A stretch of 43,027 bases of DNA, taken from Pseudomonadota bacterium. Lineage in GTDB: Bacteria; Pseudomonadota; Alphaproteobacteria; Caulobacterales; Caulobacteraceae. Location: the NCBI GenBank assembly GCA_021816155.1, contig JAKAZA010000016.1, forward strand, positions 1-43,027, in the 5' to 3' direction. Both the position numbers and the translations under genes were made by a program. Below are positions 1 to 43,027 of this stretch, piece after piece. The notes beneath the pieces are model-generated. The model saw only the letters and a program-made list of their open reading frames with translations. It was not told where the DNA came from and made no database searches. Numbering within the stretch: the first letter of the stretch is position 1; every line of letters begins with the position of its first letter.

Positions 1-1
1 G

Positions 2-829
2 CTCGAGTTCTTCAACCCGATCGCCTCGGTGAAGGACCGCATCGGCGTCGCGATGATCGAGGCGCTCGAGGCCAAGGGCCTGATCGGGCCGAACACGGTG
101 ATCGTGGAGCCGACCAGCGGCAACACCGGCATCGCCCTGGCGTTCGTGGCCGCTGCCAAGGGGCTGAAGCTTATCCTGGTGATGCCGGAGAGCATGTCGA
201 TCGAGCGGCGCAAGATGCTGACTCTTCTCGGCGCGCGCCTGGAGCTCACCCCCGCCGAGCGCGGCATGGCGGGCGCTGTCGCAAGGGCGCGCGAGTTGAT
301 CGGCGAGATCAAGGATGCGGTGATGCCGCAGCAGTTCGAGAACCCCGCGAACCCGCTGATGCACCGCATCTCCACCGCCGAGGAGATCTGGAATGACACG
401 GCGGGGGCGGTGGACGCGGTGGTGTCGGGTGTCGGGACGGCCGGAACGATCACGGGCGTCGGCCAGGTGCTGAAGGCGCGAAAGCCGCAGGTGAAGATGA
501 TCGCGGTCGAGCCGGCCACTTCTCCGGTGCTGTCGGGCGGCCACCCCGGCCCGCACAAGATCCAAGGTCTCGGCGCCGGCTTCGTGCCGGCGATCCTCGA
601 TCGCTCGGTCATGGACGAGGTGGTGCTGGTCTCCAATGACGACGCCTTCGAGATGGCCCGACGGTGCGCGAGGATCGAGGGCGTGCCGGTGGGCGTTTCG
701 GCCGGCGCGGCCCTGACTGCGGCGTTCGACGTGGCTGGCCGCCCCGAGATGACCGGAAAGACGATCGTGACGATCATTCCGAGCTTCGCCGAGCGCTATC
801 TCTCGACGCCGCTCTTCGAGGGCCTTTGA
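2..829 (+). CDS. cysK: Cysteine synthase A / O-acetylserine sulfhydrylase, 5' truncated by window edge
   Basis: Frame 2 open from the window edge ([13 protein letters not shown]...); PLP fold-II motifs [19 protein letters not shown] and [13 protein letters not shown]. Confidence 0.93.
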
Positions 830-1257
830 CGACCGACGTCTACGGACCGGAGAAGCGTTCGGCGGTGATGCGTCGTGTAAGGGGCAAGGACACCGCCCCC
901 GAGCTCATCGTGCGGCGCATGCTCTGGCGCCTCGGCGCCCGCTATCGGCTTCACCGGCGCGACCTGCCGGGCAGGCCCGATGTGGCGTTGCCCGGCCGCC
1001 GGCTGGCGATCTTCGTTCACGGCTGTTTCTGGCACGGCCACGACTGCGCGCGCGGCGCCCGGGTGCCGAAGGCGAACCGCGTCTACTGGCTGGACAAGGT
1101 GGCGCGAAACCGGGCCCGTGATGCGGCCGCCCGCGCGGCGCTCGAAGCCCAGGGCTGGTGCGTGGAGACGGTCTGGGAGTGTGAGCTGAAGGACCGCGCA
1201 AGGCTGGAGGCGCGGATGCGTGGTGTGCTCGCCAGCCGGCTCCCTGCGCGGTTATGA
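826..1257 (+). CDS. vsr: Very short patch repair (Vsr) DNA mismatch endonuclease
   Basis: Likely TTG start at 826 overlapping the cysK stop ([26 protein letters not shown]...); Vsr motifs [27 protein letters not shown] and [12 protein letters not shown]. Confidence 0.9.
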
Positions 1258-1340
1258 CCGCCCAGGGCGGCGTCGGAGTAAACGCCCCTTAACCCTCGCC
1301 GCAGCTTAATCCGGGGTCACTCACGAGGCAGGACCCCGGC

Positions 1341-3671
1341 ATGGCGGCGGCGGCGCACAGGACCGCATCCGAGATCGTCTGGCAGGCCGTACGCGGAGCC
1401 TGGGACCACGCGGCGGCGGCCCGCCTCCGCGGCGGTCTCACCGCGGCGGCCGGGGCGGCGCTGGCGCTGGCGCTGGCCAGCTGGCGGCCCGGCGACCCGA
1501 GCGTCGACGCCTCGGCTGACGGCGCCGTCGGCAATCTGATGGGCGGCGCCGGCGCGACCATCGCGGATCTCCTGATGCAGGGTCTTGGGGTCACGGCGTG
1601 GCTCGTTTCCGCCATGCTGTTGGCGCTCGGCGTCTCGCGCACTCTCGCCACTCAGCCACTGACCACCCGGACGCCGCTGCGCTGGCGGGCGCTGGCCGGA
1701 GCGTGCGGCGTCGCGGCCCTGGCCGGGGGGCTCGCCGGCTTCGCGCCTCCGGCTATCTGGCCGCTGGGGTGCGGTCTCGGCGGGCTTCTGGGCGACCTCA
1801 TCGGCGCGGGGGGCGACAAGCTGGCCGCGGTGATCGACTTCGGCCCGGCTGCGCCGATCGTCTCCGCGCTGCTCGCCGCCGGCGGCCTCGGGCTTTGCGC
1901 CTTCGCGCTGGGCGTCCAGTCCCGTCACGTCCAGTCGCTGCTGCTGCGGCGCCGGGCGTCCGCCCGGCCAGCGCCGAAGCCCAGGCCGGCGGAACCGGCG
2001 CCGGCCGCACGCCGGCAGCCGGTCGCCTTTGCCGCCGCGCCGGCGCTTGTCGAGGAGGCTCAGGCTCCGAGCGAGGCCTCCCCTTTGGCGATCAGGTCGC
2101 CGAAGACGACCCAGAAGCCGTCCGCCCGGGAGGCGCGCGAGCGTCAGCCGAGCCTGCCTTTCGCCGCCGAGCAAACGGGCTTCCACATGCCCGAGCTCGC
2201 CATGCTGGCCAAGTCGAAGCCACGCTCCGAGACGTTCGACGAGGGCGCGCTGCGGCAGAACGCCAAGGTCCTGGAGGGCGTCCTGGCGGAATTCGGGGTG
2301 CGCGGCCAGATCGACCAGATCCGGCCCGGGCCGGTAGTCACGCTCTACGAACTCGTCCCCGCGCCAGGCGTGAAATCGGCGCGGGTCGTGGCGCTCTGCG
2401 ACGACATCGCCCGCTCGATGAGCGTCTCCGCATGCCGCGTCAGCGTGGTCTCGGGCCGCAACGCGATCGGCATCGAGCTGCCTAACCCGAAGCGCGAGAC
2501 CGTCTTTCTGCGCGACCTGCTGGCCTCGCCCGAGTATGAGAAGCAAGGCGTCGTGTTGCCCCTGGCGCTGGGCGAGACGATCGGCGGGGAGCCGTACATC
2601 GCCGACCTGTCGCGGATGCCGCACCTCCTGATCGCGGGCACGACCGGCTCGGGCAAATCGGTGGGGGTCAACGCGATGATCCTCTCGATCCTCTACCGCC
2701 TGCCGCCCGACAAGTGCCGCTTCATCATGATCGATCCGAAAATGCTGGAGCTGTCCGCCTACGACGGCATTCCGCACCTCCTGGCGCCGGTCGTGACCGA
2801 CCCGAAGAAGGCGATCGTCGCGCTGAAGTGGACGGTGCGCGAGATGGAGGACCGCTATCGCCGCATGTCAAAGATCGGCGTGCGCAACGTGGCGGGCTAC
2901 AACGAGCGCGCCCAAGAGGCGATCGCCAAGGGTGAGCACTTTGTGCGCACTGTGCAGACCGGCTTCGATGAGCAGGGGCGGCCAATCTACGAGGAAGAGC
3001 GGCTGAACCCGGAGCCGATGCCGTATCTGGTGGTTGTGATCGACGAGGTCGCCGACCTCATGATGGTGGCCGGCAAGGATATCGAAGGCGCCGTGCAGCG
3101 CCTGGCCCAGATGGCCCGCGCCGCCGGCATCCACCTGATCATGGCGACCCAGCGGCCGTCAGTGGATGTGATCACGGGCACCATCAAGGCCAATTTCCCC
3201 ACGCGGATCAGCTTCCAGGTTACTTCCAAGATCGACGCACGCACGATCCTGGGCGAGCAGGGCGCCGAACAGCTGCTGGGCCAGGGCGACATGCTCTACA
3301 TGGCCGGCGGTGGGCGCATCACGCGCCTGCACGGTCCGTTCGTGTCCGACGGCGAGGTCGAGACCGTGGCGCGGTTCCTGCGCGAGCAGGGCCAGCCCCG
3401 CTACGTCGAGGAGGTCACCGCCGCGGCTGAGGAGGACGAAGACCTGGGGGGCGAGGGCGTCCGCGGCGAGGGGGTGGGCAACGACCTCTACGACCAGGCG
3501 GTGGCCGTGGTCACGCGCGACCGCAAGGCGTCGACCAGCTACATCCAACGGCGGCTGCAGATCGGCTACAATCGCGCGGCCTCGCTGATGGAGCGGATGG
3601 AGCGCGAGGGCGTGGTGGGCGCCGCCAATCACGCCGGCAAGCGCGAGATACTGGTCGGTCCGCCACCCTGA
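1341..3671 (+). CDS. ftsK: DNA translocase FtsK
   Basis: N-terminal hydrophobic segments, Walker A GTTGSGKSVGVNAMI, Walker B YLVVVIDEVADLMM, C-terminal winged-helix gamma domain (ASTSYIQRRLQIGYNRAASLME). Confidence 0.96.
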   Translation: MAAAAHRTASEIVWQAVRGAWDHAAAARLRGGLTAAAGAALALALASWRPGDPSVDASADGAVGNLMGGAGATIADLLMQGLGVTAWLVSAMLLALGVSRTLATQPLTTRTPLRWRALAGACGVAALAGGLAGFAPPAIWPLGCGLGGLLGDLIGAGGDKLAAVIDFGPAAPIVSALLAAGGLGLCAFALGVQSRHVQSLLLRRRASARPAPKPRPAEPAPAARRQPVAFAAAPALVEEAQAPSEASPLAIRSPKTTQKPSAREARERQPSLPFAAEQTGFHMPELAMLAKSKPRSETFDEGALRQNAKVLEGVLAEFGVRGQIDQIRPGPVVTLYELVPAPGVKSARVVALCDDIARSMSVSACRVSVVSGRNAIGIELPNPKRETVFLRDLLASPEYEKQGVVLPLALGETIGGEPYIADLSRMPHLLIAGTTGSGKSVGVNAMILSILYRLPPDKCRFIMIDPKMLELSAYDGIPHLLAPVVTDPKKAIVALKWTVREMEDRYRRMSKIGVRNVAGYNERAQEAIAKGEHFVRTVQTGFDEQGRPIYEEERLNPEPMPYLVVVIDEVADLMMVAGKDIEGAVQRLAQMARAAGIHLIMATQRPSVDVITGTIKANFPTRISFQVTSKIDARTILGEQGAEQLLGQGDMLYMAGGGRITRLHGPFVSDGEVETVARFLREQGQPRYVEEVTAAAEEDEDLGGEGVRGEGVGNDLYDQAVAVVTRDRKASTSYIQRRLQIGYNRAASLMERMEREGVVGAANHAGKREILVGPPP

Positions 3672-3691
3672 GGCGGGCGCATCACGCCCAT

Positions 3692-3708
3692 GTTCAGCCC
3701 CAGTTCAG
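3692..3708. promoter_or_regulatory. Direct repeat GTTCAG-N5-GTTCAG (11-bp period) upstream of lolA; candidate response-regulator site
   Basis: tGTTCAGccccaGTTCAGgg read directly; one-helical-turn spacing, about 50 bp upstream of the lolA start. Confidence 0.35.
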
Positions 3709-3757
3709 GGCGACATGCCATTGGCGCGGGAAGGGCTGATGCGCATATGGAGCTCCG

Positions 3758-4390
3758 ATGAGCTTTCTTCCGATACGGCGGGCGGTGATCGCGGCCGCGG
3801 CCGCCGCGCTCGCCGTCGCGACATTCGCGGGGCCCGCACTCGCCGACGCGGCCCGGGACGGTTTGATCTCGCGCGCCGTGGGCTACCTCGACGGCGTCAA
3901 CGACGTGAAGGCCCGCTTTGTCCAGAGCAACGCCCGCGGCGAGGTCGCGGAGGGCACCGTCTATCTGGCGCGGCCTGGCCGCGCGCGCTTCGAGTACGAT
4001 GCGCCGGCGGGTCTGCTGATCACGTCCGACGGGAAGACCGTGGCGATCTACAACACCCGCCTGAAGAGCGTGCAGCGGGTGTCGCTCGCCTCGACGCCGC
4101 TCGCGGTGTTCCTGGCCGAGCACATCCGCCTTGACCGTGGCGCCCACGTGACGCGCGTCGACCATCAGCCCGACGGGTTCTCGATCACGGCGCGCAATGA
4201 CCGCAGCCCGGCTGGCGGCGAGATCACGCTCTTCTTCGATGACCACCCGTTGCGGCTCGCCGGATGGACGATCGTCGACGCCCAGGCGCGCGTGACGCGC
4301 GTATCGCTGGGGCCGCTGACGCCATTCACCCCAACCGCGGCATTCTTCAGTCAGGGCCCGCCGCCGCCGGGGGGTGTGACACGCTGGTGA
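3758..4390 (+). CDS. lolA: Outer-membrane lipoprotein carrier protein LolA
   Basis: Signal peptide, then LolA-like VNDVKARFVQSNARGEVAEGTVYLARPGRARFEYDAPAGLLITSDGKTVAIYN. Confidence 0.88.
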   Translation: MSFLPIRRAVIAAAAAALAVATFAGPALADAARDGLISRAVGYLDGVNDVKARFVQSNARGEVAEGTVYLARPGRARFEYDAPAGLLITSDGKTVAIYNTRLKSVQRVSLASTPLAVFLAEHIRLDRGAHVTRVDHQPDGFSITARNDRSPAGGEITLFFDDHPLRLAGWTIVDAQARVTRVSLGPLTPFTPTAAFFSQGPPPPGGVTRW

Positions 4391-4415
4391 CAATCAAGCA
4401 GAACCAACCCGCGGC

Positions 4416-4446
4416 TTGACTTTCGTGGTCGGGAGTTGCATATATA
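4416..4446 (+). promoter_or_regulatory. Sigma70-type promoter in the lolA-xth intergenic region
   Basis: TTGACT (4416-4421), then CATATA (4439-4444, 17-nt spacer) or TATATA (4441-4446, 19-nt spacer); AT-rich against the GC-rich background. Confidence 0.65.
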
Positions 4447-4451
4447 CCACT

Positions 4452-4570
4452 ATCGCGGCGGATCACCCGACCTGAGCCGCGCGAACCGTGCCGGAACCAA
4501 TCCCCTCCCGGCGGCGGCAAGAGAGACGACTAGCCCGGGCGCGGAAACAGCGTCCGGGCTCTTCTTTTTG
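4452..4570 (+). ncRNA. Candidate small RNA (or structured xth leader), about 120 nt
   Basis: Flanked by promoter and strong intrinsic terminator; predicted hairpins GCGGC..GCCGC and GCCGG..CCGGC with C-rich loops (ggatcacccgacctga; aaccaatcccctcc); no plausible coding. Confidence 0.6.
4532..4569 (+). terminator. Rho-independent terminator
   Basis: AGCCCGGGCGC-GGAAACA-GCGTCCGGGCT (11-bp stem, one G-T pair), then CTTCTTTTT. Confidence 0.85.
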
Positions 4571-4585
4571 CGCTACCACGCTTCG

Positions 4586-5392
<807 letters not shown>

Positions 5393-5458
5393 TTCGCACC
5401 CGGCTTCTTCGTGCGCTGGACGGACTTCTCCTTGCCCTCGGCTGTCCTCCGCCGCGAT

Positions 5459-5980
5459 TCAAGCCGCTTCGTCCCGCGCCGCCTTGCGGACCTTTGCCAC
5501 GGCGCGGTTGCGCTTCAGGCGCGAAAGGTAGTCGATGAACAGCACGCCCTCGAGATGGTCGATCTCGTGCTGAATACAGGTGGCGAAGAGACCGTCGGCC
5601 TCCTCTTCGACCGCATCGCCCTGGTAGTTCAGGTAGCGCAGGCGCACCGTGGCCGGCCGCTGCACCTCCTCGTAGATTTCGGGGACGGATAGGCAACCTT
5701 CCTCGTAGGGCGCCAGTTCCTCCGACGTCCAGACAATCTCCGGATTGACGAAGAATCGAGGCTCCTTGGGCGCGTCGCCGCGCGCAAGATCCATGACGAT
5801 GACGCGCTTGGGCACGCCGACCTGAATGGCGGCCAGACCGATGCCCGGGGCGTCGTACATCGTCTCGAGCATGTCATCCATCAGCGCGCGCAGGTCGTCA
5901 TCGACCCGCGCGACGGGCGCCGACTTCTGCTTCAGGACCTTCAGATCCTGGTCGACCGTGAGGATGCGGCGGACGCTCAT
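5459..5980 (-). CDS. def: Peptide deformylase
   Basis: All three motifs: [27 protein letters not shown]. Start ATG at 5980. Confidence 0.96.
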
Positions 5981-7215
5981 GCCGCGGAGGTAGGGGCGGC
6001 CTTCTGCAGCGTCAAGACGGACGCATCGCCGCTGGTCCCCAGCTTGGCGAGCGGGCGCACGGCCGACTGCACGGGTGAAAGCTCCACGATCTCGCGGCCC
6101 TCGTGGTCGGCCGCAAAGTCCTCGAAGCGTCGCGCCTGGGTCAACACCTGCGTCTCCAGCGAGCCGGCGAACTCGTTGTAGCGCTTGACCGAGTCCTCCA
6201 GCGACTTGCCGAGCTTCAGCGCGTGGCCGCCCATAGCCGCGATGCGGCGATAGAGCTCGCGGCCGAGATCGGCCACCTGCTGGGCGCTCTTTGCCTGGTC
6301 CTCCACCCGCCAGCCGTAGGCGACCGCCTTGCAGAGCGCGAACAGCGTCGTGGGCGTCACCACCAGGACGCGCTTGTCCATGGCTTCGGTCATCAGGTCG
6401 GGCGCCCGCTCCAGCGCGGCGGCCAGGAACCCGTCGCCGGGCACGAACATCGCAACGAAGTCCGGCGAGCCCTCGGCTTTGAACTGGTCCCAGTAGGCCT
6501 TGGCCGAGAGGCCGGAGATGTGGCTGCGCACGCTTTGCGCATGACGCGCATAGGCCGCCTCCCGCGCGGCGTCGTCGGGGGCGTCCTGGGCGTCGAGGAA
6601 AGCGTTCAGAGAGCACTTGGCGTCGATCACGAAGACGGCGCCTCCGGGCAGCCGCACCTTCACGTCCGGCCGCCGCCGCCCTTCCTCGGTCTCGACGCTG
6701 AACTGCTCCTCGAAGTCGAACCGGCGGGCGAGGCCCGCGGCCTCCAGCACGTTGCGGAGCGTCTGTTCGCCCCAGCGGCCCTGCACCCCGGCGCCACGTC
6801 TGAGCGCCGCGGAGAGCTTGCGCGCTTCTTCCTGCGTGGCGGCCGAGGCGGCCAGCAGAGTCTCGATCTGCTGCTTCAGTCCACCCGCCTCTTCGGCCCG
6901 CGCCTTCTCGGCGGCCGCCGTCTGCAGCTCGAACCTCGACAGCATGTCAGACACCGGTTTCAACTGGGCCTCGAGCTTGGCCTGCGCGAGCCGCTCCTGC
7001 GCTTCGAATGTCTCGCCGGCACGCCTGACCAGCGCGTCCGCCACAGCCTGCGCGGCGTGCGCGGCCTGCGCCTTCAGGGTCTCCGAGTTCGCCTCCAGCA
7101 GCCGGGCCCGCTCCTCCGCCCGCGCAGCGCGGCCCCGTTCGATGGCGGCCCAGGCGGCGGCCGCGCCCGCAACAAGCGCGAGGACGGCGGCGAGAATGAC
7201 GAGCGCGGCGTTCAT
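5977..7215 (-). CDS. rmuC: DNA recombination protein RmuC
   Basis: N-terminal TM and coiled coil, RmuC core [78 protein letters not shown]; 4-nt overlap with def. Confidence 0.93.
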
Positions 7216-7275
7216 GCTGTGTTCGTAGCAGAGTCGTGGCCGCGCGTAACGTCGCCGAGCAGTTTGGGTCGTGCG

Positions 7276-7878
7276 TCAGGCTGGCCGCCGCGCCCGCAGC
7301 GCCTGGGCGATGGTGCCGTCGTCCAGCCAGTCGAGGTCGCCGCCGACCGGGACGCCGCGGGCCAGCGACGTGACGGTCACGTCGGCGCCTGCCAGGCGGT
7401 CGGCGACGTAATGGGCGGTCGTCTGGCCATCGACGGTCGCCGGCAGCGCCAGGATCACCTCCGCCACGGCCGGGGCATGGGCGCGTTCGACGAGGCCGCC
7501 GACGCGCAGCGACTCCGGGCCGACCCCGTCGAGTGCGGAGAGCAGCCCGCCCAGCACGTGATACCTGCCGCGGTAGGCGCCCGCGCGCTCCATCGCCCAA
7601 AGCGCGCCCACCTCTTCGACGACGCAGATGAGCGCGGCTTCGCGCGTAGGGTCGGCGCAGATGGCGCAAGGGTCGCGCGTGTCGAGCGATCCGCACACGG
7701 CGCAGGTCTTCACGCGCGCCGCAGCTTCGGCGAGGGCGTCGGCGAGCGGGCGGAGCAGTTGTTCGCGGCGCTTCAGCAGCGTGAGGGCCGCGCGGCGGGC
7801 CGAGCGCGGCCCGAGGCCCGGCAGTTTGGCCAGCAGCGCGATCAGCCGCTCGATCTCGGGCCCGGCGGACGCCGCCAA
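7276..7878 (-). CDS. recR: Recombination protein RecR
   Basis: [27 protein letters not shown], zinc finger [16 protein letters not shown], Toprim [13 protein letters not shown]; probable TTG start at 7878. Confidence 0.94.
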
Positions 7879-7879
7879 G

Positions 7880-8206
7880 TCAGAACCTCGGCATGCCCGG
7901 CAGGTTGAGCCCCGCCAGCGGCCCGGTGGCGTCGCGCAGCATGGCCTGCTGCTCGGCGTCGAGCTTGCGGCGCGCATCGGCGTGGGCGGCGCGGATCAGA
8001 TCGGCGAGGATCTCGCCTTCGCCCGACACCATCAGCGAAGGGTCGATGGAGAGCCGGGTCATGTCGCCCATGCCCTTCAGCGCCAGACGCACCATGCCGG
8101 CGCCGGAGACCCCCTCGGCCTCGAGCGAGGCGAGTTTCTCCTGCGCCGCCTTCATCTTGTCCTGCATGGCCGCGGCCTGCTTCATCAGCTCGCCGAGATC
8201 TTTCAT
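7880..8206 (-). CDS. YbaB/EbfC family nucleoid-associated protein
   Basis: [32 protein letters not shown]...[12 protein letters not shown]; dnaX-ybaB-recR synteny. Confidence 0.92.
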
Positions 8207-10011
8207 TCGCCCTCCTCGTCGTCCTCGGTCTCGGTGGCCGCCACGCCGGTCTCGACCGGCGCGGCGCCGCGCAGCTCCACGATCTCCGCGCCCGGGAACA
8301 TCTCCATCACCTGACGGATGAACGGGTCAGCCAACGCCTCGGCGCGGAACGCTTCGTCGGCGCGTTGCGCCTGCTCTTCCAGGGTCTCCGCGCCACCCCC
8401 CGTTTCGGCGCCCACCAGCCACGGCTGGCCGGTCCACTCCTTCAGCCGCGCCGCGAGGCGTTGCGCCAGATTGTTGGGAGCGCCGGGCGCCGGCTCGAAC
8501 GCGATCGCGCCGGTCTTGAAGCTGATCAGGCGTACGTACTTCTGTACGTCGAGCCGCAGCTGGATGTCCCGGCGCGTGTCGATGAGTGCGACCACTTCCT
8601 CGAAGGTGCGGGGCTGCGGCTGCGACTGCGACTCCGCGACCGGCGAGGGGCGCGGCTTGGCGACCATGCGCGTGGCCACGCCCGCCGATCCGCGCAGGCC
8701 GCCGCCGGACGCGGGCGGCCCCGAAATGGCGCCGATATCGCCGCCCTCGCGCAGCGCCCTCAGCGCCTCCTCGGGGCCGGGCAGGTCTGCGGCGTAGGCG
8801 AGGCGGATCAGCGCCATCTCGACGGCGGCGGCCGGGTCGGGCGCGCGGCGCACTTCGTCGTAGGCGCGCAGCAGCATCTGCCAGAGCCGGGCGAGACTGG
8901 CGCCGGAGACGGCCGCGCCGATCGCGGTGATCCGTTGCGCCTGATCCTTGGGCAGCACCAGCGCCTCGGGGCCGATAGCCTTGGCGAGGCTGGCGCCGTG
9001 GCAGTGCTCCATGAGGTCGCTCATCACGGTCGCCGGGTCGGCCCCGTAGCCGAAGATCACGCGAAACGCCTCGATCGCGGCTCCGGCCTCGCCGCGCACG
9101 CACTTCTCGAAGAGATCGATGGTCTGGGCCCGGTCGGCCAGCCCCAGCATGTCCCGCACCACGGCCTGCGTGACCTGGCCGCCGGCCTCGACCTGCACCA
9201 GCGCCTGGTCGAGCAGCGACTGGGCGTCGCGCACTGAGCCCTCGGCGGCCCTCGCGATCAGCGCGATCGCGTCGGCCTCGATCCGCACCCCCTCGCGCTC
9301 GGCGATCGCGTGCAGGTTGCCTCCGATCACCTCGGGCTCGACCCGGCGCAGGTCGAAGCGCTGGCAGCGTGAAAGGATGGTCACCGGAACCTTCCGGATC
9401 TCGGTGGTGGCGAAGATGAACTTGGCGTGCGGCGGCGGCTCTTCCAGCGTCTTCAGCAGCGCGTTGAACGCCGCCGTCGAGAGCATGTGCACCTCGTCGA
9501 TGATGTAGACCTTGTAGCGAGCCTCGACCGGCGCGTAGCGCACGCCGTCCAGCAGTTCGCGCATCTCGTCGACGCGCGAACGGCTCGCCGCGTCGAGCTC
9601 CAGCACGTCCATGTGCCGCCCCTCGACGATGGCGCGGCAGTGGCGGCCCTCGGCCGCGAGGCCGGTGACGCTCGGCTCGTGGATCTCGTCGCTCTCGTAG
9701 TTGAGCGCCCGCGCCAGCAACCGGGCCGTCGTGGTCTTGCCCACCCCGCGCACTCCGGTGAGCATGAAGGCGTGGGCGATGCGGCCGCTGGCGAACGCGT
9801 TCTTGAGCGTCCGGACCATGGCCTCCTGACCGATCAGGTCGTCGAAGGCCTTCGGCCGGTACTTGCGCGCGATGACCGTATAGTGGCCAGCCTCTTCGGC
9901 CGGGGCGGCTGTGGCCACGGGCGCGCCGCCGAACATGTCGGCCGTCGCCGTATCGGCCTCGGCCGGCGCCGAATTCGGCTCTGCGGGGGACTGATCGTCC
10001 TGGTCGGCCAT
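8203..10011 (-). CDS. dnaX: DNA polymerase III subunit gamma/tau
   Basis: YRPKAFDDLIGQEAMVRTLKNAFASGRIAHAFMLTGVRGVGKTTTARLLARALN; start MADQDD at 10011 (the track ORF runs further upstream). Confidence 0.94.
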   Translation of the reverse strand: MADQDDQSPAEPNSAPAEADTATADMFGGAPVATAAPAEEAGHYTVIARKYRPKAFDDLIGQEAMVRTLKNAFASGRIAHAFMLTGVRGVGKTTTARLLARALNYESDEIHEPSVTGLAAEGRHCRAIVEGRHMDVLELDAASRSRVDEMRELLDGVRYAPVEARYKVYIIDEVHMLSTAAFNALLKTLEEPPPHAKFIFATTEIRKVPVTILSRCQRFDLRRVEPEVIGGNLHAIAEREGVRIEADAIALIARAAEGSVRDAQSLLDQALVQVEAGGQVTQAVVRDMLGLADRAQTIDLFEKCVRGEAGAAIEAFRVIFGYGADPATVMSDLMEHCHGASLAKAIGPEALVLPKDQAQRITAIGAAVSGASLARLWQMLLRAYDEVRRAPDPAAAVEMALIRLAYAADLPGPEEALRALREGGDIGAISGPPASGGGLRGSAGVATRMVAKPRPSPVAESQSQPQPRTFEEVVALIDTRRDIQLRLDVQKYVRLISFKTGAIAFEPAPGAPNNLAQRLAARLKEWTGQPWLVGAETGGGAETLEEQAQRADEAFRAEALADPFIRQVMEMFPGAEIVELRGAAPVETGVAATETEDDEEGE

Positions 10012-10036
10012 ATACTCTGGGCGGGCTGGAAGCGGT

Positions 10037-10130
10037 GGAGACCGGCAGACGACCCGGAGCAAAACTCGTTACGGCTGCTTCCTTCCGGACCTGACCGGGT
10101 TGGCGAGGCCTCCGCCCATCGCCGATCTCC
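10037..10130 (-). ncRNA. ffs: Signal recognition particle RNA, small bacterial (4.5S) type
   Basis: Plus strand has GGCTGCTTCCTTCCGGACCTGACCGGGTT, complement of the universal AGGTCAGGTCCGGAAGGAAGCAGCC core; terminal helix GGAGACCGG / CCGATCTCC; next to dnaX. Ends approximate. Confidence 0.93.
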
Positions 10131-10136
10131 GAGACC

Positions 10137-10165
10137 TATATCGCGTGCGGAGCCGGCCTGCGCAA
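10137..10165 (-). promoter_or_regulatory. Promoter of ffs
   Basis: On minus strand: TTGCGC (10165-10160), 17-nt spacer, GATATA (10142-10137), about 7 nt before the RNA 5' end. Confidence 0.6.
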
Positions 10166-10229
10166 GCGCGGCGCAGGTTCCAGGGCGCCGACTGCTGACG
10201 CGCCGCCCGTCGCGCGCTAAGAGCGAAGC

Positions 10230-11153
10230 ATGCCTCTCTCAGCCTTCATGAACGTCTTCGCCGGCAATCCGCTCGACCGTGCGAGCGACCGGCGCGCCAA
10301 CGCCGCGTGGGTGGCGGGCAAGCTCGCCGACCCTGGCAGCCTCGCGCTCGTGATGTGGAACGGCAAGCCGATGGTAGAGAAGCGCGAGGGCGGCGGCAGC
10401 CAGATCGCCTACGTCCGCGCCGACCTGGCGAGCGAGCTCGCAGGCGGATTGGAGCGCCTCCTCTTCATGGGCCTCTGGAATGAGACCGCGGTGTTCGCGC
10501 TCGACATGGAGGGGCGGGCCGATCCGGCGGACGGGCCGCTCGCGGGGCTCGGACGCTTCGAGGATCTGCGGGCCATCGCCCTCGATGTGCCGCAGGCCGA
10601 CGCCGGCATTCTGGCCACCGCCAAGGCGATGTTCGAGTGGCGTCGGCGACATCGCCACTGCGCCGCCTGCGGCGGGCCCAGCGAGCCGTCCGACGGCGGC
10701 TGGAAGCGAATCTGTCCCTCCTGCAAGGCCGAGCACTTCCCGCGCACCGACCCGGTGGTGATCATGCTGCCGACGCGGGGCGAGACCTGCCTGCTCGGCC
10801 GCCAGGCGGCATGGCCGAAGGGCACCTATTCCGCGTTGGCCGGCTTCCTGGAGCCGGGCGAGAACATCGAGGAAGCCTGCGCGCGCGAAATCTGGGAGGA
10901 AGCCGGCCTCAGGACGGCCAGGGTGCGCTACCACTCGACCCAGCCCTGGCCGTACCCCTCGTCGCTGATGATAGGCCTGATCGCCGAGGTCGAGGACGGC
11001 GAGGCCGCCCCCGACCAGACCGAGCTCGAGGAGGTGCGCTGGTTCACCCGCGAGGAGGCGAAGGTGCTGGTCACCAGCGGATTGCCCGACGCCCGGGCGC
11101 CGGGCGCCGTCGCGATCGCACACCAGCTGATCAAGGCCTGGGCGGAGGAGTAG
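10230..11153 (+). CDS. nudC: NAD(+)/NADH diphosphatase (NUDIX, zinc ribbon)
   Basis: Zinc ribbon HCAACGGPSEPSDGGWKRICPSC, Nudix box GFLEPGENIEEACAREIWEEAGL. Confidence 0.93.
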   Translation: MPLSAFMNVFAGNPLDRASDRRANAAWVAGKLADPGSLALVMWNGKPMVEKREGGGSQIAYVRADLASELAGGLERLLFMGLWNETAVFALDMEGRADPADGPLAGLGRFEDLRAIALDVPQADAGILATAKAMFEWRRRHRHCAACGGPSEPSDGGWKRICPSCKAEHFPRTDPVVIMLPTRGETCLLGRQAAWPKGTYSALAGFLEPGENIEEACAREIWEEAGLRTARVRYHSTQPWPYPSSLMIGLIAEVEDGEAAPDQTELEEVRWFTREEAKVLVTSGLPDARAPGAVAIAHQLIKAWAEE

Positions 11154-11223
11154 GTCGGCCCTTTCCGGGTTCGCGGAGACCGAGCTTCAGAAGCCCAGCC
11201 GCCGGTCGGATAGCGCGCCTCGC

Positions 11224-12090
11224 TCACGCGCCGGCGGCAGCCTTCAGCCGATAGGCGTCGGCTGGGTAGACGCCCAGCACCTCGAAATGGTCGGAAAAGA
11301 ACCGCAGCTCTTCGAAAGCTCGGGCGAGCGCCGGGTCGTCAGGCCGGCCGTCCACTTCCGCGTAGAAGAACGTGGCCGTGAAGGCGCCGTTCTCCATGTA
11401 GCTCTCGAGCTTGGTCATGTTGACGCCGTTGGTGGCGAAGCCCCCCAGCGCCTTGTAGAGCGCCGCAGGCAGGTTGCGGACGCGAAAGGTGAAGCTGGTC
11501 ACGCAGGGCGTGCCGGCCGGCGGCGCTGGCGGGTGCGGATCGCCGGTCATGACGAGGAAGCGCGTCGTATTGTGGGCTTCGTCCTCGACGTCGCGCGCCA
11601 GGATCGCAAGGCCGTAGAGCGCCGCCGCCGGCGCCGGAGCGAGGACGGCGCAAGCGGGGTCCGGGTGCTCGGCCAGCCGTTTGGCCGAACCCGCAGTGTC
11701 AGCCCCTGCGATCGTCTTCAGCTTCAGGCGGCGGATCAGCTTGCGGCACTGGTTCAGCGCGATCGGCATGCTGGTGACGCTCTTCAGCCCCTCGAGCGTC
11801 GCGCCGGGGATGGCCATCAGCTGGAAGTGGATCGGTTTGAAACGCTCGCCGATGATCCTCAGCCCCGACTGCGGCAGCAGGTGGTGCATCTCGGGCACGC
11901 GGCCGGCGGTGGAGTTTTCGACCGGGATCATTCCCAGATCGCAGGCGCGAGACCTGACCGCCGCGACGGCCGCCTCGAACTCCGCGAACGGCGTCGGCGC
12001 ATGGTCGGGGAAATAGGTCTGGCACGCCTCGTGGCTGAACGAGCCGAGCTCGCCATGAAACGCGATCCTAGGGCGCTGGTCTTGCGTCAC
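11224..12090 (-). CDS. pheA: Prephenate dehydratase (monofunctional, ACT domain)
   Basis: RIAFHGELGSFSHEACQTYFP, GMIPVENSTAGRVPEMHHLLPQSGL, ACT region ESYMENGAFTATFFYAEVDG; GTG start at 12090 overlaps the kdsB stop. Confidence 0.92.
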   Translation of the reverse strand: MTQDQRPRIAFHGELGSFSHEACQTYFPDHAPTPFAEFEAAVAAVRSRACDLGMIPVENSTAGRVPEMHHLLPQSGLRIIGERFKPIHFQLMAIPGATLEGLKSVTSMPIALNQCRKLIRRLKLKTIAGADTAGSAKRLAEHPDPACAVLAPAPAAALYGLAILARDVEDEAHNTTRFLVMTGDPHPPAPPAGTPCVTSFTFRVRNLPAALYKALGGFATNGVNMTKLESYMENGAFTATFFYAEVDGRPDDPALARAFEELRFFSDHFEVLGVYPADAYRLKAAAGA

Positions 12091-12827
12091 GGGGAATAGG
12101 TCCTCGCGAAGGCCCGGGCGGCCTCCAGATCGCCCGGGGTATCGACCGAAATCGGGGTCTCGTCCACTACGGCCGCCCAGATCGAGAGACCGAGTTCGAG
12201 CGCGCGCAGCTGCTCCAGTTTCTCGCGCTGCTCCAGGGGCGAGGGCGGCGCCAGGCAGAACCGCTCGAGCGCGGGCCGGCGGTAGGCGTAGATCCCGACA
12301 TGCTTCCAAACCGGCCCGTCGCCGTAGAGCTCGGATCGCGTGAAGTACAGACAACGACCGCGCGGGTCGCCAGGCGGCAGACTGACCACGGCTTTCACCA
12401 CCGCCGGGTCGGCGCGGTCGGCCGGCGACGCCTCGGACGCGATGGCGGTGGCGATATCGCAATCAGGTTCGGCGGCGAGCACGCCGAGGCATGCGGTGAT
12501 CGCAGCCGCGTCGACGAACGGCATGTCGCCTTGCAGGTTCACCACGACGTCGCAGCGGCCGTCCGGGTCGAGCTCGGCGAGCGCCGCCAGCACCCGATCG
12601 GAACCGGACGGCAGATGGGGATCGGTGAGCACTGCGCGTCCCCCCGCCGCCGCCACAGCGCCGACGATTTCCACGTCGCCCGCGGCGACGGCGACGTCGC
12701 CGACGCGCGCCTTTTCCGCCTGCCGGAGCACGCGCACAATCATCGGGACGCCGGCTATGTCGGCGAGCGGCTTGCCGGGCAGGCGGCTGGCGGCCAGGCG
12801 CGCCGGAATGATTACGATCGGGGTCAT
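12087..12827 (-). CDS. kdsB: 3-deoxy-manno-octulosonate cytidylyltransferase
   Basis: IPARLAASRLPGKPLADIAGVPMI, VVNLQGDMPFVDAAAI, KHVGIYAYRRPALERF. Confidence 0.94.
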   Translation of the reverse strand: MTPIVIIPARLAASRLPGKPLADIAGVPMIVRVLRQAEKARVGDVAVAAGDVEIVGAVAAAGGRAVLTDPHLPSGSDRVLAALAELDPDGRCDVVVNLQGDMPFVDAAAITACLGVLAAEPDCDIATAIASEASPADRADPAVVKAVVSLPPGDPRGRCLYFTRSELYGDGPVWKHVGIYAYRRPALERFCLAPPSPLEQREKLEQLRALELGLSIWAAVVDETPISVDTPGDLEAARAFARTYSP

Positions 12828-12993
12828 TGCGGTTCGGTGGGCGGGCTCTGCGCGGGGCTTGAGACGGGGTCAAGACGGCGACGATTCGGCGCGGGTCCCA
12901 GAAGCGCGCCGGCGCCGGCGATTGGCCGGTTGCGCGAGCGCCCCTACCGTGCAAGAGACGCCCTCGCAACAAGGGGCGGGTTTAGACTCATCC

Positions 12994-13626
12994 ATGGCCG
13001 ACAGCTTAGCCTTCAACAAGATAGCCGGCGCCGCGCTGGCGACCGGTCTCGTGATCTTCGGCCTCCAGAACCTCATGCCGGTCATCTTCCACCAGGAGCC
13101 GCCGGCCAAGCCGGGCTATGCGATCGCGGTGCAGGTGAGCACCGGCGGTGGCGCGGCGCCCGCCGACGTCATGCCAGACTGGGGCACGGTGCTGCCGAAG
13201 GCCGACGTCGCCCACGGGCAGGCGATCACCGCCAAGTGCGCCTCGTGCCACGACTTCGACGCAGCCGGCACCAACGCCATAGGTCCCGGCCTCTACGGCG
13301 TGGTCGGGCGGCCGCCGGGCACGCACCCAGGCTACAGCTACGATCAGGCGATGCAGGATTTCGCCAAGACGCACAAGGCCTGGACCTACGACCTGCTCTA
13401 TCAGTTCCTGAAGGCCCCCGGTCAGTTCATGCCGGGCACGAAAATGACGTTCGTGGGTCTGCCGGAGTCGCAGGATCGGATCGACGTGATCGCCTACCTG
13501 CGCTCAAACGGCTCGCCGAACTATCCGATCCCGCCGGCGAAGCCAGCCGCGCCCGCCGCCGCGAGCGATGCGGCGGCCCCTGCGGCGAACGCGACCGCAC
13601 CGGCCAACGCCACGGCCGGTAAGTAG
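12994..13626 (+). CDS. cycM: Membrane-anchored class I c-type cytochrome (CycM-like)
   Basis: Uncleaved N-terminal TM, haem motif CASCH, GPGLYGVVGRPPGTHPGYSYDQAM, distal PGTKMTFVGL; Ala/Pro/Asn-rich tail. Divergent from kdsB-pheA, the conserved alphaproteobacterial cycM context. Confidence 0.88.
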   Translation: MADSLAFNKIAGAALATGLVIFGLQNLMPVIFHQEPPAKPGYAIAVQVSTGGGAAPADVMPDWGTVLPKADVAHGQAITAKCASCHDFDAAGTNAIGPGLYGVVGRPPGTHPGYSYDQAMQDFAKTHKAWTYDLLYQFLKAPGQFMPGTKMTFVGLPESQDRIDVIAYLRSNGSPNYPIPPAKPAAPAAASDAAAPAANATAPANATAGK

Positions 13627-13660
13627 GCTCGCTGGCCGGGCGAGGGCTGAGGCGTCCGCC

Positions 13661-14278
13661 TCAGGCGCCCTTGCGGGCGCTGGCCTTCGCCAGCTTCTCG
13701 ATGGAGCGCTCGAGCCGGGCGAATCCGGCGGTCATGCAGGCCATGATGGCCTCGGCGTCGGCGCTCGCCCCGTGCGACGCGGCCGAGGCGTCGCCATTCC
13801 TTTTGCCCGAGGTCATACCGGCCTTGGCGCGCACCTTGGAGTAAGCTTCGCGCAGGCGACGGCCGGAATCGTCCTCCTCGTTGATGTACCACTGCAGCAT
13901 GTTGCAGGTCATCGAGTCGTAGGCGCCGTCGGCGATGCCCTTGCGGATGTCGGCGAACACGTCCCGCGGCTCGGGACGCTCGGGGCCGACCTTCTCGCAA
14001 TCGGCAATGCGGGGATTGGCGTAGCGGGCGAGGCGTTCGACCGCCGTCGGGTCGGCCTTCGGCCTCAACTCGTAGCCCAGCTCGCAGAGCCGCCGGCAGA
14101 AGAGCTCGCCGTGGCTGGTCTCGCGGGCGGCCACGAGGCGAAGCGTTGCGGCCAACTCCTCGTCGTCGGTCGCGTCCGCCCAGGCTTTCAGGTAGACGCC
14201 CGCCTCGCTCTCGGCGAGCGAAATGGCGTTCAGCAGGCCGAGATAGCCGGGCTTCTCAGCGGTCGTGGCTTCGGTCAT
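13661..14278 (-). CDS. Ferritin-like helical-bundle protein, function uncertain
   Basis: MTEATTAEKPGYLGLLNAISLAESEAGVYLKAWADATDDEELAATLRLVAARETSHGELFCRRLCELGY: spaced E and E..H residues of a ferritin-like bundle. Confidence 0.6.
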   Translation of the reverse strand: MTEATTAEKPGYLGLLNAISLAESEAGVYLKAWADATDDEELAATLRLVAARETSHGELFCRRLCELGYELRPKADPTAVERLARYANPRIADCEKVGPERPEPRDVFADIRKGIADGAYDSMTCNMLQWYINEEDDSGRRLREAYSKVRAKAGMTSGKRNGDASAASHGASADAEAIMACMTAGFARLERSIEKLAKASARKGA

Positions 14279-14433
14279 GGCCAATCCTCCATCGGGCGGG
14301 GCGTCTTCTTGCGCCTCCCCGAAGGGCATCATGACTCGCAATTGCAGGCCGGCAAGGGCGCCCCAGCGGCAGCTTCCGGGCGAATTTGGCGAGCGAGCGC
14401 AACCGCAACGGATCCTGGCGGAGGCGCGCGTGG

Positions 14434-14811
14434 TCAGCGACTCCGCCGAACTCCGTCGTCGTCGGTGATGAACATGTTGCCGATCAAGCTGACGAACCAG
14501 ACGATGATGGTGACCAGCACGGCGTTGACAATGCCGCCGATATGCATGCGCCCGTGGAAGTGGTCCACGACCCAGCTGGTGAGCAGGATCATCAGGCCGT
14601 TTACGATCAGGAGGAACAGCCCGAGCGTCAGGATGGTCGCCGGCAGCGTGAGGAGGGTGACGATCGGGCGGACGACGGCGTTGACGAGGCCGAGGACCAG
14701 TCCGGCCGCGACCAGCGTCTCCCACCCGGTCACCCGAACGCCAGGGACCAGGTGCGACGCCACCCAGAAGCCCGCCGCCGCGACCAGCCCGCGAAGGATG
14801 AATCGGATCAT
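14434..14811 (-). CDS. Small integral membrane protein, YvlD / phage-holin family 4 type (PF04020-like)
   Basis: MIRFILRGLVAAAGFWVASHLVPGVRVTGWETLVAAGLVLGLVNAVVRPIVTLLTLPATILTLGLFLLIVNGLMI. Confidence 0.85.
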   Translation of the reverse strand: MIRFILRGLVAAAGFWVASHLVPGVRVTGWETLVAAGLVLGLVNAVVRPIVTLLTLPATILTLGLFLLIVNGLMILLTSWVVDHFHGRMHIGGIVNAVLVTIIVWFVSLIGNMFITDDDGVRRSR

Positions 14812-14827
14812 GCGATTTGCACCGTCG

Positions 14828-14864
14828 TTGACGTTGACGTAAGCGATGAGTTGCGTAACATAAT
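14828..14864 (+). promoter_or_regulatory. merR promoter with ACGT-TG-ACGT dyad as candidate autoregulatory operator
   Basis: TTGACGTTGACGTAA at 14828-14842 overlaps a possible -35 (TTGACG 14834-14839), with CATAAT at 14859-14864. Confidence 0.45.
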
Positions 14865-14906
14865 CGGCGATAACAAGCGCGGGACGCGCACACCAGGAAG
14901 TCGAAT

Positions 14907-15389
14907 ATGCCCCACGAATTGCGGCGCCCCGAGCGCACGTTCACCATTCGCCAGCTCTGCCTCGAGTTCAAGTGCACGCCCCGGGCGTTGCGCTTCTACG
15001 AGGACAAGGGCCTGCTGTCGCCGGCCCGTCAGGGCCTGAATCGGGTCTACTCCTACAAGGACCGCGCCCGCCTGCAGCTGATCCTGCGCGGCAAGCGCGT
15101 GAACCTGTCGCTGGCGGAGATCCGCGAGATCCTCGACCTGTACGACAAGCGCGACGGCGGCGCGTCGCAGAACGCCACCGCCCTGCGCAAGTTCCGCGAA
15201 CGCATCGTCACGCTGGAGCAGCAGCGCGAGGATCTCGACCAGGCTATCAACCTGCTGAAGACCTCCTGCCAGGCGATCGAGGACCAGCTCTCGCACACCC
15301 GGCCCGACCTGCTGGCGGAGGCCGAGCAGCCTGCGGCGCCGCCGACCACCCACCGCGTCGGCCAGCGCCATCCGGAGCACGTCCGCTAG
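14907..15389 (+). CDS. MerR family transcriptional regulator
   Basis: FTIRQLCLEFKCTPRALRFYEDKGLLSPARQGLNRVYSYKDRARLQLILRGKRVNLSLAEIREILDLYD plus coiled coil. Confidence 0.92.
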   Translation: MPHELRRPERTFTIRQLCLEFKCTPRALRFYEDKGLLSPARQGLNRVYSYKDRARLQLILRGKRVNLSLAEIREILDLYDKRDGGASQNATALRKFRERIVTLEQQREDLDQAINLLKTSCQAIEDQLSHTRPDLLAEAEQPAAPPTTHRVGQRHPEHVR

Positions 15390-15423
15390 GCGCCGCTGGG
15401 GCGCTGGGCCCGGTTGCTGGTAT

Positions 15424-15460
15424 AAGGCTCGCTCCTCGACTTCCCGGGAGCGAGCCTTTT
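15424..15460 (+). terminator. 12-bp perfect hairpin with short T-tract abutting the acyl-CoA dehydrogenase start
   Basis: AAGGCTCGCTCC (15424-15435) / GGAGCGAGCCTT (15447-15458), T4; the 3' arm contains the likely SD. Confidence 0.7.
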
Positions 15461-15461
15461 C

Positions 15462-17249
15462 ATGACGTATCGACCGCCCGTCCGCGAGCATCTGTTCCTT
15501 CTGCGGGAGGTGCTCGAAATCGAGACGCTCAGCAACCTGCCGGGGTTCGCTGAGGCGCCGATGGACGTGGTGGAGCAGATCCTCGACGAGGCGGCCAGAT
15601 TCTGCGCCGAGGTCCTGGCGCCGCTGAACACTGTGGGCGACAAGCACGGGTGCGTGCGCGGTTCCGACGGATCGGTGACCACGCCGCCCGGCTTCAAGGA
15701 GGCCTACCGCCAGCTGGTCGAAGGTGGTTGGCCGGCGCTCGGCGCCGAGCCGGCCTATGGCGGGCAGGGCTTGCCCTCGGTGGTGAACCTCGCGTTCAGC
15801 GAGATGAGTTCGGCGGCCAACATGGCCTTCGCGATGTATCCGGGCCTGACCCACGGCGCCTATTCGGCGATCCTCGCCGGCGGGTCCGACGCCCAGAAGG
15901 CCCTCTACCTGCCCAGGCTGGCCAGCGGCGAGTGGGGCGGCACGATGAACCTCACCGAGCCGCAATGCGGGACCGACCTCGGCCTCATCCGCACCAAGGC
16001 CGTCCCGGCCGGCGACGGGACCTACCTCATCAGCGGCCAGAAGATCTGGATTTCGTCGGGCGAGCACGATCTGACCGAGAACATCGTCCATCTGGTGCTC
16101 GCCCGCATCGAGGGCGCGCCGGAGGGCACGCGCGGCATCAGCCTCTTCATAGTGCCGAAATTCATCCCCGACGCCGAGGGCAAGCCGGGCCGCCGCAACG
16201 CGGTGAGCTGCGCCGGCCTCGAGGAGAAGATGGGCATCCACGGTAACGCCACCTGCGTCATCAGCCACGAGGAAAGCGTCGGCTGGCTGGTGGGCGAGGA
16301 GAACCGGGGCCTCGCGCTGATGTTCGTGATGATGAACGAGGCCAGGATCGGTGTCGGTCTGCAGGGCCTCGCCCAGGGCGAAGCCGCCTATCAGGCGGCG
16401 GCCGCCTTCGCCAAGGAGCGCCTGCAGATGCGCGCGCTGACCGGGCCGAAGAACCCGACAGGTCCGGCCGATCCGATCATCGTGCATCCTGATGTGCGGC
16501 GCATGCTCATGGACGCGCGGGCCGTTCTCGAGGGCGGTCGGGCGCTCATCTTCTGGACCGCGCTGCACGGCGACCTCGCCCAGCGTCATCCGGACGAGGC
16601 GGTGCGCCGCAAGGGCGAGGACTACATGGCGCTGCTAACGCCGGTGGTGAAGGCGTTCCTTACCGAGAAGGGGTTCGTCATCGCCTCCGACGCCCTTCAG
16701 GTGCACGGCGGCTCCGGTTTCACCGAGCACTTCCCGGCCAGCCAGTACCTGCGCGATTCGCGCATCACGCTGATCTACGAGGGAACGAACGGCGTCCAGG
16801 CGCTTGACCTCGTCGGCCGCAAGCTGGCGCAGAACGGTGGGCGCGCGGTGATGACCTTCGCAGCCGAGGTCGACGCCTTCGTCGAGGCGAACAGGGTCGA
16901 CGCGGCGCTGAAGCCGTTCGTCGAAGGGCTCGCGGCCGTGAAAGCCCAGCTGCAGGATGGTACGATGTGGCTGATGCAGAACGGGCTCGCCAATCCCGAC
17001 AACGCCGGCGCCGCCTCAATGGACTATCTGCGCCTCTTCGGCCTCACCGGCCTCGCCTACATGTGGGCGCTGATGGCCAAGGCCGCGAACGGCAGAATCG
17101 CGGCCGGCGACGGCGATCCGTTCTATGCCGCGAAGCTCGTCGTTGGGAGGTACTTCATCGAGCGCGTGCTCCCCGACGCCGGCGCGCACCTGGCGAGGAT
17201 CAAGACGGGCGCGGGCCCGGTGATGGCGCTGGCCGCTGAGGCCTTCTGA
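15462..17249 (+). CDS. Acyl-CoA dehydrogenase (about 595 aa, with C-terminal extension)
   Basis: GTMNLTEPQCGTDLGLIRTKA, GQKIWISSGEHDL, DALQVHGGSGFTEHFPASQYLRDSRITLIYEGTNGVQALDLVGRKL. Confidence 0.95.
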   Translation: MTYRPPVREHLFLLREVLEIETLSNLPGFAEAPMDVVEQILDEAARFCAEVLAPLNTVGDKHGCVRGSDGSVTTPPGFKEAYRQLVEGGWPALGAEPAYGGQGLPSVVNLAFSEMSSAANMAFAMYPGLTHGAYSAILAGGSDAQKALYLPRLASGEWGGTMNLTEPQCGTDLGLIRTKAVPAGDGTYLISGQKIWISSGEHDLTENIVHLVLARIEGAPEGTRGISLFIVPKFIPDAEGKPGRRNAVSCAGLEEKMGIHGNATCVISHEESVGWLVGEENRGLALMFVMMNEARIGVGLQGLAQGEAAYQAAAAFAKERLQMRALTGPKNPTGPADPIIVHPDVRRMLMDARAVLEGGRALIFWTALHGDLAQRHPDEAVRRKGEDYMALLTPVVKAFLTEKGFVIASDALQVHGGSGFTEHFPASQYLRDSRITLIYEGTNGVQALDLVGRKLAQNGGRAVMTFAAEVDAFVEANRVDAALKPFVEGLAAVKAQLQDGTMWLMQNGLANPDNAGAASMDYLRLFGLTGLAYMWALMAKAANGRIAAGDGDPFYAAKLVVGRYFIERVLPDAGAHLARIKTGAGPVMALAAEAF

Positions 17250-17253
17250 CGGC

Positions 17254-18183
17254 TCAGGCCCGGTTGACGCTGTTGGCCTTGATCCGCGCCGCGCCCTTGT
17301 CGTCGAGGTCCTGCCTGGTCAAGCCGAGGCGGATCGGACCGGCGAGCGCGGCGTTGACCGCGTCGAGGCCGCAGGGAACGCCCGGGCGGCGGGCGAACAG
17401 GTAACGCAGCGACAGGCGCTCGTTGTCGGCCGCGTCCGGCTGGGTCCCATGCAGGGTGCAGGCGTGCCAGACCGCGGCGAAGCCGGTCTCGCCCACCAGC
17501 ATGTGCTGGCGCGCGACCATCTCGCCGCCGCGCCCGTCGCGATAGAGCCAGGCGCCGTCTTCGCGGGAGAGGTCGTGCGGGAAGAGGGTCGCCCCCAGCC
17601 GGTGACTGTCTTCGAGCAGATAGAGCGGCGCATCGTGGGCGCCGACCGGGTGAAGGTAGACGTAGAGAGTCACGAAGTCGGCGTCGCGATCCTTGAAATC
17701 GATCAGATCCTGATGGAAATCGATCCCGTAGAAATAGGTCACGTCGCGATATTCGGGGCGTACGTAGGCCCCGAGATTGTTGACGGGATTGTCCGTGATC
17801 CTCGCCTTCAGCCACTCCGGCACGGATTTCGCCGGCACGCCGCAGACCACTTTCTTGTTGAGTGTCTCGTAGTCCGCGCCGAGGAGCTCAGTGAGCACGG
17901 CCGCGACGTCCGGGTTGCGTTCGACAAACGCGAGGTCGTCCTCGAACCGCTCAAGAAGGTTGCGGCCGGCGCGCGGGTTGACGCCGACGTACTGAGGATC
18001 GGCGTCGAAGGCGCTCTCTGTGAGGAAAAGCTCGGCGTCGAAGCGCCGCGTCGCACGGATCTTCGCCAGGAGCCGGGCGGCCGCCGCGCCGTCGAGCGAC
18101 CGCGGGAACGCGTGATATCCCCGCCGGATGAGGTCCTCGGTAGGACTGGAGGAGGGGTCGAGACGGCGGGCTGGGGCGGGCAT
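17254..18183 (-). CDS. Phytanoyl-CoA dioxygenase family protein (Fe(II)/2OG oxygenase)
   Basis: HQDLIDFKDRDADFVTLYVYLHPV (HxD) and distal WHACTLHGTQPDAADNERLSLRY (H...R). SD GGAG precedes ATG at 18183. Confidence 0.82.
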   Translation of the reverse strand: MPAPARRLDPSSSPTEDLIRRGYHAFPRSLDGAAAARLLAKIRATRRFDAELFLTESAFDADPQYVGVNPRAGRNLLERFEDDLAFVERNPDVAAVLTELLGADYETLNKKVVCGVPAKSVPEWLKARITDNPVNNLGAYVRPEYRDVTYFYGIDFHQDLIDFKDRDADFVTLYVYLHPVGAHDAPLYLLEDSHRLGATLFPHDLSREDGAWLYRDGRGGEMVARQHMLVGETGFAAVWHACTLHGTQPDAADNERLSLRYLFARRPGVPCGLDAVNAALAGPIRLGLTRQDLDDKGAARIKANSVNRA

Positions 18184-18322
18184 CGTCGGGCGCTCCGGCG
18201 GAGGGATGGCCACGATCCAAGGCCGGTTCGGTTAATGGATCGGGAAAGTCGGCCGATTCTCCGCGACGTGTGCCTGCGCCGATCGACCGCCCGCGGCCTC
18301 GCGATCGGCGCGCGGTGGCGCT

Positions 18323-18871
18323 TCATTTCAGCTCGTAGTCCCATCCCTCGCGCCAGGCGAAATCCTCGTCCACGAGGTCCTCCAGGCGTCGTCCGCCGAG
18401 CCGGCAGTCCAGCCCCCAACGCGTCGCCACGTGCCCGATGATGAGGACGGGCGCGCCGGCCCAGCGCCTCCCGAGCGGGCCCCGCAGGTCGTCCAGGAAC
18501 GCGCCGACGCGCTCGACCGCGCCGCGCCAGCTTTCACCCCCGGGGTAGGGCTCCGCGATGTAGCTCCGGCGCTCGGCGTGGATCGCGGGCGCGGGCGCCC
18601 CGTTCAGCCGGCCATAATCGCATTCGCGCAGCCGCCAGTCGGCGAGGATCGGCGTGCCTGCGCCTTCGAACGCGACGGCCGCGGTTTCCAGGGCGCGACC
18701 GAGATCCGAGACGAAGACGACCGCCGCGCCCTGGCGCCGCGCGCCCAGTTCCTTGGCGAGAGCCCGTCCGCGGGAAGAGAGGCGGCCGGGAAGCCAGCCC
18801 GTCGCGATCCCCCGATCGTTGTCCTCGCTCCAGCTGTGCGTCTCGAAGGTCAGGCGAAGTGCGGCCGGCAT
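18323..18871 (-). CDS. Histidine phosphatase family protein with THS in place of RHG
   Basis: ETHSWSEDNDRGIATGWLPGRLSSRGRALAKELG, VFVSDLGRALETA, LIIGHVATRWGLD. Confidence 0.82.
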   Translation of the reverse strand: MPAALRLTFETHSWSEDNDRGIATGWLPGRLSSRGRALAKELGARRQGAAVVFVSDLGRALETAAVAFEGAGTPILADWRLRECDYGRLNGAPAPAIHAERRSYIAEPYPGGESWRGAVERVGAFLDDLRGPLGRRWAGAPVLIIGHVATRWGLDCRLGGRRLEDLVDEDFAWREGWDYELK

Positions 18872-18878
18872 GTCAGAC

Positions 18879-19535
18879 TCACCGCGCACCGGGCGTCGTG
18901 TCCGGCTGCCGGTCAGGATGGGCGGCCGCGAACGCCGGTTGCTCCGCCGCCCGCGCCGCTACCGCTCGGATCGCCGGATAGGGCGCGAGGTCGAGGCCGT
19001 AGCGATGCGCCGAGTAGACTTGCGGGACCAGGCAGCAGTCGGCCATGCCGGGCGCCGCGCCGAACGCGAACCCCTGGCCGTGACGGGCGATCATCGGCTC
19101 GAGGGCGTCGAAGCCGGCCGCGATCCAACCGTGAATCCACTTGGTCTGGTCCTCGGCGCCGAACGGATGGCCCATCCGGCTCAGCGCCTGCAGGACGCGC
19201 AGGTTGTTCAAGGGATGGATGTCGCAGGCGATGATCTCGGCCATTGCGCGTACGATCTGCCGCTCCTGCGGCGTCTCCGGCAGCAGCGGCGGCTCGGGGT
19301 GGGTCTCTTCCAGCCACTCCAGTATGGCGAGGCTCTGGGTGAGTGGGCCGTCAGCGGTCTCGAGCGTCGGCACGAGGCCCTGGCGGTTCTTGGCCAGATA
19401 GGGCTCGCGCCGGCCCTCGCCACCGACGAGGTCGACGCTCGCATAGTCATAGTCCAGGCCCTTCAGGTTGAGCCCGATGCGCACGCGGTAGGGTGCGGTC
19501 GCCCGCCACATCGAGTGGAGGACGAGCCCGCTCAT
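18879..19535 (-). CDS. maiA: Zeta-class GST: maleylacetoacetate / maleylpyruvate isomerase
   Basis: MWRATAPYRVRIGLNLKGLDYDY, LVPTLETADGPLTQSLAILEWLEETHPEPPLLP, ACDIHPLNNLRVLQAL. Confidence 0.9.
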   Translation of the reverse strand: MSGLVLHSMWRATAPYRVRIGLNLKGLDYDYASVDLVGGEGRREPYLAKNRQGLVPTLETADGPLTQSLAILEWLEETHPEPPLLPETPQERQIVRAMAEIIACDIHPLNNLRVLQALSRMGHPFGAEDQTKWIHGWIAAGFDALEPMIARHGQGFAFGAAPGMADCCLVPQVYSAHRYGLDLAPYPAIRAVAARAAEQPAFAAAHPDRQPDTTPGAR

Positions 19536-19538
19536 CGC

Positions 19539-20225
19539 TCAGACGATCCTGAACGAGAGTTCGCCGACGCCTTCGATCTCACCCTGGACGAGGTCGCCAC
19601 GGACCACCGGTCCGACGCCCTCCGGCGTGCCGGTGTAGATCAGGTCGCCGGGTTCGAGGCGCCATAGCCGCGAGGCCTCGGCGATGACCGAAGCGACGTC
19701 CCAGATCATGTCGGCGACCACCGCATCCTGCTTCACCTGGCCGTTGACCGAGAGGCTGATGCGGCCTTGCGGCGGGGGCCCTTCCCAGCGCTTGATCGCC
19801 GAGATCGGCGCGCTGAAGTCGAAGCCCTTGGCGCCTTCCCAGGGCTGCCCCTTCTCGCGGTAGGCGCTTTGCAAGTCGCGGCGCGTGAGGTCGACGCCTG
19901 CAGCGTAGCCGAACACCAGCGAAAGCGCCTCGTCGCGCGACACGTTCGCTCCGCTCGCGCCGATGGCCGCCACCAGCTCCATCTCGTGGTGCAGGTTGGA
20001 AGTCTGCGAGGGATAAGGAACGTCAGTCCCCGGCGGCGTCGCCGCGTCGCTGGGCTTGGCGAAGAAGAACGGAGGGTCGGGATCGTTCTCCGCCCCGCCC
20101 ATCTCGCGTCGGTGCGCAGCGTAGTTGCGGCCCACGCAGTAGATGCGGCGAACGGGGAACAGGGCGTAGTCGCCGGCGACTGGCACGGCCGGCTGGGGCG
20201 GGGGCGCGAAGACGTAGTCGGTCAT
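19539..20225 (-). CDS. Fumarylacetoacetate hydrolase family protein (short, fumarylpyruvate hydrolase-like)
   Basis: CVGRNYAAHRREMG, FFFAKPSDA, LHHEMELVAAIG, FGYAAGVDLTRRDLQ, DLIYTGTPEGVGPV; real start MTDYVFAPPP at 20225. Confidence 0.92.
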   Translation of the reverse strand: MTDYVFAPPPQPAVPVAGDYALFPVRRIYCVGRNYAAHRREMGGAENDPDPPFFFAKPSDAATPPGTDVPYPSQTSNLHHEMELVAAIGASGANVSRDEALSLVFGYAAGVDLTRRDLQSAYREKGQPWEGAKGFDFSAPISAIKRWEGPPPQGRISLSVNGQVKQDAVVADMIWDVASVIAEASRLWRLEPGDLIYTGTPEGVGPVVRGDLVQGEIEGVGELSFRIV

Positions 20226-20336
20226 GGGGCGCTGCTTAGCGTCATGCGCGCCGGTTGGCGAGCCGCGCCCTCTTCGCGTTCGCTCAGATCGCCTCGCCAT
20301 TGACAGCGCCGCTTCCGGCCGGCTCCAAGCACGGGC

Positions 20337-21551
20337 ATGTCTGCTGACGCTTCGCAAAAGCCCCACGGTCCGCTCGCCGACCTCGTCGTCGTCGAACTGG
20401 GCACGCTCATCGCTGGGCCATTCTGCGGCCAAATCATGGCCGATTTCGGCGCAGAGGTGATCAAGATCGAGGACCCGGGCGCAGGCGATCCGATGCGCCA
20501 GTGGGGCCGCAGCCTGCCCAAAGGGCACTCGCCCTGGTGGCCGGTAATCGGTCGCGGCAAGAAGTCGGTGACGCTCAATCTGCGCAACCCGGAGGGCCAG
20601 AGGATTGCGCGCGACCTGATCGGCAAGGCTGACGTGCTGATCGAGAACTTCCGTCCCGGCACGATGGAGAAGTGGGGCATGGACTATGCGGCGCTCGCGT
20701 CCGCCAATTCTCGCCTGATCATGGCCCGCGTCTCGGGCTTCGGGCAGACCGGTCCCTACGCGCGGCGCGCCGGCTACGGCCTGATCGGCGAGGCGATGGG
20801 CGGCCTGCGGGCGATCACCGGCGAGCCCGACCGACCGCCGGCCAGAGCCGGCATCTCGATCGGCGACAGCCTCGCGGCGACGCATGCGGCGATGGGCGTC
20901 CTGATGGCGCTGCACGTGCGCGAGCGGACCGGCCGCGGCCAGGTCATCGACGCCTCCATCTACGAGAGCGTGCTGGCCATGATGGAGAACACGGTCACCG
21001 AGTACGACATCACCGGCTACGTCCGGGAACGCTCGGGCGCCATCCTGCCTGGCATCGCGCCTTCCAACGTCTATCCAACCTCCGACGGGATGATCCTGAT
21101 CGGCGGCAACGGCGACACCGTCTTCGCCCGGCTCTGCGAGGCGATGGGCGAGCCAGCGCTGAAGGACGATCCCCGCTACGTCAGCCACGCGGCGCGCGGG
21201 ACGAACCAGGCCGAGCTCGACGCGCATATCGCCCAGTGGACCGGCGCCAGGACGCTGGACGATCTGCTCGGTCTGCTCGAGGCGCACGGCGTGCCTTGCG
21301 GCCGCGTGTTCCGAGCCCCCGACATGCTGGCCGATCCGCAGTACCGGGCGCGCGATTCGATCGTCAGCGTCGGGCACCCGGTGTTCGGGTCGATCCGTAT
21401 GCAGAACGCGCATCCGAAACTCAGCGAGACGCCCGGCGAGGTGCGTTGGCCGGGGCCGGCGCTGGGCGAGCATACGGCGGCTGTGCTCGCGGAGAAGCTG
21501 GGCGTGAACGCCGCGCGGCTCGCGGAGCTGAAGGCGGCTGGCGTTGTCTAG
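20337..21551 (+). CDS. CaiB/BaiF family CoA-transferase
   Basis: LADLVVVELGTLIAGPFCGQIMADFGAEVIKIEDPGAGDPMRQWG, KSVTLNLRNPEGQ, VLIENFRPGTMEKWG, SGFGQTGPYARRAGYGLIGEAMGGL. Confidence 0.95.
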   Translation: MSADASQKPHGPLADLVVVELGTLIAGPFCGQIMADFGAEVIKIEDPGAGDPMRQWGRSLPKGHSPWWPVIGRGKKSVTLNLRNPEGQRIARDLIGKADVLIENFRPGTMEKWGMDYAALASANSRLIMARVSGFGQTGPYARRAGYGLIGEAMGGLRAITGEPDRPPARAGISIGDSLAATHAAMGVLMALHVRERTGRGQVIDASIYESVLAMMENTVTEYDITGYVRERSGAILPGIAPSNVYPTSDGMILIGGNGDTVFARLCEAMGEPALKDDPRYVSHAARGTNQAELDAHIAQWTGARTLDDLLGLLEAHGVPCGRVFRAPDMLADPQYRARDSIVSVGHPVFGSIRMQNAHPKLSETPGEVRWPGPALGEHTAAVLAEKLGVNAARLAELKAAGVV

Positions 21552-22938
21552 AGCCGGCGGCGGCGCGCCGCCGACCCGGGCCGAGATCCTGGCGCGACTG
21601 GAGCGACTGCCGCCGTCGCGGGCGATCTGGGGCCTGATCGTGCTGCTCTCGCTGGGCGGCTGCTTCGAGTTCTACGACCTGATGATGACGGCCTACATCT
21701 CGCCGGTGCTGGCGAGAGCGGGCGTGTTTCACAAGATCGGTCTCTTCGGCCTGCCCGACCAGGCCAGCTTCGTGGCCGCGACGTTCCTCGGCCTGTTCAT
21801 CGGCACGATCGCCGTCTCGCAATTGGCCGACCGCTTCGGACGGCGCGCCATCTTCGTCGCCTCGCTCCTCTGGTACACGGTCGCGGCCGTGGTCATGGCG
21901 CTGCAGAACGATGCGCTTGGCGTCGATCTCTGGCGGCTGATCGCCGGGATCGGCATCGGCGTCGAGCTCGTCACCATCGACACGTTCATCGCCGAACTGG
22001 CGCCGCGCCAGGTCCGCGGTCGCGCCTTCGCGGTCAACCAGTCGATCCAGTTCCTCGCCGTGCCGATCGTGGCGTTCGCCGCCTGGCGGATCGGCGTGCA
22101 GACGATCGCCGGCGTCGCGGGCTGGCGCGTCGTGGTCCTGCTGGGCGCCGCCGCCGCGATTGGCGTGTGGTTCATTCAGCTGCGCCTGCCGGAATCGCCG
22201 CGCTGGCTCGCCGAGCACGGACGCCTCGACGAGGCCGACGCAATCGTCGCGCGGCTGGAGGCGGCCGCCCGCTTCGAGCGCCGCGAGCCGCTGCCGCCGC
22301 CGGCCCCCGTCGCGGCCTCAAGCGATGGCCATGTGCGCCTGTCCGAGATATTCCGCCGTCCACTCCTCGGGCGCACGGGCCTCTTGGTGACGCTCAATTT
22401 TTTCCAGGCCATCGGCTTTTACGGCTTCACCAACTGGGCGCCGACTTTCCTGGCCGCGCAGGGCGTGCATTTCGCCGAGAGCCTGCAGTACGGCTTCATA
22501 ATCGCCGCAGCCTACCCGATCGGGCCGCTCATCTGGTGCAGCGTCGCCGAGCGGTTCGAGCGCAAGTGGCTGGTCGTGGCGGCCTGCGCGGCGACCGGCG
22601 CGCTCGGTCTCGCTTTCGCCGCCACGCGTGCGCCGGCGGCGCTGATCGTGCTGGGCGTAGCGATCAACTTCTCGAACAACCTGCTCTCGTTCTCCTACCA
22701 CGCCTACCAGGCCGAGCTTTACCCGACCCGGGTGCGCGCCACCGCCGTTGGCTTCGTCTATTCGTGGAGCCGGCTCTCGACTGTGCTGTCGAGTTACGTG
22801 ATCGCCTGGCTCCTTGGCCTCGCCGGGGCGGCGGGCGCATTCGGCTTCATCGCCGCGGCCATGCTCGTCTGCGTCGTCTCGGTGGCGGCGTTCGGCCCGC
22901 CGACCCGCGGCCGAGCGCTTGAGGTGATCGCCGGCTGA
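21544..22938 (+). CDS. MFS transporter (aromatic-acid / sugar-porter-like)
   Basis: GGCFEFYDLMMTAYISPVL, QLADRFGRRAIFVASLLWY, APRQVRGRAFAVNQ, RLPESPRWLAEHGR, AELYPTRVRATAVGFVYSWSRL; probable TTG start overlapping the CoA-transferase end. Confidence 0.92.
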   Translation: MSRAGGGAPPTRAEILARLERLPPSRAIWGLIVLLSLGGCFEFYDLMMTAYISPVLARAGVFHKIGLFGLPDQASFVAATFLGLFIGTIAVSQLADRFGRRAIFVASLLWYTVAAVVMALQNDALGVDLWRLIAGIGIGVELVTIDTFIAELAPRQVRGRAFAVNQSIQFLAVPIVAFAAWRIGVQTIAGVAGWRVVVLLGAAAAIGVWFIQLRLPESPRWLAEHGRLDEADAIVARLEAAARFERREPLPPPAPVAASSDGHVRLSEIFRRPLLGRTGLLVTLNFFQAIGFYGFTNWAPTFLAAQGVHFAESLQYGFIIAAAYPIGPLIWCSVAERFERKWLVVAACAATGALGLAFAATRAPAALIVLGVAINFSNNLLSFSYHAYQAELYPTRVRATAVGFVYSWSRLSTVLSSYVIAWLLGLAGAAGAFGFIAAAMLVCVVSVAAFGPPTRGRALEVIAG

Positions 22939-23067
22939 GACCCTGACACAGTCACCGCCGCGACAGGCGTCCCTGAACCCCGCGCGTGCATGGATCAGCC
23001 GCCGGATGTCCGGCATGGTGCGCCGCGCCGACGGGGGCGCCTCGAGCTACGCACGCAGGAGCCGCGT

Positions 23068-24081
23068 ATGGACCTGAGCCGCCAGATCGTTCTCGAGCGA
23101 CTGCCGCAAGGCCGACTGACGACCGACTGCTTCCGCCTGGAGGAGACGGAGCGGCCGAGCCCGCGCGAAGGGGAAGTGCTGCTGAAGGTGCTGTACGTCA
23201 CCCTCGACGCCTCCAACCGCGCCTGGATGCAGGGTCCCACCTATCGCGCGGCCCTCACTGCGGGCGGCGTGATGTACGGTCGGGCGCTGGCCGAGGTGGT
23301 GGAGAGCCGCGCCCCCGGGCCGGCGCCGGGCGACATCGTGTTCGCCGAGACGGGGTGGCGCGACTGGGCGGTGATGCCGGCCGGGCTCGTCCAGAAACGG
23401 CCGCGCACGGCCCCGCTCAGCTATCTGCTCAGCGTCTATGGCATCAGTGGGCTGACGGCGTATCACGGCCTCGTCGATTGCGGCCGACTGGCGCCGGGCG
23501 ACACGGTCGTGATCTCCGCGGCCGCCGGCGCGGTCGGCACGATCGCCTGCCAGATCGCGAGACTGAAAGGCGCGGCGCGCGTGGTTGGCGTGGCCGGCGG
23601 GCCGGAGAAGTGCGCCTGGCTGACGCGCGAGCTCGGTTGTGACGCGGCGCTGGACTACAAGGCTGGCGGCGTCCGCGAGCGGGTTCGCGAGGCCTGTCCC
23701 GGTGGGGTCGACCTGTATTTCGACAACGTCGGCGGCGCGACGCTGGAGGCGATGCTTGTCGAGATGAAGAACCACGCCCGCGTCGTCTGCTGCGGGTCGG
23801 TCTCCACCTACGACGGCTCGGCGCCGGAGCACGGTCCGCGCGGTGTTCCGGGGCTCCTGGTCACCAAGCGGCTCACCATGACCGGTTTCATCGTCACGGA
23901 CTTCGCCGCCGGGCGCGAGGCGGCCCTCGCCGAGCTGCGCGGCTGGGTGGAACGTGGGCGGCTGAAGGTCCCCGAACACATCTCGGACGGCCTCGAGGAT
24001 CTGCCGTCGGCGCTGGTCGGGCTGCTGCACGGCGAGAATCGCGGCAAGCGGATGGTGCGCATCCGCCATCCCGCCGAGTGA
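23068..24081 (+). CDS. NADP-dependent medium-chain oxidoreductase (CurA / prostaglandin-reductase type)
   Basis: MDLSRQIVLERLPQGRLTTDCFRLEE, VTLDASNRAWM, VISAAAGAVGTIACQIARLKGAARVVGVAGGPEKC, VDLYFDNVGGATLEAML. Confidence 0.92.
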   Translation: MDLSRQIVLERLPQGRLTTDCFRLEETERPSPREGEVLLKVLYVTLDASNRAWMQGPTYRAALTAGGVMYGRALAEVVESRAPGPAPGDIVFAETGWRDWAVMPAGLVQKRPRTAPLSYLLSVYGISGLTAYHGLVDCGRLAPGDTVVISAAAGAVGTIACQIARLKGAARVVGVAGGPEKCAWLTRELGCDAALDYKAGGVRERVREACPGGVDLYFDNVGGATLEAMLVEMKNHARVVCCGSVSTYDGSAPEHGPRGVPGLLVTKRLTMTGFIVTDFAAGREAALAELRGWVERGRLKVPEHISDGLEDLPSALVGLLHGENRGKRMVRIRHPAE

Positions 24082-24136
24082 GGGAGCCGAGGCGGGTGGT
24101 TGCGCGTCGCCGCCCTCGACCCCATAACCCACGGGC

Positions 24137-25483
24137 ATGTCCGACGCCGCGCCCGAGAAGCGCCTCTACATCAAGACGTACGGCTGTCAGATGAACGTCT
24201 ACGACAGCGAGCGCATGGCCGACGTGCTGCGCCCGCTGGGCTATGGGCTGACGGACGCGCCGGACGAGGCGGACCTGGTCGTGCTGAACACCTGCCACAT
24301 CCGCGAGAAGGCGACCGAGAAGGTCTATTCCGAGCTCGGCCAGATCAAGCGCCTGAAGGCGGCGAAGGCCGACGCGGGCGCGGCCATGCTGGTGGCCGTG
24401 GCCGGCTGCGTGGCGCAGGCCGAGGGCGCTGAGATCAGGCGCCGTCAGCCGGCCGTAGATATAGTGGTGGGGCCGCAATCGTACCATCGCCTGCCCGAGC
24501 TGATCGCCCGCGCGCATCGAGCGGCTGGCGAGACGCTGGCGGCCGATTTCGCGCCGGAGGAGAAGTTCGATGCGCTGCCGACGGCGCGCGCGCCCGACGG
24601 CGTCACCGCGTTCCTCACCGTTCAGGAAGGCTGCGACAAGTTCTGCTCGTTCTGCGTGGTGCCCTACACTCGCGGCGCCGAGTTCTCGCGGCCAGCGGCG
24701 GCGATCGAGGCTGAGGCCAGGGCGTTGGCCAGCCGGGGCGTGCGCGAGGTGACGCTGCTCGGCCAGAACGTCAACGCGTACGACGACGGAGGTTCCGGGT
24801 TGGCCGCGTTGGTGCGGCGCCTCGCCCGCGTTCCCGGCCTCGACCGCATCCGCTACACGACGAGCCATCCGCGCGACATGGACGAGGCGCTCATCGCCGC
24901 CCACGCGGACGTCGAGCAGCTGATGCCCTACCTGCACCTTCCTGTGCAGGCGGGCTCCGACCGCGTCCTCAAAGCGATGAACCGCGGCCACACGGCCGAG
25001 CACTACCTGCGCCTCGTGGAAAGGGTACGCGCCGCGCGGCCCGACATCGCGCTGTCGGGCGATTTCATCGTCGGCTTCCCGGGCGAACGCGAGGCGGATT
25101 TCGAGGCAACGCTGCAGCTCGTGCGCGAGGTGCGATACGCGAGCGCCTTCTCGTTCAAGTATTCGCGACGGCCCGGCACCCCGGCGGCGGCGATGCAAGG
25201 GCAGGTGGCAGACGAGGTGAAAGCCGAGCGGCTCGAGCGGCTGCAGGGGCTGCTCGGCGAGCAGCAGCAGGCGTTCAACCGCGCGCAGGTCGGGTGCGTG
25301 CTCCCCGTGCTGCTGGAGAAGCCGGGGCGTCGCGAGGGCCAGATCGCCGGGCGCAGCCCGTACCTGCAGGCCGTTCACTGCGAAGGCGACCTGGGTCTCA
25401 TCGGCCAGGTTGCGCCGGTGAGGATCAGCTCGGCCGGCGCCAACAGCCTGGCGGGCGAGCTCGCCGCGGTGGCGACTGCTTGA
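24137..25483 (+). CDS. miaB: tRNA-2-methylthio-N6-dimethylallyladenosine synthase MiaB
   Basis: [36 protein letters not shown], radical [22 protein letters not shown] domain. Confidence 0.96.
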
Positions 25484-26439
25484 GCCGCGGTCCCTCCGAG
25501 TTCCTGCCGCTGCCGGAGGCCGGCGTGATCGCCGCATGGGGGCCGAACGGCCGCCATGCGGCCCTTTTCGAGGACGCCTTCGACGTGCTCCTCGAGACCC
25601 CGGGCGGCGGCGTGTCGCTGAGCGGCAAGGTCGAGGCCCGTCGCCGCGCTAAGCACGCGATCGAGGCCGTGGCCCAGCGCGCCGCGCAGGGGCTGGAGGT
25701 GGGTCAGGCGGACGTGCGGGTCGCCATCGATGCGGCGCGGCGCGGCCATGGCGGCGGCGCGCCGATCGGTCGCCGGGGCCCCGTGGCGGCGAAGACCGCG
25801 GCGCAGGCCCGCTACCTCGAGCTGCTCGCGGAGCATGAGCTGGTCTTCGCACTGGGGCCGGCGGGGACCGGCAAGACCTTCCTGGCCGTCGCCCACGGCG
25901 CGGGATTGCTGCTGTCGGGCGAGGTCGACCGGCTGGTGATCACGCGCCCGGCGGTGGAGGCCGGCGAACGGCTGGGCTTCCTGCCCGGCGACCTCCTCGA
26001 GAAGGTCGATCCCTATATGGCGCCGATCTTCGAGGCGCTGACAGAGATCCTGGGCGCCGAGCAGCTCAGGCGCCGCCGCGACCGGGGCGAGATCGAGGTG
26101 GCGCCGATCGCGTTCATGCGCGGCCGCACGCTCGCCCACGCTTTCGTCATCGTGGACGAGGCGCAGAACGCCTCGCGCCTGCAGATGAAGATGGTGCTGA
26201 CCCGGATGGGCGAGGGTGCGCGGATGGCCGTGACCGGCGACCCGAGCCAGGTCGACCTGCCCTCGAGCGCCGATTCCGGCCTCGCCCACGCCGTTTCGAT
26301 CCTCGAAGGGGTCAAGGGCGTCGCGATCATGCGCTTCGCCGCGGAGGACGTGGTGCGCCACCCGCTGGTCGAGCGCATCGTCAAGGCCTACGACGCCGAT
26401 GCGGCCAAGCGCGGCCCCCGGACGCTGAGCGGCCGGTGA
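25480..26439 (+). CDS. phoH: PhoH family ATPase
   Basis: [84 protein letters not shown] start overlapping the miaB stop (TTGA). Confidence 0.94.
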
Positions 26440-26882
26440 TCGAGGTCCTCGTCGCCGACCCGGCCTGGCGCAAGGCGGAGCCTCGCGCCGCCTCGCTCGT
26501 CAAGGCTGCGGCGCGCGCCGCCTTGAAGCACGAGGGGCGCAGCGGCGACCTGGCTGTTCTGTTGGCCGACGACGAGCGGCTCCGCGCGCTCAACGGCGCG
26601 TTCCGGGGCAAGGACGCCGCAACCAATGTGCTCTCGTTCGCCGCCGCTGACGGTTCCTCCGCCCAACTCGGCGACATCGCGCTGGCGTTCGGGGTCTGCG
26701 CGCGGGAAGCCGCCGAACAGGGCAAGAACCTGGCGGCCCACTTGCAGCATCTGACGACGCATGGCGTCCTGCACCTGATCGGGTACGATCACGAGGACCC
26801 TGGCGAAGCTGAGGCGATGGAGGCGAAGGAGCGCGCCATCCTCGCGGGTCTCGGCCTCGCTGACCCTTACGCGGCGCCCTGA
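26436..26882 (+). CDS. ybeY: Endoribonuclease YbeY (rRNA maturation)
   Basis: NGAFRGKDAATNVLSFA and HGVLHLIGYDHEDPGEAEAMEAKE; GTG start overlapping phoH. Confidence 0.95.
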   Translation: MIEVLVADPAWRKAEPRAASLVKAAARAALKHEGRSGDLAVLLADDERLRALNGAFRGKDAATNVLSFAAADGSSAQLGDIALAFGVCAREAAEQGKNLAAHLQHLTTHGVLHLIGYDHEDPGEAEAMEAKERAILAGLGLADPYAAP

Positions 26883-26899
26883 GCCGGCGCCAGGAGACC

Positions 26900-27775
26900 A
26901 TGGCCGACGCCCACCACGACGACGCGCCGGACGACGAGGCGAAGGCCGGGCCGATCGAGCAGGTGCTGAGCGCGCTCGGTCTCGGACGCAAGCCGAGGCC
27001 GGAGGACCGCGATCAGGATCAGCGCGCGGGCGCCGGGCTCGTCCACCAGGCCGCAGCCTTCCAGAGCCTGACCGTCGCGGACGTCATGACCCCGCGGGCG
27101 GACATCGTGGGGCTCGAGATCGGCGCGCCGCTCTCGGCGGTCGCCGCGCAGTTCATCGAGAGCGAGCATTCGCGCCTGCCGGTCTACCGCGAGACGCTCG
27201 ACGACCCCGTGGGGTTCGTCCACATCAAGGACGTCTTCAAAATCATAGCAGGAAAGGTGGCGCCGCCCGATCCCGACGAGCCCGTCCTGGGGCGCCTGCG
27301 CCGAGAAAGCCTCTACGTGCCCGCCTCGATGCGGGCGGCGGACCTCCTGGTGCGGATGCAGGCGAGGCACATCCACCTGGCGATGGTCATCGACGAATTC
27401 GGTGGCGTCGATGGGCTGGTCACGATGGAGAACGTCATCGAAGCGGTGGTCGGCCAGATCGACGACGAGCACGACGTGGCGGAAGTCCCGCAGATCATCG
27501 CGCGCCCCGGCGGCGTCTACGACGTCGACGCGCGCACCGAGCTCGCCGAGGTCGAGACGGCGCTCGGCCGCCCGCTTCCGCCGCCGGATCCCGAGGACGA
27601 GATCGACACGATCGCCGGGCTCGTCGTCGCGCTCGCGGGGCGGGTGCCGCAGCGCGGCGAGGTGATCGCGCTAGGCGAGGCGCTTGAGGCCGAGGTGGTC
27701 GACGCCGACCCGCGCCGGATCAAGCGGCTGCGCTTGCGGCCCGCGACGCTGCTGGCGAAGCCGGCCGAGGCGTGA
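26900..27775 (+). CDS. Hemolysin C / CorC family CBS-domain protein
   Basis: VADVMTPRADIVGLEIGAPLSAVAAQFIESEHSRLPVYRETLDDPVGFVHIKDV, VIDEFGGVDGLVTMENVIEAVVGQI. Confidence 0.94.
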   Translation: MADAHHDDAPDDEAKAGPIEQVLSALGLGRKPRPEDRDQDQRAGAGLVHQAAAFQSLTVADVMTPRADIVGLEIGAPLSAVAAQFIESEHSRLPVYRETLDDPVGFVHIKDVFKIIAGKVAPPDPDEPVLGRLRRESLYVPASMRAADLLVRMQARHIHLAMVIDEFGGVDGLVTMENVIEAVVGQIDDEHDVAEVPQIIARPGGVYDVDARTELAEVETALGRPLPPPDPEDEIDTIAGLVVALAGRVPQRGEVIALGEALEAEVVDADPRRIKRLRLRPATLLAKPAEA

Positions 27776-29352
27776 CGGGCGCCCTCCGCCCGACCGCCAG
27801 GGCATGGGCTGCACGCGGCTGCGCGGTCGGCGCGGGGCTGGCCGCCGCTTTCGCCCATCCCCCGTTCGGGCTGTTGCCGGGCCTGCTGGGCTACGCGCTG
27901 CTTCTGCGGCTGCTCGACGGCGCCGGCCCCGGCCGCCGGCTGCGGTCGGCATTCTTCCGCGCCTGGCTGGCGGGCTGCGCCTACTTCGCGGTCTCCACTT
28001 GGTGGGTGGGCGAGGCCTTCTTCGTCGACGCGAAGCACCAGGGCTGGATGGCGCCGTTCGCGGTGACCGGGATGGCGACGGGGCTGGCCGTGTTCTGGGG
28101 CCTCGGCGGTCTCGTCTACCGCCTCGCGGCGCCGCCCGGCGCGACGCGGCTGCTGGTGTTCGCCGGCGCCCTTGCCGGAGCGGAGTGGCTGCGCGGCCAC
28201 GTCTTGGGCGGGTTTCCCTGGGACCTGCCGGGGGAAACCTGGCGGGCCGGATCGGCGCCGTCGCAAGCCGCCTCGATCGTTAGCGCCTACGGACTCACGT
28301 GGATCACGCTGGCGATCTGCGCCGCCCCCGGTCTCGGCTGGCGCGGCCGTGGCGAACGGATCGCTCTGGCCGGCGCCTTCGCTGGACTCGTGGTGCTCTA
28401 CGGATTCGGCGCCTGGCGCCTCGCAGGCGCAAACGATACGCCGGCGGCCGGCGCGCCGGTCGTCCGAGTCGTGCAGCCGGATACGCCGGAGGAGGCGTCC
28501 TACGACGACGGCGCGCTGAGCCGCATCCTCGCCAAGAACCTGGCCCTAACGGTCGCGCCGGCGGCGCGTCCGCCCGACATTGTGGTCTGGTCAGAGGCGG
28601 GCCTGCCCGACGCGCTGGGCGACTATCTTGCTCCCGGGACGTGGACCAACGCGGCCATCCAAGGCGCGCTGCGCCCGGGCGAGACGCTGATCACCGGCGG
28701 CTATCGAGAGGCGCCGCCGCCGCCCGGCGCCTACGCCCCGGACGGCGTGATCTATCACAACAGCCTCGTGGCCCTGCGCGAGGGGGCCGGCGGCCTCGTC
28801 ATGACGGGGCTCTACGACAAGCACACGCTCGTGCCGTTCGGGGAATACCTGCCCCTGGCCCGCTACCTCGCCCCGCTCGGGGTGCAGCAACTGGTGCACG
28901 TGGGCCAGGGGTTCACGCCTGGCCCGCCGCCGCGTCCGCTGGCGCCGCCGGGCGCGCCGCCATTCCAGCCGCTGATCTGCTACGAAAGCCTCTTTCCTGG
29001 CGTGACTCGCGCCGGCGCCATCGCCGCCGGTCATCGGCCGGCCTGGATCGTCAACATCTCGGACGACGCCTGGTTCGGTGTGACCAGCGGCCCCTGGCAG
29101 CACCTGAACCTGGCCAGTTACCGCGCCATCGAGGAAGGGCTGCCAATGGTGCGCGCGACTCCCACCGGCGTCTCGGCGATCATCGACGCCTATGGACGAA
29201 CCTTGCCGGGGAAAATCCTCGGCGAAGGGGCTCGCGGCTTCATCGACGCGCCGCTGCCGCCGGCGCTTGCGCCGACGTTTTTTGTGCGCTGGGGCCCGAT
29301 AGGATTCGCGTTGCTCATGATCATTTCCGTGGCGACTAGGACACGGCTTTAG
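27772..29352 (+). CDS. lnt: Apolipoprotein N-acyltransferase
   Basis: TM-rich N-terminus, CN-hydrolase motifs VVWSEAGLPD, YDKHTLVPFGEYLPL, LICYESLFPG, NISDDAWFG; GTGA overlap with corC. Confidence 0.95.
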   Translation: MTGALRPTARAWAARGCAVGAGLAAAFAHPPFGLLPGLLGYALLLRLLDGAGPGRRLRSAFFRAWLAGCAYFAVSTWWVGEAFFVDAKHQGWMAPFAVTGMATGLAVFWGLGGLVYRLAAPPGATRLLVFAGALAGAEWLRGHVLGGFPWDLPGETWRAGSAPSQAASIVSAYGLTWITLAICAAPGLGWRGRGERIALAGAFAGLVVLYGFGAWRLAGANDTPAAGAPVVRVVQPDTPEEASYDDGALSRILAKNLALTVAPAARPPDIVVWSEAGLPDALGDYLAPGTWTNAAIQGALRPGETLITGGYREAPPPPGAYAPDGVIYHNSLVALREGAGGLVMTGLYDKHTLVPFGEYLPLARYLAPLGVQQLVHVGQGFTPGPPPRPLAPPGAPPFQPLICYESLFPGVTRAGAIAAGHRPAWIVNISDDAWFGVTSGPWQHLNLASYRAIEEGLPMVRATPTGVSAIIDAYGRTLPGKILGEGARGFIDAPLPPALAPTFFVRWGPIGFALLMIISVATRTRL

Positions 29353-29447
29353 ATTAGTTACCGAAGCGCGACTTTGCGCCGCAATGGCGCCGCTTATTTC
29401 GTCTGTATTATGGCTTTTTTCTAACGCTGTCGCGTGAACGGGCCTTC

Positions 29448-29894
29448 ATGAACGACGATGTAGATTTTCGTTTTCCCAATCCCGTCGATCTTCATGTCGG
29501 CGCGCGAATAAGACTGCGAAGGCGCATGCAGGGCGTAAGCCAGGAGAAGCTTGCGGATGCGCTCGGCCTGACGTTCCAACAGGTGCAGAAGTACGAGCGA
29601 GGCGCCAACCGCGTCAGCGCCTCGAAGCTCTACGAGATCGCCGCAGCGCTGCGGGCGCCCGTCTCCTACTTCTTCGACGGGCTGGCCGACCCGGAGGTCA
29701 CCGAGGCCGACCGCGCGAAAGCCGGCCCGTCCGACGAACAGACAGTCCATGCGTTTCTCATGACCGCGGAGGGTCTTGAGCTGGCGCGGCTGTTTCCCCA
29801 GCTGCCGCGCGGGCCGGTGCGTCGACGCTTCCTCGACCTGCTGCGCGCCATGGCCGGGGGCGAGATGGATGCGGATGACGCAGCCGAGGGCTGA
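29448..29894 (+). CDS. XRE family helix-turn-helix regulator
   Basis: VGARIRLRRRMQGVSQEKLADALGLTFQQVQKYERGANRVSASKLYEIAAAL. Confidence 0.94.
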   Translation: MNDDVDFRFPNPVDLHVGARIRLRRRMQGVSQEKLADALGLTFQQVQKYERGANRVSASKLYEIAAALRAPVSYFFDGLADPEVTEADRAKAGPSDEQTVHAFLMTAEGLELARLFPQLPRGPVRRRFLDLLRAMAGGEMDADDAAEG

Positions 29895-29926
29895 CGCGGC
29901 GCGCGCCGCCGCGATAAACGGCGGTC

Positions 29927-30601
29927 GTGGCTGATCATCCGACGGACCTGCGCACCTACGGCCGCGTGAAGTCGCGGCCCCTGAAGCCGCGTCAGGCGCG
30001 GCTGATGGAAGCCCTGCTGCCGGCCGTGGCGCTGCCGGACGGCGACATCGATCCCGACGCGATCGCGCCATGGGCCCGCCAGACGTGGCTCGAGGCCGGA
30101 TTCGGCGCCGGCGAGCACCTGGCGGCGCAGGCGGAGCGGCGGCCGGACGTGCTTTTCCTGGGCGTGGAGCCCTTCGTGAACGGGGTCGCCGCCTGCCTGG
30201 CGCAGATCGAGGACAGAGCGCTCCGGAATGTGCGATTGCTCCAAGGCGACGTGCGCGACCTGATCGCGCGCCTGCCCGCCGGGTCACTCGACCGGCTTTA
30301 CGTGCTGTTCCCCGATCCCTGGCCCAAGGCGCGGCACCGCAAGCGGCGGCTGATCCAGCCGGGGTTCCTCGCTCAGGCGGGGCGGGTGATGAAGCCCGGC
30401 GCCCGGCTTGTCTTCGCCACCGACTGGGCCGACTACGCCGACTGGACGCTGCAGCGCGTCGCGGCGTCGCCGTCGTTCCGCTGGACCGCCGAGCGCGCCG
30501 GCGATTGGCGCGCGCCGCCCTCCGACCATGTGACCACGCGCTACCAGGCCAAGCGCCTCGGCGACTGCGAGCCGATCTGGCTGACGTTCGAACGTGCCTG
30601 A
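29927..30601 (+). CDS. trmB: tRNA (guanine-N7-)-methyltransferase
   Basis: RTYGRVKSRPLKPRQARLM, LEAGFGAGEHL, VLFPDPWPKARHRKRRLIQPGFL; GTG start. Confidence 0.95.
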   Translation: MADHPTDLRTYGRVKSRPLKPRQARLMEALLPAVALPDGDIDPDAIAPWARQTWLEAGFGAGEHLAAQAERRPDVLFLGVEPFVNGVAACLAQIEDRALRNVRLLQGDVRDLIARLPAGSLDRLYVLFPDPWPKARHRKRRLIQPGFLAQAGRVMKPGARLVFATDWADYADWTLQRVAASPSFRWTAERAGDWRAPPSDHVTTRYQAKRLGDCEPIWLTFERA

Positions 30602-30606
30602 AAATG

Positions 30607-30651
30607 GGGCTATCCGGCCTCGATCCGGTCGATTTCGTCGTCGGATAGCCC
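30607..30651 (-). terminator. 10-bp perfect inverted repeat at the trmB / metallopeptidase convergent ends
   Basis: GGGCTATCCG (30607-30616) and CGGATAGCCC (30642-30651); on the minus strand followed by CATTTT. Confidence 0.45.
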
Positions 30652-31014
30652 GAAGTGGTGGCCGATTTCGTGCACCAGCACGTGAGTGATCAAGTCGCCC
30701 AGCGGAACGTCGCCCCGCTCGACCCATTCGTCGAGGATCGGTCGCCGATAGAGGAAGATCCGCGCCGGCGGCGTCGCCTCGAAGACCGAACGGCTCGCAA
30801 GGTCGGCGCCCTGGTAAAGGCCGGTGAGGTCGAATGGGCTCTCCAGGCCGAGGTCCTCGAGCACGTCGTCGGCGGGGAAGTCGTCAACCCGGAACACCAC
30901 TTCGCCAGCCATCTGGCGAAACCGCGCGGGCAGTCCGGCGAACGCGGCTTCGGCCAGCGCCGCAAAGTCGTCGAGCGAGGGTGCGGCGGCTACCTGCCAG
31001 AAGCTGGCGCTCAT
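30610..31014 (-). CDS. Minimal zincin-like metallopeptidase family protein
   Basis: ITHVLVHEIGHHFGLSDDEID (HExxHxxG), IFLYRRPILDEW. Confidence 0.9.
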   Translation of the reverse strand: MSASFWQVAAAPSLDDFAALAEAAFAGLPARFRQMAGEVVFRVDDFPADDVLEDLGLESPFDLTGLYQGADLASRSVFEATPPARIFLYRRPILDEWVERGDVPLGDLITHVLVHEIGHHFGLSDDEIDRIEAG

Positions 31015-31619
31015 TCGTCGGGAATCACGATGTGCGGCGATTCGGGCAGAGGCGCCTCGAACAGGCCGATCTCGAGCGCCTGCTGCGGCCGGACCGGCCT
31101 CAGCGGCTGCTGGGCGAGCGCGCGCAGCTCGGCCGCGGTCAGCCGGGCGCCGTCCAGGCGTCGGCGCACAGCGCGCGCCTGGTCGTCGGGAGGCGCCGCG
31201 GCGGGCTCGGCCGTCGTCGCGCGCGCCGCCGTCGGTTCGCCGACCTTCCAGTAGGACACGCTCAGCCGAAATACGGTCGCTGGCCGTCGCGCGGGCGGCG
31301 CCGGCCAGCGACGGCCCTCGCGGAAAGTCGGCTCGACCGGTCCGGTCGGCGCGCCGACCTCGATGCGCTCGACGAGCGCGCACCAGCGGTCTGGCGGCGG
31401 CGGCTCGAACCTGCGTCCGGCGCGTTCGTCGTCGAGGCGACCGGCGTAGGCGTCGAGCGCCGCCTCACGCGTGGCGAATGCCGGCCCGACAGGCTCGGTG
31501 ACGAAACGCACGGTCTCGCCGGCCAGCGCCGTCGCCTCGCGCTTGCGGGCCGCGCGTCCTCTAGGCTTCGCCAGCGCCTCCTCGGCGCTCGCGGCCACGG
31601 GATAGAGGATGGCGTTCAT
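31011..31619 (-). CDS. Uncharacterised protein, coupled to the downstream metallopeptidase
   Basis: MNAILYPVAASAEEALAKPRGRAARKREATALAGETVRF...; ATGA overlap with the zincin gene; no family recognised. Confidence 0.75.
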   Translation of the reverse strand: MNAILYPVAASAEEALAKPRGRAARKREATALAGETVRFVTEPVGPAFATREAALDAYAGRLDDERAGRRFEPPPPDRWCALVERIEVGAPTGPVEPTFREGRRWPAPPARRPATVFRLSVSYWKVGEPTAARATTAEPAAAPPDDQARAVRRRLDGARLTAAELRALAQQPLRPVRPQQALEIGLFEAPLPESPHIVIPDE

Positions 31620-31696
31620 CGGACCACCATCATGCGCCATGCGGCCGCGGGACGGAACGCCTATGCTCACGCCACCTTCGATTCGGGTGAGGCCGG

Positions 31697-34009
31697 ATGG
31701 ATTCCGAGACGCTGCTCCTCGCGACCGCGGCCGGGGCGGCGTCGCTCGCGGTTGGCGCCGCCGCCTGGGCGCTGGTCGCCCGGCGGTCGGCCGACGCCGG
31801 GCAGCGTCGCGACGACGCTACGCTGGCGGAGGCGGTCCGGCGCGCCCGCACCGTTGAGACCTCGGCGGAAGCCTTCGAGACTGCGATCATCCAGCTCGGC
31901 GACGGGCCTGCGCGGCTTCTGGTTGGGGCCGAAAGCCTCGTGGCCTGCGCCGAGCGGCTGGGCGTGGCGTCAGGTGGCGCCCATGCGGTCGTCGAGGCGT
32001 TGCGGACCTCGGACGAAGAAAGGGCCAAAACGCTGGCGGCGCTGATCGCGACCGGCGCCCCTTGCGCGTTCGAGGCACGCGGGCCCGGCGGCGGCGTCAC
32101 GGTCGAGGGGCGCGCCTCGGGCGCGCTGGCGTTCCTGCGCCTGTCCCCGATGGCGGCGGCGGTTGGCGCGTTGCCGAGCGCCGCCCGGCTGGCCGCGTTC
32201 GTCGACGGCTGGACCGCGCCGGCCTGGATCGCCGCCGCGGGGGGACCGCCGCTCTACGCCAACCGCGCGTGGCTGGAAGCGGCCGGCGCGCAGAGCCTTG
32301 AGGCGGCGCGCGCCGGCGGGCTTACGTTCGACAAAGCCGCAGACGAGCTGGCCCGCGAGGCGGCCCGGACCGGTGAACGGCGCGAGGCGGTGCGCTGGGC
32401 TTCCGCTCGCGGCCGACGCCGGGCTTTCAGGCTCACCGCCCATCCGCTGGCCGCCGGCGTCGCCGGAGTCTGGACAGAGGACGTGACCGAGGTCGAGGAG
32501 GCGGCCGAGTCGGCGCGCCGCAACGCGGAAGCCCAGGACCAGACGCTGAACCAAATCCGCGAAGGCGTCGCGATTTTCGGCCGCGACCGCCGCCTGCAGT
32601 ACAACAACGCCGCGTTCGCTGAGCTGTGGGGCCTCGAGCCGGCTTGGCTCGCCGAGCGCCCAAGCCACGGCGAACTCCTGGATCGACTGCGCCAGCGTCG
32701 GCGGCTGCCTGAGAGCGCGGACTATGTGAAGTGGAAGGCGGCGGAGCTTGCGCATTACGAGGCGCTGGCGCCGGCCGAGGACCTGTGGCGCGTGCCGGAC
32801 GGCCGGATGTTGCGCGTCGTGCGCCAGCCGCACCCATGGGGCGGCCTGCTGCTTCTCTTCTCGGACATGACCGACGAACTGAAGCTGAAGGCTGAGTTCA
32901 ACGCGCTGATCCAGGTGCAGCAGGCGACTCTCGACAAGCTGACCGACGCGGTGGCGGTCTTCTCGTCGGATGGGCGGCTGAAGCTGCACAACGAGGCGTT
33001 CGAGAAGTTCTGGAACGTCAGCGCGGCCGAGCTGGCGGCTGCCGCCGACTTCGACGGCGTCGAGGAGCTGGCGCTCGCCCGGCTGCACGACCGGCAGTTC
33101 TGGCGCAACCTGAAGGGCCGCGTCACCGACCCGGAACCGCAGGCCCGCGCCCCGTCGTCGGAAGAGCTGATCACGGCCGACGGCCGCATCGTGGCCTTCC
33201 AGTCGCGGCCGCTGCCCGATGGCGCGACGCTGATCGGCTTCGTCGACGTGACAGACACGCGGCGACTCGAGGAGGCGCTGCACCAGCGCGAGGCCGCGCT
33301 CGCCGAGGCCGAGCAGCTGAAGCGCGAGTTCGTCGGCAATGTCTCATACGAACTGCGGACCCCGCTAACGACGATCATCGGCTACTCGGAGCTGCTCGAG
33401 CGCGCCGGCGAGGGCCTATCGGATCGCGGTCGCGGGCATGTCGCGGCGGTGCGCGCCGCGGCGATCCAGCTCGGGCGTTCGATCGATGACGTCCTCGACA
33501 TCGCCCAGATCGACGCGGGTGAAATGGGCCTCGACCCTGAGGACGTGAACGTCGGCCGCCTGCTCGAGGCCGCCGCAGGCCGATGGGACAGCGCCGCGGC
33601 CGCCGGCCAGGTGCGGCTCGCCCTCTCACCCGAGGCCGACGTAGGTCTCATCCGAGGCGATTCGCGGCGCCTCGGCCAGATGCTCGATCACCTGATCGAG
33701 AACGGCCTGCGGCAAACCCCGCCCGGCGGCGAGGTGAGGTTGTCGGCCGAGCGTGGCGGCGGCGAGGTCAGACTGATCGTGTCCGACACCGGACGCGGCA
33801 TCCCGTTCCACGTCCAGGCGCACATCTTCGATCGCTTCGTCGGGCGCGATCAGGGCGGTCCAGGCCTGGGCCTGGCGCTGGTCAAGGCGCTCGTGGAGTT
33901 GCACGGCGGCTGGGTGGCGCTGGAGAGCGAGCCGGGCGCCGGCTCGACCTTCACCTGCCACCTGCCCGAGCAGGCTCACGCGCCTGGCGCGCCGGCGGAG
34001 CTGTTCTGA
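31697..34009 (+). CDS. divL: PAS-domain histidine-kinase-like cell-cycle protein DivL (Tyr in place of H-box His)
   Basis: 770 aa, several PAS-like segments, H-box EFVGNVSYELRTPLTTIIGYSELL (Tyr551, codon TAC at 33347-33349), ATPase boxes DTGRGI, GPGLGLALVKALVELHGG. Size and Tyr position match C. crescentus DivL (about 769 aa, Tyr550). Confidence 0.9.
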   Translation: MDSETLLLATAAGAASLAVGAAAWALVARRSADAGQRRDDATLAEAVRRARTVETSAEAFETAIIQLGDGPARLLVGAESLVACAERLGVASGGAHAVVEALRTSDEERAKTLAALIATGAPCAFEARGPGGGVTVEGRASGALAFLRLSPMAAAVGALPSAARLAAFVDGWTAPAWIAAAGGPPLYANRAWLEAAGAQSLEAARAGGLTFDKAADELAREAARTGERREAVRWASARGRRRAFRLTAHPLAAGVAGVWTEDVTEVEEAAESARRNAEAQDQTLNQIREGVAIFGRDRRLQYNNAAFAELWGLEPAWLAERPSHGELLDRLRQRRRLPESADYVKWKAAELAHYEALAPAEDLWRVPDGRMLRVVRQPHPWGGLLLLFSDMTDELKLKAEFNALIQVQQATLDKLTDAVAVFSSDGRLKLHNEAFEKFWNVSAAELAAAADFDGVEELALARLHDRQFWRNLKGRVTDPEPQARAPSSEELITADGRIVAFQSRPLPDGATLIGFVDVTDTRRLEEALHQREAALAEAEQLKREFVGNVSYELRTPLTTIIGYSELLERAGEGLSDRGRGHVAAVRAAAIQLGRSIDDVLDIAQIDAGEMGLDPEDVNVGRLLEAAAGRWDSAAAAGQVRLALSPEADVGLIRGDSRRLGQMLDHLIENGLRQTPPGGEVRLSAERGGGEVRLIVSDTGRGIPFHVQAHIFDRFVGRDQGGPGLGLALVKALVELHGGWVALESEPGAGSTFTCHLPEQAHAPGAPAELF

Positions 34010-34046
34010 CGCGCGCTTCCCGCCCCGCGGGCGAGGCGTGCTCGCC

Positions 34047-34367
34047 TCAGTGCTGGCTTTCTGGCATGCGCACGACGAGGCCGTTGAGCTCGTCGCTGAC
34101 CTTGATCTGGCAAGAGAGGCGGGAGTTCGACTCCACGTTCTCTGCGAAGTCGAGCATCGACTCCTCCATCGCCGACCGGCTGCCCGTCTTCGCCAGCCAC
34201 TCGGGCTCCACGTAGACGTGGCAGGTGGCGCAAGCGCACGCGCCGCCACAGTCGGCATCGATCCCTGGGATGTTGTTCTTCACCGCTCCCTCCATGACGG
34301 AGAGACCGTTCTTGACGTCCACGACGTGCTCTTTGCCGTTGAACTCGATGTAGGTGATCTTGGCCAT
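34047..34367 (-). CDS. 2Fe-2S ferredoxin, adrenodoxin/putidaredoxin type
   Basis: [18 protein letters not shown]...[24 protein letters not shown] (C-x5-C-x2-C...C). Confidence 0.94.
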
Positions 34368-34385
34368 CTCTTCCCCGACGCGCGC

Positions 34386-35612
34386 CTAACTGGCAGCGAC
34401 CTCTTTCATGGAAACCGCCGGGTCCGCAAGCTTGGCGCGGTCGACGGGCTTTTGCGATCCGATCAGAAGGCGCCCGCCCATGAATTCGGCAGGCGCGTTG
34501 ACCGCCTCCACCGCCTGGACCCGCGGGCCCTTGAGGTGGAAGACGGCGAACTTGGCGGCGGCCGGGTCGCCGCGGACAACGAGAGCGTCCGCATCGAAGG
34601 CGATCCCGGCCATCTGGAGCTTGAGGTCGTATTGGTCCGACCAGTTCCAGGTGACTTCGTGGGGGGGCGGCGGCGCGCCGGCGATGGCGGCCGCGGCCTG
34701 CTTGGCCTGCTCAAGCGCGTTGGCGACGCTTTCCAGGCGGAATGTGCGGTCGTAAAGCGGCAGCGGACGATGGGTGACGTCGCCGATGGCGAATATCGCC
34801 GGATCGGACGTGCGCCCCTCCAGGTCGACGACGATCCCGCCCTCACACGCAAGACCGGCGTCCCGTGCGAGCTCGTCGTTGGGGATGTTGCCGACCCCGA
34901 CCAGCACCTCGTCACAGGGCAGCACCCGGCCGCCCTCCAGCTCGACGCCGGTTAGCTTGCCGTGCTCGCCGACGAAGCGAACCGTCCGCGCGTTGAGCTC
35001 GAAGCGGACGCCCTTGGCCTCGTGGTAGCGCTGGAAGAAGGTCGGCAGCGCGCCGGCGGCGACGCGAGCCAGGATTCGGTCTTCGCGCTCCAGCACCACG
35101 ACGTCGGCGCCGAGCGCGCGGGCGGACGCAGCCGCCTCCAGGCCGATGTAGCCGCCTCCGACCACCACCAGCCTCTTGCCTGGTCCGAGGGCGGCCTTCA
35201 GCACCTCGGCGTCGGCCGCCGAGCGCAGGAAAAGCACGCCGGCGAGGTCGGCGCCGGGAACCGGCAGCGGGCGGGCGCGGCTGCCGGTGGCGAGAATCAG
35301 CTGCTCGTAGGAAAGGCGCCTGCCGTCAGATAGGACGACCGCCTTGGCCGCGCGGTCGATCGCGGTCGCCTTGATGTCCAGGATCAGCTCGATGCCGTGC
35401 TCGGCGTAGAAGCTGACCGGGCGCAGCATCAGCGCTTCGGCGTCAGCTTCACCCTTCAGCCAGGCCTTCGAGAGCGGCGGCCTCTGATAGGGCGCGACCG
35501 GCTCGTCGCCGACGATTGTGATCGGACCTCCATAGCCATACTGGCGCAGCTGCGCGGCCGCCGTGCCGCCGGCATGGCCCGCCCCAACGATCACCACGCC
35601 TGCGTTGCTCAT
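34386..35612 (-). CDS. NAD(P)H:ferredoxin reductase, FAD-dependent (putidaredoxin-reductase type)
   Basis: VVIVGAGHAGGTAAAQLRQYGYGGPITIVGDEPVAPYQRPPLSKAWL, LVVVGGGYIGLEAAASARALG, IFAIGDVTHRP. Confidence 0.94.
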   Translation of the reverse strand: MSNAGVVIVGAGHAGGTAAAQLRQYGYGGPITIVGDEPVAPYQRPPLSKAWLKGEADAEALMLRPVSFYAEHGIELILDIKATAIDRAAKAVVLSDGRRLSYEQLILATGSRARPLPVPGADLAGVLFLRSAADAEVLKAALGPGKRLVVVGGGYIGLEAAASARALGADVVVLEREDRILARVAAGALPTFFQRYHEAKGVRFELNARTVRFVGEHGKLTGVELEGGRVLPCDEVLVGVGNIPNDELARDAGLACEGGIVVDLEGRTSDPAIFAIGDVTHRPLPLYDRTFRLESVANALEQAKQAAAAIAGAPPPPHEVTWNWSDQYDLKLQMAGIAFDADALVVRGDPAAAKFAVFHLKGPRVQAVEAVNAPAEFMGGRLLIGSQKPVDRAKLADPAVSMKEVAAS

Positions 35613-35686
35613 CGCCGGCTCCGATGCAGAAAAATGACGGCCCCGTCAACTTACCAATGGTTAGGGCGCGAGCCCTGCTTTGCAGG

Positions 35687-36469
35687 TCATACGGTCCGTT
35701 CGACCAGCATCCTCTTCACTTCGGCGATCGCCTTGGCGGGGTTGAGCCCTTTCGGGCACACCTGGGCGCAGTTCAGGATCGTGTGGCAGCGGTAGAGCTT
35801 GAAGGGATCCTCCAGGGCGTCGAGCCGTTCGCCGGTGGCCTCGTCGCGGGAATCGATGATCCAGCGGTAGGCGTGGAGCAGCGCGGCGGGGCCGAGATAC
35901 CGCTCCTCGTTCCACCAGTAGCTCGGGCACGAGGTCGAGCAGCAGGCGCACAGGATGCATTCGTAGAGGCCGTCGAGCTTCTCGCGATCCTCGGGCGCCT
36001 GGCGCCACTCGGTCTGAGGCTGCGGCGTCGTGGTGTGCAGCCACGGTTCAATCGAGGCGTATTGGGCGTAGAAGAGTGAGAGGTCCGGAATCAGGTCCTT
36101 GACCACCGGCTGGCTCGGCAGCGGCGCCACCACGACCGCCTCCCCCGGGACCTCTTCCCAGCCGTGGGTGCAGGCCAGCGTGTTGCGCCCGCCGATATTC
36201 ATCGCGCAAGAGCCGCAGACGCCCTCGCGGCACGAGCGGCGGAAGGCGAGGGTAGCGTCCATTGTATTCTTGATGTGGATGAGCACGTCGAGCACCATCG
36301 GCCCACACTCGTCCACCTTGACCTCGTACTCGTCCCAGCGCGGGTTCTCGTTACCCTCGGGATCGTAGCGGTAGATGCGGAACAGCTTCAGCCGCCCGGC
36401 CCCCGACGGCGCGCGGTGGCGCTTGCCCTTCCCGATGCGCGAGTTCTTCGGAAGCGTGAGCTGGACCAT
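35687..36469 (-). CDS. sdhB: Succinate dehydrogenase iron-sulfur subunit
   Basis: [61 protein letters not shown]. Confidence 0.96.
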
Positions 36470-36559
36470 GCTGCGGCCATCCTCCCTGGGGCGAACGAGG
36501 CAGGTCCTAGACCCTGGGCGCCGCCCTTGTCTACGCGCACCACGCGCCGAAGCGCCGCT

Positions 36560-37231
36560 TCATGCGGCGAGCGTCCAAACGGACGTCCGCTTGACCTCCA
36601 TGTCCTCAAGTTCGCGCGTGGTCGCCACCTGATACTCCGCGAGACGGACGAGGCCCGTCTTCGGGAAATAGCTGCGGCCCGGGTCTCCGACGAGGACGCG
36701 GACGCCGGCGTCGCGGGCGGCGGCTAGCCACGCCATTACGCGGCGGGCGAGCGGCTGCTCGTAGCAGATGTCGGCGGCCAGCAGCACGTCAACCGCCGGC
36801 GGCGCGCTATCGAGCAGGTCGGCGCCCGTGAAGTCGACCGCCACGCCGTTGGCCCGGGCGTTCAGCGCCACGGCCGCCGCGCAGAAGCCATCGATGTCGG
36901 CCGCGAGCACGTTGGCCGCGCCGGCGAGCCGGGCGGCGATGGCGACGATGCCCGAGCCTGTGGCGAAGTCGAGGACACGCTTGCCGTCGACCTCCGCGCG
37001 GTGGTCGAGCAGATAGCGCGCCAGCGCCTGGCCGCCCGCCCAGGCGAACGCCCAGAACGGCGGCGGCACGTCGATCCGGCCGAGCTCCTCCTCGGTCAGC
37101 CGCCAGATCGGCGTCACCTCGCTCGCCAGATGCAGCTGCAACTCCGGCGCGTGCGGCGGCCTCTGGAGCTCGGTGTTGGCCAGAATGAAGGCGCGTCGAG
37201 CGGCGGGGTCCAGCGGAACGCGCGCGCTCAC
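36560..37231 (-). CDS. Class I SAM-dependent methyltransferase, ETF-beta lysine methyltransferase (ETFBKMT)-like
   Basis: EVTPIWRLTEEELGRIDVPPPFWAFAWAGGQALARYLLDH, VLDFATGSGIVAIAARLAGAANVLAADID, VLLAADICYEQPLARRV, VGDPGRSYFPK, RELEDMEVKRTSVWTL; GTG start at 37231. Confidence 0.82.
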   Translation of the reverse strand: MSARVPLDPAARRAFILANTELQRPPHAPELQLHLASEVTPIWRLTEEELGRIDVPPPFWAFAWAGGQALARYLLDHRAEVDGKRVLDFATGSGIVAIAARLAGAANVLAADIDGFCAAAVALNARANGVAVDFTGADLLDSAPPAVDVLLAADICYEQPLARRVMAWLAAARDAGVRVLVGDPGRSYFPKTGLVRLAEYQVATTRELEDMEVKRTSVWTLAA

Positions 37232-37362
37232 GGCGTGGTCGGTCGCCGTCCAGCGACAAGCGGGGCGCTGTTCTCCTCGACCGGCCCACCGTGGCGGTCG
37301 AGCCATCCGATGGAGCGGTTCAGGTGCGCGGGATCGCGGCCCTCAGGCGCGGCGGCGCTCAT
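37228..37362 (-). CDS. Candidate 44-aa small protein between desaturase and methyltransferase
   Basis: MSAAAPEGRDPAHLNRSIGWLDRHGGPVEENSAPLVAGRRPTTP*; ATGA overlap with the desaturase stop and GTGA overlap with the methyltransferase start. Confidence 0.6.
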   Translation of the reverse strand: MSAAAPEGRDPAHLNRSIGWLDRHGGPVEENSAPLVAGRRPTTP

Positions 37363-38321
37363 GCCGCGGCCACGCGCTTGTTGCTCGCAGCCCTCAGCAC
37401 GGTCAGGTAGCTGGGCGCGGTCAGCATGCGGTCGAGCACGCCTTTCTCGCGCAGCAGGCGCTGAACCTTGGGCAGGTTCCAGCACGGCACGTGCATGAAC
37501 ATGTGGTGTTCGCAGTGATAGTTGACCCAGTAGGGCGCGATGATGATGCGCTCCAGCAGGTTGGCCCGGGTCGAGCGGGCGTGGCGTAGCGGATCGGGCT
37601 CGTTCTTGGCGACCAGTGCGTGCTCGGCGATGTTGCGGAAGCGCGTGATCATCATCTGCCACGTCGCCCTGGGCAATAGCCAGAGCAGGAACCAAGCCCA
37701 CCAGTAGCCGAGCACCGAAGTGATCCCGATCACCGCGGCGTTTACGCAAAGCCAGCGGCGCTGCTTCACGATTTCGGCGCCGATGACCGGCAACACCGGT
37801 TCGCCCGGCTTGCGGGCCGCCAGGTTCTTCTGGAAATCGCCGAAGCGTTGCTTGAACCAGGTCTGGCCAGTGAGGTCGCGCACCACCTTGCGCCGCAGGG
37901 ATTGCGGCGTGATTGGGAACGGCGCGGAGAGACCGAGGTCCGGGTCCTCCGCCTGCTGCGCGTATTTGTGATGCTGCAGATGGTACTTGCGATAGCGCTC
38001 GACGCCTGAGACGCAGAGCGTGTCGGAAAGGAAATCGCCAACCTTCGGATTGGGGTGGAGCGCGCCGTGTGCGGCGTCGTGCTGCAAGATGCCGAGACCA
38101 AGCTGGCGCCCGCCGATCACGGGGACGGCGACGACGAGGCTCAGCAATCCGATTGGGCCGAAAGCGTGCACGGCCGCGATCACGCTGGCCCAGCACAGTC
38201 CGATCACGGCCCAGCAGTGAACAACCAGCGCGACGCCGATCCACGAGGACCGGCGCGCCAGCGGCCCCCATTCTTCGGGCGTGAAGTAGCTCTTCGGGTC
38301 GACGCGGGCGGCGACTGACAT
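37359..38321 (-). CDS. Membrane fatty acid desaturase
   Basis: Histidine boxes HDAAHG, HLQHH, HCEHH within hydrophobic segments. Confidence 0.92.
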   Translation of the reverse strand: MSVAARVDPKSYFTPEEWGPLARRSSWIGVALVVHCWAVIGLCWASVIAAVHAFGPIGLLSLVVAVPVIGGRQLGLGILQHDAAHGALHPNPKVGDFLSDTLCVSGVERYRKYHLQHHKYAQQAEDPDLGLSAPFPITPQSLRRKVVRDLTGQTWFKQRFGDFQKNLAARKPGEPVLPVIGAEIVKQRRWLCVNAAVIGITSVLGYWWAWFLLWLLPRATWQMMITRFRNIAEHALVAKNEPDPLRHARSTRANLLERIIIAPYWVNYHCEHHMFMHVPCWNLPKVQRLLREKGVLDRMLTAPSYLTVLRAASNKRVAAA

Positions 38322-38507
38322 CAGCGTATCTTCTCATAAACGCGCCGGCGCCGGAACGGTGTCGCCGCGTCAGGGCCGCGCCGCTGGTTGCGCCCCGCGC
38401 AATTCCCACTACTAAGGCTCACCTTGAGCAAAAGGGGCGCCTTTCCGATGTGGTTCGCCGGGCCCGCCCGTCGCGTTCCGGCCGCGGAACGACCGCAGGT
38501 GCTGAGG

Positions 38508-39125
38508 ATGGGGTTCGACCTGCGGCCGGGCATGCGTGTCGGCCTTTTCGGCGGCTCGTTCAATCCCGCGCACCAGGGTCACGCCCATGTCGCAGAGACG
38601 GCGCGTCGGCGCCTCGCGCTCGACAGGGTCATCTGGCTGGTCTCCCCCCAGAACCCGCTGAAGCCGACGCACGAGACCGCCGCGCTGGTCCGTCGCGTGG
38701 AGGGCGCGGCGCAGGTGGCGCGCGGCCCGTCAATGATCGTGTCGGACGCGGAGACCAAGATCGGGTCATTCTACACGATCGACACCCTCAGGGTGCTGAG
38801 GGCGCGCTACCCGGGCGTCTGCTTCGTGTGGATCATGGGCGCCGACAGCCTAGCCAGCTTCCATCGCTGGCGCGGCTGGACACAGATCATGCGCGAGGCG
38901 CCGGTGGCGGTGATCGCGCGGCCGTGGACGGCGCTGAAAAGCCGCGCGGCGCCAGCGGCGCGGCGCTTCGCCCACGCCCGCATTCCGGCGGCCGCAGCGG
39001 CCACGCTAGCCCGCCGCAAGCCACCGGCCTGGGTCTATTTGACCGGCCCGCTCAACTTCACCTCCTCCACCGCGCTCAGAGGCGCCCTGGCCGCCGGACC
39101 GCATCCGCTGCAAATCCCCTCCTGA
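38508..39125 (+). CDS. nadD: Nicotinate-nucleotide adenylyltransferase
   Basis: MRVGLFGGSFNPAHQGHAHVAETARRRL, VWIMGADSLASFHRWRGW; start MGFDLRPG at 38508. Confidence 0.92.
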   Translation: MGFDLRPGMRVGLFGGSFNPAHQGHAHVAETARRRLALDRVIWLVSPQNPLKPTHETAALVRRVEGAAQVARGPSMIVSDAETKIGSFYTIDTLRVLRARYPGVCFVWIMGADSLASFHRWRGWTQIMREAPVAVIARPWTALKSRAAPAARRFAHARIPAAAAATLARRKPPAWVYLTGPLNFTSSTALRGALAAGPHPLQIPS

Positions 39126-39182
39126 CCAAACGGCGTTTCTGCGCTATATTGGAAAGTTGTGAAGTAACGTTGGGAGCCACCC

Positions 39183-39608
39183 CTGAACCGCAACACTGCG
39201 CGCGGCGCGCATGAGACCGCCTCCCAGGAGACCCCGTCTCCTGGCGAGGCCGCCGATGGCGAGCAAGGCGCAAGAGCCCTCGAACGGCTCCTCTTGAAAC
39301 GCCTGGACGACGAGAAGGCCCAGGACATCGTCTTCATCGACCTGAAGGACAAGAGCTCAATCGCCGACGGCATGATCGTCGCCTCCGGGCGCTCGCATCG
39401 GCACGTCGGCGCGATGGCCGACCATCTCCTGCGCACGCTGAAGGACGCCGGCTACGGCAAGGCGCGCGTCGAGGGCTTGCCGCACTGCGACTGGGTGCTG
39501 ATCGACGCCGGCGACGTGATCGTGCACCTGTTCCGGCCCGAGGTTCGCGTCTTCTACAACATCGAGAAGATCTGGTCGGTCGACCCGCCGCGCCGACTGG
39601 TGAACTGA
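39183..39608 (+). CDS. rsfS: Ribosome silencing factor RsfS; proposed CTG start
   Basis: LLLKRLDDEKAQDIVFIDLKDKSSIADGMIVASGRSHRHVGAMADHLL, DWVLIDAGDVIVHLFRPEVRVFYNIEKIW. SD GGGAG (39172-39176) 6 nt before CTG 39183; the TTG at 39294 lacks a good SD. Confidence 0.9.
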   Translation: MNRNTARGAHETASQETPSPGEAADGEQGARALERLLLKRLDDEKAQDIVFIDLKDKSSIADGMIVASGRSHRHVGAMADHLLRTLKDAGYGKARVEGLPHCDWVLIDAGDVIVHLFRPEVRVFYNIEKIWSVDPPRRLVN

Positions 39609-39620
39609 TCCGCGCGGCCC

Positions 39621-40079
39621 ATGCGCATTTCGCTGATCTGCGTCGGGCGCCTGGGCGGCGCACCCGAGGCGCTGCTGGCGCGTGACTACTGCGACCGCGC
39701 CGCCGCCGCGGGGCGCAAGATCGGCCTTCCGTCCCTCGAAATCACCGAGATCGAGGGGCGCGGCAAGTCAGGCGAAGCCGCGGCCATCCTCGCCAAGGTG
39801 GCGGCGGCGCGGCTGATCGCCTGCGACGAGCATGGGCGCGCCTTCGCCTCGCGCGAGTTCGCCGCGCGGCTCGCGCGGTTGCGCGACGAGGGCCACCGCC
39901 ATCTGGCCTTCGCCATCGGCGGGGCCGACGGGCTCGACGCCTCGGTCCTCGCCGCGGCCGCCGAGACGATTGCGTTCGGACCGCAGACGTGGCCGCACGC
40001 GCTGGTCCGCGCGATGCTGGCCGAGCAGGTCTACCGCGCCGTGACCATTCTGGCGGGCGGTCCTTATCATCGCGATTGA
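39621..40079 (+). CDS. rlmH: 23S rRNA (pseudouridine1915-N3)-methyltransferase RlmH
   Basis: LAFAIGGADGLDASVL, FGPQTWPHALVRAMLAEQVYRAVTILAGGPYHRD. Confidence 0.95.
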   Translation: MRISLICVGRLGGAPEALLARDYCDRAAAAGRKIGLPSLEITEIEGRGKSGEAAAILAKVAAARLIACDEHGRAFASREFAARLARLRDEGHRHLAFAIGGADGLDASVLAAAAETIAFGPQTWPHALVRAMLAEQVYRAVTILAGGPYHRD

Positions 40080-40114
40080 GCGCGCAAACCCAGCGGCGTT
40101 ATCTGACGCCTCGG

Positions 40115-40978
40115 ATGCGACGCGCCCTCGCCCTCACCGCGCTGATCGCGCTGGCCGGGCCGGCCGAAGGGCAGAGCCTCGAGCAGCGGCGTCAGACGCT
40201 CGCGGCGATTGCGGCCCAGGAAAGCGCTCTCACCCAGAAGCTCGGCGCCGAGCGCAACGCCCTGGCGAGGCTCGTGGGGGCGCTCGAAATGTTCAGCCGC
40301 GATCCGCCTCCGCCCCTGCTCGTTAGCCCCGTCGACGCCCGCGACGCGGTGCGCGCGATGATCCTCGCCAAGGTGATCGCGCCCGAACTCGCCCGGCGGG
40401 CCAGGACGCTGGAAGCGGAGGCTGCGCGCCTGGCGCTGCTTCGGCGCGAGGTCGCGCAGGCGAGCGGCGCGCTCTTCGCCGCCGAGAGCGCGCTCGCCGA
40501 CCGGCAGGGTCGGCTCGATGCGGTGACTCGGGACGTCGATCTGCTGACGCCGCCCTCCGCCCGGGTCGCTGCGGTCTCGTCGGGCGCCGGCGGACCCCCG
40601 ATCTCGCTGGTCCAGCCCGCATCCGGCCGCCTTGCGACGCGCTTCGGGGGAAGGCTGGCGAGCGGCCTCGCCGCGGAAGGCGTCGCGTGGCGCACGGCGC
40701 CAGGCGCCCGTGTGGTGAGCCCGGCCGCGGCCGTCGTGGCGTATGCTGGGCGTTTGAACGGTTGGGGCGAGGTGGTCATCTTGCGCGCGGGCGGCGGATG
40801 CCACATGGTGCTCGCCGGATTGGGCAAGGTGACGGTGACCGAGGGGCAATCGGTCGCGGCTGCCTTTCCTGTCGGCGCCATGCCGGGTGATGGACAAACG
40901 CCGCCCGAGCTTTATCTCGAAGTGCGGATGGCGGACGGTCCTATCGACCCGGCGCGGCTGATGGCGGGTGGGCGTTGA
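40115..40978 (+). CDS. EnvC-like murein hydrolase activator (coiled coil plus degenerate LytM domain)
   Basis: Signal peptide, coiled coil, C-terminal M23-like GRLATRFGG...VVSPAAAVVAYAGRLNGWGEVVILRAGGG...GQTPPELYLEVR with catalytic His motifs missing. A TTG at 40076 is an alternative start. Confidence 0.85.
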   Translation: MRRALALTALIALAGPAEGQSLEQRRQTLAAIAAQESALTQKLGAERNALARLVGALEMFSRDPPPPLLVSPVDARDAVRAMILAKVIAPELARRARTLEAEAARLALLRREVAQASGALFAAESALADRQGRLDAVTRDVDLLTPPSARVAAVSSGAGGPPISLVQPASGRLATRFGGRLASGLAAEGVAWRTAPGARVVSPAAAVVAYAGRLNGWGEVVILRAGGGCHMVLAGLGKVTVTEGQSVAAAFPVGAMPGDGQTPPELYLEVRMADGPIDPARLMAGGR

Positions 40979-41040
40979 ACGATTGTCAAGGCGGCGCGCC
41001 CTAAGCCGGCGCGGCTCGCGAAGGAGTAGACCAGGGCCCA

Positions 41041-42486
41041 ATGCGCAAGACGCTGCTGATCGCCGCATCCGCCTTCGTGCTCGGCGCCGGGACGATGGCC
41101 TACATTGGCCAAACGGCCCGTGCGACGACTGAGGTCAAGTCCGACGACTACCACATGCTGGAGCTGTTCGGCGACGTGCTGACCGAGGTTGACCGTCAGT
41201 ACGTGACGCCGGTCAACAACAAGAAGCTGATCCAGGCGGCGATGTCGGGGATGCTGACGTCGCTCGATCCGCATTCCGACTATCTGTCGCCGGAAGCCTA
41301 CAACGACCTGCAGGATCAGACGCGCGGCGAATACGGCGGCCTGGGGATCGAGATCCAGAGCGACGACGGCGCCATCAAGGTGGTCTCGCCGATCGACGGC
41401 ACGCCGGCCGCGCGGGCCGGCATCCAGCCCGGCGACTATATCCTCGCCGTCAACGGGCAGAACATCCTGGGCCTCTCGGTCGACGACGCCGTGCGCCAGA
41501 TGCGCGGCAAGCCGGGCGAGCCTGTGACGCTGACCATCGGCCGCCAGGGTGTCCAGCCGTTCGACGTGAAGCTGGTGCGCGAGATAATCCAGCCGAAATC
41601 GGTGACCTATCGGATGGTGGGCGACTACGGCTACGTGCGGCTGTCCAGCTTCAACGAGAAGGCCACGGAGGAGACGCTCGCGGCGATCAACGCGCTGAAG
41701 GCGAAGGACCCGCACATGAAGGGCCTCGTCCTCGACCTGCGCAACAATCCGGGCGGATTGCTGGACCAGGCCGTCGGAGTCGCCAGCCTCTTCCTCAATG
41801 GCGGCGAGGTCGTGTCCCAGCGCGGCCGCGATCCACAGGACGTCGAGACCTACGACGCGAAAGGCCACGACGTGCTGAACGGGTTGCCGATGGTCGTGCT
41901 GATCAACTCAGGCACCGCGTCGGCCTCCGAGATCGTGTCCGGCGCGCTTCAGGACAGGCACCGCGCCGCGATCGTGGGCGTGACCAGTTTCGGCAAGGGC
42001 TCGGTGCAGACCGTGATTCCGCTGCGCGGCGGCCTCGACGGCGCGGTGAAGCTGACGACCGCGCGCTACTACACGCCCTCCGGCCGATCCATCCAGCGCA
42101 CCGGAATCCAGCCCGACTTAGAGGTCGCCGAGACCCGGCAAGAGGCCCAGCAGATCGCCGACAAGGCGTTCGAGTTCACGGAGGCGTCGTTCCGCAACGC
42201 GCTCGCCGCCCCGGAAGAGCAGACCCAGCCGACGCCGCATGTGCCGGCCGAAGCGCCGCCGCCCGGCTTCGATGAGAAGAAGGGCGACTTCCAGCTGACT
42301 CGCGCGATCGACGTGCTGAAGTACGGATCGGTCGCTGCGACGCCCAAGCTGCCGTCTCCGACGGCGACGCTTGCCCAGGTCGCCGGTCATCTCGCCCCGA
42401 CAGACGGCGCCGCGCCCGCGGCGACGCCGTCCAAGCCAACGGCGTCCAAGCCGACGCCGCCCAAAGCGGCGCCGTCCAAGCCTTAG
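41041..42486 (+). CDS. ctpA: Carboxyl-terminal processing protease, S41 family, PDZ domain
   Basis: SGMLTSLDPHSDYLSPEAYNDL, PDZ YGGLGIEIQSDDGAIKVVSPIDGTPAARAGIQPGD, LVLDLRNNPGGLLDQAV, NSGTASASEIVSGALQD, FGKGSVQTVIPL. Confidence 0.95.
   Translation: MRKTLLIAASAFVLGAGTMAYIGQTARATTEVKSDDYHMLELFGDVLTEVDRQYVTPVNNKKLIQAAMSGMLTSLDPHSDYLSPEAYNDLQDQTRGEYGGLGIEIQSDDGAIKVVSPIDGTPAARAGIQPGDYILAVNGQNILGLSVDDAVRQMRGKPGEPVTLTIGRQGVQPFDVKLVREIIQPKSVTYRMVGDYGYVRLSSFNEKATEETLAAINALKAKDPHMKGLVLDLRNNPGGLLDQAVGVASLFLNGGEVVSQRGRDPQDVETYDAKGHDVLNGLPMVVLINSGTASASEIVSGALQDRHRAAIVGVTSFGKGSVQTVIPLRGGLDGAVKLTTARYYTPSGRSIQRTGIQPDLEVAETRQEAQQIADKAFEFTEASFRNALAAPEEQTQPTPHVPAEAPPPGFDEKKGDFQLTRAIDVLKYGSVAATPKLPSPTATLAQVAGHLAPTDGAAPAATPSKPTASKPTPPKAAPSKP
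42424..42483 (+). repeat. Four degenerate 15-bp tandem units in the ctpA 3' end (TPSKP TASKP TPPKA APSKP)
   Basis: acgccgtccaagcca / acggcgtccaagccg / acgccgcccaaagcg / gcgccgtccaagcct read directly. Confidence 0.7.
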
Positions 42487-42552
42487 GCCAATCGGTCGCA
42501 GCGCGGCCTTTCGGCTTCATTAACCATCTGAGGCGACGCTGCGGGCTGACCG

Positions 42553-43027
42553 ATGCCGCCCGTTCGCACCTTCGCCAAGCCACGGCCAACGCCGACCGCC
42601 GAGCCCGCGCGGACGTCGCCGTTCGGCCTGCTGAGCACGCCCGTGGTCGGCGCGGTCACCGCCGCCGGCTTCCTCCTGGCCTGCGCCGCGCTGCTTGTTT
42701 CGCTTACCGGCAACCCCCGTGCAGGCGCACCCGTGGTGCGCCTGTCGCTGGCCCGCATCGCCGACAACGGCGCGCCGCCAGGCTGGCGCCAGGCGCTGCC
42801 GTCCGAGAGCGCCGCTGAGGCCCCGTTCGCCGCCGCGACCGTCCAGTTGTCCGCTGCGGCCGACCCGCCGGCGACGCAGCCCGATCCGAGCGGCGAAGCC
42901 ATCATCACCATCCCCAGCGACGGACAGGTCGACGGCGTTCCGGCTCAGGTCGCGCAAGGCCTGCCGCAGGCGCCCGTCGCCGGCCTGTTTGCGCCTGGGC
43001 CGAACGGTCCGCTGCCCGTGATCGCGG
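42553..43027 (+). CDS. Divergent polysaccharide deacetylase family protein, N-terminal part only
   Basis: N-terminal TM (VVGAVTAAGFLLACAALLVSL), low-complexity linker, then APVAGLFAPGPNGPLPVIA at the window end; placement after envC-ctpA fits. Confidence 0.7.
   Translation, partial: MPPVRTFAKPRPTPTAEPARTSPFGLLSTPVVGAVTAAGFLLACAALLVSLTGNPRAGAPVVRLSLARIADNGAPPGWRQALPSESAAEAPFAAATVQLSAAADPPATQPDPSGEAIITIPSDGQVDGVPAQVAQGLPQAPVAGLFAPGPNGPLPVIA

Follow-up and report, generated by a model that had tools for sequence, protein, structure and literature searches.

The closest described system is RusT (CCNA_R0199) of Caulobacter crescentus, an Hfq-bound, trans-acting small RNA (sRNA) of 118 nt with four stem-loops, encoded between lolA (CCNA_03820) and xth (CCNA_03821) (mBio 2024, PMC11005374). 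The level of RusT rises on iron chelation and on zinc, NtrX occupies the rusT promoter and represses the sRNA, and RusT lowers mRNA levels for TonB-dependent receptors and for further transporters (PMC11005374). Pairing uses the loop of the second hairpin (seed nt 45-57, including C53, the residue changed in the C53G mutation), and Hfq binding, shown only in C. crescentus, involves stem-loop 3 (SL3) in the nt 73-84 region (PMC11005374). Orthologs have been reported in Caulobacteraceae near C. crescentus, with the published alignment covering the genus Caulobacter (PMC11005374). Like RusT, RyhB-type sRNAs respond to iron starvation and act via base pairing (PMC11005374), but RyhB is under Fur control and RusT under NtrX control, and no sequence relation between them is claimed.

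The window analysed here, a stretch of 43,027 nt from a genome of the Caulobacteraceae, carries on its + strand lolA (outer-membrane lipoprotein carrier, 3758-4390; open reading frame (ORF) with a Pfam LolA match, E 3e-25) and, downstream, xth (exodeoxyribonuclease III, 4586-5392; ORF with a Pfam Exo_endo_phos match), and the ORF calls and Pfam set the bounds of an intergenic sRNA gene on the same strand, with lolA stopping at 4390 and xth starting at the ATG at 4586. A sequence-only reading of this DNA had proposed an unannotated RNA element here, with about 80 nt of hairpins in a roughly 120-nt RNA; fold, conservation and synteny confirm a discrete RNA gene, the size of which we correct to about 118 nt, with ends at 4452 and 4569 inferred from the position of promoter and terminator. 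Within this putative transcript, stem-loop 1 (SL1, 4453-4484) precedes stem-loop 2 (SL2, 4486-4517), the predicted loop of which (4495-4507) holds AACCAAUCCCCUC and exposes UCCCCUCCC; the seed AUCCCCUCCCGG (4500-4511), an anti-Shine-Dalgarno stretch, includes the equivalent of RusT C53. A linker, GAGAGAC(G)AC (4520-4532), corresponds by position and conservation to nt 73-84 of RusT, where Hfq binds, and the intrinsic terminator (4532-4569) comprises an 11-bp stem (4532-4560) with CTTCTTTTT after it.

Folding of 4440-4586 gave z = -2.8, with none of 200 shuffles as stable, and folding of the inferred transcript (4452-4569) gave z = -2.5, with 5 of 200 shuffles as stable. SL1, SL2 and the terminator are supported in the window's fold, in which SL3 was not clearly recovered. 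As a terminator scan of 2.4 kb found two terminator-like sites against 1.1 expected, the terminator was judged by its stem length and conservation rather than by this count. A sigma70 consensus scan of the window region returned no promoter at lolA-xth, because the -35 element TTGACT (4416-4421) has ATATAT 18 nt after it. Nearly all relatives, however, carry a TTGAC-type -35 element at the equal place and, at fixed spacing, an AT-rich -10 element inside a palindrome, and it is this conservation that makes the promoter convincing where the single sequence is not; the sigma70-like promoter read from the sequence thus gains from the relatives a standing that the window alone did not give it. Assignment to GsrN, a further sRNA named in that reading, would call for related sequence and for a promoter of the sigmaT type; the promoter of the element is of TTGACT/ATATAT form.

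Conservation was assessed in 80 fetched Caulobacteraceae xth loci, 81 with the window, and in all 81 AUCCCCUCCCG, which includes the pairing residue equivalent to C53, occurs exactly once upstream of xth. Across 49 non-redundant sequences, 98.7% of paired cells in SL2 and the terminator are kept (98.5% of cells are paired in SL2), and the two together hold 47 compensatory cells compared with 10.6 in shuffles, a signal that was destroyed when the partner strand was slid; stem covariation in Caulobacterales lolA-xth regions had been named beforehand as a check on the element. The compensatory changes lie in the terminator, where eight of nine consensus pairs carry them (49 sequences), upholding the strong 11-bp stem (4532-4560) that had been proposed; SL2 is nearly invariant, so that the evidence for it is conservation and not covariation. 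SL1 shows little sequence conservation, yet its hairpin folds in every sequence (mean z -2.7 for 53 sequences, of which 42 reach p<=0.05 on their own), although, the sequences being related, neither the SL1 nor the covariation counts represent independent events. Two C-rich-loop hairpins had been predicted, of which the SL2 loop (4495-4507) proved conserved and the SL1 loop sequence did not. The same alignment bears on whether the locus is a small coding region: a frame from a TTG at 4436 is open into xth in the window, but relatives differ by one and two nucleotides in the length of loop and linker, which breaks the frame, and the stem changes are compensatory, such that we attach almost no probability to a coding function.

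A covariance model (R1) built from Caulobacteraceae sequences matches the window, which itself contributed to the model, at E 1e-16; at E <= 5.1e-6 it gives matches in 99 of 149 Caulobacteraceae genomes. Weak R1 matches (about 25-33 bits) were left out as evidence, and a plain DNA search of relatives was too noisy past E 1e-5.

On the basis of synteny, length, sequence match to published RusT and the covariance model, the lolA-xth element is very probably the RusT sRNA of this Caulobacteraceae genome. The order lolA, sRNA, xth on one strand is common to the window and the C. crescentus RusT locus, the seed-bearing second hairpin and the terminator are alike, and the RNA measures 118 nt in C. 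crescentus and a median of 119 nt in 80 measurable loci. Two of the aligned loci are strains of the published RusT alignment (L101, C. zeae 410; L108, C. radicis 695); the fetched loci include congeners of C. crescentus NA1000, whose own sequence is absent from them. The window copy differs from RusT in belonging to another GTDB genus, in its diverged SL1, in its loop (AACCAAUCC as against the usual AACCUAUCC) and in its weaker palindrome, GTTGC/ACCAC. Gene, structure, conservation, synteny and orthology are observed here. The sequence-only reading had held the element not assignable to a known family, which the match to RusT overturns. RusT is already known, and both the genome annotation and Rfam miss the window copy: Rfam 15 at gathering threshold, a scan that had been proposed as a check, offers no family for the element, and the description lies instead in the literature. 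The sole Rfam match in the window is the bacterial small SRP RNA (RF00169, 56 bits) at 10036-10128 on the - strand, and BLAST in plasmids returned none. Among open-access papers on the lolA-xth locus or related alphaproteobacterial RNAs only RusT was found; other papers could describe the wider family.

The best sub-threshold Rfam match is to suhB, at 11.5 bits where the cut-off is 41, and membership of the mmgR/suhB (alphaR8, Sis) family has accordingly to be weighed. This family (RF00519; SisA-D in Caulobacter) has in common with the element a CCUCCC anti-Shine-Dalgarno stretch, a link to Hfq and a terminator, but occupies other loci with another architecture: the AlphaR8 10-mer is single-stranded downstream of a weak hairpin and not in an apical loop, and a true member scoring 56.9 bits lies elsewhere in the genome (G000 C17:318-391). 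We therefore regard membership as highly improbable; of the suhB/MmgR likeness read earlier, the CCUCCC motif stands and the rest does not. The contig of the true mmgR/alphaR8 sRNA (L261) also has a TonB receptor gene at 2131.

To follow RusT beyond the Caulobacteraceae, a hairpin-constrained pattern search was used alongside a class-wide R1 run, the seed alone being too short; about half of the pattern matches have neither lolA nor xth nearby and look like chance. Downstream of lolA, these searches yielded loci in which CCGG-N-TCCCCTCCCGG is accompanied by a terminator and preceded by TTGCCCCCCCGCTTGC; ten of them, from outside Caulobacteraceae, served to build a second covariance model (R2). 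At E 1e-4, R2 matches 34 of 385 genomes across the class; within the order it matches 35 of 60 at E 1e-3, with members of each of the four other families sampled among them. R2-type sRNAs occur in several further families of the class as well, and the model weakly picks the RusT place itself in two genomes (G020 and G072). Gene order was read at 44 loci, including the ten R2 training loci, with lolA upstream in 34, xth or a conserved unnamed gene downstream in 35 and either in 39; among the 34 non-training loci, 30 have lolA upstream and/or xth or the conserved gene downstream. As the R2 model did not use gene order, this synteny constitutes independent support for common descent. A conserved gene for a protein of ~200 aa, with no Pfam match, lies between sRNA and xth outside Caulobacteraceae (L124:1641-2240, L127:1742-2365).

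Most homologs outside Caulobacteraceae carry a C7 loop (CCCCCCC) in SL1 plus UCCCCUCCC in SL2. In a few low-scoring, tentative loci (L211-L213) the core is changed to a GGUUCCCC type, although L211 and L213 keep the synteny. None of 28 related loci scanned matches an Rfam family, and RusT-like sRNAs downstream of lolA outside Caulobacteraceae, mostly with the second C7 loop, are absent from Rfam (L184-L227, motif near position 1560 after orientation). We consider it probable that an ancient and so far uncatalogued family of alphaproteobacterial sRNAs is fixed downstream of lolA, with RusT as its Caulobacteraceae branch, that outside Caulobacteraceae this family usually bears two C-rich loops, and that control by the -10 palindrome is specific to the window's order; since relatives outside usually carry both loops, one of the two sites for pairing may have been lost in Caulobacteraceae. 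Compared with the RusT paper, these sequence comparisons suggest as new the depth of the lolA-linked sRNA family over several alphaproteobacterial families and the order-wide palindrome.

Within the window's GTDB genus, strong R1 matches occur only in this genome and G009 among fifteen relatives sampled. In the other members, where placeable, 0 to 137 nt separate the lolA stop from the xth start, with no seed in between; a few relatives were unmeasurable in this survey, one is without lolA beside xth, and G004 is without an xth match. Most genomes of the genus lack RusT and have lolA and xth almost side by side (L141-L155, from the window's genus or family), and this loss indicates that RusT is dispensable in nature.

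These neighbourhoods bear directly on the proposal that the element is a transcription-attenuating leader, in which reading of xth would depend on the terminator. The T-tract stops 16 nt ahead of the xth ATG and no other xth promoter was recognised between them, as a leader would have it, but a conserved anti-terminator was not found, invariance falls on a loop rather than on a stem switch, and the distance from seed to xth ATG ranges from 86 to 184 nt in relatives. In addition, the next gene was found to be unrelated, and not xth, in many homologs outside Caulobacteraceae, most of the window's genus retains xth while lacking the element, and RusT acts in trans (PMC11005374). Because many homologs precede another gene and genomes that lost the sRNA still keep xth, attenuation of xth is very unlikely, and the leader entertained in the sequence-only reading fails on conservation and synteny; partial read-through into xth may occur. 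With just 16 nt (4570-4585) between T-tract and ATG, transcription of xth would involve read-through or an unrecognised promoter.

The RusT promoter is distinguished by the palindrome GTTGC-ATATAT-ACCAC (4435-4450, + strand) around the -10 element (4440-4445), which scores 8/10 against GTGGC-N6-GCCAC. A score of >=8/10 is reached in 73 of the 80 loci with enough upstream sequence, and against a slightly degenerate consensus 13 of 15 loci from four other families of the order reach 9 or 10, compared with 1.4% of shuffles; outside the order scores equal those of shuffles, with no extension past it. This order-wide palindrome is a candidate NtrX operator. The other NtrX target named in the RusT paper is the ntrY promoter (PMC11005374), and in 23 of 25 genomes, versus 4.6% in shuffles, ntrY is preceded by GTKG-N9-CAC, which fits the core of the rusT palindrome, leading us to hypothesise that the two motifs are identical. 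A separate motif, CAAC-N6-GTTG, is also present in the ntrY region. Published NtrX motifs, CAAN2-5TTG in Brucella/Sinorhizobium and GCAN9TGC in Rhodobacter, both differ from the rusT palindrome, and for this reason the naming of an NtrX operator is one that we infer. About 40-70 nt upstream of ntrY, Caulobacteraceae conserve CAAC/CCAC-N6-GTTGA-N8-GCAC (L228-L252), a possible site of NtrX autoregulation.

Transferring the mechanism from C. crescentus, the element would act as a trans-acting anti-Shine-Dalgarno sRNA with Hfq, and the regulator, signal and targets in this genome would follow by the same analogy. RNA polymerase would initiate near 4452, at a promoter in which a palindromic repressor site, presumably for NtrX, encloses the -10, and transcription would end at the terminator near 4569. 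Hfq would hold the free RNA near its third segment whilst the SL2 loop presents UCCCCUCCC for pairing with G-rich ribosome-binding regions, mainly those of TonB-dependent receptors and other envelope transporters, the expression of which would be lowered when iron is short. The trans-acting sRNA with a C-rich loop pairing to Shine-Dalgarno regions that was proposed from the sequence comes close to what experiments on C. crescentus RusT established (PMC11005374). The targets may be another matter: the genome has six matches to the TonB receptor plug domain, against >60 receptors in C. crescentus (PMC11005374), and at the six corresponding gene starts no seed-duplex energy was clearly better than shuffles. 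TonB-receptor targets are on that account unproven in this genome and, given the six receptors as well, the target set may differ here.

The order-wide palindrome offers a testable candidate NtrX site at a point where reported NtrX motifs disagree between genera. If the wider family is true, an iron sRNA of one genus would become a deeply conserved regulator, testable in several unrelated alphaproteobacteria.
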